NCBI GenBank assembly: GCA_016934575.1
Contig: JAFGSN010000107.1
Span: forward strand, 1-63,471
Reading direction: 5' to 3'
Origin: Vicinamibacteria bacterium
GTDB taxonomy: Bacteria; Acidobacteriota; Vicinamibacteria; Fen-336
DNA length: 63,471 bases
The translations under genes were made by a program, and so were the position numbers. Position 1 is the first letter of the stretch. Each line of letters begins with the position of its first letter. Positions 1 to 63,471 of this stretch are shown in pieces. Under the pieces are notes generated by a model. It made no database searches and was not told the DNA's origin. It worked only from the letters and a program-made list of their open reading frames with translations.

Positions 1-2
1 CC

Positions 3-1313
3 GCTCCGCCTCCGGCGCGGATTGCTCCCCCTCCACAGCCTCCGGCTCGACCCGCCTGGGAGCCTCGCCAAGCTCCGCCGACTCCGATCATGGAAGAGGA
101 GATAGCATTCGATGAGGAATCGCCCCTCCTGGATTCTCTCGGCCTTGGTTCTGCCGATGAGGCGTCCATTATGGAACAAGAGGAGGAGATACCGCTCGAA
201 GTCGAAGAAGCGACGCCACTTCCGCCCGCGTCAGGCGAGATTGCCGCGGAGTCCTTGTTGTCCGATCTCGGCTTCGGCGCTGAAAGCGAGGGGGAGCTGC
301 CCGAGCGTTTCCTCGATGAGCCTTCGGCGCCGCCCGAGCCGATTCTTCCGAAAGTCCAGGAGCCCCCGTCTGCGGCTGACACCGAAGGCGACTTTTTCGG
401 CGACCTAGGAGCCGCGCCTGCGCAGATCGACCAGGAGTTGGATCTCTTTGGTCTGGATCAGCAGCCCCAACAATTCACGGCGCCCCCCGCGCTCGCCAAC
501 GCGCCCTCCGATCTGTCACGGGCGCTTGGAGAGGTCGACCAGTTGGTCGCGCTGGGCTTCATCGATAACGCTTTGGAGACCATGCGCACGGTGGGCATGC
601 GATATCCCGGGCATCCCGCCGTTCTCGACAAGATTTCCCAGCTTGGCCTCGATCAGGAGGAAGCTGTTAGCGGCGTCAACGAGGCCTCCCACACCGCCCT
701 TCCGTCTGATCAATCAGGACTTGGGGAGGTTTTCGATTCTTTACCCGGCCTGGAAGCGCCTGTTTCGCCGCAGCCGGCCGAAGGAATCGATCTCGGAACG
801 GAGCTTGGCGATCTTTTTACGGCGCATGAAGCCGTAGAGGAACCCGCTCCCGCCTTGAGAACCGCCGACCTGGGAGACGTCAGCTTGGCGGAGATCTTCA
901 AGGAATTCAAGAAGGGCGTGGATCGCCAGCTCGGCCAGGAGGACTACGACACTCGATACAACCTCGGCATCGCATACAAAGAGATGGGACTGGTCGATGA
1001 AGCCATCGCTGAGTTCCAACTTGCCGTCAAAGACGAAAACCGACTGCTTGAGTGCAGCAGCATGCTCGGGCTGTGTTTTCTGGAAAAAGGCATACCCAAA
1101 CTTTCCGTCAAATGGTTCGAGAAGGGACTCTCCGCCCCTGGACGGCGTGAAGAGGAATACCAAGGACTCCGCTACGATCTGGCGACCGCCTACGAAGCCG
1201 CCGGAGAGACACAAAAGGCTTACAATCTCTACCTAGAGCTTTACTCTCAGGATGCAAGCTTTCGCGACGTGGCTGGCAAGGTGCAGCAGTTGCAGGCGCT
1301 GGCGGGCGGATGA
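3..1313 (+). CDS. TPR protein with acidic/proline-rich N-terminal region (5' end outside window)
   Basis: The reading frame is open to the left edge, so the true start lies outside the window. The visible first 30 codons are a Pro/Ala-rich linker. Residues after the Met at position 90 are rich in Glu, Asp and Pro with repeated DLG/GLG elements, which is low-complexity and probably disordered. From about position 880 the protein becomes regular, with helical TPR-like units (YNLGIAYKEMGLVDEAIAEF, then a LGLCFLEKG unit and a YDLATAYEAAG unit). This architecture is common for large cytoplasmic or inner-membrane TPR scaffolds near type IV pilus or gliding genes, but nothing here proves that role. 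Its stop overlaps the ATG of the next gene (ATGA), so the two are translationally coupled. Function is unassigned. Confidence 0.75.
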   Translation, partial: APPPARIAPPPQPPARPAWEPRQAPPTPIMEEEIAFDEESPLLDSLGLGSADEASIMEQEEEIPLEVEEATPLPPASGEIAAESLLSDLGFGAESEGELPERFLDEPSAPPEPILPKVQEPPSAADTEGDFFGDLGAAPAQIDQELDLFGLDQQPQQFTAPPALANAPSDLSRALGEVDQLVALGFIDNALETMRTVGMRYPGHPAVLDKISQLGLDQEEAVSGVNEASHTALPSDQSGLGEVFDSLPGLEAPVSPQPAEGIDLGTELGDLFTAHEAVEEPAPALRTADLGDVSLAEIFKEFKKGVDRQLGQEDYDTRYNLGIAYKEMGLVDEAIAEFQLAVKDENRLLECSSMLGLCFLEKGIPKLSVKWFEKGLSAPGRREEEYQGLRYDLATAYEAAGETQKAYNLYLELYSQDASFRDVAGKVQQLQALAGG

Positions 1314-1597
1314 GCGTGGCGATTGCGCCCGGGCTCTTCCGAGTGCGCTTACGATTGACGTTGTTGCTCTCGATCGTCAGCTCTGTGTTCGTCGGTTTTG
1401 GCCTTGTCTTGGTTCCATGGACGCAACTCTGGGAGTCGAATTGTCTTCTTCAATGGAATCCGGGCATGCGTGAGTTCATGCTGAGCGCCTACGTTCGTGG
1501 CGCAGTGAGTGGAGTCGGCCTCGTCAACGTCATTCTGGCGATCGAGGAGATCGGGCTGTACTGGAGGCATGTACATGGCGTCCGGAATGCTCAGTAA
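1310..1597 (+). CDS. small integral membrane protein
   Basis: This 95-residue protein starts on the ATG that overlaps the stop of the upstream TPR gene. It has two hydrophobic stretches, roughly residues 15-38 and 63-80, separated by a Trp-rich segment with the sequence VPWTQLWESNCLLQWNP. The pattern GFGLVLVPW followed later by YVRGAVSGVGLVN resembles a small family of uncharacterised membrane proteins that I have seen in Acidobacteriota and deltaproteobacterial genomes (from memory, not searched). A two-helix inner-membrane protein is the most that can be said. Tight coupling to the TPR gene suggests the two products work together. Confidence 0.7.
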   Translation: MSVAIAPGLFRVRLRLTLLLSIVSSVFVGFGLVLVPWTQLWESNCLLQWNPGMREFMLSAYVRGAVSGVGLVNVILAIEEIGLYWRHVHGVRNAQ

Positions 1598-1730
1598 CGT
1601 CACGCCGCGGCCGACAACCGTGTTCGTCGGACCGTCGGAAACGTCGCCGGACGCGGGCGATTCACTCGATTGATTAGAGATTAGGGCGCCTGAAATGCCG
1701 TGTTGCCGGCGGCCGTTCCCGTGAGGGCGC

Positions 1731-2540
1731 ATGCGACAGGTCGCAAGCGAGTCCGAGATCGATCGGCTTTACTCTGAGATTCTGCTGGTCGGCGAGAGCG
1801 CGGCGGGCGTTCGGGAGTTTTTCGCGCGACACGAGATATCCGAAAGCGCGCTTCTATCGTTGTTGCGACGAATCGTGCCGCGGAAGTTTCTGGAACACGT
1901 GGCGACCACGCGGCCATGGTCCGAACGAGCGGTTGTCCTGGGCGTGGTGGCGATGAATCCGCGGATCCCGCGGTATCTAGCGTTGCATCTCGTTGCGTCG
2001 CTGACTTGGGTCGATCTCGTTCGTCTCGCCGCCACCCCCCGCGTGGACGCGGCGATGCGTAACCGCTGCGAGGAAGTTTTGCGCGAAAACCTTCCGGACA
2101 TGCGCCTAGGCGAACGAATTGCTCTCGCGAGACGAGCGACGCCGCGGATCCTCATGCTCTTGCTCCTCGACAGTGATCCTCGAGTCATTGACGCCGGACT
2201 GCTCAATCCACGGTTGAGGGAAGAGGACGTTCTTCATGCGATACGCAGGGACGAATCTTCCGGGACGCTGCTCGATCGCGTATCGGCGTGTTATTGTTGG
2301 CGCGACAACCATGCCGTCCGTCTGGCGCTGGTTCTCCACCTCCGGACTCCGTTGTCAGTGGCTTTGGCGCAGTTGAGCCATCTCGTCGACTCGGCCCTGG
2401 CTCGTCTGATCACGACGAAAACCCTTCCGCCTCTTATCCGGGCCGGCGCTGAACGAGTGCTGGAGGTTCGTAACGCTCAACGCCAAGGGCGATCCGATGA
2501 AATGGGGCCCCTTCAGATCGGACGTGATTCGGGGCATTGA
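1731..2540 (+). CDS. hypothetical helical-repeat protein
   Basis: I do not recognise a named family for this 269-residue protein. It is helix-rich, with repeating blocks that carry the phrase VAMNPRIPRYLALHLVASL and later LVLHLRTPLSVALAQLSHL. The same 'N/H-x-R-T/I-P-x-x-x-A' repeat signature occurs in the C-terminal half of the protein at 3363-4454 (LQLVKNPRTPLAISIGMVA), so the two genes are probably paralogues or share a repeat domain. No signal peptide or membrane segment is visible, which points to the cytoplasm. The ATG at 1731 is the first possible start after an in-frame stop at 1722. The gene sits inside the signalling/RodZ gene run and its stop overlaps the -35 element of the next promoter. 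Confidence 0.6.
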   Translation: MRQVASESEIDRLYSEILLVGESAAGVREFFARHEISESALLSLLRRIVPRKFLEHVATTRPWSERAVVLGVVAMNPRIPRYLALHLVASLTWVDLVRLAATPRVDAAMRNRCEEVLRENLPDMRLGERIALARRATPRILMLLLLDSDPRVIDAGLLNPRLREEDVLHAIRRDESSGTLLDRVSACYCWRDNHAVRLALVLHLRTPLSVALAQLSHLVDSALARLITTKTLPPLIRAGAERVLEVRNAQRQGRSDEMGPLQIGRDSGH

Positions 2541-2566
2541 CAGGGCCGCGGGCTATTCGATACTAT
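2537..2566 (+). promoter_or_regulatory. sigma70-type promoter for the RodZ-like gene
   Basis: TTGACA at 2537-2542 is followed after 18 bases by TACTAT at 2561-2566. The predicted start of transcription is about 40 bases before the RodZ-like ATG at 2615. The -35 box overlaps the stop codon of the previous gene. This would allow independent transcription of the RodZ, PP2C and kinase part of the run. Confidence 0.5.
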
Positions 2567-2614
2567 CTCCCGCGAAATCCAGCGTAGGCTGTGTGATAGA
2601 CTGCTGCTTCGACC

Positions 2615-3361
2615 ATGGCGTCTTTTGGTAGTCATCTTCGGACCGAGCGCGAGTTGCGGGGGATCCTTCTCACGGAGATCTCTCAGGCGACAAAAATAAG
2701 CCGCCGATTCCTCGAATATCTCGAGGAGGATCGCCTGGATCGTCTGCCCGGCGGTCTCTTCCCTCGTGCTTTTGTTCGTCAATATGCCAAATACATCGGG
2801 TTGGACGCCGATAAAGCTGTTTCCGAGTTCGTGTATGTTCACCACTCCGAGGCCGAACCTCCTGAGCCGTCCATTGATGTCGCCGATCCGAAGAGAAGCC
2901 GATCGTGGCTGGGAGTCGGAGCCGCTATCGGGCTGCTGGCCATGGTCTGGACTTGGTCTCGCTCGCGATCCGAAGGTCCGCCGGCCGCCGCGACTCCCGC
3001 GCCGGCAATGGTTGTTTCACCGACACCGCAGGCCGAACAGATCTTCAAAGCCGATCAAGCGGAGGAACAGGGGCTGGTGATGACGCTCAAGGCCAAGGAG
3101 AGTTGCTGGATCGAGGCCCGCGTGGACGGCGAGGTGATCATGAATCGAGTGCTCAATCAGGGAGAGACAACGACCCTGGAGGCGATCGGGGAAATACGTC
3201 TTTCGGTCGGCAACGCGGGCGGGCTGGCGTTCGATGTGAACGATCGCCCGGGTCTTCCCCTAGGGCGAAGCGGCGAGGTGAAACGCGACATTCGCATCAC
3301 GCGGGAGAATCTGCCGTCCTTGGTTCAGAGCAAGCCGTCCCCGGATTCTCTGAGTAGCTGA
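2615..3361 (+). CDS. RodZ-like protein: XRE helix-turn-helix, one membrane helix, DUF4115
   Basis: Residues 4-75 form a helical HTH_25/XRE-like domain (LRTERELRGILLTEISQATK and the following RRFLEYLEEDRLDRLPGG). Residues about 98-114 are a single membrane helix (WLGVGAAIGLLAMVW) and residues about 154-235 match the extracytoplasmic DUF4115 beta domain with the ESCWIEARVDG element. This is the standard order for RodZ, which links MreB to the membrane and supports rod shape. The 248-residue length fits the family. The Ala/Pro-rich linker after the helix would lie in the periplasm. Many non-rod lineages keep RodZ-like proteins for pilus or regulatory roles, so a strict morphogenesis function is inferred only. 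A one-base gap separates it from the next gene. Confidence 0.8.
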   Translation: MASFGSHLRTERELRGILLTEISQATKISRRFLEYLEEDRLDRLPGGLFPRAFVRQYAKYIGLDADKAVSEFVYVHHSEAEPPEPSIDVADPKRSRSWLGVGAAIGLLAMVWTWSRSRSEGPPAAATPAPAMVVSPTPQAEQIFKADQAEEQGLVMTLKAKESCWIEARVDGEVIMNRVLNQGETTTLEAIGEIRLSVGNAGGLAFDVNDRPGLPLGRSGEVKRDIRITRENLPSLVQSKPSPDSLSS

Positions 3362-3362
3362 A

Positions 3363-4454
3363 ATGGCCGACGCCCGAATTCCCAATCCGCTCGTTGAACG
3401 TTTCTTTAAGGGTGGTATTCCGCTCGATCTCCGGATGATGGCCGCACAGGGCGCCCTGCCGTTGACGCCCGCCGACCTTGTCGAGTTGCTTCATCATTTA
3501 TTGCGGGATCCGGAAAGCGAGGTGCGAAGCACGGCATCAGCCACGATGATGGCGATGCCGGTCGAAGCGTTGTTGCCGATCCTCAAGGATCGCCTGACTC
3601 TTCAGGGCGTCCTGGATTGGGCGCTTTCATCTCGCCAGGAGGATCAGCTCCTCGAGGCCGTGCTTCAGAATCCCTCCACTTCGGACGTGGCGATCGAAGA
3701 GCGGGCGGCCCATTTGTCGATGGAGCTGGCCGAGTTGGTCGTGATCAATCAGGTTCGTCTATTGCGTCGAAACACGCTTCTCGATGCGATTGAATCGAAT
3801 TCTCGGCTGAATAATGACCAGCGCCGCCGATTACGGGAGTTGCGGGAGAACTTCAATATCGGCACGACTCCGGCGGTCGCGGTCGCTCCATCGCCGATCG
3901 TTGCGCCGGTCGTGCCTGAGGCGCCACCGCCGCTCGCTCCCGTCGAGTCGGAAGTCGACGAGCCGGCGCCGAGCACCGAGCAAGAGGCGTTTTTCCGATA
4001 CTTGACCGAGGAGGAGCGTCAAGAAGCCCAGAGGCTCACGACCGTTCAGAAGGTCTTCCGTCTCAACGTCGCCCAGAAAGTTATTTTGGCCTTGAAAGGC
4101 ACGCGCGAGGAGCGAACAGTGCTCGTGCGCGATCCCAATCGTATTGTCTCCACCGCGGTTCTGGGCAGTCCGCGGCTTACCGAGTCGGAGGTGGAGATCA
4201 TCGCGGGGATGCGCAACGTCTCGGACGAGGTTCTGCGCGTCATCGGCCAGCACAAGGGGTGGACCAAGCGCTATAATGTCGCGCTTCAGCTCGTCAAGAA
4301 TCCCCGCACGCCGCTCGCCATTTCGATCGGAATGGTCGCGCGTCTCAATCCGCGGGATATGAAGAGCGTGTCCGTCGATCGGAATGTCTCGGAAGTGATT
4401 CGCAATCACGCGCAGCGTTTCGTGCGCGAAAAGGCCACCGGAAAACGAGGCTAG
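3363..4454 (+). CDS. hypothetical protein with two helical-repeat halves
   Basis: This 363-residue protein begins one base after the RodZ-like stop, so it is co-transcribed. The N-terminal half (about 1-160) is helical with HEAT-like spacing (LLHHLLRDPESEVRSTASAT). A Pro/Val/Ala-rich linker covers about 175-215. The C-terminal half (about 220-355) repeats 'NP-R' motifs such as VRDPNRIVSTAVL and VKNPRTPLAISIGM, similar to the gene at 1731-2540. No signal peptide or catalytic motif is evident. It looks like a cytoplasmic adaptor or scaffold. No function can be assigned from sequence alone. Confidence 0.65.
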   Translation: MADARIPNPLVERFFKGGIPLDLRMMAAQGALPLTPADLVELLHHLLRDPESEVRSTASATMMAMPVEALLPILKDRLTLQGVLDWALSSRQEDQLLEAVLQNPSTSDVAIEERAAHLSMELAELVVINQVRLLRRNTLLDAIESNSRLNNDQRRRLRELRENFNIGTTPAVAVAPSPIVAPVVPEAPPPLAPVESEVDEPAPSTEQEAFFRYLTEEERQEAQRLTTVQKVFRLNVAQKVILALKGTREERTVLVRDPNRIVSTAVLGSPRLTESEVEIIAGMRNVSDEVLRVIGQHKGWTKRYNVALQLVKNPRTPLAISIGMVARLNPRDMKSVSVDRNVSEVIRNHAQRFVREKATGKRG

Positions 4455-4457
4455 GTT

Positions 4458-5120
4458 TTGCCGGACTATTATCAATTGCTCGGAGTGCGTCCGGATGCTT
4501 CGCCAGCGGAGATCCGCAGCGCTTACTTACGACTGGCCCGGGATCGACATCCTGACCGCCACACCGATCCCGCCGAGAAGGCGCACGCCGAGGAGAGCTT
4601 CAGGGAGATCACGACCGCTTTCAATACGCTGTCGAATGAACGGTCGCGAAGAGAATATGACGACGAACTCGCTCGACCCAAGGCGACGACTCCAGAAGAG
4701 CTGGCGCAGGAAGCCTATTTGCAGGGCATTGAAAGGCTGAAGGCGCAGGACCATCAAGAGGCGCTTGGTTTCTTTCGGGCCGCCGTACACCATTTGCCGG
4801 AACGCGCCGAGTATCAGGTCGCTCTTGGACGAGTTCTCGCGATGAATCCTTCGCTGGGACATGAGGCCGTGACAGTATTTGAAAAAGCGGCAACTCTCGA
4901 ACCGCAGAACGCCCAGATCTACGTGGAACTTGCCCGAATCCTGCACAACCAGGGCTTGCGCATTCGAGCGCGTAGAGCGGTCGAGGCCGCGCTCCGTCTT
5001 GCGCCCCATGATCCCGACGTCGCCCGAATACTCGCCGGGCTCGGCATGCGCCCGGATAAGGGGGGCGCCGCCGCACCACGAGGCTCCGGCCTTCTGGATC
5101 GACTGCGTGGCAAGTCGTAG
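4458..5120 (+). CDS. J-domain (DnaJ-like) protein with TPR repeats
   Basis: Residues 2-70 are a J domain with the diagnostic HPD tripeptide at 31-33 and the usual helix I-IV layout (YYQLLGVRPDASPAEIRSAY). Residues about 85-205 form TPR-like helices (GIERLKAQDHQEALGFFRAA; AELARILHNQG-like units). The J domain would stimulate an Hsp70 partner while the TPRs bind client proteins. There is no Gly/Phe region or zinc-finger domain, so this is a class C J-protein and not DnaJ itself. The start is TTG at 4458, because the upstream stop is only four bases away and no ATG or GTG fits. It lies between the repeat protein and the PP2C gene. Confidence 0.85.
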   Translation: MPDYYQLLGVRPDASPAEIRSAYLRLARDRHPDRHTDPAEKAHAEESFREITTAFNTLSNERSRREYDDELARPKATTPEELAQEAYLQGIERLKAQDHQEALGFFRAAVHHLPERAEYQVALGRVLAMNPSLGHEAVTVFEKAATLEPQNAQIYVELARILHNQGLRIRARRAVEAALRLAPHDPDVARILAGLGMRPDKGGAAAPRGSGLLDRLRGKS

Positions 5121-5285
5121 CCTTGCCATACAACGGGAAGGAATTCCGCAGCCCCATGACGGCGCCACGCCTCGACTTGCCCCTCGACGCTTTGTGTTGT
5201 CTACTGGCATTGTCGTTGTTTCGTGTCGGAGTCGAGCCGTGACGTTGTCAATGGCGACACCCGAGAAGGGCGCGGTTTTCACGCC

Positions 5286-6050
5286 ATGAGATTTATCTAC
5301 GCTGCCGTTACAGACATCGGACGCAAGCGGAAGAGCAACGAGGACAATCTGTTTGCCAATTCAGACGATGGTCTTTTCATTGTCGCCGACGGCATGGGCG
5401 GACACGCGGCCGGTGAGGTGGCTTCGCGGGTCGCCGTCGAGGCGATCAATGAGTTCATTTGCATGACGAGTCGAGACAACGAGATCACCTGGCCGTTTGG
5501 GCTCGACGACACGATTTCCTACGACGGCAATCGTCTTAAAACCGCCATACGCTACGCCAATGAAAAGGTGCTGGATGCGATGCGGCGACAGGCCGAATAC
5601 GAGGGAATGGCCACTACGGTGGTCGCCGCCCTGATCGGCAATGGCAGGGTGAATCTGGCGCATGTTGGGGACAGCCGCATCTATTTGGCGCGCGACGCCG
5701 CGCTGCACCAGCTCACGTCGGATCATTCATGGGTCAATGAACAGATCCAAAACGGCATCATCTCGCCCGATCAGGCGCGGACGCATCCTCTACGCAACGT
5801 CGTGACGCGCGCGCTCGGGGGCAAGTCGGATATCGAAGTCGACGTCCAGGAGTTCGAAGCGCGGGAAGACGACGTGCTGCTTCTATGCTCCGACGGCCTG
5901 ACGACGATGCTTCCTGACGAAGAGATCGCCCGTCGCGTCGCGGAAGCCGCGTTGGACGTCGAGCGAGCCGCGAACGATCTGGTGGCAACCGCCAATGATC
6001 GCGGCGGTGAGGACAACATAACCGTGCTTCTGGTTCGTTTTCAGCCATGA
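5286..6050 (+). CDS. PP2C-type Ser/Thr protein phosphatase
   Basis: The protein shows all conserved PP2C metal-binding motifs: SNEDN at 18-21, ADGMGGH at 34-40, GDSRIYL, then LLLCSDGLT and the terminal GGEDNITVLLV. It should remove phosphate from Ser/Thr residues using two Mn or Mg ions, as PrpC/Stp enzymes do. I chose ATG 5286 because the family starts directly with the first beta strand (MRFIYAAVTDIG); an upstream GTG at 5223 would add 21 unconserved residues. No membrane segment is present, so it is cytosolic. The kinase gene follows after 22 bases, which is the standard pairing of a PknB-type kinase with its phosphatase. Confidence 0.93.
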   Translation: MRFIYAAVTDIGRKRKSNEDNLFANSDDGLFIVADGMGGHAAGEVASRVAVEAINEFICMTSRDNEITWPFGLDDTISYDGNRLKTAIRYANEKVLDAMRRQAEYEGMATTVVAALIGNGRVNLAHVGDSRIYLARDAALHQLTSDHSWVNEQIQNGIISPDQARTHPLRNVVTRALGGKSDIEVDVQEFEAREDDVLLLCSDGLTTMLPDEEIARRVAEAALDVERAANDLVATANDRGGEDNITVLLVRFQP

Positions 6051-6072
6051 ATGATTCCCGCCGACCGTCAAC

Positions 6073-8064
6073 TTGACCGCCGCCACCCCATGGGCCCCCA
6101 TGTCTCCGGCTGATCAGACCGACGCGAATTCAGCCTTCCATATCGGTAAATATCGTGTTCTGGGACGCGTTGGACGCGGAGGCATGGGCGTCGTTTATCG
6201 CGCTTTTGACGAAACGCTCGAGCGCGAGGTGGCCCTCAAGGTGTTGGTTCTCGAGACCAATCTCGATCGAGAGATTCGCCGCCGGTTCGTGGTCGAGGCC
6301 AAGGCGGCCGCCAAGCTGCAGCATCCCAATATCGTCACCGTCTACGAGCTGGGAGAAGAGCGAGGGATTCCGTTCATCGCGATGGAATTCCTTTCCGGCA
6401 TGGACGTGGACATGCTTCTGCGCTCCGAGGAACCGCCGCTTCTCGAGGAATCGCTCGAGATCATGGCCCAGGTGTGCCAGGGCTTGGCTTATGCTCATTC
6501 CCGTCGCATCGTTCATCGCGATATCAAGCCCTCCAACGTTCGTGTCTTGGAAGACGGGACCGCCAAGATCCTTGATTTCGGCATTGCAAAGCTTGGCGAG
6601 CTCACGCTGACACAGAGCGGAATGGTGCTCGGCACCGTGCATTACATGAGCCCCGAGCAGGTTCGCGGACTTCCGCTTGACGGCCGTAGCGACGTCTTTT
6701 CCGCGGGCGTCATCCTCTATGAAATGTGCACGAAAAAGCGGCCCTTTACTGGACGCACGGCGACTGAAATATTCGACGGCATTCTGCACGCCGCCGCTCC
6801 ATCATTGCCTCAGGATCTTCTGAAGCGTGCGCCCCGTCTGCGGTCCGTGCTTGAACGGTCGCTGGCAAAGAACGCCGCTGATCGCTATCCCTCCGCATCC
6901 GTCTTGGCGCGCGACTTGACGTCGCTGCACGATGATGTTCTCGGCGCCCGCGGTTCGTATGAAACGATGGAGGCCGTCAAGCTCGTCGATCGCGCCGAGA
7001 AACTCGTCAAAGAAGGGCGCTGGGAAGATGCGATCGTCGACCTATCGTCCCAACTGACGCAACACACGGACTGTCTTGCGGTCCGCCGCGCGCTTCGCGC
7101 CGTGAAGCACGCGCAAACGCGGCGTCAAGACCACGCGGAGGAAGGATTTCCTGAGTTGCTCTCCGCCTTCGGGGCCGCGCTTCAGACCCAGAGGGCGACT
7201 GCAATCCTGACGAAGCCCGAGCCACGCATGAGGATCGGCGGCCGGAGCATGCTCCTGCTGGGCGCATTGCTGCTGATTTTCGCCATCACGGCCGCCGTGC
7301 TATTGCATTCGGACGCCTCGCGAAAACCAACGAGGGGCGCGGCGGTAAAACCGCCGGTCACGACGACGCAATCCGCGTCCGCGATCTCGCGGGACGGCGT
7401 TCCGGTTTCCGATGAGGCGCCAGCGTCTTTCGTGGCGCTGAGAATCGAATCGAATCCGCCGGGAGCGAACGTCTTTCTGAACGGCATCGCCGTGAAGGGA
7501 CTGACGCCGCTCTCCATCGAGGTCGAAAGGGATCAGGCGCACCGGATCGAACTGCGTTTGAGCGGCCATGTTCCTCACGAAACGACGATTGCCATGACGG
7601 AACCTATTACGGAGGAGCTTCGCTTCGATCTTCATTCAATCGGCCCTCTCACGGCCGTGGTCGTCACATCGTCTTATCCGCTCGACATTCATTGGAACGG
7701 CCGGGTCATGGCGCGCCGCGAAACGTCGCCGCGCATCGAAATCCCGCGCGGCCGACACGCTCTGAAAATCGAGGCGTCGGAGTACTTCTTACGTTGGGAT
7801 GTCGTGGTGGACGTCGCGGAAGCGCCGCTGAGCATCGCAGCGCCCGTATTGGGACGACTGAGCGCTCGCGCCAGCCCGGACAACTGCGCGATCTACATTG
7901 ACGGCGTCTTCGCGGATAATCCTCCCATGCATGGGCGGCCGGTCGCGTCGGGCACGCACGTCGTCGAGTTCCGCTGGCCCGACGGTTTCCGTACGCGCAA
8001 GACCGTCGACGTGACGGCGGACGGCGTCGCGTATGTTTTCGGTCGCAGAGAGGAGAATCCGTGA
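6073..8064 (+). CDS. transmembrane Ser/Thr protein kinase with PEGA domain
   Basis: Residues 25-290 form a Hanks-type kinase domain with Gly-rich loop GRGGMGVVY, catalytic Lys56 (VALK), HRDIKPSN with Asp150 and DFG at 168-170, so it should be active. A juxtamembrane region leads to one membrane helix at about 394-415 (LLLGALLLIFAITAAVLL). The extracytoplasmic part begins with a PEGA domain (SNPPGANVFLNG) near 455 and ends with two further beta-rich PEGA-like units. PEGA domains are thought to bind surface or wall polymers. The start could be TTG 6073 or ATG 6100; neither has a clear ribosome binding site, and both precede the kinase domain. It is coupled to the next gene by a GTGA overlap. 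The PP2C upstream is the likely antagonist and the FHA protein downstream a possible phospho-reader. Confidence 0.93.
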   Translation: MTAATPWAPMSPADQTDANSAFHIGKYRVLGRVGRGGMGVVYRAFDETLEREVALKVLVLETNLDREIRRRFVVEAKAAAKLQHPNIVTVYELGEERGIPFIAMEFLSGMDVDMLLRSEEPPLLEESLEIMAQVCQGLAYAHSRRIVHRDIKPSNVRVLEDGTAKILDFGIAKLGELTLTQSGMVLGTVHYMSPEQVRGLPLDGRSDVFSAGVILYEMCTKKRPFTGRTATEIFDGILHAAAPSLPQDLLKRAPRLRSVLERSLAKNAADRYPSASVLARDLTSLHDDVLGARGSYETMEAVKLVDRAEKLVKEGRWEDAIVDLSSQLTQHTDCLAVRRALRAVKHAQTRRQDHAEEGFPELLSAFGAALQTQRATAILTKPEPRMRIGGRSMLLLGALLLIFAITAAVLLHSDASRKPTRGAAVKPPVTTTQSASAISRDGVPVSDEAPASFVALRIESNPPGANVFLNGIAVKGLTPLSIEVERDQAHRIELRLSGHVPHETTIAMTEPITEELRFDLHSIGPLTAVVVTSSYPLDIHWNGRVMARRETSPRIEIPRGRHALKIEASEYFLRWDVVVDVAEAPLSIAAPVLGRLSARASPDNCAIYIDGVFADNPPMHGRPVASGTHVVEFRWPDGFRTRKTVDVTADGVAYVFGRREENP

Positions 8065-9578
8065 AAGCGGTTTGGAAATCGAAGGGTTGCCTGAGGGGAA
8101 TGATCCGTGCCGCCGCCGCTGCCGCCGCTACTCTTGGTCTTGGGGCGAGCATGCTTCCGGCGCAGATTTTGCCCGACGAACAAGCCCGAAGACTGCTCGA
8201 GGACGGCCGATCCGCAATCCGACAGGGAAAGCTCAAGCAAGCTCTCGACAACCTGAACACCATCGTGACGGGTTTCGCGAACACGGATGTCGTTGACGAT
8301 GCACTGCTTGAAATCGGCCAGGCGCATTTTCGACTGGGAGATGACATTGAGAAGGCGCGCGCCGCTTTCGGCGAGGTGGCCCGCCGATATCCTCAGGGAA
8401 ACGCGGCCGCCGGAGCTTTCTACTACCTCGGATGGTTGACGCTGCGTAATGCCGCGACCCGCGCGCAGGTCGAGGAGGCCTTGGCGCAGTTCAGTCGTCT
8501 CTGCCGGCTCTATCCGAAAAGCGAGTGGGTTCCCAGAGCGCTTCATGCGAGCGGGCTCGCCCATCGTCGCGCTGGTCGTCATGCGGAGTGCGTTCAGTTC
8601 CAGCGCCGTGTTGTCTTCGAGTATCCTCGCGACGACGTCGCTCCGGCCGCGCAGTACGAAGTGGGCCGTTGTCTGGCCCTCGGGGGAAAACCGGCCCAGG
8701 CCTTGGAGGAGTACCAGCGCCTGCGCAATCAGCACCCAGCCGGCGAATGGGGCGTCCGCGCCCTCGATCGCACGACGGCTCTCTGGCGTCTTTATGGCGG
8801 CGAAACGCCGTCCTTTACGCTCGATCCGGGCTTCGCTTTCACCGCGGGGAACGTCACGAAGAACGTGCGCGACATGCTGATGACCGAGGATGGCGTTCTC
8901 TGGATCGCTTCGAGCAAGGCTGGAAGCGTCGCGGCGTTCGCGGACGGTCGTATGAGTCAGTCGCTGTCTTTGATGAAACCACAGGCTCTCGCATTCTCCG
9001 CGCAAGGCGATCTGATCGCGGCGGGCGAATCGGCGGTTCGTGTCGGCTCCAGGGACATCCACACTTTCGCGGTGCCCGACGATCGCGAGGAAATGAAGCC
9101 GCTCGATCGCATTTCAGCGGCGCTCTTGCTGATGAACGGCGAGTGGCTCGTCTCCGATTTGCGGCACAAGGCGATTTTCCGTTTCGATCCGGAGCACAAG
9201 CTGCTCGATCGTTTCGGCGGCAGGAGCGAACGCGTCGTCTCCCGTCTTCTGTTGGACGACGAAGGCGCCGTTGTCGTGCTTGACCAGCGGGAACGCTGCG
9301 TCGAGTTCTTCGATCCGTCGGGTCAGCGTTTGCGTCGGATTGATCTTAAAGGCGCAGGGTTTGATCTGCGACGCGTCGTGGACATGGCCATCGATCCTCA
9401 GCGTAATCTCAATATTCTTGATGAGCGGAGCGGCGTCTGGATTCTTACCCCCGAGGGTCGGCTCTTGGCGAGCATCGGCGGCGACTCGCTGGGCAAGCCC
9501 CAGGCTCTGGCGCTGTCGCCCGACGGCGCGATCTTGGTTTACGATGGGAAACTTGACAGAGTCGTGCGCTTTCAGTGA
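8061..9578 (+). CDS. exported TPR and beta-propeller protein
   Basis: A signal peptide is visible in the first 37 residues, with Lys/Arg, then an Ala-rich hydrophobic core ending near PAQ. Residues about 40-235 hold TPR or YfiO-like repeats (DALLEIGQAHFRLGDDIEKA; YYLGWLTLRNA; YEVGRCLALGG). Residues about 260-505 are beta-rich repeats of NHL/propeller type (MLMTEDGVLWIASSK; ALAFSAQGDLIAAG; MAIDPQRNLNILDE; ALALSPDGAILVYDG). The start is GTG 8061, overlapping the kinase stop. An envelope scaffold or sensor bound to wall or membrane is likely. Its coupling to the PEGA kinase suggests that it works with the kinase's outer domain. Confidence 0.8.
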   Translation: MKAVWKSKGCLRGMIRAAAAAAATLGLGASMLPAQILPDEQARRLLEDGRSAIRQGKLKQALDNLNTIVTGFANTDVVDDALLEIGQAHFRLGDDIEKARAAFGEVARRYPQGNAAAGAFYYLGWLTLRNAATRAQVEEALAQFSRLCRLYPKSEWVPRALHASGLAHRRAGRHAECVQFQRRVVFEYPRDDVAPAAQYEVGRCLALGGKPAQALEEYQRLRNQHPAGEWGVRALDRTTALWRLYGGETPSFTLDPGFAFTAGNVTKNVRDMLMTEDGVLWIASSKAGSVAAFADGRMSQSLSLMKPQALAFSAQGDLIAAGESAVRVGSRDIHTFAVPDDREEMKPLDRISAALLLMNGEWLVSDLRHKAIFRFDPEHKLLDRFGGRSERVVSRLLLDDEGAVVVLDQRERCVEFFDPSGQRLRRIDLKGAGFDLRRVVDMAIDPQRNLNILDERSGVWILTPEGRLLASIGGDSLGKPQALALSPDGAILVYDGKLDRVVRFQ

Positions 9579-9591
9579 TATGGAGGTCGCA

Positions 9592-11838
9592 GTGCTCGAT
9601 CACAGAAAACACGAGGAATCCAGGCTGCGGCGAGTTCATCGGCGTCGTCTTTGCATCGTGGCCTGGGCGTTCACGCTGATCAGCTCTATGCCGGAAGCGA
9701 GGGATTGTGCCGCTCAGCCGTCGTCGGCCTCGGATTCGGTCGTCCCCGAGTCCATACAGGCGGAGATGCAATCGGCTCAAGAGCTCCTGACGCACGCGAC
9801 CGTAGAATTCGAGGGGCCGAGTCAGAGCCGTTCCATAGTCCTTTTTGATCGTATTGTCGAAAAACTCGAGGGACTGAAACGACAAGAGCAGCTTCCTCTC
9901 CATGGGGAGGAGATTTTGGCCCAAGTCTACGATCTCCAGGGCCGCGCATACTTCAATATCGGTCTCCAAGAGAAAACGGCGCAGGTGTTTCGCCGGCTCA
10001 TCCAGATGAAACCGCAATACACGCTTCACAAGGATCAGGTCTCGCCCAAGATCGTCGCCTTCTTCAACTCCGTGAAAAAGGAGCTGGTGGGATATCTTGC
10101 GGTTTCGTCCAAACCGCCAGGAGCCAGAGTCGCTCTAGACGGAACTTTTCTGAGCATCACCGATTTTTTCCCAATAGAAGTCCTCGCCGGCGACTACTCG
10201 GTCGAGATTTCACGCGAGGGTTATCAAACCGAATCACGTAACGTGAGCATCGCTCCACGCATCACGGAGACCGTCGAGGTTGCTCTGACGCGTACCGCCG
10301 CCAGCGGTTTCTTCGTGACGCAACCGACCGGAGTCGAGATCTGGATTGACGGCGCTTTGCGGGTCGTCACGGGCGGATCATTGCATCCAGCGGCGCACGA
10401 GGAGTTCAAGGCGCTGGGTTTCGACCCGGCGCAGACTTCGGCGCGAACCGAGGCGCCCAATATCCTCCTTGGTCCGCATACGATCGAGTTTCGCAAGCGG
10501 TGTTTTGAGTCGATCCAGACAAGCTTCGACGTTGAGGAAGCCAAGGATTACGATATCGAGCCGGTCCGACTTCAGGAATCGCTGGCATCGCTTCGTCTGG
10601 TCTCGGATCCTCCGGGCGCGAAAATCATCCTTGACGGCGAGCCCAAGGGGGCGACGCCTGCGTATCTCGATGGGCTTTGCTCGGGATCTCACAATCTGGA
10701 GGTGAGGCATGCGGCCGGCAAGTTCGTTCAGGAGATCATTCTGGCGCGCAACGAGGAGCTGAGTCTTGACTGCCCGATACGACCCAGCCTGGCCTTTCTC
10801 GGGGTGCTAGCCGAGAGCTTCGCCGCCGAGAGATACCTGACCGAGGCCGATACGCGTGTCGGGATAAAACTCGCCGAGGTGCGCAGCCTGAACATCGTTC
10901 GTCCGCCAATCGAGCGCGTCAATCAGGCTCTCCGATCCGAGGGGCTGACGCTCGCCGATCTTTTGCCGAAAGCCGGCGGCGATCCTGAGCGGGTACGCAA
11001 GGCGACCGAGATGCTATCGGCCGCGCTCGACGTTCAGGGATTTCTTATCGCGGCGCTTTCGGAGCAGCAGATTTTGCGTAACGTTACCTTGAGCCTGCTT
11101 GCGGCGGGAAGCAGCCTGGCGGACACACGCGAAGCTTCCCTTGTCGACACGGACTCGAAGGCCGGTATCATTGAGGATCTCGATCATCTGGCCAGCCTCT
11201 CGCGCACATGGTCCGGGCTGATCACCATCGATGTAAAACACCAGCGAGGTCTTCCAGTGCTGCGAGTCGGGCAAGGCGGACCCGCCGAGCGGGCGGGCAT
11301 CCGCGCCGGTGAAATCCTCATCAGCGCCGACGGGAAAACGTTGGCAAGCACACACGAGCTTCTGGAGCTGGTCGCGGCGAAGAAACCCGACGCCGCGCTG
11401 CGTCTTATTGTGGAGCAGTCGGGGACGAGCCGCGTGGTCGAGCTGACGCTCGGGATGACTCCAGTCGAGGTGGCGCTGAACGATCAGGGTATTCTCTACA
11501 ACCGCCTCATGCTGGATCTGAGGCAGGAGCTTGACGGGCGGCCCGGCACGGAATCCGCCGCGTTCGCGCGTCTCAACCTGGGTCTGTGCGCGTTGCACTT
11601 CGGCGATCTCGCGGCGGCGCACGAACATTTCCTCGCGGCCGCCCGTGATCTTCCGCGGCGCCCAGGGTTGGGGCGCGGAACGGCTTTGTATCATCTCGGC
11701 GTCGTGTTGGAGCGACTTGGCTACTCGAAGGAGGCGCTGGAATCCTATCGCGCCGCCGCTGCCGTTGAAGGAGCGACCGTTATCGACAATGACGGCCCGC
11801 TTGTTAAAGACCTCGTGTCAGAAGCGCCAGGAGCGTGA
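9592..11838 (+). CDS. exported PEGA-PDZ-TPR protein
   Basis: I chose GTG 9592 because GGAGG lies five bases upstream; an ATG at 9580 is possible but overlaps that site. The N-terminus has a basic stretch then a hydrophobic core (LCIVAWAFTLISSM), so it is exported or membrane-anchored. Residues about 60-150 are helical with TPR character. At least two PEGA domains follow (SSKPPGARVALDGTF near 170 and SDPPGAKIILDGEPKG near 335). Residues about 545-630 are a PDZ domain with the typical GGPAERAGIRAGEIL turn, and the C-terminus has TPR helices. No protease domain is present. It is probably a large periplasmic scaffold for surface or wall-linked assemblies, co-transcribed with the kinase. Confidence 0.8.
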   Translation: MLDHRKHEESRLRRVHRRRLCIVAWAFTLISSMPEARDCAAQPSSASDSVVPESIQAEMQSAQELLTHATVEFEGPSQSRSIVLFDRIVEKLEGLKRQEQLPLHGEEILAQVYDLQGRAYFNIGLQEKTAQVFRRLIQMKPQYTLHKDQVSPKIVAFFNSVKKELVGYLAVSSKPPGARVALDGTFLSITDFFPIEVLAGDYSVEISREGYQTESRNVSIAPRITETVEVALTRTAASGFFVTQPTGVEIWIDGALRVVTGGSLHPAAHEEFKALGFDPAQTSARTEAPNILLGPHTIEFRKRCFESIQTSFDVEEAKDYDIEPVRLQESLASLRLVSDPPGAKIILDGEPKGATPAYLDGLCSGSHNLEVRHAAGKFVQEIILARNEELSLDCPIRPSLAFLGVLAESFAAERYLTEADTRVGIKLAEVRSLNIVRPPIERVNQALRSEGLTLADLLPKAGGDPERVRKATEMLSAALDVQGFLIAALSEQQILRNVTLSLLAAGSSLADTREASLVDTDSKAGIIEDLDHLASLSRTWSGLITIDVKHQRGLPVLRVGQGGPAERAGIRAGEILISADGKTLASTHELLELVAAKKPDAALRLIVEQSGTSRVVELTLGMTPVEVALNDQGILYNRLMLDLRQELDGRPGTESAAFARLNLGLCALHFGDLAAAHEHFLAAARDLPRRPGLGRGTALYHLGVVLERLGYSKEALESYRAAAAVEGATVIDNDGPLVKDLVSEAPGA

Positions 11839-11841
11839 TCC

Positions 11842-12186
11842 ATGGCTGTGCTCGTTCATATGACCAAGGACGGCGGCCGGCGGCATTTCATCCTGGGCGA
11901 TCGTCCCGCGCGCATCGGCCGCGCCGATGACGCTGATATTCATCTGGAAGAGCCGCTCGTATCACGCACGCATGCGCGCATCGAAAAGAACGGCGACGTC
12001 TGGGTGCTTCAGGATCTCAACTCGCGGAACTCCACGCATGTCAACGGCGAGCGGATTCACGAGCATCGACTGATCCATGGAGACGAGATCCTGTTCGCCA
12101 GGGCTCGCTGCCTCTTCCTCGCCGTCGATGACAACGAGACGTCGGGGTCCTTGCGCGACGATGGGCTCATCGTCGAGGAACCATAA
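11842..12186 (+). CDS. single FHA-domain protein
   Basis: The 114-residue protein is almost entirely one FHA domain. Conserved positions are visible: the GR pair near 26-27, SRTHARI at 41-47, and NSRNSTHVNG around 60-69. FHA domains bind phosphothreonine, so this small cytoplasmic protein may read the output of the kinase upstream. It begins three bases after the PEGA-PDZ stop, which supports co-transcription. No effector domain is fused to it, so it probably acts as an adaptor, like GarA/OdhI-type proteins, though the target cannot be seen from sequence. Confidence 0.9.
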   Translation: MAVLVHMTKDGGRRHFILGDRPARIGRADDADIHLEEPLVSRTHARIEKNGDVWVLQDLNSRNSTHVNGERIHEHRLIHGDEILFARARCLFLAVDDNETSGSLRDDGLIVEEP

Positions 12187-12229
12187 GCTGAAGCTGGCAA
12201 TCGAAACCGTTTGCATCGGAGCTCGCACC

Positions 12230-12258
12230 TTGACATCCTTCCTCGACCTTGGTAGCCT
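12230..12258 (+). promoter_or_regulatory. promoter upstream of the DUF4388 gene
   Basis: TTGACA at 12230-12235 is followed after 17 bases by TAGCCT at 12253-12258. The -35 box is a perfect match and the spacing is optimal, while the -10 box is weak. It lies about 105 bases before the ATG at 12363, in the only sizeable gap of this part of the run, so the DUF4388 gene can be transcribed alone. Confidence 0.5.
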
Positions 12259-12362
12259 GGCCTCGCTAATTCGAAGTATTCGCGGGATTTAGCGGCATGG
12301 GCCGCCAGTGATCGCTCTCGCGAGTCTTCGGATTACGATATAGGCTCCGGAGCGCCGGAAAC

Positions 12363-13205
12363 ATGGCCTTTCAAGGGTCGCTGGCGGAATTACATCTGCC
12401 CGACATTATTCAACTCATCAGTGTCAGCGGAAAGACGGGCGTCTTTCACATGACTGACGGCGTTAACCGCGGGCAGATTTACCTGCACGACGGGCAGATC
12501 GTTCATGCTCAGCTTGAAGATCTGAAAGGCGAGGAGGCGGTTTACGCGCTGGCGATCTGGCGTCAAGGAGAGTTTCGTTTCGATCCGGGCGTGGACACGC
12601 CCGAGCGAACGATTTCGAAGAACAACACCAACCTGCTGATGGAAGCCGCCCGCCGCCTCGACGAATGGCGCGTGCTTTCGAAAAGGATTCCTTCCACCGA
12701 CACGATTCCCGAGTTCGTGGTTCCGGGAAGTCGGGAAGGACAGATCAATCTCAACACGAGCGAGTGGCTGATTCTCTCGAAAATCGACGGCCACCGGACG
12801 ATCAAGGCCATCGCCGCGGGCTGCGCCCTGTCCGATTTCGACGTATCCAAGATCCTCTACGGCTTGATCACCACGGGACTCATCCGCTTGAGGGAGCCTT
12901 CTTCGCGGCCGCCTGCTCAAACGCTCACGCCGGCGCCTCAGCCGGCTCCGGCATCCGCGCGCTCCACGGCGGTCGATTTGCTCGCCCGTCTCAATCGCGT
13001 GCGCGAGGTGTGCAACTCCGTGTTGGGCAGCGTGGGCGAGAGCGTCATTACCAAGCACTATCTCAAGGCGCGCTCGGATCTGGAGAATGGCGCCGGCGGC
13101 GAAGTTATTGACGAGGCGGTTCAGCAGATCGCGCGCGCCGCGTCGATACTAAAGGGGCCGCAGATGACCGAAGCCCTTTTGACGCAAATCGCCAAACTAC
13201 GCTGA
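12363..13205 (+). CDS. DUF4388 (PatA-type N-terminal) protein
   Basis: Residues 1-100 match the DUF4388 domain, with the typical opening FQGSLAELHLPDIIQLIS, GKTGVFHMT and GQIYLHDGQIVHAQL, and the closing GEFRFDPG. This domain occurs in gliding-motility regulator PatA and in many signalling proteins of Myxococcota and Acidobacteriota. Residues about 115-180 look like a winged-helix-like segment with the family pattern LSKIDGHRTIKAIA...SDFDVSKILYGLITTGLI. A Pro/Ala-rich linker and a final helical domain follow. No receiver domain is present. The product is cytosolic. It faces the convergent glycosyltransferase gene with only 21 bases between them. Confidence 0.85.
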   Translation: MAFQGSLAELHLPDIIQLISVSGKTGVFHMTDGVNRGQIYLHDGQIVHAQLEDLKGEEAVYALAIWRQGEFRFDPGVDTPERTISKNNTNLLMEAARRLDEWRVLSKRIPSTDTIPEFVVPGSREGQINLNTSEWLILSKIDGHRTIKAIAAGCALSDFDVSKILYGLITTGLIRLREPSSRPPAQTLTPAPQPAPASARSTAVDLLARLNRVREVCNSVLGSVGESVITKHYLKARSDLENGAGGEVIDEAVQQIARAASILKGPQMTEALLTQIAKLR

Positions 13206-13226
13206 ATTCTCTTGCGCATCGTTTCT

Positions 13227-14411
13227 TCAGACAACCATGGATGCGACGGCCTCGTTGTAACGCGCGATCACGACGGGCCATGAGTAGTTTTGGGTGACAT
13301 AACGCCGTCCGCGCTCTCCAAGCGCGTGGCGCAGGCGTTTTTCACTGACGAGCAGGCGTAGCTCTTCTACGAACTCGTCAGCGTCCTTGTAGTACAGGCC
13401 GGAGTTGGATCTGCGGCAATGGTCCACGAGGACCGGCGAGCGAGCGCTCGCCAGCACGGGCGTTCCCAGGCAGAGGCTCTCGAGGAGCACGATTGACAGG
13501 CTTTCATATGGGCTAGGGCAGATGACGGCGCACGCTCCCGCCATGGCCGCGCGTTTCTCCGTCTCGTCGAGAAATCCGAGATACCGGACGCCGGGGATAC
13601 GCGGCAGCTTCATGGCGAGCTTGCCGATGAGAATGAGCTCGGCTCCGCCGTTGACGCCGCGCCTGTACTTGATGTAATGATCGAGCATTTCGCGGCAACC
13701 CTTGCCGGCGTCGATGCGTCCCGCATAGAGCGCATATGCGCCATGCAGGTCGTGTCGGATACGGAACGCTTCGATATCGAGAGGCGGAGGCTCTTCGACG
13801 CCGATACCCGCCACCCAGCAGGGTCGAGCGCCCAGGGAGAAACGCGCCCGCACAAGCTCCCGTTCGGCATGTGAGCAGAAGACGAAGGCGCGCGGGGCGG
13901 CGAAGACATGCGTGAAAACACGCAGACGAAGCGCCGGCTCGTCGTGCGCCGTCGGCACGAGGATGGCTCGTTCCGGAGCCGCACGTAGGCCCCAATATGT
14001 GGGGTAGTAAAGATAGGTAAAAAACAGCACGGCAGCGTATTCATCCCGTGTTTCCGCAAGATACTTGACGAGGTCCGGTACGATCGGTCCCTGCCGGCGA
14101 AGAAACTCCAACTCCGCCTCGTCGTCGTGAGGCCGGCCGTAGAGGGACTCGGCGAAGGCGTTGAAAGACGCGAGATCGCGTTCCTCACGGCTTGTGAATC
14201 GAAGGATCCTCACTCCGTTGATTCGCGATTCGCCGGCGGGCAACTCGTTGCGCCATGTGACGTAATCCCGCGCGCAGGACGTGAGGACGGTAACGCGACG
14301 GTTGTTCGTCAGTCGCTCGGCGACGGCTCGAGCCAGGCTCTCCGAACCGCCGGCAACGTCTTCACCATAACGTTGAACGACGATCGCGATCTCTCGTTGA
14401 TCCCCGGCCAT
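13227..14411 (-). CDS. GT4-family glycosyltransferase (type A, copy 1)
   Basis: This is a GT-B fold GT4 enzyme: an N-terminal Rossmann half with IVVQRYGEDVAGGSES, and a C-terminal half with YAGRIDAGKG, the donor-binding CPSPYESLSIVLLESL (E-x7-E) and LGTPVLAS. It transfers a sugar from a nucleotide donor, usually to a lipid-linked or polysaccharide acceptor, at the cytoplasmic face. The start ATG 14411 is favoured because AGGAG is ten bases upstream; the ATG at 14420 is only one base from that site. It is clearly paralogous to the gene at 16897-18120, sharing VVQRYG, VPTA-x-D and the ER motif. It is separated from the rest of the operon by a 360-base gap. The sugar is not known. Confidence 0.88.
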   Translation of the reverse strand: MAGDQREIAIVVQRYGEDVAGGSESLARAVAERLTNNRRVTVLTSCARDYVTWRNELPAGESRINGVRILRFTSREERDLASFNAFAESLYGRPHDDEAELEFLRRQGPIVPDLVKYLAETRDEYAAVLFFTYLYYPTYWGLRAAPERAILVPTAHDEPALRLRVFTHVFAAPRAFVFCSHAERELVRARFSLGARPCWVAGIGVEEPPPLDIEAFRIRHDLHGAYALYAGRIDAGKGCREMLDHYIKYRRGVNGGAELILIGKLAMKLPRIPGVRYLGFLDETEKRAAMAGACAVICPSPYESLSIVLLESLCLGTPVLASARSPVLVDHCRRSNSGLYYKDADEFVEELRLLVSEKRLRHALGERGRRYVTQNYSWPVVIARYNEAVASMVV

Positions 14412-14420
14412 TCGACCCAT

Positions 14421-14771
14421 GCTCCTATTTACAGGATCTCGCTAATGCGGCAACGTACTAATAAGCGCTGCCGCATGAACAAGAATTTAACGCAAAGACT
14501 CCAAGACGCATAGTCGCAAAGATGGCAGGAGCTTGCTCAACGGACTTCATAGACCATTCACCGCGCGTATATGCTCTTGAATAACCGGACCGACCAAGGC
14601 TCGATGTGCGTCAGTGTCCATGTCCACGACGCCGCGCCTCTGCGTTAGTTCTAAAGGTCATCCGCGAGTCTCGATCGTGAGCGTTCGGTTCGAACGCGTC
14701 GCTTGGGAGCGCCTTCCATGCGACCTCCGATGAGTGATCCTATGCGAAGCGCTTGAGGCGTCATCGTCTGA
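14421..14771. other. non-coding gap with inverted repeat and short degenerate repeat
   Basis: No gene is visible in this stretch. It contains a perfect 8-bp inverted repeat, ATGCGGCA at 14445-14452 and TGCCGCAT at 14469-14476, with a 16-base loop; there is no T-run after it, so it looks more like an operator or weak hairpin than a terminator. At 14489-14525 there is a low-complexity run of CGCAAAGA-like units. A related run (AACGCAAGGACGCCAAGGAC) sits at 54497-54516. Nothing convincing was found in the remaining bases. Confidence 0.45.
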
Positions 14772-15833
14772 TCACAGGGATTCGATATGGCGGCGCAGAA
14801 GGGACGCTACGTTTTCCGGCGCAAACGCCCGGACGCGTCGTCGCTGTCCCGCGAGCACCGATTCGCGCAGGGCAGCGTTCGTCACCAGCAAATAGGCCGT
14901 CTCGGCCACTTCGGCGACTTCTTTACGAGTGAAGGCCAACCCCGCGCCGCCCAGTGTCTCTCCCACGGCGGCCGCTTTGTAGGCGAGAACCGGAACATCG
15001 AGCAGCATGGCCTCAAGAAACGGCACGCCAAAACCTTCATGGGCGCTCATCGAGAGAAACACGTCCGCGCCGGTGTAATACGCGAGAAGATCGTCATGCT
15101 CCACATGGCCGGTGAAAACGATTTCCCATGGCGTGAAGCCGAGTTCGTAAAAGAAGGACTGAAGGGCGTCGAAATAGCGTCTGAATCGAGGGAGCTTGCC
15201 GACAAGCAACAGGCGGACGTTCGGCGCGATGTATCTCTTCCAGTACGCGGCCACTCGAATGAGATCCGCGTGGCATTTATTGGGCGAAACGCGTCCGACA
15301 AACAGGATATTGACGAGGCCGTCGTCGAGCGTTCTGCGCAGGATGGGATTGGGCGGCTTTCGGTAGCGCGCGAAGTCGAGTTGGATCGGCAACACCGCGG
15401 TGCGTCCAAAGCCGGCCTGGACAAGGTCTCTCCGATTGAACTCACTGACCGCGAGGGCCAGATCGACGTCATCCTTGAGGCTCGCCAGATCTCGCCGGCC
15501 CTGGATGCAGATGCGCGCCATTTCCTCGTCGAATCCTAGAAAGGACTCGGGCGGAGTGATGTTGTGGTATAGCAAAACGCGGCGACCGCCATGCCGTTTG
15601 AGCGCCGGCGTCAAAGGCGATGGCAGCGCGTAATGCAGGATGACGATGTCGTCAGTTCCGCTATCCCGCCATTCGGCGAAGCGGCGTCCATCGCCTTCGA
15701 GGCATTGATCGATCTCGAGCGCGTAGACGTCGGCATCGAGGCCCCAGCGCCGGATCGTGTCGCGCATCAGGAGCGCCGAGTCGCCGACAGCGTCACCCTT
15801 ATGGAGCGCCGGAATCCATTGATCGATTCTCAT
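14772..15833 (-). CDS. GT4-family glycosyltransferase (type B, copy 1)
   Basis: This 353-residue protein is a GT4 enzyme with conserved blocks YHNITPPESFLG (acceptor-side half), VLPIQLDFARY, FVGRVSPNKCHADLI (donor half) and the EHDD / SMSAHEGFGVPFLEAM loop with the E-x7-E nucleotide-sugar motif. It is closely related to the next gene upstream in the operon (15830-16900), which shares LYHNITP, GRRDL/GRREL, SEFNRRDL and VGR-P-NK. The stop of 15830-16900 overlaps its ATG (ATGA), which indicates coupled translation. It should act in the cytoplasm on a lipid-linked glycan. The sugar and linkage cannot be inferred. Confidence 0.9.
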   Translation of the reverse strand: MRIDQWIPALHKGDAVGDSALLMRDTIRRWGLDADVYALEIDQCLEGDGRRFAEWRDSGTDDIVILHYALPSPLTPALKRHGGRRVLLYHNITPPESFLGFDEEMARICIQGRRDLASLKDDVDLALAVSEFNRRDLVQAGFGRTAVLPIQLDFARYRKPPNPILRRTLDDGLVNILFVGRVSPNKCHADLIRVAAYWKRYIAPNVRLLLVGKLPRFRRYFDALQSFFYELGFTPWEIVFTGHVEHDDLLAYYTGADVFLSMSAHEGFGVPFLEAMLLDVPVLAYKAAAVGETLGGAGLAFTRKEVAEVAETAYLLVTNAALRESVLAGQRRRVRAFAPENVASLLRRHIESL

Positions 15834-16900
15834 GATTCAATGACCGTCCGGAGCGCATCGAGCACGAGCGCGCCGAAGTCAGTCTCCGTGATGCGACTTA
15901 CGGCGTTTCTTTGCGTGGCTAGGACGGCGGAACGTAGAGCCGCGTCATCGATGAGACGATGGAGAAGCTCGGCGACGGTCTCCGGTCGTTTCTCCCGGAG
16001 CAGCACGCCGCCGCCGCGGAGCGTTTCGGCCACCGCGCCGGCGTCGTAGGCGATCACGGGCACGTCAAGGAGCATCGCTTCCACGAGAGGCACGCAGTAG
16101 CCTTCGTGCTCCGAAAGGCAGAGGAACGCGTCGGCGACGGAATAATAGGCGAGCAGGTCGGATTGGTCCACGTGTCCGGTGAAGACGATCTCGTCGAGGC
16201 GGAGCGCTTGCGCCATCTCTCGAAGACGGTCGAAATAACGCTCATGGCCGCGATGATCGCCGACAAGCAGCAGGCGGCTGCGCGGCTCGATGTATCTCTG
16301 GTATACGGCGAAGACGCGAATGAGGTCGTCGATTCTCTTGTTGGGGATGATGCGACCGACGAACAGGACGTTTCGGCGACCATCGCGATAGAAACGCCGG
16401 ATGAGCGGCGCGGGCGGTTGACGATATCGCTGGACGTCAAGCACGATCGGCAACACTCCGGTGCGCCGGAAACCGGCGGCGTCAAGCTCGCGACGGTTGA
16501 ATTCGCTGTCGCCCAGCGCCAGCTCGGCTCGTCCGGCGAAGGCATCAAGCTCGCGTCTGCCGTTGTGGCACAGGCCGGCCAGGTGCGGGTGGAAGCCGAG
16601 GAACCAGTGCGCTGGCGTGATGTTGTGGTAGATGATGACGAGACGATCCGGGGCGTGAAAGATCATGGGTCCGGCGGCGCTTCCGATCGAGAAATGAAAC
16701 AGACACACGGTGCCGGCCGAAGAACGGCCGGGATATTCCCAGAGCGGTCGTGCTTCGCCCGACATGCGGGGATGCACGCCCTCGGCGAAGATGTCCGATG
16801 CCAAGCCGGCCTCGCGCAGATGCCCGCGAATCGTGAGCGCCTCGTCCGAAATGGCGTCACCATACGAGAGCGCCGCGAGCAACTGATGGACGGCCGTCAT
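15830..16900 (-). CDS. GT4-family glycosyltransferase (type B, copy 2)
   Basis: A 356-residue GT4 enzyme with IIYHNITPAHWFLGFHPHL, VLPIVLDVQRYRQPP, LFVGRIIPNKRIDDLIRVF and CLSEHEGYCVPLVEAMLLDV. It aligns end to end with the neighbour at 14772-15833 and appears to be a tandem duplicate that has diverged. Both lack a signal peptide and membrane helices. The gene overlaps its neighbours on both sides by four bases, so it is part of a tight operon. A role in adding successive sugars of the same type to one glycan chain would fit the duplication but is inference. Confidence 0.9.
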   Translation of the reverse strand: MTAVHQLLAALSYGDAISDEALTIRGHLREAGLASDIFAEGVHPRMSGEARPLWEYPGRSSAGTVCLFHFSIGSAAGPMIFHAPDRLVIIYHNITPAHWFLGFHPHLAGLCHNGRRELDAFAGRAELALGDSEFNRRELDAAGFRRTGVLPIVLDVQRYRQPPAPLIRRFYRDGRRNVLFVGRIIPNKRIDDLIRVFAVYQRYIEPRSRLLLVGDHRGHERYFDRLREMAQALRLDEIVFTGHVDQSDLLAYYSVADAFLCLSEHEGYCVPLVEAMLLDVPVIAYDAGAVAETLRGGGVLLREKRPETVAELLHRLIDDAALRSAVLATQRNAVSRITETDFGALVLDALRTVIES

Positions 16901-18120
16901 GCCCTGGCGGACTCCGGCGGTCTCGTCGCCGGCGGATTCTGCGCCGCCGATTGTCGCGCGATGATCGAGAAAAGCCGCAGATACTTCTCCTCAATGACCT
17001 CCCAGGAGTAATGGCGGTCGTAGTACGCACGGCCGTTGCGGCCGAGCGCATGACGCAATTCCGGGTTCTGATCGAGCAACGTCAACGCCTCGGAGAACTC
17101 GTCATAATTCGAGTAGTATAGGCCGGCGTTCGAGCGCAGGCACTGGCCGCGCAGGACCGCGCATTTAGCGTTGGCCAGGACCGGCCGTTCCGCCCACCAG
17201 GCCTCAAGCGTCACGATTGATAGGCTCTCGAGCGCGGAAGGCATGATGAGGAGATCGGCGGCGGCGAGAGCGTCCCACTTGTCCTGATCGGCGAGAAATC
17301 CGAGAGGCAGGACCGCCTCGTTTTCAGGAATGCCGACGATTGCCTGGCCGATGAGCACCAACCGCAGTTGTGAACCGCGATCGCGCCTGAAGCGCAGAAA
17401 ATAATCGAGCATTTGCGGGCAACCCTTGTTGCGATCGATCCGTCCGACGTACAACGCGAAGTGGTCCTTGACGCCGAAGCGATCGCGAAAACGAGCGGGA
17501 TCATATTGCGCGGGCAGGGCCGAGCCGACACCGACAACGTCTCCAAGAACATGCTCGTTTTGCGCGCTCTTCACGATCATGTCCCGTTCCTCGGGGCTGT
17601 TGTAGACGATGGCGCGGGGGCGGCGGAACAGGGGCGGAAAGATCGAGAGACGATAGACGCCGTCATCCTCCGCGGTGGGCACGAGCATCGCCTTGTGCGG
17701 CGCCGCCAAGACGCCGTGGTAGGTCGTGTAGTAACGATACGAGAAGAAGACGATGTGGTCATAGCTTTCGGCGTGGCGCTGGAGAAAACGGATGAGCCGC
17801 GGCGAGAACGGGCCCTCCGCCTCCAGCCAACGCAACTCGTCTCCGGGAGCATGGCTTTCGTCGAAGACCCGCCGGCTCCAGGCGGCGAATTTCTCCGGAT
17901 CGCGCGTGCGTTTGACCTTGAAACGTCGCACCGTGACGCCGTTGATCGTCTCGATTCCTTCGGCGTATTCGTTGGCCCATCGGATGTAGTCTTTGGCGCA
18001 GGTCGTCAGCACCTCGACCCGAGCATGGCGAGCGAGATGCTCGGCGATGAGCCGGCAGTGATACTCCGCGCCGCCGGCGATCTCGAGCCCATAACGCTGG
18101 ACGACGAACGCAAGCCTCAA
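16897..18120 (-). CDS. GT4-family glycosyltransferase (type A, copy 2)
   Basis: This 407-residue GT4 enzyme starts with LAFVVQRYGLEIAGGAEYH, an N-terminal Rossmann block of this subfamily, and carries YVGRIDRNKGCPQMLDYFL and MPSALESLSIVTLEAW in its donor half. It is a paralogue of 13227-14411, so the operon has the order A, B, B, A. The start is TTG at 18118-18120, overlapping the stop of the coiled-coil gene as TTGA; no ATG or GTG gives full coverage of the conserved N-terminus. The C-terminal 18 residues are Ala/Pro/Arg-rich. The enzyme is likely cytosolic. Confidence 0.9.
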   Translation of the reverse strand: MRLAFVVQRYGLEIAGGAEYHCRLIAEHLARHARVEVLTTCAKDYIRWANEYAEGIETINGVTVRRFKVKRTRDPEKFAAWSRRVFDESHAPGDELRWLEAEGPFSPRLIRFLQRHAESYDHIVFFSYRYYTTYHGVLAAPHKAMLVPTAEDDGVYRLSIFPPLFRRPRAIVYNSPEERDMIVKSAQNEHVLGDVVGVGSALPAQYDPARFRDRFGVKDHFALYVGRIDRNKGCPQMLDYFLRFRRDRGSQLRLVLIGQAIVGIPENEAVLPLGFLADQDKWDALAAADLLIMPSALESLSIVTLEAWWAERPVLANAKCAVLRGQCLRSNAGLYYSNYDEFSEALTLLDQNPELRHALGRNGRAYYDRHYSWEVIEEKYLRLFSIIARQSAAQNPPATRPPESARA

Positions 18121-18674
18121 CCCCGAGGCTCCTCCCGCGGCCGCGGAGGAGCGTCCGCGGGTTCGTCGCGCAGAACCATTGTCTCGAGTGTTTTCTCACG
18201 GCGGATCTGGAATTCGAGCCGTCCTTGCAGCTCGAGCACGCGGTTCTTGAGGTTCTGGACCTCGAGGTTCAGCTTGGTGACCTCCTGAACGAGGTTGTGG
18301 AAGATCTGGATGTAAAACGCGTTGAGATCCGACTGCCGCGAGAGCGCGGCGATCATCGGGTTGGGGTTCCAGAAGAGCTTCTGTACGGGCCGCAGCAGGC
18401 CGCGCGTCGACTCGAGCAGTCGGCCGACGACTCCGCGGCTGCTCTCGTAGATCGTGCGCGGGTCAAAGCGGAAGTTCCAGCGCGAGGAGCGGAAGTCGTC
18501 GATCAGATCGCTGTTGAACTCGTGCGCGTCGAGAACGGCGTCGAGACGATGCTCGGCGATCTCGCGGATCTCCTCGTCGGTGTAAAGACCCTGCCTCTTC
18601 TCCTCGATGCGTTTTCGAATCAAGCGCATGATCTCTTCGACGTCGACGTCTGTGGATTGGATCTCGAAGCTCAT
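18117..18674 (-). CDS. coiled-coil protein of the glycan operon
   Basis: This 185-residue protein is not a recognisable enzyme. The N-terminal part has VEEIMRLIRKRIEEKRQGLY, a charged helix that I recall at the front of several glycosyltransferase-cluster proteins. The C-terminal part (about 110-165) is a heptad-patterned coiled coil (FHNLVQEVTKLNLEVQNLKN). The start ATG 18674 has AAGGA/GGA sites just upstream; a longer frame to 18767 would overlap the UbiA coding end and lacks conservation. It lies between UbiA and the four glycosyltransferases and is coupled to the downstream one, so a scaffold or chain-length role is plausible but unproven. Confidence 0.75.
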   Translation of the reverse strand: MSFEIQSTDVDVEEIMRLIRKRIEEKRQGLYTDEEIREIAEHRLDAVLDAHEFNSDLIDDFRSSRWNFRFDPRTIYESSRGVVGRLLESTRGLLRPVQKLFWNPNPMIAALSRQSDLNAFYIQIFHNLVQEVTKLNLEVQNLKNRVLELQGRLEFQIRREKTLETMVLRDEPADAPPRPREEPRG

Positions 18675-18690
18675 GTGTCCTTCCTTGCCC

Positions 18691-19596
18691 TCAGTGCGCC
18701 CAGGGCCAGCTCGGCTCGCCCGCCGTGTAGAGGATGAGCACGACAGCAAGTCCCCAGAGAGCCACATTGATCATCAGCGGCCGGTCAGCGAGCAGAAGAT
18801 CCGTCGGGCTGCCGCCTTGATCTTTGCGATGAACGAGATACAGATAGCGGAAGATGCCGTATAGAACGAAAGGAATCGTCCATGTCAGTCGGTGCGTCTG
18901 GAACTTCTCGATCGTCGCGGGCGCCGTGGTGTAGATGGCATACGCGGTCACGCTCGATGCGGTCACGACGGCGATCATTTGATCCAGGAAGTAGGGGTCG
19001 TATTCCGACAGGATGGCGCGGTGTTCCATCGCCCCGGCGTTGAGCAGCGTGAGCTCGTGCCTTCTCTTGCACATCGTCAAGAAGAGGGCTAGGAGCAGGG
19101 CGCAGATCAGCAGCCAGTCGCTGATCGCCACCGGAATGGCGACGGCGCCAGCCACGGGCCGGATCACGAATCCAAAGCTGACGCTGATGGCGTCCATGAT
19201 GACGATGTTTTTCAGCTTGAAAGAATAGAGGATGTTGAGCAGGACATAGGCCGCGGAACACAGGACGAAGATCGATCCCAGATACGCCGACGCCAGGAGG
19301 GCGGTCGCGATTAGCGCGACGGCCGCCGCGGTCGCCGTTCCCGGAGAGAGCGCGCCGCGCGCGATGGGCCGCAGTCTCTTGCGCGGATGTTGGCGGTCGC
19401 GTTCGATGTCGGCGATATCGTTGATGAGATAAACAGCTCCCGACAGCGCGCAGAACAGCAAGAAGGCCAGGAAAGTACGCAGAACCGCCGGCAGGACGAA
19501 CAGATGTTTATCGAAGATCAGCGCGGCGAAGACAAAAAGATTTTTCGTCCACTGATGAGGTCGGAGCGAGATGAGCAGAGCGCTGAGCTTCGACAT
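18691..19596 (-). CDS. UbiA-family polyprenyl-phosphate phosphoribosyltransferase-like protein
   Basis: This 301-residue integral membrane protein opens with LRPHQWTKNLFVFAALIF, the phrase typical of decaprenyl-phosphate phosphoribosyltransferases (DPPR synthase, Rv3806c group). It has the Mg-binding motif NDIADIERD at 59-67 and about eight membrane helices. Known relatives move phosphoribose from PRPP to decaprenyl phosphate, making the precursor of arabinofuranosyl donors; the partner DprE1/DprE2 genes are not in this window. A general polyprenyl-phosphate prenyl-transferase role is the alternative. GGAAGG lies seven bases before the ATG. It leads the glycan operon, so it probably makes the lipid-linked sugar donor or acceptor used by the four glycosyltransferases. 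Confidence 0.82.
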   Translation of the reverse strand: MSKLSALLISLRPHQWTKNLFVFAALIFDKHLFVLPAVLRTFLAFLLFCALSGAVYLINDIADIERDRQHPRKRLRPIARGALSPGTATAAAVALIATALLASAYLGSIFVLCSAAYVLLNILYSFKLKNIVIMDAISVSFGFVIRPVAGAVAIPVAISDWLLICALLLALFLTMCKRRHELTLLNAGAMEHRAILSEYDPYFLDQMIAVVTASSVTAYAIYTTAPATIEKFQTHRLTWTIPFVLYGIFRYLYLVHRKDQGGSPTDLLLADRPLMINVALWGLAVVLILYTAGEPSWPWAH

Positions 19597-19695
19597 CCGC
19601 AGCCTTCCAGCCCCGATAAGATACCATTGCGAGAAACCCCGGCCCCTGTTTCATCAGGGAGACGACGCTTCTCAAGCGATGCCAGGCGCCTTGGC

Positions 19696-20031
19696 TCAGA
19701 AGCTCTTGACGGCTTCGTTCTCGGATTCGAAGGTCTCGAAAACCGTCAATAGCTTCGTGATCGCCAGGAGGTCCCGGATCTTCTTGGTCAGATTGACGAG
19801 TTTCAACCGGCCGCCCTTCCGGAGGACCATCGTATAGCAGCGGACGATCTCGCCCAGGCCTGCGGAGTCCACGTACGGCACGTCGGCGAGATTCAGAAGA
19901 ATCTTGGTCTTGCCGGAGTCGACTAGTTTCGCCACGGCCTCCCGAAGCGCCTCGTCGCTTTCTCCAATCTGTATCTTTCCGGATACGTCTAGGACGTGAA
20001 CATCCTCGATCTGCCGTTCTGTGATCTTCAT
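19696..20031 (-). CDS. STAS-domain anti-sigma factor antagonist
   Basis: The 111-residue protein is a single STAS domain (SpoIIAA/RsbV type), with the conserved VPYVDSAGLGE loop; Ser56 is the phosphorylatable residue in homologues. These proteins bind and release anti-sigma kinases when dephosphorylated. No partner kinase or sigma factor is adjacent; the nearest PP2C is at 5286. It sits alone between UbiA and the S21 gene on the same strand. The ATG at 20029-20031 is the only start that keeps the first beta strand. Target pathway is unknown. Confidence 0.9.
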   Translation of the reverse strand: MKITERQIEDVHVLDVSGKIQIGESDEALREAVAKLVDSGKTKILLNLADVPYVDSAGLGEIVRCYTMVLRKGGRLKLVNLTKKIRDLLAITKLLTVFETFESENEAVKSF

Positions 20032-20184
20032 GTCCGGCTCTTCTCCCTGTCTTGAGCTATTCGCGTCATTTTTTGAGCTTCGCGTGGCCCGCTCCTCGAC
20101 TCTTCCGATCTCTTTCGGAACGCCGCTTGCGGGCTCGCTTTCACTGCGTGAGAACGTTTTCCTCTCGCGAGGCCGTCCGCGCCG

Positions 20185-20382
20185 CTAACTGGCCTCTCGA
20201 CGACTCTTCTTTCGGCTGCGTTTGCGGGCAAGAGCCTGCTTGGCTCGGCGTTTATCGCCGGGCTTCATGTAGAAACTGTGCTTTTTGATTTCCTTGATGA
20301 TGTCTTCCTGCTGCACTTTGCGCTTGAATCGGCGCAAAGCATTCTCGATCGACTCTCCGTCCTGCATCCTGATTTCGGCCAA
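20185..20382 (-). CDS. rpsU: 30S ribosomal protein S21
   Basis: The 65-residue basic protein matches S21: AEIRMQDGESIENALRRFKR in the N-terminus, then a Lys/Arg-rich tail (ARKRSRKKSRREA). It binds the 30S platform near the anti-Shine-Dalgarno region and aids initiation. The start is TTG at 20380-20382 with the expected alignment; a GAGGGGGGG tract is about 12 bases upstream, an unusual G-rich ribosome binding site. Divergent to rsmI. Confidence 0.92.
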   Translation of the reverse strand: MAEIRMQDGESIENALRRFKRKVQQEDIIKEIKKHSFYMKPGDKRRAKQALARKRSRKKSRREAS

Positions 20383-20593
20383 AACTCGCTCAACCCCCCC
20401 CTCGATACTCTTTTTGAAGAGACACTGCTTGCCGATCCGGCGGCCTCTGGATGAAAAACCCTCGTCCGAAGACCCCGGAACATGAGATGCTAGGTCATGG
20501 CCTTCTGGGTGTCAAGGAGGGCGGTCTTGTCCGATTTCGGGCGTCTCCAGTCACGGCCCGCCATGCCGGTTTCAAAGAGGACCATCTTCTAGC

Positions 20594-21544
20594 ATGGCGG
20601 GCGATGATTCGACGCGATGTGTCGTCCATCAACAGAACGGCGCGGGACGATTATTCGTCGTAGCCACGCCGCTGGGCAATCTCGAGGACATCAGTCTCAG
20701 GGCGCTGCGCGTGTTGCGCGAGGTTCATCTCATCGCTTGTGAAGACACCCGGCGGACGGGGCGCCTGCTCCGTCATTTTCGCATTCGAACGCTAACGACG
20801 TCTTTCTTCGAGCACAACGAACGCGCGAAGTGCGGGCGCATCATCGAGGTCCTTGGCGACGGCCATGACGTCGCCCTCGTCAGCGACGCTGGAACGCCTG
20901 GAATCTCGGATCCGGGATATCGACTGGTCCGTTCGGCTCGCGCCGCGGGTTTCGCCGTTTTTCCCGTGCCCGGACCCAACGCCGCAGTCACCGCCCTGTC
21001 CGTTTCCGGATTGCCGACGGATCATTTCCTCTTCGTCGGATTTCTTCCCGTCCGGTTCGCCGCGCGGCGTCAGGCCGCGGAGGATCTGGGGTTGCGACGT
21101 GAAACGTTCGTTCTCTACGAGAGTCCGGTTCGAATCCTCTCTCTTCTGGATCTTCTGATCGCCACGGCCGGAGACAGGGAGGCCTTCCTCTGTCGAGAGG
21201 CCACCAAGCTTCATGAAGAGCATGCTCGCGGCCGGCTATCCGATATCCGTCGTTCCTTGTCGGATCGGCCGGAGATCAAGGGCGAGATCGTTCTCGTCGT
21301 TTCCGGCGCCAGGGATGCCGAGCCGCGGCCCGAGGTCTCTCCCGAGGAGCTTTATGCTCAGATCGTCGGCTCGGGCCTCAGGAGACGTCAGGCGGTGAAA
21401 GAAGTGGCGCGTCGGCTTGGATTGCCGGCTCGCGATGTATACCGGCGCACTCTGCCCGCGCCTATCTCCAAGGGAACCGACGGTGAGGAAAAAGCTCCTG
21501 AGGGTCCACCTTGCGGGAAAGGCGATGGAGCACCGGTCGAGTGA
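20594..21544 (+). CDS. rsmI: 16S rRNA (cytidine(1402)-2'-O)-methyltransferase
   Basis: The protein has the RsmI/tetrapyrrole-methylase signature: LFVVATPLGNLEDISLRALR, ACEDTRRTGRLL, LVSDAGTPGISDPG, PVPGPNAAVTALS and the FVLYESPVRI segment. It methylates the 2'-OH of C1402 in 16S rRNA with S-adenosylmethionine. The C-terminal part carries the usual helical extension and a Lys/Glu tail that overlaps by 83 bases with the convergent membrane protein gene. The ATG at 20594 gives a slightly extended N-terminus of about 20 residues compared with the family, so the true start could lie a little downstream. Confidence 0.95.
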   Translation: MAGDDSTRCVVHQQNGAGRLFVVATPLGNLEDISLRALRVLREVHLIACEDTRRTGRLLRHFRIRTLTTSFFEHNERAKCGRIIEVLGDGHDVALVSDAGTPGISDPGYRLVRSARAAGFAVFPVPGPNAAVTALSVSGLPTDHFLFVGFLPVRFAARRQAAEDLGLRRETFVLYESPVRILSLLDLLIATAGDREAFLCREATKLHEEHARGRLSDIRRSLSDRPEIKGEIVLVVSGARDAEPRPEVSPEELYAQIVGSGLRRRQAVKEVARRLGLPARDVYRRTLPAPISKGTDGEEKAPEGPPCGKGDGAPVE

Positions 21545-23204
21545 GATTCGTGCGCTGATAACTCACGCCGAGTCGGCCGAGCCGGCGCTCGATCTTGGCG
21601 GCCGCCGCCAGGTTGATCGGCACGAAAGCCGCTTCGGACGCGGCTTCAACGGCGCGGCGATGCTCGAAGAAGTACTCGGTCGTCGTTGGGCCGAGCTTCG
21701 CCGAGCAGATGATCCGCTCTTCGGAAAGAAAACCGATGATCGGAGCCAGGCTGAAATCCGTGTAACAGTGATGCACGCCCAGCCGCTCCATGCCCGTTAC
21801 GAGCCGCCGTCGCTCCTGATCCCTGTGACGAGCGGCCGGCCAGAGCGCCCACGAGCCCGCGGCGCCAAAAAGTATGAGCGTCGTGAGCCAGATTCGCGCT
21901 CGACGGCCGTTGAACGCCGTGGCGATGAAAACGGCGCCGGGCGTGATGAGAAAGAGGATATAGCGCGGGATGCCCGGAACGTGCGGCAACGCGCAGACGC
22001 AGACGCCGATGTTGACCATTGCGAAGGCGATCAACACGCGATCCGGGCGGGATCCCCGCCAGGCGCGAGCGCCGGCCTGGACGAGCGCGAAGACGACGCT
22101 GGCGATCGCCAGCCAGGCGATCACTCTGCGCGATACGTCGAGCCAAGACGGCTCGATCGGCTCATAGCCCATGAGAACGGGGAATTGCTCGTGGAGCAAC
22201 AATCCGAGTCGCTCGATAACGCCGGGTCCTTGCGACAGTTCGCCGACCGCCTTGTTTCCGAATATGTACGAAAAACTGCGCCAATCGTGACTGGCGTTCC
22301 AGATGATCCCCGGCATGTACCCGAGAGTCGCTCCGAAACCAAAATTCAGCCACGATTTCCAGACCCGTGGTCCGGAGATCGCCAGAACGAGCCCGAATGT
22401 CGCGATGTAGTAGAGGGCCAGGATATGGCACCAGAACGCCAGGCCCAGCAAGACGCCGGCGGCAAGGGCGCGATGGGGTCGTCGCGCCTGGTTTTGGGCA
22501 AAAAGGCAGGCCAAGACGAGAGCCCAGGCACCGAGCGCCAGCACTTCCACGTAGTTCCCGTCATTGCTCAGGCTATAACGCGTGATGAATGGAGGAGCGA
22601 AGGCGACGAGCAGACCCGCGGCGAGCAGGGAAATTCGCGTCTTCGTTTGATCAAGGAATCCGGCGAGCCGGCAGACGGCGGCGACGAACAGGACGTAGAA
22701 GAACGTGGAAGTTAGCGCGAAAGCGCGCGGCGCGTCGATCACGAGCGCCATCATCGCCGTGATGTGCGCTTTGAGGCTGCCGCTGTACGGCACTCGAGGC
22801 ACGAAGACGAGGTGATCGACTCCGTCGCGGATGTGAATCGATAGGAGGCCCGATAAGGCTCCATCAGGCGTGAGATATCCTGCCGCGCCTTGCCATGCCA
22901 TGGGCAGTCGGAAAAACAATGCCAGTCCGCATGCTAAAAACGTCAAGATCCGGTCGGAGCGGGTCGGTAAAACCCGGAGCGAGCGCCAGCGATTTTTCAA
23001 CCAGAATGCGCAGGAGGCGGCAAACACAATGAATATCGGCAGGGGCGATACGGCGGAAAGAACGGCCGGCCGCCATGGCGATCCATCATCGAACCATCGC
23101 AAGCACAGCGTGACCCATGACGATGCGGCGATCCAGCCCGCGATGGAGATCAGGATCGCACGACTGTTTCGTGTTCGCGGGGCGTGGGCGTCTTCGTGTT
23201 TCAT
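21462..23204 (-). CDS. polytopic membrane protein, GT-C (ArnT/PMT-like) fold suspected
   Basis: The 580-residue protein has at least ten hydrophobic helices, a first loop with GALSGLLSIHIRDG and a later large extracytoplasmic C-terminal region. This is the layout of GT-C glycosyltransferases (ArnT/PMT/GT39 type), which take sugars from polyprenyl-phosphate donors at the periplasmic side. The catalytic Asp-Glu loop is not conserved clearly enough to be sure. Its 3' end overlaps the end of rsmI by 83 bases on the opposite strand. Given the glycan operon nearby, a role in glycosylation is plausible but is inference. Confidence 0.6.
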   Translation of the reverse strand: MKHEDAHAPRTRNSRAILISIAGWIAASSWVTLCLRWFDDGSPWRPAVLSAVSPLPIFIVFAASCAFWLKNRWRSLRVLPTRSDRILTFLACGLALFFRLPMAWQGAAGYLTPDGALSGLLSIHIRDGVDHLVFVPRVPYSGSLKAHITAMMALVIDAPRAFALTSTFFYVLFVAAVCRLAGFLDQTKTRISLLAAGLLVAFAPPFITRYSLSNDGNYVEVLALGAWALVLACLFAQNQARRPHRALAAGVLLGLAFWCHILALYYIATFGLVLAISGPRVWKSWLNFGFGATLGYMPGIIWNASHDWRSFSYIFGNKAVGELSQGPGVIERLGLLLHEQFPVLMGYEPIEPSWLDVSRRVIAWLAIASVVFALVQAGARAWRGSRPDRVLIAFAMVNIGVCVCALPHVPGIPRYILFLITPGAVFIATAFNGRRARIWLTTLILFGAAGSWALWPAARHRDQERRRLVTGMERLGVHHCYTDFSLAPIIGFLSEERIICSAKLGPTTTEYFFEHRRAVEAASEAAFVPINLAAAAKIERRLGRLGVSYQRTNLTRPVLHRLSRKVDPQELFPHRRFPWR

Positions 23205-23226
23205 GTCCGGGAGAAACGGCTCCGTG

Positions 23227-24621
23227 TCAGGGCGCGGTTCGCGTGGCGCCGCTCTTGCGCAAGGGCAGAAGGCCGAAGGCCTTCATCTTGCGATAGAGAT
23301 TCGAGCGCTCGACCTTGAGCGCCTCGGCGGTGCGGCTCATGTTGCCGCCGCACGCCTGATAGGTCTTCCAGATATGTTGTCGCTCGAAGGCATCACGAGC
23401 CTCCGCCAGCGTCGCGCCGCTTGTTTTCTGTGGCACGCATGGCGCCGGCGGCTCTGGTCGGGAGAAAGACGGCTGCGGGACGTCCTCGGCGCGGATCCTC
23501 TCTCCGGGCGACATGATGAACAGCCGTTCGATGACGTTGTGCAGCTCGCGAACGTTGCCCGGCCACGGCAGCGCCGAGAGGACACCGAGAGCTTCCGTCG
23601 TCAGCTCCTTCGGACGGCGGCCGTATTCCAGAGCCAGTCGCGCGACGAAATGACGCGCGAGCAGCGGGATATCCGAACGCCGTTCGCGCAGCGGCGGCAC
23701 ATGAAAGGGGATGACGTTCAGTCGGAAAAAGAGATCATCCCGAAAGAGGCGCTTCTCGATTTGCTGAAGAAGGTCCTTGTTGGTCGCGGCGATGACACGG
23801 ACGTCGATTGGAGTCGCCGGGCCGCCTCCCAGCGGCTCGACCCGCTGCTCTTGAAGGGCTCGCAGCACCTTGGCTTGCGTCTTCAAGCTCATGTCGCCGA
23901 CCTCGTCGAGAAAAAGCGTGCCGCCGTCGGCCTGCTCGAACTTGCCCTTGCGCGCCATATGAGCTCCGGTGAAGGCGCCACGCGCGTGCCCGAACAGCTC
24001 GCTCTCGATCAGTTCCTCCGGAATCGCCGCGCAATTCACCTCGATGAAAGGGCCGCTCGAGCGCCGGCTGTGCAGGTGGATGTTGCGGGCCACCAGCTCC
24101 TTGCCGGTTCCGTTCTCGCCGAAAATGAGCGCTCGACCGTGAGACGGCGCCGCCCGCATGATATCCGCGCGCAAGCCGCAAATGGCCGGGCTCTCGCCCA
24201 CCATCAGCCATTTTTGCTCGACTTCACGACGCAGGCTTCGCACTTCCCATTCGAGGCGGCGTTGATGCAACGCGTTGCGCACCGCGACGAGAGTCTTCTC
24301 GAGCGAGAGCGGTTTCTCGATGAAATCGAGCGCGCCCAGGCGCACGGCCTTGACCGCCGTCTCGATCGTGCCGTGGCCCGAAATCATGACGATCGGCAGG
24401 TCGGGTTCTAGCTCACGGACTCGGGAGAGAGTCGTGAGGCCGTCCATTCCAGGCAGCCAGACGTCGAGCAGCACGAGGTCGTGATGTCCTCTCGCCAGTC
24501 GTGTCAGGCAATCCTCGCCTGAGTCCGCCGTCTCGACGCTGTAACCCTCGTCGCCTAGTATGCCCGACAGCGAGGCCCGCACGCCTGATTCGTCGTCAAC
24601 GATCAGTATGCTTTCGCTCAT
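23227..24621 (-). CDS. NtrC/NtrX-family sigma54-dependent response regulator
   Basis: The order is receiver (1-120, phospho-acceptor Asp53 in LLLDVWLPGMDG and Lys103), AAA+ activator domain (145-380) and a Fis-type HTH (about 420-455). Walker A is GENGTGKE at 168-175, Walker B is TLFLDE at 235-240, and the sigma54-contact loop GAFTGA is intact at 215-220, so it should be able to open sigma54 promoters. The HTH reads GGNMSRTAEALKVERSNLYR. It lies 60 bases after the histidine kinase on the same strand, so they form a two-component pair. Target genes are not obvious from this window. Confidence 0.95.
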   Translation of the reverse strand: MSESILIVDDESGVRASLSGILGDEGYSVETADSGEDCLTRLARGHHDLVLLDVWLPGMDGLTTLSRVRELEPDLPIVMISGHGTIETAVKAVRLGALDFIEKPLSLEKTLVAVRNALHQRRLEWEVRSLRREVEQKWLMVGESPAICGLRADIMRAAPSHGRALIFGENGTGKELVARNIHLHSRRSSGPFIEVNCAAIPEELIESELFGHARGAFTGAHMARKGKFEQADGGTLFLDEVGDMSLKTQAKVLRALQEQRVEPLGGGPATPIDVRVIAATNKDLLQQIEKRLFRDDLFFRLNVIPFHVPPLRERRSDIPLLARHFVARLALEYGRRPKELTTEALGVLSALPWPGNVRELHNVIERLFIMSPGERIRAEDVPQPSFSRPEPPAPCVPQKTSGATLAEARDAFERQHIWKTYQACGGNMSRTAEALKVERSNLYRKMKAFGLLPLRKSGATRTAP

Positions 24622-24681
24622 CGTCTCTCCGTGTAACAGCCGTCATGAGCATTGACGTGCCGTGAGCCTTCCCGTGGCGCG

Positions 24682-26877
24682 TCACAGCGGAAACTCGACC
24701 ACGAAACATGCGCCTCTGGGTTGATGCGCCTCCACGCGGATCGTCGCCTGATGCTCTTCGAGAATCCGGCTGACGACCGCTAAACCGAGGCCGCCGCCGC
24801 GTTTCTTGGTTGAGAAATGCGGAACGAAGAGCTTGTCGCGACGCTCCTCCGATATCCCTGGGCCGTCATCGACGACCATCAAACGAAGACGTCCGTTTTG
24901 CCGATCGACCTCGGTACGGATGCGGATCCTTCCTTTGCGGTTCATGGCCTCGATCGCGTTGTCCACGAGATTGATGAGCACCCGTTTGAGCTGACTCGGA
25001 TCCAGCCGGACCCGAGGAGTCTCGGTCGCATACTCTCGCTCGAAGTGAACGCCTCCGAACAATCCATCGTAAAGCGCGAGCGTCTGCTCGATGAGCTCGT
25101 GAAGATCGGTCGGCACCGGCCTCACGTCCGGCAACCGTGCGAACTGCGCGAATTCGTCCACGAGATTCCTGAGAGCCGCGACTTCGTCGACGATCGTCCG
25201 CGTCGCGTCCGTGACGATTTTCTCGAGATCCGGCGCTGAACGGAGATAGGCTTTGCGAATGCGCTGCGCCGAGAGCTGGATCGGCGTCAGCGGATTCTTG
25301 ATCTCGTGCGCGAGCTTCCGCGCCACTTCGCCCCACGCCGCGACGCGTTGAGCGCGAACGAGCGTCGTGAGGTCGTCGAGGACGATCACGACCCCGGGTC
25401 GCGAGGTCAGGGAAGCGTAGAGCGGAACGCCGGTGACGGCCATGTGCCGTTCGCCCGATGGAACGGGGACGCGGATCTCCTTTTCTGCCCGCGTCATGCG
25501 TCCGGAGAGCACGCGCCGAGCGAGATCGGCGATCTCCTCGCGCCCTGGTCCTGTCAGAACATCGGAGACGCGGCGTCCCGCGGCGCCGGAATCGAGGTCG
25601 AGCAATCGGCATGCGGCGGCGTTGACGACCGTCGCCGTGCCCTCCACGTCGGCTACGAGAATGCCTGTGCCCACCGCCTCGAGCACCGTCTCCATGACAC
25701 GCTGTCGTTCCTCCAACTCCTGGTTTTTCCGAGAGAGGCTCTCGCGGTTGTATTCCACCTCCTCCTCGCTGCGCGTCAAGCGCTCGGACATGCGGTTGAA
25801 GGATGCGATCAGGTTGGCAAACTCGTCGTCGCCCGGAGGAAAATCAAGGCGCACGCTTCTCTCGCCGGCGGTGATGCGCTCGGCGCCGCTTGCGGCGAGC
25901 CGGACGGGAGTCGTGATCCGACGCGACAAATATAGGGCGAGCCATACCGCGCCGAACAGCACCAGCAAAGCTGGGAATATGTAAACTGACACGTAGAACG
26001 CCTTGATCGGCTCTTTGAACGTGAGCGCTTGCTGGTAGCTCACGTAGTGTCGTTCCACCTCCCGGACCTCGCCGGCGATCTCGCCCGGCAGAAACGTCGA
26101 GACGACGACCGCTCCGGCGACGTCGGCGTCCGGCGTCGTCACCGGAACCGCCACGCGGATGAGCTCGCCGGAAGCGTAAGGAATCGAGTCTTCGGTTTCC
26201 CGTCCGAGCAGCGCAATCTCGGCCAGAGGATCGCTGCCGGCGCGTCCGAACGGCCCGGTGGGAATCGTGGGATTCATCACGGCCACGAGCTCTCCATCTT
26301 GTCCGAAAACGTTCACGGCATCGATTTGAAGCTCGCGCGCGCGCCGCGTGACCACGCCGCGCAATCGAGACTGATAAGCGGGATCGAGCAGCCGGCGCGC
26401 TCTGATCTCGCGCGCCAGGACTCGGGCATGAATGCGGGAGCGAACCGCCACGGATTCCCTTAAAGCGGAACCGAGCGTTTGCGAGGAGGAGAGGATCCTC
26501 TCCACGTCCACGTTGAACCAGCGATCCACCGTGTGTTGGATCAGATCGCTGCCGATCAAGAGCATGAGCAGCGCCGGCCCGACGGCCATGATCAGGAAGA
26601 CGAGAAGAAGGCGCATCTGCAATCGGGCGCCGAGAACGCCTCGTCGTCTTTCCATCAGGATGCGAATGAGATTGCGGCCGAGAACGAGCAGCAGGATCAG
26701 CAGCAGGATCAGATTGAGAACGGTCAGGCCGAGGAGCACCGCCGAGACGAGGAAGTCCGGCGCGAAGGCCCGGCTCGAGCGCAGGAGCTGAGGGATGCCG
26801 ATGAGCAAGAGCGCCGCCCCCACGGCGATCGCCAGAATCGCCAGCGCGTTGTTGCGAAGAGGAATACGACGAGTCAT
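24682..26877 (-). CDS. NtrY-like transmembrane sensor histidine kinase
   Basis: The 731-residue protein has three N-terminal membrane helices (about 11-31, 42-70, 87-111), an extracytoplasmic sensor (about 115-290), a fourth helix (about 293-318), HAMP (319-371), a PAS domain (390-500), HisKA with His524 in LAHEIKNPLTPIQLSAQRI, and HATPase with N-box NLVDNAIEA, DDGPGIS and GGGLGLAV. The KNPLTP after the His is typical of the NtrY group. It phosphorylates the downstream NtrX-like regulator. The signal sensed is unknown. Confidence 0.95.
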   Translation of the reverse strand: MTRRIPLRNNALAILAIAVGAALLLIGIPQLLRSSRAFAPDFLVSAVLLGLTVLNLILLLILLLVLGRNLIRILMERRRGVLGARLQMRLLLVFLIMAVGPALLMLLIGSDLIQHTVDRWFNVDVERILSSSQTLGSALRESVAVRSRIHARVLAREIRARRLLDPAYQSRLRGVVTRRARELQIDAVNVFGQDGELVAVMNPTIPTGPFGRAGSDPLAEIALLGRETEDSIPYASGELIRVAVPVTTPDADVAGAVVVSTFLPGEIAGEVREVERHYVSYQQALTFKEPIKAFYVSVYIFPALLVLFGAVWLALYLSRRITTPVRLAASGAERITAGERSVRLDFPPGDDEFANLIASFNRMSERLTRSEEEVEYNRESLSRKNQELEERQRVMETVLEAVGTGILVADVEGTATVVNAAACRLLDLDSGAAGRRVSDVLTGPGREEIADLARRVLSGRMTRAEKEIRVPVPSGERHMAVTGVPLYASLTSRPGVVIVLDDLTTLVRAQRVAAWGEVARKLAHEIKNPLTPIQLSAQRIRKAYLRSAPDLEKIVTDATRTIVDEVAALRNLVDEFAQFARLPDVRPVPTDLHELIEQTLALYDGLFGGVHFEREYATETPRVRLDPSQLKRVLINLVDNAIEAMNRKGRIRIRTEVDRQNGRLRLMVVDDGPGISEERRDKLFVPHFSTKKRGGGLGLAVVSRILEEHQATIRVEAHQPRGACFVVEFPL

Positions 26878-27006
26878 TTCAACATGTGAATCCGCGTCCG
26901 CTTCCTTTCACTCGTCACGGTCGCGTCGGCGGGTTCTTAATCGCTCCGAGGCCGAAGTATTGTAGCGTGGCGGCCACACGCCGCCCAATTCTTCCAACAG
27001 GGACGG

Positions 27007-28185
27007 TCACGCCAGAAACAACAGGTCTTTCTGGATCGCGCCCGTAACTTCGGCCGCGTCCTCGCCGAAGTAAAGGTCGATTTCGCTGCGGACGCCGAAC
27101 TCGGGCAGGTACACGCCGGGCTCGATGGAAAAACACAGCCCCGGGATGATCCGCCGCTCGTCGCGAGTTTCGAAGTTGTCGATGTTGACGCCGTTGCCGT
27201 GAACCTCCGTGCCGATCGAATGGCCGGTGCGGTGAATGAAGTAATCGCCATAGCCGCGTTGCTCGATTACGCTTCGGGCGACGTCGTCCACGTCGCACCC
27301 GCGAATCGCCCGACGCGACGTCGCGGCGGACTGAACGAACGCGATCGCGGCATCCCGCGCGTCACGCACGGCTTCCCATGCCGCGCGCATTCTCTCGGGG
27401 GCCTCGTCCCCGCAGAAGGCCATCCAGGTCGTGTCGTAATAGACGGCCTCGGGCGGTTCCGCCAGCTTGGCCCAGAGATCGACGAGCAGCAGGTCTCCGC
27501 GTCGGATCGGTCGATCACGCTCGCCCGGACAGGTCTCGAAATGGGGATTCGAGGCGTGCTCGTTGACGGCCACGATAGGCGGATGATCGAAGGCGAGACG
27601 CCTGCGACCGAACTCTTCAATGATGAATTTTTGAACCTCGCTTTCGGAAATCGACGCTTTGCCTTTCAAGCGCATACGAACGAGGTCAAACGCGGCGTTT
27701 TTCGCCGCGAGCACTCCTTCCGCCGCTCGATCGTGCAAATCCTTCTGATCTTTCGTCCATCGCGCCTCGAAGATTTGCACGAGGTCGGCCGAGCTGACGA
27801 TGTCGGGTCCGAGCGCGCGCGCCATCTCGATCGTTCCCGCATCCACGCGTCCGACATACGGCAGAGCGCCTCCAGGGCTGTACTCCATCGCGATACGATG
27901 TTTGTCCTTGAGGCAGCGGCCGAGGACGCTTTCGAGATCGCGATAGGAGCGATACACCGCGGCCGTTCCCGGTAGATTGCCGAGACTCCGGGACTCCACG
28001 GCATGAACGACGGCGGTGGGCGCGCCCTTTCGCGGAATGAAATAGAACCAGCGCCGGGTGGTGTGCCGCTCGGGGGCCAGGCCGACGATGCGCCGCGCGA
28101 TCGGATTGGATCCGCGGAAATCGTAGAGCAACCAGCCGTCAAGATTTGCCGCGGATAACGCTTCCTGCAAGATTTCGAGATCCAT
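27007..28185 (-). CDS. M24-family metallopeptidase (Xaa-Pro peptidase-like)
   Basis: The 392-residue protein has the creatinase/prolidase N-terminal domain (about 1-150) and a pita-bread M24 domain with all five metal ligands: LLLVDLWAK, VYYDTTW, HRTGHSIG, FSIEPGVY and VRSEIDLYF. Such enzymes remove N-terminal residues preceding proline with a dinuclear metal site. ATG 28185 has AGGGGA upstream; a TTG at 28197 would add four residues without a site. There is no signal peptide, so it is cytosolic. Substrate is not known. It does not seem operonic with its neighbours. Confidence 0.93.
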   Translation of the reverse strand: MDLEILQEALSAANLDGWLLYDFRGSNPIARRIVGLAPERHTTRRWFYFIPRKGAPTAVVHAVESRSLGNLPGTAAVYRSYRDLESVLGRCLKDKHRIAMEYSPGGALPYVGRVDAGTIEMARALGPDIVSSADLVQIFEARWTKDQKDLHDRAAEGVLAAKNAAFDLVRMRLKGKASISESEVQKFIIEEFGRRRLAFDHPPIVAVNEHASNPHFETCPGERDRPIRRGDLLLVDLWAKLAEPPEAVYYDTTWMAFCGDEAPERMRAAWEAVRDARDAAIAFVQSAATSRRAIRGCDVDDVARSVIEQRGYGDYFIHRTGHSIGTEVHGNGVNIDNFETRDERRIIPGLCFSIEPGVYLPEFGVRSEIDLYFGEDAAEVTGAIQKDLLFLA

Positions 28186-28504
28186 GTTTCCCCTCAAGTA
28201 TCTTCAACCGATGCGACGGTTGATTGTAAAAGAATGTAAAAAGTCCTGGGGCGCGTCAACCGCTCGCGGGCACAAAGGAGGGATCGTTCCCCTCAGTGGG
28301 GGCGGAAGGAGTTTTCAGCGGGTCGCGTAATCGGCGGGATTGGCCACAGGAAAGCGCGTCAGCATGGCCTTCTTACTCATTTATACGCACGAGACATGCC
28401 TTTGGTTTCATGAAAATGACAATCCAAGCGGCGGCGGTTTCCCGGAGCGCGCGCTTGTTGTATGATCTTGTCCTAGCGTCCTATATTTCCCGAGGAAGAA
28501 TCCG
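28186..28504. other. intergenic region before the exported TPR gene
   Basis: No gene is visible between the divergent M24 and TPR genes. A TATGAT box at 28461-28466 could be a -10 element for the TPR gene, but the -35 region 17 bases upstream is weak. A GAGGAAG ribosome binding site precedes the ATG at 28505. No strong palindrome or terminator was found. Confidence 0.4.
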
Positions 28505-30592
28505 ATGAGAATACTGATCGTAGCCGCCACAGCCCTGATCATGGCCGCCGGGCCCACTCTGGCGGAAGACAAGGTCGAGGAAACCGTCGCCAAGGCCAAG
28601 ATGAGGGTCGAAAAGGGCAAGCCCTTGGACGCCGTGAAAATGCTACAGAAACTCGTGGAAAAAAATCCGGCGTCCATCGAGGCGCGACGGGCTTTGTTCG
28701 ACGTACAGATTCGTGCGCGCCAGCGAAACGAAGCCGGCGCCGCGGTCCAGGCCTGGGCTCAAAGCGCGCAAGGAGTGGCGCGTTCTCACGCCCTGGCGAC
28801 CTTGGCGTCCTACGAGCTTCTCCGCGGCCCGGCGTCCGCGGCCCTGGCGCATGCGCAAGAGGCCGTGAAGATCGATCCGAACGCCGCCGCGCTCGCTGTC
28901 CTGGCTCGCGCGCAGGCTCGAATCGACGATCCCAAGATCGCTCTCGAGACGGCCCAGAGGGCGCTGCAGGTTTCGCCTCAGTCCGCCGACGCTCATGAAG
29001 CTCATGGCGCGGCGCTGCTCGTTCTCGGGCGGACCGGAGAAGCGGTCGCGGCTTTCCGCAAAGCCGCCGAGCTTGTTCCCGATTGCTCGCGCTTGAGGGC
29101 GAATCTCGCGCTGGCGCTGGTTGCGGCTGGAAAGGCGGCCGAAGCCGTGGAAACAGCTCAGGCCGCCGTCGACGCCGACACGGACACGGCCGAGGGTTAC
29201 GCGGCCCTTGCATTGGCGCTTGTCAGCGCGAACAAGAACACCTGGGGAGACGCCATCGGCAAGGCTCAGGAAGCCAAGCTCATCGACGGATCCAGTCCTC
29301 TGGCGCTGACGATTTTGGGCAAAATCTTTTACGAGGGAGCGAACGTTCCCTGGGCCAAGGGAGCTTTCGAGGATGCTCTCAAGGTCGATCCGAATTACGC
29401 CGACGCCGCGGTGGCGCTCGTCTCGCTTTTGCAGCGCGACGGCAAGACGGATGAAGCGCTTGTTTTGGCCCAGAAGTACGCCCAGGCGATGCCGCACGCG
29501 GGCCCAATGCAAAAAAGATATGGCGAGCTTCTGCTGCGCAAAGCGGATGCGCTTCTGGAGAAGGGCGATCCCAACGGGGCTGTCGAGAAGCGCACCGCGG
29601 CCGTCGAGCCTCTCGAGGCCGCGATCAAGAAACTTCCCGACGATCATGAACTGCAGTTCGAGATGGGGCTCGCGTACTCGTTCACGGGCGAGGTCGACAA
29701 GGCGGTGTCCCCGTTCGCCCGCGCCGTGTCGCTGGCGCCGGCGAACCTTGACTACCGTATCGCCTACGGCCTGGCTCTCGGACGAAACGATCAGTATGCG
29801 GAGGGAATCGCCGAGTTGCAGAAGGTCGTCGCGAATCCTCAATACAAGGGAGCCGAGGCGTGGATCAACCTCGGTTATCTCTACCGGGAGATGACCCCCA
29901 AGCAAACTGCCGACGCCGTGGATGCTTACAGGAAGGCGCTCACGATCGATGCGAAGAGCGTTCCGGCCAGCCAGGGGCTGGCGTGGTCGCTTTTCTATGC
30001 AAAGCGTTATGACGAGGCCATCACGGCCGCACGTCAAGCCGTGGTCCTCGATAAAACGTTCGAGAGGACCGAAGCCTTGCTCGTTGCATCCTCGATTTAC
30101 TTCCGTGACGCTCCTTCGAAGAGGATGGCGGAGGCCCAAAAAGCTCTGGATCGGGCCAGGTCGATTATTGGAGCCGACAATGCCCTGATCAAACAGATCG
30201 CCGACGCCATTGACATCGCTAAAAGAGGCGGCATAACGAAAGTCAAAGAGCTTCAGGACGTGATTCCGATCGATATGCTCATGAAAGGACTTCAGAGAGG
30301 GAGTGTCGCCGACAAGCGGAGGGCGCTGTTCGAGCTCAAGAAGCATGGATGCGACGGTGCTCCCTACGTTGCATTCGGATGTCGCGATCCCGATATCGGT
30401 GTCCGTGAAACGGCGCTTCGCGTGCTCAAATCCATGGGCCGGCAGGCGTGCAACGCGGACGCGCTCAAACAGATGGAGAACGCTCTTGCCGTCCCGCCGC
30501 CTTGTCCGCAGTGCAAGCCGGCCGACGAAGCGCGCGTCATCGACGTCACGCGCGGTCTGCGCGATATCGTCATCATGTGCAAGGGCGGCTGA
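28505..30592 (+). CDS. exported TPR protein with about 12 repeats
   Basis: A clear signal peptide (MRILIVAATALIMAAGPTLAED) is followed by many TPR units across residues about 25-600, with phrases such as AHEAHGAALLVLGRTGEAV, ALTILGKIFYEG and AWINLGYLYREM. The last 100 residues are different: a HEAT-like helix pair (DKRRALFELKKHGCDGAPYV) and a Cys-rich tail ending PPPCPQCK. The ATG 28505 has GAGGAAG eight bases upstream. It is probably a periplasmic or outer-membrane scaffold. No enzyme domain is visible and the function is unassigned. It is convergent to dtd with a 37-base gap. Confidence 0.85.
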   Translation: MRILIVAATALIMAAGPTLAEDKVEETVAKAKMRVEKGKPLDAVKMLQKLVEKNPASIEARRALFDVQIRARQRNEAGAAVQAWAQSAQGVARSHALATLASYELLRGPASAALAHAQEAVKIDPNAAALAVLARAQARIDDPKIALETAQRALQVSPQSADAHEAHGAALLVLGRTGEAVAAFRKAAELVPDCSRLRANLALALVAAGKAAEAVETAQAAVDADTDTAEGYAALALALVSANKNTWGDAIGKAQEAKLIDGSSPLALTILGKIFYEGANVPWAKGAFEDALKVDPNYADAAVALVSLLQRDGKTDEALVLAQKYAQAMPHAGPMQKRYGELLLRKADALLEKGDPNGAVEKRTAAVEPLEAAIKKLPDDHELQFEMGLAYSFTGEVDKAVSPFARAVSLAPANLDYRIAYGLALGRNDQYAEGIAELQKVVANPQYKGAEAWINLGYLYREMTPKQTADAVDAYRKALTIDAKSVPASQGLAWSLFYAKRYDEAITAARQAVVLDKTFERTEALLVASSIYFRDAPSKRMAEAQKALDRARSIIGADNALIKQIADAIDIAKRGGITKVKELQDVIPIDMLMKGLQRGSVADKRRALFELKKHGCDGAPYVAFGCRDPDIGVRETALRVLKSMGRQACNADALKQMENALAVPPPCPQCKPADEARVIDVTRGLRDIVIMCKGG

Positions 30593-30629
30593 GCGCTCGG
30601 CCACGTTCCATCGTTTCAGCGGGCCTTAT

Positions 30630-31085
30630 TCACGGCTCGATCCCGCGTCGGCTGTCGAGCAGCAGCGTGACCGGCCCGTCATTGACCAGCTCAACGTTCA
30701 TCATGGCGCGGAACACGCCTTCATCGACAGGCAGGCCGTATGCTCGGCATCGGACCACGAAGGCGCGATACAACCGTTCCGCCGAATCGGGGTCGGCCGC
30801 CTGTGAATAGCTGGGACGATGTCCTTTACGGCAGTCGCCGAAGAGCGTGAACTGCGAAACGACAAGCAGCGCTCCGCCGGCTTCGAGCGCCGAGCGGTTC
30901 ATTCGGCCGTTCTCGTCCGGGAAAACGCGCAAGTAAGCCGTCTTTTCAGCGAGGTATGCGGCGTCCTGTTCGGTGTCATCCCGATCGACGCCGAGGAGAA
31001 CGAGCAATCCGCGGCCGATTGCCGCCACGCGTTTCCCCTCAATCGAGACATGAGCGCGGGAAACGCGTTGGATGACGGCGCGCAT
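30630..31085 (-). CDS. dtd: D-aminoacyl-tRNA deacylase
   Basis: The 151-residue protein carries the Dtd signatures: [29 protein letters not shown] and the cross-subunit [11 protein letters not shown] loop with Gly-Pro. Dtd hydrolyses D-Tyr and other D-aminoacyl-tRNAs, guarding translation fidelity. The ATG at 31085 matches the family start; a TTG three bases earlier adds one residue. The gene faces the Ser/Thr kinase with a 55-base gap, so the two share an upstream region. Confidence 0.95.
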
Positions 31086-31140
31086 CAAGCAGCGAGACTA
31101 TGCAAATCGGGACGGACCGTCAAGCGATTGAAGGTGCGGT

Positions 31141-32685
31141 ATGATGCCTCACGTGGCGCATCCCGCCCAGATTGGACGTTATCAGGTGATCGAGTTCCTC
31201 GGCCAGGGCTCGATGGGCGTCGTTTACCGCGGTCGCGACGAAACGCTCGAACGCGACGTTGCTCTCAAGGTCATGTCTCTGGCCCAGAGCACGGCCGAGG
31301 AAGCGCAGAAGCGCTTTCGTCGTGAGGCGCAAGCAGCCGCCAGGCTCCAACATCCGAACATCGTGACGATCTACGAGTTGGGCGTGCATCAAGGCGCGCC
31401 GTTCATCGCCATGGAGCTTCTCGCGGGCATGGATCTGGCGCGAGCCATCGCGGCGGGTCTTCGTCCCGATCCCCGAGCGACGTTGCCGATTGTTTTGCAG
31501 ATTCTCGCCGGCCTCGGACATGCCCACGAACACGGGATCGTTCATCGGGATATCAAACCCTCGAACGTCTTTCTTCCCATGGGGCTGCCGGTGAAGATCA
31601 TGGATTTTGGCGTGGCGCGTCTCGTCGATGCGGCTTCGACCGGAACCGGGAGCGGCATCGTCGGCAGCCCGAGTTACATGTCGCCGGAGCAGATCCGCGG
31701 CGACGGCGTGGACGGACGAAGCGATCTCTTTTCCGTGGGGCTCATTCTTTTTGAGCTTGTGACCGGAGAGCGGGCGTTCAAGGCCGATTCGGTGGCGGCC
31801 GTGTTGTACAAGATCACCAACGAGACGCCTGATTTCAGAACGCTTCCGCAGAATGACGAATGGACCCGCTTGCGCGCGGTGCTCTCACGGGCTCTGGCGC
31901 GCGATTCGTGTGAGCGCTATGCCGACGCGCGGTCGATGGCGGCGGATCTCGTGCAGGCCCTGCTCGATCTGGGGGGATCGTCAGACTGGATGAGCGCCTC
32001 GGACCGGGGCCTGCTCGTGCGCTCGACGCCGCGGCCACGCGCGCTGGCGGTCGATCTGGAGTCGGAAGCGCCGACGCTTTCCGATGCTCTGGCGGCGCGG
32101 ATCGAGAAGCGCGCGGCTCGATTCGTGCCGCCGCGATGGCTCCTCGTGGTGATCGTGATCGGTCTGTCCATTCTCCTGGGCGGGCTGGGTTTGATTCTTC
32201 TTGGCCGCGCTCGGACAAGACCGACGCCGATAACGACGATGGAATCGTCATCGCCTTCAGAGCCGAGCATCATGCCGGTTCCGGCTCCTTCGGCACGGAT
32301 CGCCTCACCCTCTCCTCCGCCGGTTTCTTTGCGAAGTCCATCGACGCCACGGCTTGTTTTGTCGCCGGCGGCCCTGGCGCCGCTTCCGACTCGCGCGCGC
32401 GCCAGCATTGCGCGCGCTGAAGCATTCTTGACTCAGGGGCACTACCAGCGTGCGATGGATGAGGCGCGAGCCGTATTGGCGCTCGATCCATACGACACGG
32501 AAGCCCGTACGCTGCTCGAAGACGCCGAGGCCGCCCTGGTCGTCGAGAGCCGTCTCCGGAAAGCCCGCGAGGCCATGCAACTGGGCGATCGCGAAGCGGC
32601 GCTGGAAGAGGTTCGCGCCGGGCTGGCGGTGGCTCCGAACGATGGGCGCCTGCTCCAGCTTTTTCGTGAGTTGACACAGGACTGA
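31141..32685 (+). CDS. second transmembrane Ser/Thr protein kinase
   Basis: The kinase domain (residues 13-280) has GQGSMGVVYRG, catalytic Lys43, HRDIKPSN with Asp137 and DFG at 155-157. A Pro/Ser-rich segment leads to one membrane helix at about 335-360 (LLVVIVIGLSILLGGLGLI), and the extracytoplasmic or terminal region (about 415-510) has helical TPR-like repeats. It is paralogous to the kinase at 6073-8064 (shared IG-x-Y, DETLERDVALKV) but has no PEGA domain and no adjacent phosphatase. GAAGGTG lies near the ATG. Its target is unknown. Confidence 0.93.
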   Translation: MMPHVAHPAQIGRYQVIEFLGQGSMGVVYRGRDETLERDVALKVMSLAQSTAEEAQKRFRREAQAAARLQHPNIVTIYELGVHQGAPFIAMELLAGMDLARAIAAGLRPDPRATLPIVLQILAGLGHAHEHGIVHRDIKPSNVFLPMGLPVKIMDFGVARLVDAASTGTGSGIVGSPSYMSPEQIRGDGVDGRSDLFSVGLILFELVTGERAFKADSVAAVLYKITNETPDFRTLPQNDEWTRLRAVLSRALARDSCERYADARSMAADLVQALLDLGGSSDWMSASDRGLLVRSTPRPRALAVDLESEAPTLSDALAARIEKRAARFVPPRWLLVVIVIGLSILLGGLGLILLGRARTRPTPITTMESSSPSEPSIMPVPAPSARIASPSPPPVSLRSPSTPRLVLSPAALAPLPTRARASIARAEAFLTQGHYQRAMDEARAVLALDPYDTEARTLLEDAEAALVVESRLRKAREAMQLGDREAALEEVRAGLAVAPNDGRLLQLFRELTQD

Positions 32686-32690
32686 CCTGA

Positions 32691-32720
32691 TTGACGTCAA
32701 GGAGCGGAGCGTAGTACAGT
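32691..32720 (+). promoter_or_regulatory. promoter with palindromic -35 for the flippase-like gene
   Basis: TTGACG at 32691-32696 and TACAGT at 32715-32720 are 18 bases apart. The -35 box lies in a perfect 10-bp palindrome, TTGACGTCAA (32691-32700), so a regulator could compete with RNA polymerase. The gene start is about 60 bases downstream. Confidence 0.4.
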
Positions 32721-32783
32721 CACACCCCAGACGTCATAACGCAAATCGATCAAGGGCAAAGACTTGCGGAAAGTGATCACGCC

Positions 32784-33827
32784 GTGCTGAGGAGCAGGAA
32801 GGCCCGTCTCGCGATAGGCGTCGGTCTCGCCGCGCTCTTGCTCGTCCTGTTCTTTCGCGGTATCGATTTGTCCCGGTTGAGCACGGCTCTCGCCTCCGCG
32901 CGGCCTGCCTGGCTGCTTGGGGTTTTCATTACAACGCTTCTCACTTACATGATCCGTGCCTGGCGTTGGGGTTTCCTGCTCGCGCCGCTGAGCCGAGTTC
33001 GGTTCGCGCGCCTTTTTTCGGTGACGATCATCGGATTCTCCGCCGCCCTGGTGTTTCCACGGGCGGGCGAGATACTTCGTCCCTACTTGATTGGCCGGGA
33101 ACGAGGGATACGTATTTCAAGCGCCTTTGCGACGATCATTCTCGAGCGACTCTTCGATCTCCTAACGATGCTGTTGCTCTTCGGTCTTTATCTCTATGTC
33201 TTGCCTTTGCCGGCCGCGCAGGCGCGGGGCGTGTTGCTCGATCTCCTGAAGCGTGGCGGCCTGCTTGTCGGTTTCTTGGCGTTGGCGGTTCTGATCGTTC
33301 TCGTTCTGTTCCATGTGTATGCGGAACGGGCGTTGCGTTTTTTTGATGGTCTCTTCGGGCGTCTGCCCGCGCGTATCGCCCGGCCGCTGACGCACGCGCT
33401 CGCGTCCTTCGGCGACGGCCTGGCGGTGCTCAAGGCGCCTGCGCCCCAACTGCTCGTCATCGCCGGACAGTCGCTGCTCCTGTGGTTGACGATCGCGCTC
33501 GGCTTTCATTTCGCGAACGCGGCATTCGACTTGCGCCTGCCGTTTCACGCGACGTTCTTGATGATGGCCTTCCTCACCGTGGGAGTCGCGATACCCACGC
33601 CCGGCATGGTGGGCGGCTTTCACGAGTTCTACCTGTTGTCGCTCACACACGGCTTCGGCATCGAAAAGAGCACCGCGGCGGCGGCCGGGATCGCGGCTCA
33701 TGCGCTCGTCAGCTTGCCCGTGCTCGCTCTCGGACTGTTCTTCCTCGGTCGCGAGGGGCTGTCCATGGGCCGCGTTGCCGAGATCACGGACTCCTCGCCC
33801 GAGGCGTCCATGGAGAGAACGACGTGA
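32784..33827 (+). CDS. lysylphosphatidylglycerol synthase TM region / UPF0104 family membrane protein
   Basis: The 347-residue protein has about eight membrane helices and matches the MprF N-terminal (flippase) domain family, with RAWRWGFLLAPLSRVRFAR, GFSAALVFPRAGEILRPYL, ILERLFDLLTM and PTPGMVGGFHEFY. There is no synthase domain. Relatives move lipids or lipid-linked sugars, but substrate cannot be inferred. The start is GTG 32784; the ribosome binding site is weak. Its stop overlaps the GTG of nrdR, so the two are co-translated. Confidence 0.85.
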   Translation: MLRSRKARLAIGVGLAALLLVLFFRGIDLSRLSTALASARPAWLLGVFITTLLTYMIRAWRWGFLLAPLSRVRFARLFSVTIIGFSAALVFPRAGEILRPYLIGRERGIRISSAFATIILERLFDLLTMLLLFGLYLYVLPLPAAQARGVLLDLLKRGGLLVGFLALAVLIVLVLFHVYAERALRFFDGLFGRLPARIARPLTHALASFGDGLAVLKAPAPQLLVIAGQSLLLWLTIALGFHFANAAFDLRLPFHATFLMMAFLTVGVAIPTPGMVGGFHEFYLLSLTHGFGIEKSTAAAAGIAAHALVSLPVLALGLFFLGREGLSMGRVAEITDSSPEASMERTT

Positions 33828-34276
33828 AGTGCCCTTTCTGTGGTCAAGTCGAGGATCGGGTCGTCGATTCGCGCGAGAGCAAGGAGGGCGAGGTCATTCG
33901 CCGCCGCCGGCAGTGCCTGGGCTGCGGCAAGCGTTTCACATCCTACGAGAGGATCGATCAGATCCCCCATCTCATCGTCAAGAAAGACGGCCGGCGCGAA
34001 CGGTTCGATCGGGAGAAAGTCCTGGCCGGGCTGCTCAAGGCCTGCGAGAAACGGCCCGTCTCGGTCAAAGAGCTCGAGAGCATCGTCGATCATGTCGAGA
34101 CCATGGTGCACGAAAGCCCTGATCATGAAGTGCCGAGCGTGCAAGTGGGCGAATATCTGATGGAAAGGCTTTGCGATATCGACAAGGTCGCTTTCATTCG
34201 TTTCGCCTCGGTTTATCGCGACTTCAAGGACGTCGATCAATTCATGGCCACGCTCAAAGGGCTGCTCGAAACATAA
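33824..34276 (+). CDS. nrdR: transcriptional repressor NrdR
   Basis: The 150-residue protein begins with the zinc ribbon KCPFCGQVEDRVVDSRESKE with Cys3, Cys6, Cys31 and Cys34, followed by the ATP-cone domain (about 49-139). NrdR represses ribonucleotide reductase genes when bound to ATP/dATP. Start GTG 33824 overlaps the upstream stop (GTGA). A longer open frame upstream is antisense to the flippase-like frame and not part of it. Target NrdR boxes were not found in this window. Confidence 0.95.
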   Translation: MKCPFCGQVEDRVVDSRESKEGEVIRRRRQCLGCGKRFTSYERIDQIPHLIVKKDGRRERFDREKVLAGLLKACEKRPVSVKELESIVDHVETMVHESPDHEVPSVQVGEYLMERLCDIDKVAFIRFASVYRDFKDVDQFMATLKGLLET

Positions 34277-34373
34277 CAAAAAAACCGACAGCCGTGCACG
34301 ACCGCCAGAAACGAGAATGCGGCGAGGCGCGGATCACTCGCTCAACCGAAGCGCGGTCGTCGTTCCCATGGCG

Positions 34374-37300
34374 TCAGTCGCGTTCTTCGGTCGGGATTGT
34401 GATCTCGATGCGCGGCACCGACGCCCCGACGACGCGGGTATGGGTTTGCTCAAGGTCGCGACGGTGGTCGTCCGTCATGGGGTAGGACTCCGATGAGTCG
34501 TAAGGGTAACGCGTCATGCCGTGGAACGGCAGGGGCGTCACCGTGTCCGGGCTGGCCGAGTTGATGTCCATTTCCTTGCTGAAACCGTCGGCGTGCAGCA
34601 GAAATGTCCGCGTTTGGCCGGCGGGCGGCGGAAGGAGCGCCTCGAACGCCAGGGCGATCTCGTCGCCCGGTCGCGCGATGACGAAGCGATCGTCGATCGC
34701 GGCAAGCAGGTCGTTCACGTCGCCCGCGCGCGTATAGCTGCCGCGCATGACCTTCCAGGGCGAGACCGCGGAGACGCGCTCATAGTCATAGCCGTACGGT
34801 TCTCGGCCGTCCGGCGTGACTTCGGCCGAGAAGCCGCGCCAGCGAAGCTCGGCTTGAGAGATCGATATCCGTCGAGTCTCGATCACGTCACGCTCGTCCT
34901 CGGCGCCGACGAGTATCTGATCCCAGTAGATCCTCATGTTCGTTCTGATGCGCACTTCGCGACTCGTCGGAGAGATCGCGTCGGTGACGTCGAGCACGAT
35001 CGTTTGCGGGCGTCCGACCGGAACGCCGATCTCGGGCACGACGACTTGCCAGCCGCCGGACGCGTCACGGACCTCGAGAACGGGAGGCGCAAGCTGCAAT
35101 CCCGACTGATGCGCGGCGACGTTGTCGCTCGAAAAGGCGTAATCCGTCCAACCGGTGAGCAGCAGAAGCGTGCGTCCCTGGCGGGGAGCGCCGAGATCAA
35201 GGATCAGCCCGTGCTCCTCGGCGTATCCACGTACTGGATGGAGCGCGAAGCCTTCGGCAAATAGGCGATCGATGCGCGCGATTGCATCGCTCAAGTCATT
35301 GCCGTGATCGTCGCAGGCGCGAACCGGAGGGCGGGCGTCGCGTACGCCATAAATCCGAAAGGGCCGGCCGGGAGGGCTCACCATGCCTTCGTTCGGAAAC
35401 ACCAGGACGTCGTCCGGATGCGTTACGACGAGAAGCTCGGCGTGGTCGAGAAAAACGGCTTCTTCCAGCTCATTGTTGATGCGAAGCTCGTATCGTCCGT
35501 CGCGTTCCTGAAGCTTGTCGCCCGGGATACGCACGTATTCGTCCGGGTCAGGGTGATTGAACACGCCGGGCGCCTCCCAGTATCCCAGCTCACCGGCGCC
35601 CAGAAAGTCGCTGATGAACTCGAAGGCGGCGCCGTTCCAGGCGAAGAGATATGGACAGGATGAAGGCTTGCGATCCAGTTCCTTGATCATGAACGAGAGG
35701 ACGGCGTCGTCCTTGGGCGTGTCGGTCTCGGCCTGGAGAATGCCCGCCGGCCAGAGCACGCGGACGGCGTCTACGGTTTTTCGGTTCCCGAGGCCGACCC
35801 GCACGTCCGCCGGAGCCGGCGCGGGGAATGCGACGTACGTTTCGAACTTCTGGTGCAGGCTGCCGGCGCGGATCTCGATCTTGGCGCTGACGCCGTCCTT
35901 GTTGCTGACTCTGCCCAAAAGGCGCACTTGCAGGGAGCGGTGGCGGTTTCCGCCTTCGTTGCGCCCGATGAGCAGGCGGCCGTCGTTTTCGCGCAAAACG
36001 AAGTCGGCGTCGCCGTCGCCGTCAAGATCGCCGAGAGCAATATCGCTAGCCGCGCCCGCGCCCTTCTCCACGCCCCAGACGGGCTTCCATGACGCACCAA
36101 GGTTGCGCAGCACATAACTGCTTGTCGCCGTAAAGCCGATGATATCGAGCAGCCCGTCATTGTCATGGTCGACGAACTGCGCCGCCGTCGTCCCGGCGGT
36201 CGCGGGAGGCGCTTCCGTGACCTGGAAATGGCCGCGTCCGTCGCTCATGGCGAAAAGCGCGGGCGCCCCGATCCGGCCGAGGAAGAAGTCCGTGAAGCCG
36301 TCCTTGTTGGCGTCGGCGGCCGCTGCGTGCGTGAATCGGCCCGCGGCTTCGAGGCCCGCGCTGGATGTGACGTCATTGAACGATCCGTCACGGAGGTTGG
36401 CAAAGAGCGACGGTCCGCTCTCGGACAGGAACAGCACGTCTATGTCGCGACGATTGTCGTAGTCGGTGGCCACGACCGCCCGCACGATGCCGCTGGCGGT
36501 CCAACCCGTCTTGTCCGTCACGTCGGTGAAGGCGCCGTCGCCGTTGTTTCGCAGAAGGCGGGGCCTGGACGGAGCGTTTGCTTTTTCTTCCCCTGTCGCG
36601 GGCTCTTCCACGCCAGCGAGAAGGATATCGAGATCGCCGTCGTGGTCAATGTCCACGAGCGCCGCCGCGGCCGACGCCAGCTTGAGAGCCGGCAACGCCG
36701 CCTTCGCCGTGACGTCGATGTAACTCTCGCCGTTTCCGCGAAATAAAAGGATTCCGCTCTTCTGCAGCAGGACGAGGTCCGGCTTGCCGTCATTGTCGAG
36801 ATCGCCCGGCAGGGCGCCGATGCCGTCGAGCAGAGACGCCGGCAAGTTCGACGCTTTCGTGATGTCGGAGAAAGCTCCGCGCCCGTCGTTTCGCAGAAGC
36901 TTCAGCGAAGCGTTCCCGACAACGAGCAGATCCAGATCGCCGTCGCCGTCCGCGTCCAAAAGAACGATGCCGCCCTGGCCCGACTCCGCGGCCGTTCGCT
37001 CCGGAGCGGGTTGATCCACGGACAATGAAGCGACGTCGAATCTTACGTCGGGCGCGCGCGTATCGACGAGCGCCGGCTCCAATCCCGACGACACGAGCGC
37101 TTCGGCGTAGCGGCCCTGATCGGGATAGGTCTGGCCGAGGTTGCTGGCCAAGCCGGTCGCGCGCAGCTCGCGAAAACGTTCGATCAACCGCCGCGCTTCT
37201 TCCGCGGCGCCTTTCCGGTTGAGAGTCAGCGCGAGGTTGTACAAGGACGTGGCGTTGTAAGGCTCCGTTTTCAGCGCGCGCCGGAAGGCCGCCTCCGCCT

Positions 37301-37778
37301 CTTCGTAGCGGCGTTCCTGCAGATGCAGTTGTCCCAGATTGACGATCGCGCCGATGTCCTCCGGATCGAACGCGAGCACGCGCCTGAACTCGTTGATCGC
37401 GTCTTCGACCCGGTTTTCAGCGCGCGCCGAAAGCGCCGCGATGTAATGAGCGTTCGGGAAGCTCGGCGACGTCTCGACGGCGCGCCGCGCTTCGGCGACG
37501 GCGGCCGGCAGATCGGGAAGGTTGAGGAGCGCGATGGCGAGATTGATGCGCGCGATCGTCAACGTGGGATCGAGGGCGAGAGCCTCGCGGAAAACCTCCA
37601 CGGCCTGGGCATAGGCGAACTGCTCGAGCAAGGCCACTCCTCGGTTGTTGGCGCGATGGGCCGCCTCGATCGATTCCCCGGACGGTTTCTTGCTCGTCGC
37701 TTCCGGCGCGGCTGGAACGATCGCGGCGCCGCCGAGGGCGATCGTGATCATCAAGGCAAGAAGCAGTCGTGTGTTCAT
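34374..37778 (-). CDS. large exported TPR / seven-bladed FG-GAP (VCBS) / UnbV-ASPIC protein
   Basis: The 1134-residue protein starts at ATG 37778, with AGGAG a few bases upstream and a signal peptide NTRLLLALMITIALGGAAIV; an earlier ATG at 37829 would add 17 uncleaved residues. Residues about 30-205 are TPR. Then seven Asp-rich FG-GAP/VCBS loops occur in order: DADGDGDLD, DLDNDGKPD, DIDHDGDLD, DYDNRRDID, DANKDGFTD, DHDNDGLLD, DLDGDGDAD, which is a full seven-bladed propeller. An ASPIC/UnbV domain (RHRSLQVRLLGRVSNKDGV) follows, and the last 450 residues form an unclassified beta-rich region beginning SCPYLFAWNGAAFEFISDFLG. The whole should be extracytoplasmic. Function is unknown. Confidence 0.85.
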   Translation of the reverse strand: MNTRLLLALMITIALGGAAIVPAAPEATSKKPSGESIEAAHRANNRGVALLEQFAYAQAVEVFREALALDPTLTIARINLAIALLNLPDLPAAVAEARRAVETSPSFPNAHYIAALSARAENRVEDAINEFRRVLAFDPEDIGAIVNLGQLHLQERRYEEAEAAFRRALKTEPYNATSLYNLALTLNRKGAAEEARRLIERFRELRATGLASNLGQTYPDQGRYAEALVSSGLEPALVDTRAPDVRFDVASLSVDQPAPERTAAESGQGGIVLLDADGDGDLDLLVVGNASLKLLRNDGRGAFSDITKASNLPASLLDGIGALPGDLDNDGKPDLVLLQKSGILLFRGNGESYIDVTAKAALPALKLASAAAALVDIDHDGDLDILLAGVEEPATGEEKANAPSRPRLLRNNGDGAFTDVTDKTGWTASGIVRAVVATDYDNRRDIDVLFLSESGPSLFANLRDGSFNDVTSSAGLEAAGRFTHAAAADANKDGFTDFFLGRIGAPALFAMSDGRGHFQVTEAPPATAGTTAAQFVDHDNDGLLDIIGFTATSSYVLRNLGASWKPVWGVEKGAGAASDIALGDLDGDGDADFVLRENDGRLLIGRNEGGNRHRSLQVRLLGRVSNKDGVSAKIEIRAGSLHQKFETYVAFPAPAPADVRVGLGNRKTVDAVRVLWPAGILQAETDTPKDDAVLSFMIKELDRKPSSCPYLFAWNGAAFEFISDFLGAGELGYWEAPGVFNHPDPDEYVRIPGDKLQERDGRYELRINNELEEAVFLDHAELLVVTHPDDVLVFPNEGMVSPPGRPFRIYGVRDARPPVRACDDHGNDLSDAIARIDRLFAEGFALHPVRGYAEEHGLILDLGAPRQGRTLLLLTGWTDYAFSSDNVAAHQSGLQLAPPVLEVRDASGGWQVVVPEIGVPVGRPQTIVLDVTDAISPTSREVRIRTNMRIYWDQILVGAEDERDVIETRRISISQAELRWRGFSAEVTPDGREPYGYDYERVSAVSPWKVMRGSYTRAGDVNDLLAAIDDRFVIARPGDEIALAFEALLPPPAGQTRTFLLHADGFSKEMDINSASPDTVTPLPFHGMTRYPYDSSESYPMTDDHRRDLEQTHTRVVGASVPRIEITIPTEERD

Positions 37779-38097
37779 TGCTCTCCTCTTCCCGTGGACG
37801 TCGTTTGTCAAGGCGTTCACCGACGTCATAGGTTACTCCAAACGCTCGTCGATCGCGCAATCCAAAAAGGTTCGATCGGCCTTGACGCTCGTCGCTATCG
37901 GACGTGGCCTGTTTGGGCCGTGGCGTTCTGTTCGAGGAATGAGTGAATGTCGACGCGGCCGATGTCTAAACGGCCGTCTCGATCACGGTCGGGCGTTTCA
38001 CTAACGTGCGGGAATGAACGCAATGACGCAGCCCTCATCAATACGGCGTTGTCGTATTCATGGAGTTTTTGTTGCAGGAAGGCCTGCGGCTCACGAT
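37779..38097. other. intergenic region before the epimerase gene end
   Basis: No gene is visible here. One minus-strand frame contains the phrase PDRDRDGRLDIGRVDIHS (near 37920-37985), which resembles one dockerin-like calcium loop, but there is no signal peptide, start or second repeat, so I do not annotate it. No promoter of convincing quality was seen for the large exported gene. Confidence 0.35.
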
Positions 38098-39330
38098 TCA
38101 CGTCGCGAGACGTTCCAGTCGTTCGGCGGCCTCGATGCACATGCGGCCGTTGTGGTACGGACATTTCCACTCGGAGATTTTGGGCTGATTCGGATCCGGC
38201 GCGCCGTCACGCGACACGCGCCAGAACCATTCGCCGTGACGCCGGTCTATGATGCGATTCTCGATGAAACGCCATGAAGCCAGGGCGGCCTCGAAGAAGC
38301 GCGTCTCTTTCGACAGCTCGAAAGCATTGAGGAATCCGACCACCGCTTCCGCCTGCGGCCACCAGTGCTTGTCGCTGTCCTTGACGCCCCGCGAACTGGC
38401 CGCATAGAACAGACCGCCGTCCGCGTCCCGGCCTTCGCGCCAGACGGCATCGGCCATGGCCAGGGCCTGCTCGCGTACGCGATCGAGCAGCCGCGGATTG
38501 CCGATGACCTCGGCCGCTTCGCAGAGAAGCCAGCTTCCCTCGATGTCGTGACCAAACGAAATGTGGTCGGACTTCACGGTCCATGCTTCGTCGAAGAAGA
38601 GCCGGAATTGACGCCCTCGCGGATCAAGGATGTGTCGCATGAAGAGGTCGATCAGGGCCGTCAAGCGCGCGCGGAGCCGCGTGTCCGGCCAGACACGCAG
38701 AAGGTTCGTATAAGCTTCCATGACGTGCAGGTGCGTGTTCATGGATTTCTTCTCGTTGAGGTCGTCGTCGCTCAGGCGCAAATCCTCGGCCGGTTGCCAG
38801 TCGCGTTCAAAGGTCTCGAGATAACCGTCGTGATCCACGTCGCGGGCGTGCGCCTCGACGAGCTCGAAAACCTCCCGCGCCCGACAAAGCGCCTTCTCCG
38901 AGCCCGTGGCGCGGTGATACTCCGATAACGCGTATACAAGAAAGGCCTGTCCGTAGATCTTCTTCTTCATATCACGCGGTTGTCCGTCGGGATCGAGCAG
39001 CCAGAATGCGCCCCCGTGTTCGACGTCCCAGAAGCGCTCTTCAATATAATCGTATGCGCGTCGCGCGATTGCGAGGCAAGACTCGTCGCCGAGATGCAGG
39101 TAGAACGCCGCGAACGACCAGAGCAACCGCGCGTTCAGAATGAGACCCTTGGAGGCCGCTTGATCGACCTTCAGGTCGTTGCTCATTTGGCCGATGAAGC
39201 CGCCGCGCTCGGCGTCCGGACCATGCGTGCGCCAGAAAGGGATGATGTCGTTCCGCAGCTCTTCCATGAGCGCGCGGGAGAGTTTCCGCCGTGTCGTGCC
39301 GTTCTTCGTTTGAGACTCTTCTCCGCGCAT
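38098..39330 (-). CDS. cellobiose 2-epimerase (AGE superfamily)
   Basis: The 410-residue enzyme has the full cellobiose 2-epimerase signature: KGLILNARLLWSF (60-73), KKIYGQAFLVYALSEY, LNEKKSMNTHLHVMEAYTNL (191-210), SFGHDIEGSWLLCEAAEV (258-275), HWWPQAEAVVGFLNAF and SEWKCPYHNGRM. Candidate catalytic histidines are His200, His261 and His393, spacing close to the characterised enzymes. It epimerises the reducing-end glucose of cellobiose to mannose, and converts mannobiose to mannosyl-glucose. ATG 39330 is one base from the GH94 stop (TGA-G-ATG); the longer frame upstream is out-of-frame sequence of that gene. It provides the substrate for the GH130 enzyme at 48708. No signal peptide, so cytosolic. 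Confidence 0.95.
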   Translation of the reverse strand: MRGEESQTKNGTTRRKLSRALMEELRNDIIPFWRTHGPDAERGGFIGQMSNDLKVDQAASKGLILNARLLWSFAAFYLHLGDESCLAIARRAYDYIEERFWDVEHGGAFWLLDPDGQPRDMKKKIYGQAFLVYALSEYHRATGSEKALCRAREVFELVEAHARDVDHDGYLETFERDWQPAEDLRLSDDDLNEKKSMNTHLHVMEAYTNLLRVWPDTRLRARLTALIDLFMRHILDPRGRQFRLFFDEAWTVKSDHISFGHDIEGSWLLCEAAEVIGNPRLLDRVREQALAMADAVWREGRDADGGLFYAASSRGVKDSDKHWWPQAEAVVGFLNAFELSKETRFFEAALASWRFIENRIIDRRHGEWFWRVSRDGAPDPNQPKISEWKCPYHNGRMCIEAAERLERLAT

Positions 39331-39331
39331 C

Positions 39332-41728
39332 TCAGCCCATCTCGACGGCGACATCGTTGACGTCCCGCAATCGTTCGGCGGGGATGAAGTCATGGGGTAT
39401 CTGCTCGCCGTTGAGCTCGATCCGCCGAACGCCTCGCGACACTTTCTTTTCGTTGCGCACAAGAATGCGCAGGACTTTCCCGCGGAAGCGTCGCTCGATG
39501 CGCAACAGATCCCATGCCTTGGGTATGCAGGGGTCAATCCGCAAGCCGTCGTATTCAGGCCGGATTCCCAGGATGTATTGAGTGACGGCGTGGTAGGTCC
39601 ACGCGGCCGAGCCGCTGAGCCAGGGGATGCGCGAGGCGCCGTGTTTGGGGCTGGCCTTGCCATGCGTCGACTGACAAACGACGTATGGCTCAATCTCGCG
39701 AATCTCGGCCTTCGTGTTGTACGCGGCCGGAAGATAGGCGCGCAAATAGCGATAAGCCTCATCGCCGTTTCCTAGAACGGCTTCGGCCATGACCGCCCAT
39801 CCTTGCGTGTGGATGAAGACGCCGCCGTTTTCCTTGAGCCCGGGATTGAAGAGCGCGGCGCGCACGATGTTGTAATCGGTTTTGGTGAACGGCGGGTCGC
39901 ATAGAGCCAGGCCATAGTCGGAGGCCAGGCGTTCACGGACGCGGCGCATCGCGATTCGCGCCTGTTCCGGTTTGGCGGCTCCGCTCAGGACGGCCCATGT
40001 CTGTGGATTCAAGAAAATCTGTCCTTCGGGGCATTCCCTGGATCCGAACTTCATTCCGTCATGACGATATCCACGGAGGAACCACTCGCCGTCCCATGCG
40101 TGTTTTTGCAGGTTGTCGTCCAGCCGAGACAGCGTTGCCCGGCCCCAGGCCGATTCGCCAGCTTGGTCCAATCGTTCGGCCACCTCTACGTAGACGGCCA
40201 GCGCGAGACGAAGTTGCATGGCCACGAAAACCGACTCTCCGTCATGGCCGAAACGCAGGCAGTCGTTCCAGTCGGCGTGCAACCCGCACGGCAGGCCGTG
40301 CGCGCCCAGGCGATCGAGATTGAACTGGATGGCGCGTCTCAAGTGACCGAAAACCGTGTCTTCGCCCCTGTCCGCATAGGGTAGGATCTTTTCGAAGAAA
40401 GCGATGTCGCCCGTCTCCTTGACGTATGCCGGAACGGCGTTGAAAAGCCAAAGCGCGTCGTCAGAACGATAGTCTTCTTCCCTGGGAGCGGCCTCGTGCC
40501 CCGGTCGATGGCTGAACGGGAGCACGACCGGCAACGCCCCGCCGGTCGACGCCTGACCCGTGATCATCAGCTCCAAACGCTCGCGAGCCTCGTCGGGGAT
40601 GGCGTGCACCACACCCAGGATGTCCTGCGCCGTGTCGCGATAGCCGAGCCCGTCTCGATCGATGCCCGAGTAGATGAGGCTGGCCGCGCGGGACCAGGTG
40701 TAAGTCATCAGGCAGTTGTAGATCCCCCAGGCGTTGATGGTGCTGTTCAGCTCGGCGTCGGGGGTGTGAGCCGAGAATCCCTGGAGACGCGCGTGCCAAT
40801 GGTCTCTCAGTCGCGCAAGCTCGCGATCGGCCCGACGCACGTCGGCGTACTCCGCGATCGCTTGCCGGCCCTCCCGATCCGCGCCGCCGACGCCGACGAG
40901 CACGAGAAACTCGCGCGTTGCCTGCGCGTCGATCGACAGCTCCACCTGCAGGCAACCGCACGGATTGTCGCCCCAGGCCAGAGAGTTCGAACACTCTCCG
41001 CGCTCGACCGTAACGGGATTGGCATACGTGCGATAAGGCCCGAGAAACGCCTCGCGATCCGTGTCGTATCCGGTGACCCGGGCTCCCGCCACGCCTTGGA
41101 AAGTGTGACGTCCCTGATCCTTCTCCTTGAAGTTGTCGGGCATCGCGGGGATGTTGACGTTGGTGCCGTGGTCGATGATCCCGTCCACTACTTTCATCTG
41201 CGTTGTGTATTGCACGTACTGGATGTTGAGCAGGTCGTCGATGGCGTTCCAGTTGCCGGCATATTCCAGATAAGTGAAACCGCTCAGACGGCGTCTTCGT
41301 CCGGATCGGTTCGTCAGTCGGATCTTCCACACCTCGAATAGGCGATCGAGCGGCACGAAATAGGTGATCTCCGCGTCGATGCCGTCATATGCGGAAGAGA
41401 TGCTGGTGTATGCCGTGCCATGACGACAGACAGAACGAAATCGATCCAGCGGTTTGCCCACGGGTTGCCAGGAAACGGACCAATAATCCCCGGAATCGTG
41501 ATCGTGGAGGTACAGGTAGCGGCCCGGTTGATCCATGGGGATCGAGTTGAAGCGCAGGCGAATGAAGCGACCCATCCCTCCGGACCTGTAAAAGCCGTAA
41601 CCGCCGGCGTTGTTCGTGATGATGGCGCCGTATTCGGTGGAGCCTAGATAGTTGCTCCAGGATTTGGGCGTGTCGGGGCGGGTAATGACGTACTCATGCC
41701 GCTCGTCGTCGAAGTGACCGTATTGCAT
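39332..41728 (-). CDS. GH94 disaccharide phosphorylase, chitobiose/cellobionate phosphorylase-like
   Basis: The 798-residue protein opens with QYGHFDDERHEYVITRPDTP and has GDYWSVSWQPVGKPLDRF, GLGYRDTAQDILGVVHAIP and the catalytic block CGLHADWNDCLRFG with the GH94 acid Asp in DWND. These segments recall N,N'-diacetylchitobiose phosphorylase and cellobionic acid phosphorylase more than cellobiose phosphorylase. Such enzymes invert the linkage and give an alpha-hexose-1-phosphate. A cytosolic enzyme of normal GH94 length (about 800). It is one base upstream of the epimerase in the same operon and has its own promoter at 41758-41786. Exact substrate is open. Confidence 0.9.
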   Translation of the reverse strand: MQYGHFDDERHEYVITRPDTPKSWSNYLGSTEYGAIITNNAGGYGFYRSGGMGRFIRLRFNSIPMDQPGRYLYLHDHDSGDYWSVSWQPVGKPLDRFRSVCRHGTAYTSISSAYDGIDAEITYFVPLDRLFEVWKIRLTNRSGRRRRLSGFTYLEYAGNWNAIDDLLNIQYVQYTTQMKVVDGIIDHGTNVNIPAMPDNFKEKDQGRHTFQGVAGARVTGYDTDREAFLGPYRTYANPVTVERGECSNSLAWGDNPCGCLQVELSIDAQATREFLVLVGVGGADREGRQAIAEYADVRRADRELARLRDHWHARLQGFSAHTPDAELNSTINAWGIYNCLMTYTWSRAASLIYSGIDRDGLGYRDTAQDILGVVHAIPDEARERLELMITGQASTGGALPVVLPFSHRPGHEAAPREEDYRSDDALWLFNAVPAYVKETGDIAFFEKILPYADRGEDTVFGHLRRAIQFNLDRLGAHGLPCGLHADWNDCLRFGHDGESVFVAMQLRLALAVYVEVAERLDQAGESAWGRATLSRLDDNLQKHAWDGEWFLRGYRHDGMKFGSRECPEGQIFLNPQTWAVLSGAAKPEQARIAMRRVRERLASDYGLALCDPPFTKTDYNIVRAALFNPGLKENGGVFIHTQGWAVMAEAVLGNGDEAYRYLRAYLPAAYNTKAEIREIEPYVVCQSTHGKASPKHGASRIPWLSGSAAWTYHAVTQYILGIRPEYDGLRIDPCIPKAWDLLRIERRFRGKVLRILVRNEKKVSRGVRRIELNGEQIPHDFIPAERLRDVNDVAVEMG

Positions 41729-41757
41729 GATCGAGTCCCGCGCGTCTCGTCTGCCGG

Positions 41758-41786
41758 ACGATATTCCGTGGATCGTCTTTCGTCAA
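41758..41786 (-). promoter_or_regulatory. promoter for the GH94-epimerase operon
   Basis: On the minus strand TTGACG (41786-41781) and TATCGT (41763-41758) are separated by exactly 17 bases. The -10 box lies 30 bases before the GH94 ATG at 41728. This is the best sigma70-type element in the 162-base gap after the ROK gene and lets the phosphorylase and epimerase be transcribed separately. Confidence 0.55.
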
Positions 41787-41890
41787 GCCAGCGGAACTTT
41801 ATAACGCGCCCTGTTTAGTGGGACTCGCGGCTTGGCTGTATCCCGGCCTCGCCCGTCGTCGCTTGAAGCGAAGCGATCCTCGGCGCTTCA

Positions 41891-42991
41891 TTACTCGAGC
41901 GACGCCAATGCGAAGGAGTAGGCGCCGATGGAAATGGCCCGGCTCGTTCCAAGGCGGGAGACTCCGACTCCGATGCGTTGCAGCGGATCGTACGACACTT
42001 TCCGGCTTGTGCCGGGAACGGCAATCTCGCGCGTCTCGCCACGAAGGAAGCGCCGTAGATCGGCCGGGTCCTCGAGATTGAAGGTTTTCGTTTCGAGGCG
42101 AGGCGTCTGACCGCCCTGGGGATTGATGAACGGCGTGTTCATCTCTTGAACGAGAGCCGGCAGGAAGAGCGGATGTGCGCCGCTCAGTCCCCCGCCGATG
42201 ACGATGAGCCCGTCGATGAGAGCGACGGCGTTGGCCAGAGCGTCGCCAGCGACCTCGCCCAGACGGCGAAAGGCCTCGATTGCCGCTGAACGCTGTCCGG
42301 CGACCTCGCCTGTTCCGATTTGATAAATCTCACGAGGCTCCGGCGCGTTTCCCATGGCGATGCCGGCCTTGGCGGCGAAAACGCGGCGTACGGCTCGGAT
42401 GCTGACGCCTTCCTCGACGTTCGTTTCACGTTCGATCTTGTGGCGCGCCACCCAGATTTCGGCGCCGGCGGAGTTGTCGCCGAGAAAGAGCTTGCCGTTG
42501 TGCACGATGCCGCCGCCGAAGCCCGTGCCGAAGGTGACGCCCAGAAGATTGGCGAAGCGTTTTGGGCTTCCCGCTTGAGCAAGACGCGCGTTGATCTCCG
42601 GAAGGAGGCCGGCGATGGCTTCGCCCAAGGCAAAGAGATCGCCGTCGTTGTTGATGAAAGCGGGCAACTGGAAACAGTCCGTGAGCATCGGTCCCAGGGC
42701 CACGCCTCCGCGAAAAGCCGGGAGATTGGGGAGGTCGCCGATGATCCCGCGCGGATAATCGGCGGGTCCCGGGAAGGCGAAGCTGATGGCGACCGGAGGC
42801 TCCGGAGCCCTGGCGCGGGCTTCGGCAAAACCTCGCACGATGTTATCGAGACAGGCCTGAAGCTTGTCGCCGTACGTGGGCAAGGTGATCGGATCGACGA
42901 CTTCTTGGCCGCCCTGGATGGCCGAGAAGACGAGATTGGTGCCGCCGGCATCGAGCGTCAGCACGCAGCGAGCGTCGTTTGCCGGATCCAT
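41891..42991 (-). CDS. ROK-family hexokinase-like protein without zinc motif
   Basis: The 366-residue protein has the ROK phosphate-binding motif LDAGGTNLVFSA and the sugar/catalytic segment FINNDGDLFALGEA, and GTGFGGGIVHNGKL. The CxCGxxGCxE zinc site of most ROK kinases is missing; the region reads NSAGAEIWVARHKI. It should phosphorylate glucose or mannose released by the phosphorylases to hexose-6-phosphate. It follows the permease by one base (TGA-A-ATG), so they are co-expressed. The lack of a DNA-binding HTH means it is a kinase, not a NagC-type repressor. No signal peptide. Confidence 0.85.
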   Translation of the reverse strand: MDPANDARCVLTLDAGGTNLVFSAIQGGQEVVDPITLPTYGDKLQACLDNIVRGFAEARARAPEPPVAISFAFPGPADYPRGIIGDLPNLPAFRGGVALGPMLTDCFQLPAFINNDGDLFALGEAIAGLLPEINARLAQAGSPKRFANLLGVTFGTGFGGGIVHNGKLFLGDNSAGAEIWVARHKIERETNVEEGVSIRAVRRVFAAKAGIAMGNAPEPREIYQIGTGEVAGQRSAAIEAFRRLGEVAGDALANAVALIDGLIVIGGGLSGAHPLFLPALVQEMNTPFINPQGGQTPRLETKTFNLEDPADLRRFLRGETREIAVPGTSRKVSYDPLQRIGVGVSRLGTSRAISIGAYSFALASLE

Positions 42992-42992
42992 T

Positions 42993-44135
42993 TCAGGCGT
43001 CCTGTCGTCCGCCGTCTCTAGTCAGCGAAAGGACCATGAGATATCCGAACGATAAAAGCGGCACGATGAACGCGATTCTTAAACCGGCCGTATCGACCAG
43101 CCAGCCCATGACCGGCGGCAGGATCGCGCCTCCGAAGATCGCCATGCACATGAGCCCCGACAGCTCGGCGCTACGTTCGGGAGCTTTCTCAACGGTGAGG
43201 GAGAAGAGCACCGGCCAGATGTTCGCGAAGCCCAGTCCACAGCAGACCACGCCGGCGATGGCGAGTTGCGGGATCCCCGCGAGCAGCATCAAGAGACCGA
43301 TGATTCCGAGACCGGAGCTGATGCGGAAGAGGGATCGCGGCGAGAGGACCCGCAGCATGGCCCCTCCCAGTAGACGGCCCGCGGTCAATCCGGCAAAGAA
43401 TAGCGTGGGACCCATGAAGCCCGACGGACCGTCTTCGAACCCAACGCCCTTGAGGTGAGGTTTCAACCAGGTGCTCAGGCCGACCTCGGCGCCTACATAG
43501 AGAAAGATCCCGAGAACCGCCAGACCGAAATCAGGCCGTCCGAGCAGGGAGAGACTGCTTCTCATGCTCGGCGGCTCGGCGATTCGAGTCTCCTTCACCT
43601 TGAGCAGCAGCACCGTCAGCAGGCACGCGAGCGTCAGCGCCAGAAACACGGGGAAGACGCGTCTCCAACCCGTCTCGCCCAGCGCCAGGCGCGTGACGAG
43701 AGCCGTACTGGCCACGCTTCCCGCCCCTTTCACGAATTGCGCGAAGCTGAGGTTGCTGGCAAAGCGGCCCTCGGCGCTCACGTCCCGCATGATCGGATTA
43801 CCGGCGACCTGAAGCAGCGTCGTGCCGACTCCCAGAACGAACACGGCCGCCAAAAGAAGCGCGTAACCCGGGACAGCGACGGTCGGTACGAGCACGCCGG
43901 CGGCGTTGAGCGCAAGCGCGACGAGCAGCAGGTTTCGTTTGCCGATCCTCGTCGCCAGCAATCCACCGGGCACGCTGAAGGCGGCGAAAGCGACGAACGC
44001 AAAGGCCGGCAGCAACGCGGCCATGAAGCCGGAGAGCTGATACTGCTTCTGGATGGTCGTGGCCAAAGGCCCCAGCGCATCGACGAAGCCCATGACGAAG
44101 AAACAGAAGAGAATCGGCGGTACGCGGAGCTTCAC
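42993..44135 (-). CDS. MFS sugar:proton symporter, FucP/GluP-like (FHS family)
   Basis: The 380-residue protein starts at GTG 44135, with AAGGAG eight bases upstream; an earlier start at 44225 would add 30 unlikely residues. It has about 12 membrane helices, FVMGFVDALGPLATTIQKQYQ in helix 1, the loop FSVPGGLLATRIGKR after helix 2, and QVAGNPIMRDVSAEGR, all typical of FHS (FucP/GluP) permeases. These import sugars with protons. It would supply mannose, glucose or small oligosaccharides to the locus. It is in a run with the GH130 gene upstream and ROK downstream. Confidence 0.88.
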   Translation of the reverse strand: MKLRVPPILFCFFVMGFVDALGPLATTIQKQYQLSGFMAALLPAFAFVAFAAFSVPGGLLATRIGKRNLLLVALALNAAGVLVPTVAVPGYALLLAAVFVLGVGTTLLQVAGNPIMRDVSAEGRFASNLSFAQFVKGAGSVASTALVTRLALGETGWRRVFPVFLALTLACLLTVLLLKVKETRIAEPPSMRSSLSLLGRPDFGLAVLGIFLYVGAEVGLSTWLKPHLKGVGFEDGPSGFMGPTLFFAGLTAGRLLGGAMLRVLSPRSLFRISSGLGIIGLLMLLAGIPQLAIAGVVCCGLGFANIWPVLFSLTVEKAPERSAELSGLMCMAIFGGAILPPVMGWLVDTAGLRIAFIVPLLSFGYLMVLSLTRDGGRQDA

Positions 44136-44221
44136 GGGTCGCGCTCCTTTGAAGGCGGGAGACTCATTCCTGATCGCATCCGAATATTGGCGCAGAATAG
44201 TCCTGCGATGATACCGCCAAG

Positions 44222-45214
44222 TCAATGGACGTCCTCATGATGTTTCTTGATGAAGTCGATGACTTCATCCACCCTGCAGAACGCGAGAGCCGTGAAAGTG
44301 TCGGCGGCGCCGTAGTATATGGCGATCCGTCCGCTGGGCGCGTCATAGAGATTCTGACAGGGAAAGACGACGTTCGGCACGTAACCGCTCGTTTCGTAAT
44401 CCTTCTCCGGCGTGAGCAAATAATCGCCGCCGCGGTAGAGCACCTTGTGCGGCTCCTCGAGATCGAGCAACGCGGCGCCGAAACTGTAGACGAAGCCGTT
44501 ACAGGTGCCGGATACTCCGTGATAGAAAAGCAGCCACCCGTCCTTCGTTTCGATGGGAGTCGGTCCGGCGCCGATCTTCGTGCCCTGCCACCATCCTCGA
44601 CCGCCCCGGCCCATCACGAATCTGTGTTTTCCCCAGTGGATGAGATCGGGGCTTTCGCTCACGAAGACGTCTCCGAACGGCGTATGTCCGCTGTCGCTGG
44701 GCCGGCTCAGAAGCTTATAGGTGTTCTTGATCTTGCGCGGAAACAGCACGCCGTTGCGATTGAACGGCAGGAGCGGGTTGGGTAAACGAATCCACGTTCG
44801 GAAGTCCTTCGTTTTTCCGAGGCCGATAGAGGCGCCGCGCATGTCGTCGCACCATACGACGTAGTGCCAGTCGTCGATCTTGACGAAGCGCGGGTCATAG
44901 GCGTAACTCACGGGGCATGGCGCGCCGGTCTCGTCCTGCCAGGGGAGGATCTTGTCTTCGATCCGAAAGTTGATACCGTCCTTGCTGGCGCCGAAGTGCA
45001 GATTGGCTCGGCCGTTTCTGTGGTCGGCGCGGAAGACCCCAACGAATTCGCCTTGATATGGCAGGACGGCGCTGTTGAAGACTCGTGCCGTTGAGGGGCT
45101 CGGATTCCATCCGATGATTGGATTTCGGCTATAGCGCCAGACGATTTGGTCACTGTCCGCGGGTCTTTCTTCCCAAGGAAGATTCTGTAAAGGCTCTCCG
45201 ACGATGGTGGTCAT
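44222..45214 (-). CDS. GH130 phosphorylase, mannooligosaccharide / Man-GlcNAc type (GH130_2)
   Basis: The 330-residue protein has the compact GH130_2 layout. Signature segments are STARVFNSAVLPYQGEFVGV, YAYDPRFVKI with the likely acid Asp107, RPSDSGHTPFGDVFVSESP and GWLLFYHGVSGTCNGFVYSF, and the terminal PNVVFPC and IYYGAADT. Characterised relatives are beta-1,4-mannooligosaccharide phosphorylase and beta-1,4-mannosyl-N-acetylglucosamine phosphorylase, both releasing alpha-mannose-1-phosphate. Given the epimerase and mannosylglucose phosphorylase in the same locus, mannooligosaccharides are the better guess. It heads the operon with permease and ROK kinase, and has a perfect TATAAT upstream. 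Confidence 0.92.
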   Translation of the reverse strand: MTTIVGEPLQNLPWEERPADSDQIVWRYSRNPIIGWNPSPSTARVFNSAVLPYQGEFVGVFRADHRNGRANLHFGASKDGINFRIEDKILPWQDETGAPCPVSYAYDPRFVKIDDWHYVVWCDDMRGASIGLGKTKDFRTWIRLPNPLLPFNRNGVLFPRKIKNTYKLLSRPSDSGHTPFGDVFVSESPDLIHWGKHRFVMGRGGRGWWQGTKIGAGPTPIETKDGWLLFYHGVSGTCNGFVYSFGAALLDLEEPHKVLYRGGDYLLTPEKDYETSGYVPNVVFPCQNLYDAPSGRIAIYYGAADTFTALAFCRVDEVIDFIKKHHEDVH

Positions 45215-45384
45215 GCTCGCCCCCTGGTCTTTGCCGCCAGCAATCGCTCGCGGAATATCTTCTGAATTATAGCGATGGGACGTTCTTGTTTGCTCCGCAG
45301 TCGCGGCGGGCCGACGGATTCCTGGACGGCGACTTCAGGTTGTGTCATCTTTTATTCGGACACGGCTTTAGATGAGATCCTCTC
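45215..45384. promoter_or_regulatory. divergent regulatory region between GH130 and ankyrin genes
   Basis: On the minus strand a perfect TATAAT (45271-45266) lies 52 bases before the GH130 ATG, but no -35 box is present at the right distance, so activator dependence is possible. On the right, a perfect inverted repeat ATGAGA-TCC-TCTCAT covers 45372-45386 and overlaps the first start codon of the ankyrin gene, which could hold a regulator there. Confidence 0.4.
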
Positions 45385-46188
45385 ATGCGACTTTTAGAGA
45401 TGGTGAATCACATGATGCTCTATAGCCCGACCCACAGAGCGTTTCTCTCGTGCAATCGGCGCGTCAAACTCGCCGGCCTGGCGTTCGTGCTGGCCCTGGC
45501 GCCCGCGTCGCCGGGGCATGCGGTTGCGGGTGAGAATTCCTCCCTGGTTTGTGCGGCGCGCCGGGGTAGGACCGATGAAGTGCTGTCTCTGCTGCGTGCC
45601 GGCGCCGACGTGGATTCTCGCGATACGCAGGGTCGAACCGCGTTGTTACGCGCCACGACCGCCGGGCGCCGGGATGTCGTGAAAATCCTCATCAGCGCCG
45701 AGGCTGACGTCGACGCGGCCGATCGCAACGGCCTCACGCCCCTGTTCGAGGCGGTCCGACTCGGTCATATCGAAGCGGCAAGAGATCTGCTCGAAGCCGG
45801 CGCCGATCCGGACCCGCGTTATCGCGAGATCGGCACGCCCCTGGACGTCGCCGAGCGGCAAGGCGATCGGGATCTGTCGGCGCTCTTACGGTCTCACGGC
45901 GCGCGAGGCTCGGGCAAATCGACCGGCGATGTTGTCTGCGTGCGACCGTGGGATGGAGAGGGCTATTGCGGCACGGTGACGGCCGTCGAGATATCGCATT
46001 GGATGTTGCGAGTGACGAAAATCGTCGGCTGCCTGAAGGGATGCACGCCCGGCGATTGCTCGATGGGCCGTCCGGTCGGCGGAGACCAGGCGGACAGAGT
46101 GCGTATTGGCGACGAAGTGCGCGTGGAAGGCGCCTGTCTCACGCATACGGGTCTGGGCTCCGAAGAACAGCGGACGAGACAGCCATGA
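45385..46188 (+). CDS. exported ankyrin-repeat protein with Cys-rich tail
   Basis: Residues about 20-47 look like a signal peptide (KLAGLAFVLALAPASPGHAV), and the mature protein has about four ankyrin repeats (LVCAARRGRTDEVLSLLRAG; GRTALLRATTAGRRDVVKIL; GLTPLFEAVRLGHIEAARDL) up to about residue 170. The last 90 residues carry several Cys (VGCLKGCTPGDC) and are not recognised. The start may be ATG 45385 or 45400; the second lies closer to the signal sequence. Its stop overlaps the ATG of the GH113 lipoprotein (ATGA), so the two are co-translated and probably co-function outside the cytoplasm. Confidence 0.8.
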   Translation: MRLLEMVNHMMLYSPTHRAFLSCNRRVKLAGLAFVLALAPASPGHAVAGENSSLVCAARRGRTDEVLSLLRAGADVDSRDTQGRTALLRATTAGRRDVVKILISAEADVDAADRNGLTPLFEAVRLGHIEAARDLLEAGADPDPRYREIGTPLDVAERQGDRDLSALLRSHGARGSGKSTGDVVCVRPWDGEGYCGTVTAVEISHWMLRVTKIVGCLKGCTPGDCSMGRPVGGDQADRVRIGDEVRVEGACLTHTGLGSEEQRTRQP

Positions 46189-47294
46189 AGCGAACAAGGC
46201 ATGGTTTACGTCGCATGCACGGACACGCGTGGACCGGCGCGCTTGGCATCTTCGTCACGCTCTCCGTCGGATGTGGCGGCGGCGGCGACTCCGCGCCCTC
46301 GCCGACGCCCGAGCCCGCGCCGAGCCTGTCGGGAGTCTTCGAATACGAAGGAATCACTCATGTTTCCTGGTGGTTCGATGAGTACCAGGGAGCGGCAGGG
46401 GCGAGCTCGCGCCAGGCGCTGGACGCGACCGGCGCCAACTGGGCCGGCCTTCTCTTGACCTGGTACATGGATGATCGCAATGCCACGGCAATACGTCCCG
46501 ACGCCCAGCGAACGCCCAGTGACAGCGCGGTCGTTGAAGCCATCCGGAGCTTTCATGGCCTGGGTCTCAAGGTCATGCTCAAGCCGCATGTCGATTCCAA
46601 AGATGGAACCTGGCGCGGCAGCGTGCGCCCTCCGGACGCCGACGCCTGGTTCGCGAGTTATTCCGCGTTTATCGCCGACATGGCGCGCCTCGCGGACGCG
46701 GAAGGCGTCGAGATGCTCTGCGTGGGCACGGAGCTCGCGCGCTTATCGGGCACGGATCTCAGGCGTCAATGGGCGGACCTCATCGCGGCTGTGCGGGCTA
46801 CATATCACGGCCCGATCACTTATGCCGCGAACGCGAACTCGGCGGCCGACGAGTTCACGAGCATCGACTTCTGGGACCTCGTCGATTTCGCCGGCCTCGA
46901 CGTGTACGTTCCGCTCACGAATCGTGACGATCCCTCTCCGGCGGACCTGATCGCCGGCTGGACGCGGAATCGCAACGGCGACAACATGCTGGCGGCATAT
47001 CGCAACTGGCAACGGAGCCACGGCAAGCCGGTCATCTTCACGGAGATCGGCTATCGCAGCGCGAACGGAACGAATCGCGCTCCCTGGGAATTCAGCACAA
47101 CGTTGTCGTACGACGGCGTCGAGCAGGCCGACTGCTACCGCGCCGCCTTTACGGTGTGGCTTAACGAGCGCTCCTGGATGAAGGGCGTCTTCTGGTGGAG
47201 CTGGGACGTGCCGGCGCCGGCGCCGAACGACACGAGTTACACGCCGCGCACCAAACCCGCCGGCGATTTTCTGCGCGAACGCTACTCCAGTTGA
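46185..47294 (+). CDS. GH113-like beta-mannanase, lipoprotein
   Basis: The 369-residue protein has a lipoprotein signal with lipobox LSVGC at 26-30 (Cys30), followed by Gly-rich and Pro-rich residues. The catalytic TIM barrel begins at EGITHVSWWFDEY, with GLKVMLKPHVDSKDGTWRG (127-145) near the active site. The acid/base is Glu183 in CVGTELARLSG and the nucleophile Glu287 in VIFTEIGYRSANG, as in GH113 endo-beta-1,4-mannanases. Residue +2 is Gly, so sorting to the outer membrane is expected. It would cut mannan or glucomannan outside the cell to feed the cytosolic phosphorylases. Assignment rests on remembered family motifs; a related endo-glycosidase is possible. Confidence 0.82.
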   Translation: MKRTRHGLRRMHGHAWTGALGIFVTLSVGCGGGGDSAPSPTPEPAPSLSGVFEYEGITHVSWWFDEYQGAAGASSRQALDATGANWAGLLLTWYMDDRNATAIRPDAQRTPSDSAVVEAIRSFHGLGLKVMLKPHVDSKDGTWRGSVRPPDADAWFASYSAFIADMARLADAEGVEMLCVGTELARLSGTDLRRQWADLIAAVRATYHGPITYAANANSAADEFTSIDFWDLVDFAGLDVYVPLTNRDDPSPADLIAGWTRNRNGDNMLAAYRNWQRSHGKPVIFTEIGYRSANGTNRAPWEFSTTLSYDGVEQADCYRAAFTVWLNERSWMKGVFWWSWDVPAPAPNDTSYTPRTKPAGDFLRERYSS

Positions 47295-47340
47295 GACCTT
47301 TCGGCGCGATACGGCATCGGACGCCGAATCCAAGATTTTG

Positions 47341-47369
47341 TTGACTGGTTGATCGTCGTCGCTTAGGCT
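47341..47369 (+). promoter_or_regulatory. sigma70-type promoter downstream of GH113
   Basis: TTGACT at 47341-47346 and TAGGCT at 47364-47369 are separated by 17 bases. It could drive the methyltransferase gene at 47558 through a 180-base leader, or a nearly leaderless small frame that starts at GTG 47380. Confidence 0.4.
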
Positions 47370-47379
47370 GACGACGGAC

Positions 47380-47508
47380 GTGAGTTTTCGTGACGAGATG
47401 AGCGGCGCCGAGCATCGCGTTTCTCTAGCGTCCGGACGTGCCGCGCTCTTGTTGGTTTTACGCGACGGCGTCGTCGCCGCCGGCTATAACTTGTCGGAAA
47501 ACGAATGA
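47380..47508 (+). CDS. possible small protein (42 residues)
   Basis: A GTG 11 bases after a promoter-like -10 box opens a frame of 42 codons ending at TGA 47506-47508. The peptide has SGAEHRVSLASGRAALLLVL as its core, one short hydrophobic patch and no known motif. There is no ribosome binding site, as expected for a leaderless message, but the evidence is only the placement. It may be non-coding. Confidence 0.2.
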   Translation: MSFRDEMSGAEHRVSLASGRAALLLVLRDGVVAAGYNLSENE

Positions 47509-47557
47509 TCGACCACCGACTCGTCATGCGGCGAATCTTCAATGGAAACCGCCGCTC

Positions 47558-48427
47558 ATGAATTCGGACGACGTGCTGCGCCTCGCCCCGAACCTGCGAC
47601 GGCTTCCGAACGGCGTCCTCGTCGCTGACAGCTCTCGGCCGATTTCCTATCCGACCGACGGGAATCGTCTTTATTTCGAGATCGAAGACGGATCTTTCTG
47701 GTTTCGGCACCGTAACGACTTGCTAATCGACACATTGAATCGATTCCCGCCCGCGGGCGTACTGGTGGACGTCGGCGGCGGTAACGGGTTCGTCACGAAA
47801 GCGTTACAGAACGCGGGCTGGGACGTGATTCTGCTCGAGCCTGGGCTTGAGGGGGCGCTGAACGCTCAGAGAAGAGGCGTGCGAAACATCGTCAACGCCG
47901 CCTGGGAGGAAGCGGCATTCTCGTCGCGGGTTCTTGGTGCGATCGGTCTCTTCGACGTTCTTGAGCACGTGGCCGACGATCTGGCATTCTTGAGATCTCT
48001 CGCTCGCCGGCTCATGCCGGGAGGCCGCCTCTTCGTCACGGTTCCCGCGCATCGCTGGCTATGGTCTTTCGAGGACGATCGCGCGGGTCACGTTCGGCGC
48101 TACACGCGAAAGACAATCCGCCGACTCATGTTGCAGGCGGGACTTGACGTGGAAAGGGTTTCTCACTTTTTCACATTCCTGACGTTGCCGGTGCTCTTGA
48201 TGCGGCGCCTGGCGTTCCCGGGTCGCAGAGCGCGGAAAATGTCTCTTCAAGCTCGACAGGACCACGCTCCGGCACAAAACGCCGCGCTGAGATCCGTCCT
48301 TGCAGGGTTGTGCGCCGGGGAGCGGATGTTGCTCAGACACGGATGGTCTCCGCCCTTGGGCACGAGCCTGCTGCTCGTCGCGCGGGCGCCTTCAATCGAA
48401 AACGGAGGACGCCCTCCGCGGGAATGA
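47558..48427 (+). CDS. class I SAM-dependent methyltransferase
   Basis: The protein of 289 residues has a class I Rossmann motif I VLVDVGGGNGFVTKALQNAG, then ILLEPG, GLFDVLEHVADD and the FVTVPAHRWLWSFEDDRAGH block typical of UbiE/COQ5 and Methyltransf_11 enzymes. C-terminal helices (LPVLLMRRLAFPG) are similar to those of glycan or lipid methyltransferases. It has no visible link to sugar breakdown, although it sits inside the locus. I chose ATG 47558; earlier starts (47438) would add 40 residues with poor conservation. Substrate unknown. Confidence 0.85.
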   Translation: MNSDDVLRLAPNLRRLPNGVLVADSSRPISYPTDGNRLYFEIEDGSFWFRHRNDLLIDTLNRFPPAGVLVDVGGGNGFVTKALQNAGWDVILLEPGLEGALNAQRRGVRNIVNAAWEEAAFSSRVLGAIGLFDVLEHVADDLAFLRSLARRLMPGGRLFVTVPAHRWLWSFEDDRAGHVRRYTRKTIRRLMLQAGLDVERVSHFFTFLTLPVLLMRRLAFPGRRARKMSLQARQDHAPAQNAALRSVLAGLCAGERMLLRHGWSPPLGTSLLLVARAPSIENGGRPPRE

Positions 48428-48459
48428 AGTTCGTCGTACTACGACGAGCGGAATGAAGT
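48421..48459. repeat. perfect 17-bp palindrome flanked by 10-bp direct repeats
   Basis: The sequence TCGTCGTACTACGACGA (48431-48447) is a perfect palindrome with a single central base. It is flanked by two copies of GGAATGAAGT at 48421-48430 and 48450-48459. The first copy includes the stop codon of the methyltransferase. The element lies about 250 bases upstream of the GH130 gene and could be an operator or the trace of a small insertion. Confidence 0.6.
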
Positions 48460-48642
48460 CGTTGGCGGCCGTGATGAGATTCGAAACGAACACGGGCGGC
48501 GAATCGCGCCAACCCATGGATTCGTTGCGCCGGATCGTATCCTGCGCGCAGACTTCGTCTTCAGAAAGCATCGTGTCTTCGATCAAGCATACGCGTTCAT
48601 TTTCTGACGGTCAAGGAAACGTGGCATGTGTCGGGCGATGGG

Positions 48643-48658
48643 CCTGAATATTTTCAGG
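48643..48658. promoter_or_regulatory. 16-bp inverted repeat upstream of mannosylglucose phosphorylase
   Basis: CCTGAA-TATT-TTCAGG has perfect 6-bp arms and an AT-rich centre. It lies 49 bases before the ATG at 48708, where an operator would overlap the promoter region. No good -35/-10 pair was identified in this 280-base gap. The nearby LacI gene makes it a candidate target, but it differs from the CG-centred palindrome at 57121. Confidence 0.4.
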
Positions 48659-48707
48659 TATCATGAATCTCACGGGCGCCGGCTTTGAACAGGAGGAGAC
48701 AACACCG

Positions 48708-49958
48708 ATGGCCAATGTGAGGTTTGAATCCGTGTTGCGACGAAAAATTGCGGCGCACCGCGGGCTCATCGCCCGTAAAAACACGAAAATCGCTTTGAGC
48801 AACGGCGTCTTCGAACGCTATCGATACCCGGTGTTGACGGCGGAGCACACGCCGCTCGAGTGGCGTTACGACCTCGATCCCGCCGCCAATCCTTTCTGCA
48901 TGGAGCGCCTGGGCGTCAACTCCGCCTTCAATGTCGGCGCGATCGAGTGGAATGGACGTTTCGTTCTCGTCGCGCGCGTCGAAGGCTTGGACCGCAAGTC
49001 GTTCTTCGCCGTGGCCGAGAGCAAGACCGGCGTCGACGGGTTTCGCTTCTGGCCGCGACCCGTGCTCTTGCCACAGACGGAAAATCCGGACGTGAACGTC
49101 TACGACATGCGCCTGACACGGCATGCGGACGGCTGGATCTACGGTCTGTTCTGCGTCGAACGGAAGGATGAAAGCGCCCCTCCCGGAGACGCCTCAATAG
49201 CCGTCGCCGCTTGCGGGATCGCGCGTACCCGGGACCTCGTCGCATGGGAGCGGTTGCCCGACCTTTCTTCGGATTCGCCGCAGCAACGCAACGTCGTGCT
49301 CCATCCCGAATTCGTTCACGGCAAGTACGCTTTATACACACGTCCGCAGGACGGCTTCATCGAGGCCGGCAAGGGCGGCGGCATCGGCTGGGCGCTCTGC
49401 GACGACATCACGCGCGCCGTCATTCACGAAGAGACGATCGTCGATCCCAAGGTCTATCACACGATCATGGAATCGAAGAACGGCCTGGGTCCGCCCCCGA
49501 TCAAGACCGGCGCGGGCTGGCTTCATCTCGCCCACGGCGTGCGCGGAACGGCGGCCGGATTGCGGTACGTCCTGTACGCCTTTCTCTGTGATCTCGATGC
49601 GCCGTGGCGAGTGATACGCCGTCCCGGGGGATATTTGATGGCGCCCGAGGGCGAGGAACGCGTCGGCGACGTCTCGAACGTTCTTTTCTGCAATGGTTGG
49701 ATCCTGCGAAATAACGGCGACTTGTTCATCTATTACTGCAGCTCGGACACGCGCGCTCATGTCGCGACGACCACAGTCGATCGATTGCTTGACTACGTGC
49801 GCAACACGCCCGAGGACCCGCTTCGATCGCAGGCCTGCGTGGAGCAGCGACTCCAGTTGATCGAGAAGAATCTCGCGTTTCGCGGGAAGGTCAAGCGCCA
49901 AGCCTACTGCGGAATGCGCAGGCGACCCGGCTTCGCCAAAGATCGATGCGCGAGCTGA
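48708..49958 (+). CDS. 4-O-beta-D-mannosyl-D-glucose phosphorylase (GH130_1)
   Basis: The 416-residue enzyme matches the characterised mannosylglucose phosphorylases: [57 protein letters not shown] with the acid Asp133, [37 protein letters not shown] and SNVLFCNGW with [15 protein letters not shown]. It reversibly phosphorolyses Man-beta-1,4-Glc to alpha-mannose-1-phosphate and glucose. ATG 48708 was chosen because AGGAGGAG lies ten bases upstream; an earlier ATG at 48663 is in frame. Its partner is the epimerase at 38098-39330, 9.4 kb away on the other strand. The LacI gene overlaps its end by 13 bases. Confidence 0.95.
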
Positions 49959-50956
49959 AGCGGCAATGCACGATCCATGACATCGCGCGCCGGGCGGGAG
50001 TCTCGCCCAGCACCGTCTCGCGCGTTCTCAACCAGACCTCCCCTGTCCGGCCCGAAAAGCGTCGCTCCGTGATCGAGGCCGTTGAGGCGCTCAAATATCG
50101 GCCAAGCATCGTGGCGCAGGGACTGGCGCGCGGGCGCTCGCCCGCCGTGGGCGTGCTCGTCCAGGACATCAGCAGTCCGTTTTACAGCCGGATTCTTTTG
50201 GGCATCGAGGGACGCCTGGTCGGAACGGGCCTGTATCCGATCTTCGCCAGCGGCGTCGAGAAGCGGCAAACCGCACAGGCATTGCAGCTTCTCAACGACA
50301 ATCGTGTCGGATCAATGATCGTCGTCGGCGGCCGGATGTTTGACGCGGACATCATCCGGATGTCAGCGCGCATGCCGGTGGTCGTCGTCGGTCGCGCCAT
50401 CGCGGGAATGGAGGAGCGCTGCTTGCGTGTCGAGAACATCGAGGGAGGTTGTCGCGCGACGCGTCATCTGCTCGATCTGGGACACAGACGCATCGCGCAT
50501 CTGACGGGCGTTCACAATCATCCCGACGCCATCGATCGACGTGAGGGCTATGCGCGCGCGCTTTCCGAGCGGGGCATCGACGTGGATCCGGCGCTCATCG
50601 TTACCGGAGATTTCGAGGAGATTTCCGGCCTGCGCGGCGTCGAAGCGCTCGTGAGCGACGGCGTCGGCTTCAGCGCGATATTCGCCGGCAACGATCAGAT
50701 GGCATATGGAGCCCAGCTTGCCTTGCACCGGCACGGCTTGCGCGTGCCGCAGGACGTCTCGCTCGTCGGATTCGACGATCTGCCCCACTCCACCTTCACC
50801 GTTCCGGCCTTGACGACCATCCGCCAGCCGACAATCGCGATTGGCGCCGCCGCGGTCGACGCCTTGATCGGCTTGTTGCAGGGACAACCGCTTTGCCTGC
50901 CGGTTTTTCCCACCGAACTTGTCGTTCGCGATTCAACCGCGCCCTTTTTCGGCTGA
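49946..50956 (+). CDS. LacI-family transcriptional regulator
   Basis: The 336-residue protein has an N-terminal LacI HTH ([20 protein letters not shown] and [11 protein letters not shown] with the hinge [12 protein letters not shown]), then a periplasmic-binding-like sugar domain ([40 protein letters not shown]). It should bind a palindromic operator and be released by a sugar inducer, probably a manno- or cello-disaccharide. It overlaps the phosphorylase gene by 13 bases, so it is co-transcribed. Candidate operators are TGAAAGCGTTTTCA at 57121-57134 and possibly the repeat at 48643-48658. Confidence 0.95.
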
Positions 50957-51003
50957 CGGAGGCTCGAGCGGCATTCGATCGGCGTCGCGCGTTCGGCGAA
51001 TCC

Positions 51004-51033
51004 TTGACAGGGGCGAAGGCCTGACCGTAGTCT
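51004..51033 (+). promoter_or_regulatory. promoter for the sodium:solute symporter gene
   Basis: TTGACA at 51004-51009 is separated by 18 bases from TAGTCT at 51028-51033. The -35 is perfect and the -10 weak. It lies about 65 bases before the ATG at 51100, in the 143-base gap after the LacI gene. Confidence 0.5.
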
Positions 51034-51099
51034 TGCCTCGCGCCGAAGCGCTCCCGGTCGTGCGGGACGTTCGGCGCGCCGCACAGGAGAGGTCGAGCC

Positions 51100-52926
51100 A
51101 TGAAACTGCATCCGATCGACGTCGGCGTGATCGTCGTCTACTTCATGGCGATGCTGGCCATCGGCGTCGCCGTCATGAAGCGGGCCTCGAAAAGCATGGA
51201 CAGTTATTTTCTGGCGGGGAACAAGCTTCCCTGGTGGATCCTGGGCGTCTCCAACGCCTCGGCCATGTGGGACATCACGGGCACGATGTGGCTTGTATAC
51301 AACCTTTTTGTTTACGGTCTCAAGGGAACGTGGCTTCCCTGGCTCTGGCCGACGTTCAATCAGGTCATCCTGATGATCTACTTGGCGTCCTGGGTGCGAC
51401 GCTCGGGCGTGCTCACGGGCGCCGAATGGATCACGACGCGCTTCGGGGCGGGGCGGGGCGGAGAGCTGTCACGGGTCATCATCGTGATCTTCGCGCTCGT
51501 CAGCGTGGTGGGATTCGTCGCCTACGATTTCGCGGGCATGGGCAAGTTTTCCAAGACCTTTCTGCCCTGGGACCTTTCGCCGAACACCTATGCCGTGATC
51601 GTCATGAGCATCACGGCGATCTACGTTCTCCTGGGAGGCATGATCAGCGTGGTCATCACCGATCTGGCGCAGTTCATCATCATGGCGCTGTGCGCGGTGA
51701 TCGTGGCCGGGATCGCAATGGTCAGGGTCTCGGGGGCCGAGGCTGCCGCGCTTCTGCCCGCCGGGTGGGAAAACATCTCCTTCGGTTGGAAGATGGACCT
51801 GGACTGGTCGCATCTCATCCCCGCTCTCACGCAGAACATGGTCGACGACGGTTATGGCTGGTTCGGGCTCTTCTTCGTCGCGATGCTCCTGAAAGGCGTC
51901 TTCATCAGCATCGCCGGACCGGCGCCGAACTACGACATGCAGCGCGTGTTGGCCGCCAGGACTCCGCGCGAGGCCAGCTTCATGAGCGCCGTCGTCTCGG
52001 CGGCGCTTTTTCCGCGCTGGATTCTCGTTGCCGGCATCACTCTTCTCGGCGTCAAGTTCCTGAGCCCGCACTTCGCCGCCCAGGCCGGCAAGGTCGACTT
52101 CGAGATGGTCCTTCCGTACGTCATCAGTCATTTCATTCCAGTTGGAGTGATTGGATTGCTGCTGGCCGGACTGCTGGCCGCCTTCATGTCGACGTTCTCG
52201 GCCACGCTTAATGCCGGCGGCGCCTACCTGGTGAACGATCTCTACAAGCGTTACGTCAAGAAGGACGCTTCGGCGAAGCACTACGTCGTCGCGAGTTACG
52301 TGGCGCAAGCGGCCATCCTGGTCCTGGGCTTCGGGTTTGGACTCATGGCGTCCTCCGTCAATCAGGCGACGCAGTGGATCGTTAATTACTTGTGGGGCGG
52401 GTACACGGCGGCCAACGTGCTCAAGTGGCACTGGCACCGCTTCAACGGCTTCGGATATTTCTGGGGCATGATGGTCGGCCTGGGCGCGGTGGCGGTCGTG
52501 CCGCTTCTCGTGCCGCAGTCCGGGCTTGGTTCGCTGGGTGGATTTGCGATCATCTTCGTTGCTTCGCTCTTCGGGTGCGTCCTTGGCAGTCTGTTGACTG
52601 CGCCCGAGGATGACGAGATTCTCAAGAAGTTCTACAAGCAAGTTCGTCCCTGGGGTTTCTGGGGTCCCATCCACGAGCTCGTCGTCAAAGAGGATCCAAA
52701 GTTCGAACGCAACAAGAGTTTTCCGCGTGACATGCTGAACTGCGGCGTCGCCATACTCTGGCAGATCCCTCTGTGCGTCATCCCCATCTACGCGGTGTTC
52801 CGCGACTGGGAGGCGCTGTGGATTTCGATCGGCGTGTTCCTCGTCGCGAGCTTCGTCCTCAAGCGCAACTGGCTCGACAAGCTTGGCCGTGAAGACGCTC
52901 TGGCTGTCGCGCGCCCAGGCGCCTGA
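51100..52926 (+). CDS. sodium:solute symporter (SSF family), sugar-type
   Basis: The 608-residue protein has about 13-14 membrane helices and the SSF signature: SMDSYFLAGNKLPWWILG in helix 1/2, the YVLLGGMISVVITDLAQF segment in helix 5/6, and GLLLAGLLAAFMSTFSATLN with the Na-site Ser/Thr residues. Such transporters take up sugars, amino acids or other solutes with Na+. It follows the LacI gene and precedes a GPH permease, so sugar transport is likely. GGAGAGG lies near the ATG at 51100. Substrate unknown. Confidence 0.93.
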   Translation: MKLHPIDVGVIVVYFMAMLAIGVAVMKRASKSMDSYFLAGNKLPWWILGVSNASAMWDITGTMWLVYNLFVYGLKGTWLPWLWPTFNQVILMIYLASWVRRSGVLTGAEWITTRFGAGRGGELSRVIIVIFALVSVVGFVAYDFAGMGKFSKTFLPWDLSPNTYAVIVMSITAIYVLLGGMISVVITDLAQFIIMALCAVIVAGIAMVRVSGAEAAALLPAGWENISFGWKMDLDWSHLIPALTQNMVDDGYGWFGLFFVAMLLKGVFISIAGPAPNYDMQRVLAARTPREASFMSAVVSAALFPRWILVAGITLLGVKFLSPHFAAQAGKVDFEMVLPYVISHFIPVGVIGLLLAGLLAAFMSTFSATLNAGGAYLVNDLYKRYVKKDASAKHYVVASYVAQAAILVLGFGFGLMASSVNQATQWIVNYLWGGYTAANVLKWHWHRFNGFGYFWGMMVGLGAVAVVPLLVPQSGLGSLGGFAIIFVASLFGCVLGSLLTAPEDDEILKKFYKQVRPWGFWGPIHELVVKEDPKFERNKSFPRDMLNCGVAILWQIPLCVIPIYAVFRDWEALWISIGVFLVASFVLKRNWLDKLGREDALAVARPGA

Positions 52927-53100
52927 GCGACGCGGCCGGGCGTGACGCGCCAGCGTCCAGGTTTGACGGTCCTCCGTGGTCGGTGATAGTGTTCATTCGC
53001 TCAAATCAAGGCCATTGAATGTCAAGCAGTTACGATCGAGCGGGCCGGACGCTGAATTCGCCTTCGAAAGAACGACGCCGTCGATTGTGGGCGTCGTCGT

Positions 53101-54498
53101 ATGCGTGAGAAAGATGAGCGACTTATGAGTGAAAGTCCGTCGGGCAAGATCAAGATCGCGGAGAAGATCGGATACGCCGTGGGAGACACGGCATCGTGCC
53201 TCTATTTCCAGACGATGCAGATGTTCCTCATGTATTTCTACACGGACACGTTCGGCATCTCGGCCGCCGCGGTCGGCACGATGCTGTTGGTCACTCGGAT
53301 TTGGGACACCGCCAACGATCCTCTCATGGGCATGATCGCCGACCGCACGAGCACGCGTTTCGGCAAGTTCCGTCCCTGGATTCTCTGGATGATCGCCCCC
53401 TACGCCATCGTCGGCGTGCTGACGTTCGTGACGCCGAATCTCAGCCTGGCCGGAAAACTGATCTACGCCTATATCACCTACGCCTTGCTGACCATGGCGT
53501 ACACCGCGATCAACATTCCGTACGGCGCGTTGCTCGGCGTCATGACGGCCAACGGCGATGAGCGCACGCAGCTTTCCAGCTTTCGTTTTCTCGGCGCTTT
53601 CAGCGGTAACCTGATCGTCCAGGGCACGCTGATTCTCCTCGTCGAAAAGCTCGGCCGCGGCAATGACCAGTTGGGTTACCCGTTGGCCATCGGCGTCTTT
53701 GCTCTCGTCGCGTCCGGTCTCTGGTTCTTCACGTTCTCATCGACGAAAGAGCGTATTCAACCGCCCAGGAATCAGAAAACGAGCGTATCGCGGGATCTGA
53801 ACGATCTTCTGCATAACCGTCCCTGGTTGGTTCTGTGTCTGATGGGCGTTCTCACGCTTGTCTGGGTCTCGCTGCGAAACGGCGCCATGATGTATTACTT
53901 CGACTACTACGTCGGCGACCGGAGCAAGGCCGCGATTTTCATGGTCGCCGGAACGATCTGCAGCCTCATCGGCGTCTCGTTGACGACGTTCGTGACGAGG
54001 GCGCTTGGAGGAAAGAAGAAAGCGTTCATCATTCTCTCGGCCGCCAATGCGGCCCTGACCGCCGTCTTTTTCATCGCCCGACCGACGGATTTCGTGTTGA
54101 TGTACGCCTCGCATCTTGTCGGATCATTGAGCAGCGGTCCGCTGATGCCCTTGACCTGGTCGATGTACGCGGACACGGCCGACTACGGCGAATGGAAGTT
54201 CGGCCGGCGCGCGACGGGGCTGGTCTTCTCCGCGGCCACTTTCAGTCAGAAGATGGGATGGACGATCGGCGGCGCGGCGGCCGGTTGGGTGCTGGCCTTT
54301 TTCCAGTATCAACCCAACATGCCGCAGACCGAGTTCACGCTGGTCGGCATTCGCCTCATGATGAGCATCCTGCCGGCCATTGGGAGCTCGCTGGTATGCG
54401 TCGCGGCCTTGTTCTACAACTTGACCGAGAAAAATCTCGAACAAATCGAGACGGATCTGGCGTCACGACGTCGCGCTGCGGCGGCGTCCAGTCAATAA
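53101..54498 (+). CDS. GPH-family sugar:cation symporter (MelB-like MFS)
   Basis: The 465-residue protein has 12 membrane helices and matches the glycoside-pentoside-hexuronide (GPH) family: IAEKIGYAVGDTASCLYFQ, WDTANDPLMGMIADRTSTRFGK split over the helix 2-3 loop, and TWSMYADTADYGEWKFGRR. These import disaccharides or hexosides with Na+ or H+. It is the third permease of the locus. The start is ATG 53101, with ATG 53125 as an alternative. A short repeat-like run starts right after the stop. It fits uptake of mannobiose, cellobiose or related products. Confidence 0.93.
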   Translation: MREKDERLMSESPSGKIKIAEKIGYAVGDTASCLYFQTMQMFLMYFYTDTFGISAAAVGTMLLVTRIWDTANDPLMGMIADRTSTRFGKFRPWILWMIAPYAIVGVLTFVTPNLSLAGKLIYAYITYALLTMAYTAINIPYGALLGVMTANGDERTQLSSFRFLGAFSGNLIVQGTLILLVEKLGRGNDQLGYPLAIGVFALVASGLWFFTFSSTKERIQPPRNQKTSVSRDLNDLLHNRPWLVLCLMGVLTLVWVSLRNGAMMYYFDYYVGDRSKAAIFMVAGTICSLIGVSLTTFVTRALGGKKKAFIILSAANAALTAVFFIARPTDFVLMYASHLVGSLSSGPLMPLTWSMYADTADYGEWKFGRRATGLVFSAATFSQKMGWTIGGAAAGWVLAFFQYQPNMPQTEFTLVGIRLMMSILPAIGSSLVCVAALFYNLTEKNLEQIETDLASRRRAAAASSQ

Positions 54499-54592
54499 CG
54501 CAAGGACGCCAAGGACGCCGCGGGACAAGATCCGACCGGGAGCGTTCATTCTTGTATGGAATCTGTGCTTGTTCCGTTTGCAGTGCCGGTCG

Positions 54593-57004
54593 TCATCCCA
54601 GCTCGACGTCGACTTCGTGCTCGGCGTCCTTTTCGAACGCCGGAACGACGTTTCCTTCGAGCCAGTTCCCGTCGATTCGAAGCGCGCGGACGCCACGGCA
54701 TACGTGGGACGGATTTCGGATCGTGATGCGGTACGTGGCGCCGCGAAAAACGCGTTTGACCTTGAAGCCGTCCCAGGCCGAGGGAATGCATGGATCCACG
54801 CGCAGGCCGCCATGCTCGGGTCGCACGCCAAGGATGTGTTGGGTTCCCGCGACGTACATCCAGGCGGCCGTGCCGGTGAGCCAGCTATTGCGCGCCAGCC
54901 CGAACTGCGGGTGCTCGTCGCCGGCGACGTTCTGGCAATAAACGAAGGGTTCGCACTGGTATTCGTCGATACGTTCGTTTTTGGCCGCTGGATTGATCTG
55001 GCGGTAATACTCATATGCCCGCTCGCCGTTTCCCAGGATCGTCTCGGCGATGATCGCCCAGGGGTTGGCGTGCAGGAAAATACCGCAGTTCTCCTTGGCG
55101 CCCGGCGGAAAAGTGGTGATGCCGCCCTTGCGCGGATCGTAGCCGTTGAATCCTGGCGTGCTGAGCTTGATGCCCTTGGGCGTGTTCAATCTTCCGTAGA
55201 CGGCCGCCATTGAAACGCGCGCGCGCTCGGGCGTGGCAAAGCCCGAAATCACCGGCCAAGACTGTCCGTTGACGTAGATCTGGCTTTGGTTGTTGCTATG
55301 CGAGCCGAGAGGCGTCCCTTCGGCGTCGAAGTAGCGGACGTACCATTCGCCGTCCCAGGCGTGCTTGTTGACGGACGCGCGCATGCTTTCGTAGCTTGCC
55401 TGCAAAAGCTCCGCGGTCGCGTCATCGCCGCGATATCGGCATAGGGAGATCAGCTCGCAGAGCGCCTTGCCGTAGAGGTTGGCGGTGAAGAGCGATTCGG
55501 CGCCGGCCGGCAGATTCGTCGGGTCGTTCCAGTCGGCAAAGCCGAGAAGCGGCAGCCCGTGCGCGCCGACGTCGCCCCTCGTGAAGTGGATGGCGCGGGA
55601 GAGATGATCGATCACGGTTCCGGACTCGAGCGGGCGGCCATCCCGGTCTTTCTCGTAGTATGGGATCGTCTCCTCGAGGAATGCGAAATCGCCGGTCTCC
55701 TTGAGATACGCGCAGACCGCCAGCACGCTCCAGAGATGGTCGTCGCTGTAGTACTGCGGTCGATTGGGGATGTCGGCCGCGTCGCCCACCGACGCCTCGA
55801 GGCTCAACGGATTGAACTGGTGCATGGCCGAGCCGTTGCGCTTCTGGACGGCGAGCAGTTTCTTGAGGAGCTCCTTGGCTCGCTCGGGCGCGCTCGGGAG
55901 CACGCCCAGAACATCCTGCGAGCTGTCGCGAAAGCCGATGCCGCGCGAGCCGTAACCGGGCTGATAGATCGAGAGGTAACGCGACCAGTTGAGCGTGATG
56001 AAGCACTGGCGCGGATTGTGAACGTTGAGCATGTGGTCGAGGTCGGGATCCGGGGTGGTTGCGTTCTGTTTCTCGAGATAATCGTCCCAGAAGCGGCCGA
56101 TTTCTTGAAACGCCTGATCGGCGCGCGCGGGATTCCAGTAATCACGGATGCCGGCGATCCCATTCCGAATGCTCTCGCATTGGCCGAGTTGCGTCACGAC
56201 GCGGCGGTTTTCGCCGGGTGACAGAGTCCCGAGGCGGAGCATCAAGGCTCCGACGTTGTCGCCGCGGCGCGCTTCGTTGTCGCCCAGCTCCGGCGCGCCG
56301 AGGGAGAGCGGGGCCGCCCATGTGCCGTATTCGTTGTCTCCCAAGAATCGCGGTCGTTCGGTCTCGAAGGAAGAGGCCGGCCAGCTTGCGGTAAGAAAAT
56401 TGACGCTCGTATCACGGTGCATGAAGGCGTATTGAGCGAGAATCTTGCGCCCGTCCTCATAGTGGTGCGCGCGGCTCTGCATTGTCTGCGGCACCCAGTC
56501 GGCGTTGGTGAACTGAAGAGTCGCGAGGAAATGACTGTACTCGACCACCGGGACAAGATCGATCTCCCGCGGATGATCGGCGAGGTTCGTCAGGCGTATG
56601 TCGTGAATCAGGCGCTCGTCGTCGACCGGGACGAAGACCGTGATCTCGGAGCGGATCCCGTGAAATTCCGTGATCCAGCGCGAAAAGCCGAGGCCAACGT
56701 GGCATTCGAAGCGATCATAGGGATCGAGCGTCGGCACGAAAAAGGGCGAGAAGACGCGATAGCCGTCGTTTTGCTTCATGCGTACGTAGAGCGTCGAACC
56801 CCGAAACTCGGAGGCGGGAAGAATGCCGATGTAGCGTGTGATGCGGTTTGTCGCGGGATCGCCCTTGCAGATCATGGCGCCGCCCGTGTGATCGACGAAG
56901 CCGCCGAAGGCCAACGTGCCCACATAGTTGATCCACTTCACCGGAGTGCGCGGGTTGGTGATCACGTACTCCTTGTGCGCGTCGTCGAAGTGACCGTAGA
57001 TCAT
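54593..57004 (-). CDS. GH94 phosphorylase, divergent subgroup
   Basis: The 803-residue protein starts at ATG 57004 with AAGGAG ten bases upstream; ATG 57013 is too close to that site. It has the family opening IYGHFDDAHKEYVITNPRTP, GIGFRDSSQDVLGVLPSAPE and the catalytic LLGFADWNDPTNLP. The DWND acid is intact, but the residues that follow (PTN instead of CLN) differ from those of cellobiose and chitobiose phosphorylases, so acceptor specificity probably differs. The subgroup was not identified; laminaribiose or cello-type substrates are possibilities. It is divergent from the cellobiose phosphorylase at 57247, with the operator-like palindrome between them. Cytosolic. Confidence 0.88.
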   Translation of the reverse strand: MIYGHFDDAHKEYVITNPRTPVKWINYVGTLAFGGFVDHTGGAMICKGDPATNRITRYIGILPASEFRGSTLYVRMKQNDGYRVFSPFFVPTLDPYDRFECHVGLGFSRWITEFHGIRSEITVFVPVDDERLIHDIRLTNLADHPREIDLVPVVEYSHFLATLQFTNADWVPQTMQSRAHHYEDGRKILAQYAFMHRDTSVNFLTASWPASSFETERPRFLGDNEYGTWAAPLSLGAPELGDNEARRGDNVGALMLRLGTLSPGENRRVVTQLGQCESIRNGIAGIRDYWNPARADQAFQEIGRFWDDYLEKQNATTPDPDLDHMLNVHNPRQCFITLNWSRYLSIYQPGYGSRGIGFRDSSQDVLGVLPSAPERAKELLKKLLAVQKRNGSAMHQFNPLSLEASVGDAADIPNRPQYYSDDHLWSVLAVCAYLKETGDFAFLEETIPYYEKDRDGRPLESGTVIDHLSRAIHFTRGDVGAHGLPLLGFADWNDPTNLPAGAESLFTANLYGKALCELISLCRYRGDDATAELLQASYESMRASVNKHAWDGEWYVRYFDAEGTPLGSHSNNQSQIYVNGQSWPVISGFATPERARVSMAAVYGRLNTPKGIKLSTPGFNGYDPRKGGITTFPPGAKENCGIFLHANPWAIIAETILGNGERAYEYYRQINPAAKNERIDEYQCEPFVYCQNVAGDEHPQFGLARNSWLTGTAAWMYVAGTQHILGVRPEHGGLRVDPCIPSAWDGFKVKRVFRGATYRITIRNPSHVCRGVRALRIDGNWLEGNVVPAFEKDAEHEVDVELG

Positions 57005-57090
57005 CGCTCTCATGCTCCTTGCGGTTCTTTTAAGGCGCTCTCGCCCGGAAATGATGTCATGCATGCGGCGTATGAATTCATCACGCGAGT

Positions 57091-57096
57091 ATTGTA
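57091..57096 (-). promoter_or_regulatory. -10 element for the divergent GH94 gene
   Basis: TACAAT on the minus strand lies 87 bases upstream of ATG 57004 (5/6 match). No -35 box is present 17 bases away. The CG-centred palindrome at 57121-57134 lies just upstream, where an activator or repressor would control this promoter. Confidence 0.35.
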
Positions 57097-57120
57097 GTCG
57101 GTTCGGTCGGCGGCGGAGAT

Positions 57121-57134
57121 TGAAAGCGTTTTCA
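57121..57134. promoter_or_regulatory. LacI/CcpA-type operator between divergent GH94 genes
   Basis: TGAAAGCGTTTTCA is a near-perfect palindrome with the central CG of LacI/GalR-family sites and fits the catabolite-type consensus TGWAARCGYTWWCA at every position. It lies 117 bases upstream of one GH94 gene and 113 bases upstream of the other. The LacI-family gene at 49946 is the obvious candidate regulator. This is a pattern match only. Confidence 0.65.
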
Positions 57135-57246
57135 GCGCAGTTTCACGGGATTCGTCCGGCGATAAACGGGGACGCGCGCGGCGAAGCGCGTCTTGATCGT
57201 GATAATCTTCACGGACGTTCGTCGCACGAACAGGAGGAGCGCGAAC

Positions 57247-59673
57247 ATGCGATTTGGACGGTTCGACGATGAGATGCGCGAATACGTGATCACGACGCCG
57301 ATGACGCCGTATCCGTGGATCAATTATCTCGGCTGCGAGAGATTTTTCTCGCTGATCTCGCATCTTGCGGGCGGATACTGTTTCCATCAGGATGCGCGCC
57401 TGCGCCGAATCACGCGCTATCGCTATAACAACGTCCCGATCGACGCCGGAGGGCGCTACTTCTACATCCGTGAAGGCGATGATTTCTGGAATCCGAGCTT
57501 CATGCCCGCCAAGCGCGCGCTGGATCGGTTCGAGTGCCGTCATGGTCTGGGATACACGAAGATCGTCGGGCGACGATCGGATCTCGAGGCCGAATCGCTT
57601 TTTCTGGTGCCACTGGGCGTCGACGCTGAGGTGCAGCGCCTGCGGTTGCGCAACCTCGCGCGCCGGCCGCGGGAGCTGCGCGTTTTTTCATTCGTCGAGT
57701 TCTGTCTGTGGAACGCCTATGACGACATGACGAATTTCCAGCGTAACTTTTCGACCGGCGAGGTCGAGGTCGAAGGCCGCGTCATTTATCACAAGACCGA
57801 GTATCGCGAGCGCCGAGATCACTATGCGTTCTACGGCGTGAACGCCGACCTGGAGGGTTTCGACACCGATCGGGAGTCGTTTTTGGGCATGTACAACGGT
57901 TTTCACGAGCCGGAGGCCGTCATTGAAGGCCGCGCGCGCAACTCGATCGCCAGCGGTTGGGCGCCGATCGGCTCGCACTGTGTCTCGTTGCGCCTGGAGC
58001 CGGGCGAGGAGCGGACGTTCGTCTTCGTCCTGGGCTACGTGGAGAATCCGCCGGACGGCAAATGGGAACGGCCGGGCGTGATCGAAAAAGAGCCGGCGCG
58101 CCGCGTCCTGGCGCGCTTCGCCGACTGCGCGCGGGTCGATCAGGCGATGGCGGATCTCCGCGCCTATTGGGACGAACTGCTCTCGGTCTATCGCGTCGAG
58201 TCGCCCGATGAACGTCTGGACCGCATGGTGAACGCCTGGAATCCCTATCAGTGCATGGTCACGTTCAATATCTCGCGCAGCGCCTCGTATTTCGAGAGCG
58301 GCATCGGGCGCGGCATGGGATTTCGCGACTCGAACCAGGATTTGCTCGGTTTCGTTCACCTCGTGCCCGCGCGTGCGAGGGAGAGAATTCTCGACATCGC
58401 GGCCACTCAATTCCCGGACGGAAGCGCCTATCACCAGTATCAGCCGCTCACGAAGCGCGGCAACAACGAGGTCGGCTCCGGTTTCAACGACGACCCGCTG
58501 TGGCTGATCCAGGGCGTTGCGGCCTACGTCAAGGAGACCGGCGACTTCGAGATCTTGAGGGCGGAGGTTCCGTTCGACAACGACCCGGCGAACGTCGCCA
58601 CGCTGTTCGAGCACCTCAAGCGCTCCTTCATGCATGTGCCGAGAAACCTCGGTCCGCACGGCCTGCCGCTCATCGGACGCGCCGACTGGAACGATTGCCT
58701 GAATCTCAACTGCTTTTCCGAGACTCCCGACGAGTCCTATCAGACGACCGCGAACCGCGAAGGCCGAACGGCCGAGTCGGTTTTCATCGCCGGATTGTTT
58801 CTGTTCGTGACGCCGGATTACGTCGCGTTGGCCGAGCGTCTGGGCTTTTCGGACGAAGCCCAGGCGGCTCGCGATCACGCGCAACGCATGCGCGCGGCGT
58901 TGATCACGCACGGCTGGGACGGCGAGTGGTTTTTGCGCGCCTACGACTTCTTCGGTCGCAAGGTCGGCAGTCGCGAGAACGACGAGGGGCAGATCTTCAT
59001 CGAGCCGCAGGGTTATTGCGTCATGGCCGGCGTGGGCGTCGATGATGGACGCGCACGAAAAGCGTTGGACTCGGTCAAGCGGCGTCTCGATACGCCCTGG
59101 GGAATCGTGGTGCACAATCCGGCGTACACCAAGTATCGCGTCGAGCTCGGCGAGATCTCCTCATATCCGCCGGGTTACAAGGAGAATGCCGGGGTGTTCT
59201 GCCACAACAATCCATGGATCATGATCGCGGAGACCATGATCGGACGCGGGGATCGCGCTTTCGAGTACTACAAGAAGATCACGCCGTCATATCTGGAAGA
59301 CATGAGCGAGATCCATCGCACCGAGCCTTATGCTTATTCGCAGATGATCGCAGGCAAGGACGCGGCGCGCAAGGGTGAGGCCAAGAACTCGTGGCTCACC
59401 GGAACCGCGGCCTGGAACTTCGTCGCCATCACGCAGTACATGCTCGGCGTTCGTCCGGAGCTGGATGGTTTGCGGGTGGAGCCGCGTATCGATCGGGAGA
59501 TCGCCGAATTCACCGTCACGCGCAAGTGTCGTGGCGCCGTTTATCGCATACGCGTGAAGAACGGCGGCGGCGCCGGTCCGGCACGCCTTCAGGTGAACGG
59601 CCGTCCGATATCGGGCACTCTGGTCCCGTACGCATCCCCAGGAGAGACGATCGAGATCGATTGCGAGGCTTGA
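57247..59673 (+). CDS. cellobiose phosphorylase (GH94)
   Basis: The 808-residue enzyme agrees with characterised cellobiose phosphorylases over its length: [112 protein letters not shown] and [18 protein letters not shown] with the catalytic Asp483. It converts cellobiose and phosphate to alpha-glucose-1-phosphate and glucose. ATG 57247 has AGGAGGAG about seven bases upstream; a start at 57193 would add 18 residues. It is divergent to the other GH94 gene and its stop is 20 bases before the chorismatase-like gene. Cytosolic. Confidence 0.97.
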
Positions 59674-59693
59674 AGCGGAGGATCAATACAAAC

Positions 59694-60833
59694 TTGTTCG
59701 TCAGTGAGCAACCGGGAGACCTTCTCTTTCTGAGCATCGCGCCTCCGAGCGCCACGGCCCTCGACGCCGAATCGTTCGCCCGGCAGGCGTACGAGCCGCT
59801 CGGGCGCCTGCTCGAGGAGCGGAACGCGGTCGTTCTAGGCGAGCGGATCTACGGAAGCCTTGCCGTGGCTCAGCGCGTGCTTGCGGCGCGCCGCGCGGCG
59901 CTGGCCGATGCCGTTGAGCGCGCGGCCGTAGCGCCGACCTACGTCGAGGGCGCTCCCGGCCGGGGCGAGGGCGTAGCGGGTTTTCACGCCATCGCCGTGA
60001 GGATGGCCGACAGCGAAGATCGCCTCATCGTAGAGGGCGGAACCGCCTGTGGCCGCATGGTGCGCGGGCGCGACGCCTGGTTTCTCGGCGTCTCTGACGC
60101 CGGTTGCCTCGCTCGTGACGGCGCGGCTCGCGCGGCGCAAGAGGAGACGCGCCGCACGTTAATCGCCGTCGAGCGTCTTCTCGACAGACTCGGTTGGTCT
60201 TTCACGCAAATCCAACGGACCTGGTTCTATCTCGATCGAATTCTCGACTGGTATGGAGATTTCAATCGAGTTCGTAACGCGACCTTCCGCCGGCTCGGCA
60301 TGCTCGGCCGTGAATCGTTGACGCCGATTCCCGCCAGCACCGGCATTCGCGGTCGAAATCTCATGGGAGGATTCTGCACCCTGGACCTCATCGCCACGGC
60401 TCCGATCGACGGACGGCGGCACGTTGCGCGTCGCCTCATGCATCAAGGGCAGAATGAAGCCACCGATTATGGCTCGGCGTTCGCGCGCGGCCGAGAGCTT
60501 TCCCTCGAAAGCTGTCGCTATGTGTTTGTTTCGGGGACGGCCTCGATCGACGAGCGTGGCGTGAGCGTATGCGTCGGCGATTTCGAGGCGCAGATGCGCC
60601 GGACGCTTGCGGCCGTGAGAAGTCTGCTGGCGACGGCGGACGCGGAGGCGAGCGACATACGTCAGGCCACGGCGTTCTTGAAGCGCCGCGAGGATCGCGA
60701 TGCATATTGCAGGATTCTCGAGGACGAGGGGCTGGCGTCGCTGCCGATCGTTTGCACGCTTGCCGATGTGTGCCGGGCCGAGCTTTTGTTTGAGCTCGAC
60801 GCCACCGCCGTTCTTCCACGACGCGCGCGCTGA
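59694..60833 (+). CDS. chorismatase-like protein with RidA-type folds
   Basis: The 379-residue protein starts at TTG 59694 with GGAGGA eleven bases upstream; no ATG or GTG fits the first conserved strand. Two similar halves are visible, the second with RLLDRLGWSFTQIQRTWFYL and VSGTASIDERGVSVCVGDFE, a RidA/YjgF-type pattern. The arrangement resembles the chorismatase FkbO/Hyg5 group, which hydrolyse chorismate to products used in secondary metabolism. Key residues cannot be checked here, so this is a fold-level call. It follows the cellobiose phosphorylase by 20 bases and is likely co-transcribed, which is an odd pairing. Confidence 0.6.
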   Translation: MFVSEQPGDLLFLSIAPPSATALDAESFARQAYEPLGRLLEERNAVVLGERIYGSLAVAQRVLAARRAALADAVERAAVAPTYVEGAPGRGEGVAGFHAIAVRMADSEDRLIVEGGTACGRMVRGRDAWFLGVSDAGCLARDGAARAAQEETRRTLIAVERLLDRLGWSFTQIQRTWFYLDRILDWYGDFNRVRNATFRRLGMLGRESLTPIPASTGIRGRNLMGGFCTLDLIATAPIDGRRHVARRLMHQGQNEATDYGSAFARGRELSLESCRYVFVSGTASIDERGVSVCVGDFEAQMRRTLAAVRSLLATADAEASDIRQATAFLKRREDRDAYCRILEDEGLASLPIVCTLADVCRAELLFELDATAVLPRRAR

Positions 60834-60920
60834 AGTCGTTCGGGACTTATCGAAATCGGCCGCCGAGTATGCTCGCCAATGAGAGACGGGCGTCTGCTGT
60901 GATAAGATCGTGCCGGTTCA

Positions 60921-61652
60921 ATGAACCCCGATCTTGAGAAGCTGATACGTCTTCAACAGACAGAAAACGACATTCGCGCGGTGGAAGCGAGCCTTGCGGA
61001 GATTCCCCGCCAGAAAGCCTCGATTGACGCCGAGTTGACCGAAGGCGGTCGGCGCGTGGCGCAAGAGCGCGAAGCTCTCGCCGACTCACAGAAGAATCGG
61101 CGCCGCCGGGAGGGCGAGTTGCAGGATCTCGAGAACCGGCGCTCCAGGTACAAGGGCCAACTCATGGAGGTGAAGACCAACAAGGAGTATTCCGCGATGC
61201 TGCATGAGATCGAGGCCGTGGAGCGCGAAGTCCGAGGACTGGAAGACCTGATTCTGGCGGATCTTGAAGCGGCCGATGATCTAACGGCCAGTCTGTCCCA
61301 TATGGAAAGGCTTTTCCACGAGACCGAGGAACGCGCACGATCGGCGCACGATCGCCTCGATGTCGAGGCCGCCGCGCTCGAGAAAAAGCGGGGAGCGCTG
61401 ACTGTCGAACGAGACGCGATCGCCGGCTCGCTCAATGCGGATTTGCTGACGCTGTTCCAGCGCGTGGCGCATGTCCGTGGCGGAGTGGCCATGGCCCCCG
61501 CTCAAGAGGAGAGCTGTCAAGTCTGTCATATGCGGTTGCGGCCGCAGATGTTCGTGGACGTCAAGAGGAACGACGCGATCCGCCAGTGTCCCTCGTGCAG
61601 CCGCATCCTGTACTTCGCGCCTCCGGTGCCCGTCGTTGTTCCGGAACCATAA
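60921..61652 (+). CDS. coiled-coil zinc-ribbon protein (DUF164/CT398-like)
   Basis: This 243-residue protein has a long coiled-coil (about 10-180, Glu/Arg-rich with heptads) and a C-terminal C4 zinc ribbon: ESCQVCHMRLRPQMF with Cys-x2-Cys, then QCPSCSRILYF with Cys-x2-Cys. It matches the CT398/DUF164 family, linked in other bacteria to flagellar or sigma54 functions or to nucleic-acid binding. No flagellar gene is in this window. It lies just before a broken RNase HI gene, a frequent neighbour of this family as far as I recall. Cytosolic. Specific role unknown. Confidence 0.88.
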   Translation: MNPDLEKLIRLQQTENDIRAVEASLAEIPRQKASIDAELTEGGRRVAQEREALADSQKNRRRREGELQDLENRRSRYKGQLMEVKTNKEYSAMLHEIEAVEREVRGLEDLILADLEAADDLTASLSHMERLFHETEERARSAHDRLDVEAAALEKKRGALTVERDAIAGSLNADLLTLFQRVAHVRGGVAMAPAQEESCQVCHMRLRPQMFVDVKRNDAIRQCPSCSRILYFAPPVPVVVPEP

Positions 61653-61669
61653 CCGGCTCGAAAGACGCG

Positions 61670-62083
61670 CTCTCGACGCTGGTCCTTCATGTTGACGGCG
61701 CCAGTCGCGGCAACCCCGGAAACGCTGGATACGGCGTCCACGCACAATACCAGCGAAGTCACGGAGCTTTTCGGCCACCTCGGAAAAACAACGAACAACG
61801 TCGCGGAATATCAGGCGTTGCTGCACGCGTTGCGTTTCGCACGCGACCGTGGCGCGCGGCGCATCGAAGTCTTCTACGACTCCGAGCTTCTCGCCCGTCC
61901 AGTGAACGGCGATGACCGCGTTAGGTTAGGAGTCCCGGAATCGTGCCGTTGCACGGCGAGTCGCGAAAACTGCTCGGCGGATTCGAGAGCGCTCGCGTCG
62001 TCCACGTCGGCCGTGAAAGAAACGTCAAGGCGGACCGGCTCGCCAACAGGGCGATCGACGAGAAAAGCTCAAGTCCCGGCTGA
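61670..62083 (+). pseudogene. RNase HI-like gene broken by at least two frameshifts
   Basis: The bacterial RNase HI signature is split over three frames. Frame 2 (from 61670) reads STLVLHVDGASRGNPGNAGYGVH; frame 0 then gives EVTELFGHLGKTTNNVAEYQ and GARRIEVFYDSELLARPVNG; the last part reads SPGIVPLHGESRKLLGGF and VVHVGRERNVKADRLANRAI in the third frame, ending at TGA 62081-62083. The second shift coincides with a tandem 5-bp repeat TTAGG-TTAGG near 61920-61930; removing one copy restores DRVRSPGIVPLHGE exactly. The first shift lies near 61745-61765. No standard start codon precedes the DGASRG motif in its frame. It is either a recent pseudogene or an assembly error. Confidence 0.75.
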
Positions 62084-62782
62084 AATCGCCCATCCGATAT
62101 AGCTGATCATCCGTCCGGCGCGCGGACCGTCGCGACGATAGGAGTGATAAGAGTCCGCCCGGCAGCACGTGCATTCGGAGACGTGGTGTATTCTTGTCGC
62201 GGGCACGCCTGCGCGCTCGAGTTGCCGCTGATTGACGGCACGCAAGTCGAGGCGATGCCGGCCGTCTTCATGGCGCCGCGCGAAAGGCGCTTCGAAAGGG
62301 CCGGTCGGCGAAAGAAGCTCTTCGCCGATTTCATAACAGCACGGTCCGATGCAGGGTCCGAGCGCGGCCATGACGCGCGAGGACGAGCCGCAGGCGCCAA
62401 GAACCTCCCCGAGCGCGCGTACGGCGATGCGCGCCGCCGTTCCGCGCCATCCGGCATGAACGATCGCCGCCGCTCGACTCAGGGGTTCCACGAGCATGAT
62501 TGGCAGGCAGTCCGCCGTTTCCACGGCGATCAGGAAACCCCGCGCAGTCACGATCGCCCCATCCGCCCGAGGCGTTTGCGTGAAGGGCGCGCGCACGATG
62601 CGATCGCCGTGTATTTGCGTGAGGAAGTGAACGGGCCCGAACGTCGTGAGACGAAGCGCACAGCGCTGGCGCGCATCGGCGCGCGACTCGGGCTCGGGCG
62701 CGCGTTTCCCGAAGCCGTGGACCAGGCCCGGGATCTCATCCAGGGCCTGTATTCGCGTATCGAAATCGGTCGTTCGCTGCAC
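62069..62782 (-). CDS. pgeF: polyphenol oxidase-type peptidoglycan editing factor (PgeF/YfiH)
   Basis: The 237-residue protein carries the PgeF signatures: TADCLPIMLVEP (89-100), VHAGWRGTAARI (108-119), LGPCIGPCCYEIG (141-153) and CTCCRADSYHSYRRDG. These contain the His and Cys metal or catalytic ligands. PgeF removes wrongly incorporated amino acids from peptidoglycan precursors, or acts as a laccase-like enzyme. The start is GTG 62782 (GAAGGT about 12 bases upstream). Its 3' end overlaps the RNase HI remnant by 15 bases. It is divergent from the rRNA operon. Confidence 0.92.
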   Translation of the reverse strand: MQRTTDFDTRIQALDEIPGLVHGFGKRAPEPESRADARQRCALRLTTFGPVHFLTQIHGDRIVRAPFTQTPRADGAIVTARGFLIAVETADCLPIMLVEPLSRAAAIVHAGWRGTAARIAVRALGEVLGACGSSSRVMAALGPCIGPCCYEIGEELLSPTGPFEAPFARRHEDGRHRLDLRAVNQRQLERAGVPATRIHHVSECTCCRADSYHSYRRDGPRAGRMISYIGWAISAGT

Positions 62783-62918
62783 GGACTCATCGTACCTTCG
62801 AACGATCGTCTTGGTTCGCTTGACTTACTTCGGCGAATAGGGCATAGTCTCAAGTCCGGTTGGCAATGACGGTTCTGGCCCCGTGACCGGCGAATGAAAT
62901 GTCTGGGGCGCCGGATGC
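62783..62918. other. non-coding stretch between PgeF and the rRNA promoter
   Basis: No gene, repeat or clear promoter for pgeF is visible in these bases. The rRNA promoter begins at 62919. Confidence 0.4.
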
Positions 62919-62947
62919 TTGACAAAAAGTAACGACTCCGTCATACT
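62919..62947 (+). promoter_or_regulatory. rRNA operon promoter
   Basis: TTGACA at 62919-62924 is followed by a 17-base spacer and CATACT at 62942-62947. Transcription should start near 62954, about 155 bases before the mature 16S end. It is the strongest sigma70-type element in the window and is in the right place for an rrn promoter. The -10 begins with C instead of T. Confidence 0.8.
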
Positions 62948-62953
62948 GGTCGA

Positions 62954-62983
62954 GTCCCCTAAAGAGGGACGGCTCTTTGAAAA
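62954..62983 (+). promoter_or_regulatory. rRNA leader hairpin and boxA-like antitermination site
   Basis: The arms GTCCC (62954-62958) and GGGAC (62966-62970) can pair as a short hairpin right at the transcript start. GCTCTTTGAAAA at 62972-62983 resembles the boxA element read by NusB/NusE for rRNA antitermination. Confidence 0.6.
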
Positions 62984-63108
62984 CTAGATAGCGCGCAAGA
63001 ATACAAAGCGAGATTTTCGGCCTTTTGGACAAATAGTACTTCAGTTTCGCGGGACCGTCGATGTCGGCCGTCATCATGACCGGCAGGGGCGTGTTTCGCA
63101 AAAAGCTA

Positions 63109-63471
<363 letters not shown>

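Follow-up and report, generated by a model that had tools for sequence, protein, structure and literature searches.

The closest characterised relative of the phosphorylase described here is BpGH94MLG from Blautia producta (PDB 8BOU), a GH94 enzyme that phosphorolyses cellotriose and G4G3G but not cellobiose (PMC10318527). This structure was deposited as "N,N'-diacetylchitobiose phosphorylase" and published as a beta-glucan phosphorylase, and the deposited name sits both on glucan-active enzymes and on members of the clade studied here (plasmid records L086 and L087); such automatic annotation is misleading, since 8BOU is biochemically a glucan phosphorylase. In cellobiose phosphorylase (CBP), the loop 495-509 blocks the +2 and +3 subsites, Arg166 stands where CDP has an aromatic residue, and E649G is among the changes that let the enzyme accept cellobiose (PMC7471185). 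In CtCDP, Tyr804, Glu810 and Cys625 bind the +1 sugar at its O2, mannotriose is not an acceptor and no manno-acceptors are taken (PMC5667895). The position of Val631 in chitobiose phosphorylase has been called crucial for chitobiose (PMC10318527). A GH94 enzyme described as using a non-glucose acceptor is the glucosylgalactose phosphorylase GGalP of P. polymyxa (AHC20114.1; PMC8950772).

The mannan pathway of F. prausnitzii comprises GH113, an epimerase, GH130_2 and GH130_1, and GH3 beta-glucosidases have been proposed to cut off the terminal glucose of gluco-mannooligosaccharides (PMC8262883). The window (the whole stretch of 63,471 nucleotides of Vicinamibacteria DNA that we analysed) contains the same four enzyme types as the pathway of F. 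prausnitzii, R. intestinalis and R. albus (PMC8262883), but differs from it in having a GH94 gene, here called GH94x, in the GH130_2 gene run; in the known pathway, terminal glucose is left to GH3 beta-glucosidases.

Gene content of the locus

GH94x (39332..41728, minus strand) encodes a phosphorylase of 798 amino acids in a frame that the ORF listing shows to be intact from ATG to TGA. The Pfam scores of its GH94 catalytic domain (464 bits) and GH94 supersandwich domain (250 bits) each lie well above the cut-off, and it belongs to GH94 also by its catalytic Asp in the motif ADWND and its phosphate-site His640. Asp489 is the predicted general acid, and the phosphate-site equivalents are His640, Gln686 and Ser705-Gly706. 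Among PDB entries, 8BOU was the best match (751 bits); the chitobiose phosphorylase of Vibrio proteolyticus (VpChBP, 1V7V) scored 479-548 bits and SdCBAP (4ZLE) 221 bits. Identities were 44% to 8BOU, 39% to VpChBP, 37% to CtCBP and 22% to cellobionic acid phosphorylase (CBAP). An AlphaFold2 model (mean pLDDT 89.2) had 8BOU as its top Foldseek hit (TM 0.95), ahead of chitobiose and cellobiose phosphorylases, and CBAP at TM 0.85. The cellobionate phosphorylase likeness put forward in a sequence-only reading of this DNA found little support (221 bits for 4ZLE vs 751 for 8BOU). That reading had also pointed to an N-terminal block resembling chitobiose phosphorylase. The resemblance is real: the block GDYWSVSWQPVGK (residues 80-92) corresponds to GDYWSISWQPVAK in the V. 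proteolyticus enzyme, and to GDFWSPGWSPVKR in C. thermocellum cellobiose phosphorylase. It is not diagnostic, however, as the glucan phosphorylase 8BOU has it too (KDFWSASWQPVGK).

The gene lies immediately before that of a cellobiose/mannobiose 2-epimerase (CE; 38098..39330, minus strand; 410 amino acids), as the same reading had noted: the GH94x stop codon (39334-39332) and the CE start codon (ATG, 39330-39328) are separated by exactly one base, and both genes are intact. CE matches the Rhodothermus marinus enzyme (RmCE) with 440-445 bits and keeps all three catalytic histidines, equivalent to RmCE His200, His259 and His390, the roles of the last two having been described (PMC5726027). On the other side, 162 bp upstream of GH94x, lies a ROK-family sugar kinase (41891..42991, minus strand), one base from an MFS sugar transporter gene (42993..44225, minus strand), which in turn overlaps by 4 bp the gene heading the run, a TM1225-like GH130 beta-1,4-mannooligosaccharide phosphorylase of the GH130_2 type (MOP; 44222..45214, minus strand). 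One sigma-70-like promoter match, TTGACG-17-TATCGT (41758..41786, minus strand; a consensus match only), lies in the 162-base gap between ROK and GH94x, so that GH94x and CE may have a transcript of their own, separate from that of GH130-MFS-ROK, and either one or two transcripts are possible.

The plus strand carries a GH113 beta-mannanase with a probable lipoprotein signal (45948..47294; the listed start is probably too early, the true one being nearer 46200), a BF0772-like GH130 4-O-beta-mannosylglucose phosphorylase (MGP; 48663..49958; 567 bits), a LacI-family regulator (49946..50956), an SSS transporter, a GPH-family symporter (53101..54498) and a true CBP (57193..59673; 1305 bits to CtCBP). 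Judged from its gene content, the window carries a complete mannan route (GH113, MOP, MGP and epimerase) plus CBP. The presence of this separate CBP gene agrees with the earlier view that GH94x is not a plain cellobiose phosphorylase. Between the GPH symporter and CBP genes, and divergently oriented to the latter, lies a second, divergent GH94 gene (GH94b; 54593..57064, minus strand), uncharacterised and 36% identical to GH94x. GH94b shares only ~36-41% identity with any sequence compared, the nearest being the same-family sequence L091, and has Trp/Gly/Phe at the acceptor positions. The genome's fourth GH94 (L004; G000:C197:28856-30127) is part of a 2760-aa frame whose length recalls cyclic beta-1,2-glucan synthase.

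Phylogenetic position

In a GH94 tree of 78 rows with SH-aLRT supports, GH94x fell within a large clade of 40 rows (support 97), the GH94x clade, which has no characterised member and spans Acidobacteriota, Bacteroidota, Balneolota, Verrucomicrobiota, Chloroflexota, Lentisphaerota and other phyla. Its sister is a Bacillota clade containing 8BOU (support 100); GH94x is not inside the latter and therefore lies outside the BpGH94MLG-type clade. VpChBP branches outside both clades (support 99) on a long branch, and the CBPs form a separate clade (support 100) that does not include GH94x. Phylogeny, which the sequence-only reading had named as a check, thus places GH94x in no characterised clade. 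Within the phylum of the window, GH94x was found in only one other of ~300 sampled genomes (72% identity; locus L007), and it has most likely been patchily inherited.

Several genomes carry GH94x in tandem or twice (L006, L032, G352 and G570), suggesting paralogues with different acceptors. Two candidate links to characterised enzymes were discarded: the GH94 of a Paenibacillus polymyxa plasmid (L088) was not adopted as the published GGalP, as it groups with CBP, and L032:5726 was dropped as a route to CBAP, CBP being its closest relative.

Catalytic loop and acceptor site

The loop between Asp489 and Glu498 has 8 residues in all 40 members of the GH94x clade and in all 17 of the 8BOU clade, compared with 26-27 in CBP. 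The CBPs of C. thermocellum and C. gilvus (3QDE and 2CQS) share with GH94x the fold, the catalytic Asp and the phosphate His, but GH94x lacks their 18-residue loop insert and has Tyr171 for Arg166, Arg623 for Glu649 and Phe627 for Tyr653; clade, loop and residues together exclude a CBP identity. Tyr171 lies at the +2 position where an aromatic residue sets CDP apart from CBP, and it is conserved as Tyr in 39 clade members and as Phe in the remaining one. At the position of CBP Glu649, Arg or Lys is found in 34/40 members and is almost clade-specific. The position of CBP Tyr653 and CtCDP Tyr804 is Phe, Met or Leu in 36/40, but Phe also occurs there in 14/17 members of the 8BOU clade, which weakened Phe627 as a mark of mannose. 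The two clades differ in Arg/Lys623 vs Leu, His640 vs Gln and Ser/Thr687 vs Phe; the clade-specific part of the altered site would accordingly be Arg/Lys623 with His640 and Ser/Thr687. BpGH94MLG itself resembles GH94x in lacking the CBP loop and having Tyr at the CDP +2 position, and differs by its Leu and Gln at positions 623 and 640. VpChBP shares the short catalytic loop, but it has Val631 where GH94x has Phe627, Phe627 where GH94x has Arg623, and Met at the Tyr171 position; its locus is also different.

Because the loop is short, Tyr171 is present and Arg/Lys623 replaces Glu649, these residue patterns suggest an open, CDP-like acceptor site, fit for oligosaccharides, with a changed +1 site. 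The +1 site, whose sugar contacts the earlier reading had recommended inspecting, is predicted to be altered (Arg623 and Phe627), and the predicted openness of the acceptor site favours oligosaccharides over the disaccharide 4-O-beta-D-glucosyl-D-mannose (Glc-Man) that it had envisaged.

Genomic context across the clade

We counted GH130 genes within 10 kb of GH94x in the 38 clade loci outside the window, some of them on short contigs. MOP or MGP genes occurred within this distance in 8/38 loci, from Acidobacteriota, Bacteroidota, Balneolota and Verrucomicrobiota, against a chance expectation of 0.41 of 33 genomes (P=4e-9); the other 30 had no GH130 inside 10 kb, some contigs being short. No GH130 was found near any of 50 relatives in the 8BOU clade (0/50 vs 8/38, Fisher 8e-4), and the BpGH94MLG locus is devoted to mixed-linkage glucan, with GH16, and not to mannan. 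In five loci (L007, L011, L014, L016 and L028), MOP is the immediate same-strand neighbour of GH94x, MGP lies 5 bp downstream of it in L150, and GH130 genes are nearby in L031 and L009. Across 295 genomes of one order, GH94x was present in 3 of the 4 having the window's MOP subtype (66-68% identity) vs 5/291 others (Fisher 5e-5). All these P values are indicative only, since the loci are not phylogenetically independent.

GPH symporters recur near GH94x, with a GPH-family gene directly upstream of it in many relatives, as do acetyl esterases (L009 and L152) and GH3 (L009 and L028); L018 has a GH2 beta-mannosidase-like protein nearby, and in L153 a ROK kinase 61% identical to that of the window lies ~6 kb away. 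By contrast, the adjacency of CE, on which the Glc-Man proposal had leaned, is unique to the window: CE was present in 17/28 relatives' genomes, often paired with MGP, was not found in the other 11/28, and was beside GH94x in none of them. Epimerases in mannan loci act on mannobiose.

GH106 rhamnosidase, GH97 and GH116 genes also occur near GH94x (L151:12459-15452 and L150:14211-15998), so some clade members may act on a different glycan; given these neighbourhoods and the loci without GH130, specificity may not be uniform. A recurrent neighbour of GH94x in Bacteroidales loci is a GlcNAc 2-epimerase-like protein (PF07221) whose C-terminus carries a secretion sorting tail (L009:2493-4295, L151:2-1804 and L152:535-2397), an extracellular AGE-fold protein being unusual.

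Inferred function and alternatives

We tentatively propose, with slightly less than even confidence, that GH94x is an inverting exo-phosphorylase that takes the non-reducing-end glucose off glucomanno-oligosaccharides as the partner of a GH130 enzyme. With inorganic phosphate, it would remove beta-1,4-linked glucose from the non-reducing end of Glc-beta-1,4-Man... chains, and probably of Glc-beta-1,4-Glc... chains too, releasing alpha-glucose 1-phosphate and a chain one unit shorter. We infer in this way phosphorolysis itself, glucose at -1, tolerance of mannose at +1 and oligosaccharide length. Since the window holds the F. prausnitzii set plus a GH94 in the GH130_2 run, the simplest reading is that the terminal-glucose step would proceed here by phosphorolysis, replacing what GH3 beta-glucosidases do in the Faecalibacterium/Roseburia mannan pathway. 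This reading is consistent with a nearest characterised enzyme (8BOU) that is a beta-1,4-glucosyl oligosaccharide phosphorylase, with the short loop, Tyr171 and the altered Tyr804 position, with the GH130 association and with the CBP already present. Against it, the genome encodes 14 GH3 proteins (and no GH1) that could do the same job, and we dropped a lack of beta-glucosidases as an argument.

The main competitor is a plain cellodextrin or beta-glucan-oligosaccharide phosphorylase like BpGH94MLG, requiring glucose at +1, which would merely sit in a hemicellulose locus and handle cello-type segments of glucomannan or mixed-linkage glucan. The 44% identity to 8BOU, the loop and Tyr171 common to both enzymes and a nearby CBP able to finish cellobiose all fit this idea; we nevertheless regard it as unlikely, as the acceptor sites differ at clade level and mannoside-phosphorylase neighbours are confined to the GH94x clade. 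Somewhat less likely still is the Glc-Man phosphorylase suggested by the sequence-only reading (Glc-Man + Pi -> Glc1P + Man), a DP2 special case of the chemistry proposed above. The locus does point to substrates containing glucose and mannose, CE, encoded in the same run, converts cellobiose to Glc-Man, GH94x is not a CBP and the ROK kinase would handle the mannose, but the disaccharide is not specifically supported. The epimerase argument fails because the adjacency is not conserved in relatives. The predicted acceptor site is of the oligosaccharide type, and Glc-Man could alternatively be converted to cellobiose by CE and then cleaved by CBP. A study of S. copri suggests a CBP-like GH94 for both cellobiose and Glc-Man (PMC12704710), and we found no paper naming a Glc-Man phosphorylase in the literature searched.

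Arg/Lys623 could also serve an acceptor that is negatively charged close to C1, such as an aldonic or uronic acid, in the manner of the carboxylate-binding Arg of CBAP. SdCBAP binds the carboxylate with two basic residues, presumably Arg609 and Lys613, and the ends of the alignment, the part compared, put Arg609 at or near position 623. The prevalence of basic residues there and the GH106, GH97 and esterase genes beside some relatives would agree, but the Lys613 position is Phe/Met (Phe in GH94x), CBAP has 22% identity and TM 0.85, and no uronate or aldonate genes were seen beside GH94x in the window, where its neighbours act on neutral mannosides; we consider this improbable. Least probable is an N,N'-diacetylchitobiose phosphorylase, the name used by automatic annotation of relatives and carried by their plasmid and PDB records. 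It draws on the N-terminal block and the match to VpChBP, but this enzyme branches outside both the GH94x and the glucan-active 8BOU clades, the Val631 position is Phe, and no chitin genes were seen in the locus; we rejected this identity on the tree and residue 627.

Implications for mannan catabolism

If GH94x acts on glucomanno-oligosaccharides as proposed, GH130_2 would next take the exposed mannoses as mannose 1-phosphate, and the two enzymes, alternating, would strip a mixed chain down to a disaccharide, to be finished by the epimerase with MGP or by the epimerase with CBP. We think it somewhat more probable than not that GH94x has a specificity for which the literature searched gives no GH94 precedent, with mannose at +1 and beta-1,4-glucose taken off glucomannan oligosaccharides or Glc-Man. 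It would fill a gap in beta-mannan catabolism, namely the terminal glucose of glucomannan chains in bacteria with a phosphorolytic GH130 route: known mannan pathways give this step to a different, energy-wasting enzyme, whereas GH94x would use phosphate instead of water. Together with GH130, both sugars of glucomannan would be taken as sugar 1-phosphates, conserving the bond energy of both. Such an enzyme would also offer a new way to synthesise defined glucomanno-oligosaccharides from Glc1P, and its recognition would correct a "chitobiose phosphorylase" annotation that is spreading across several phyla.
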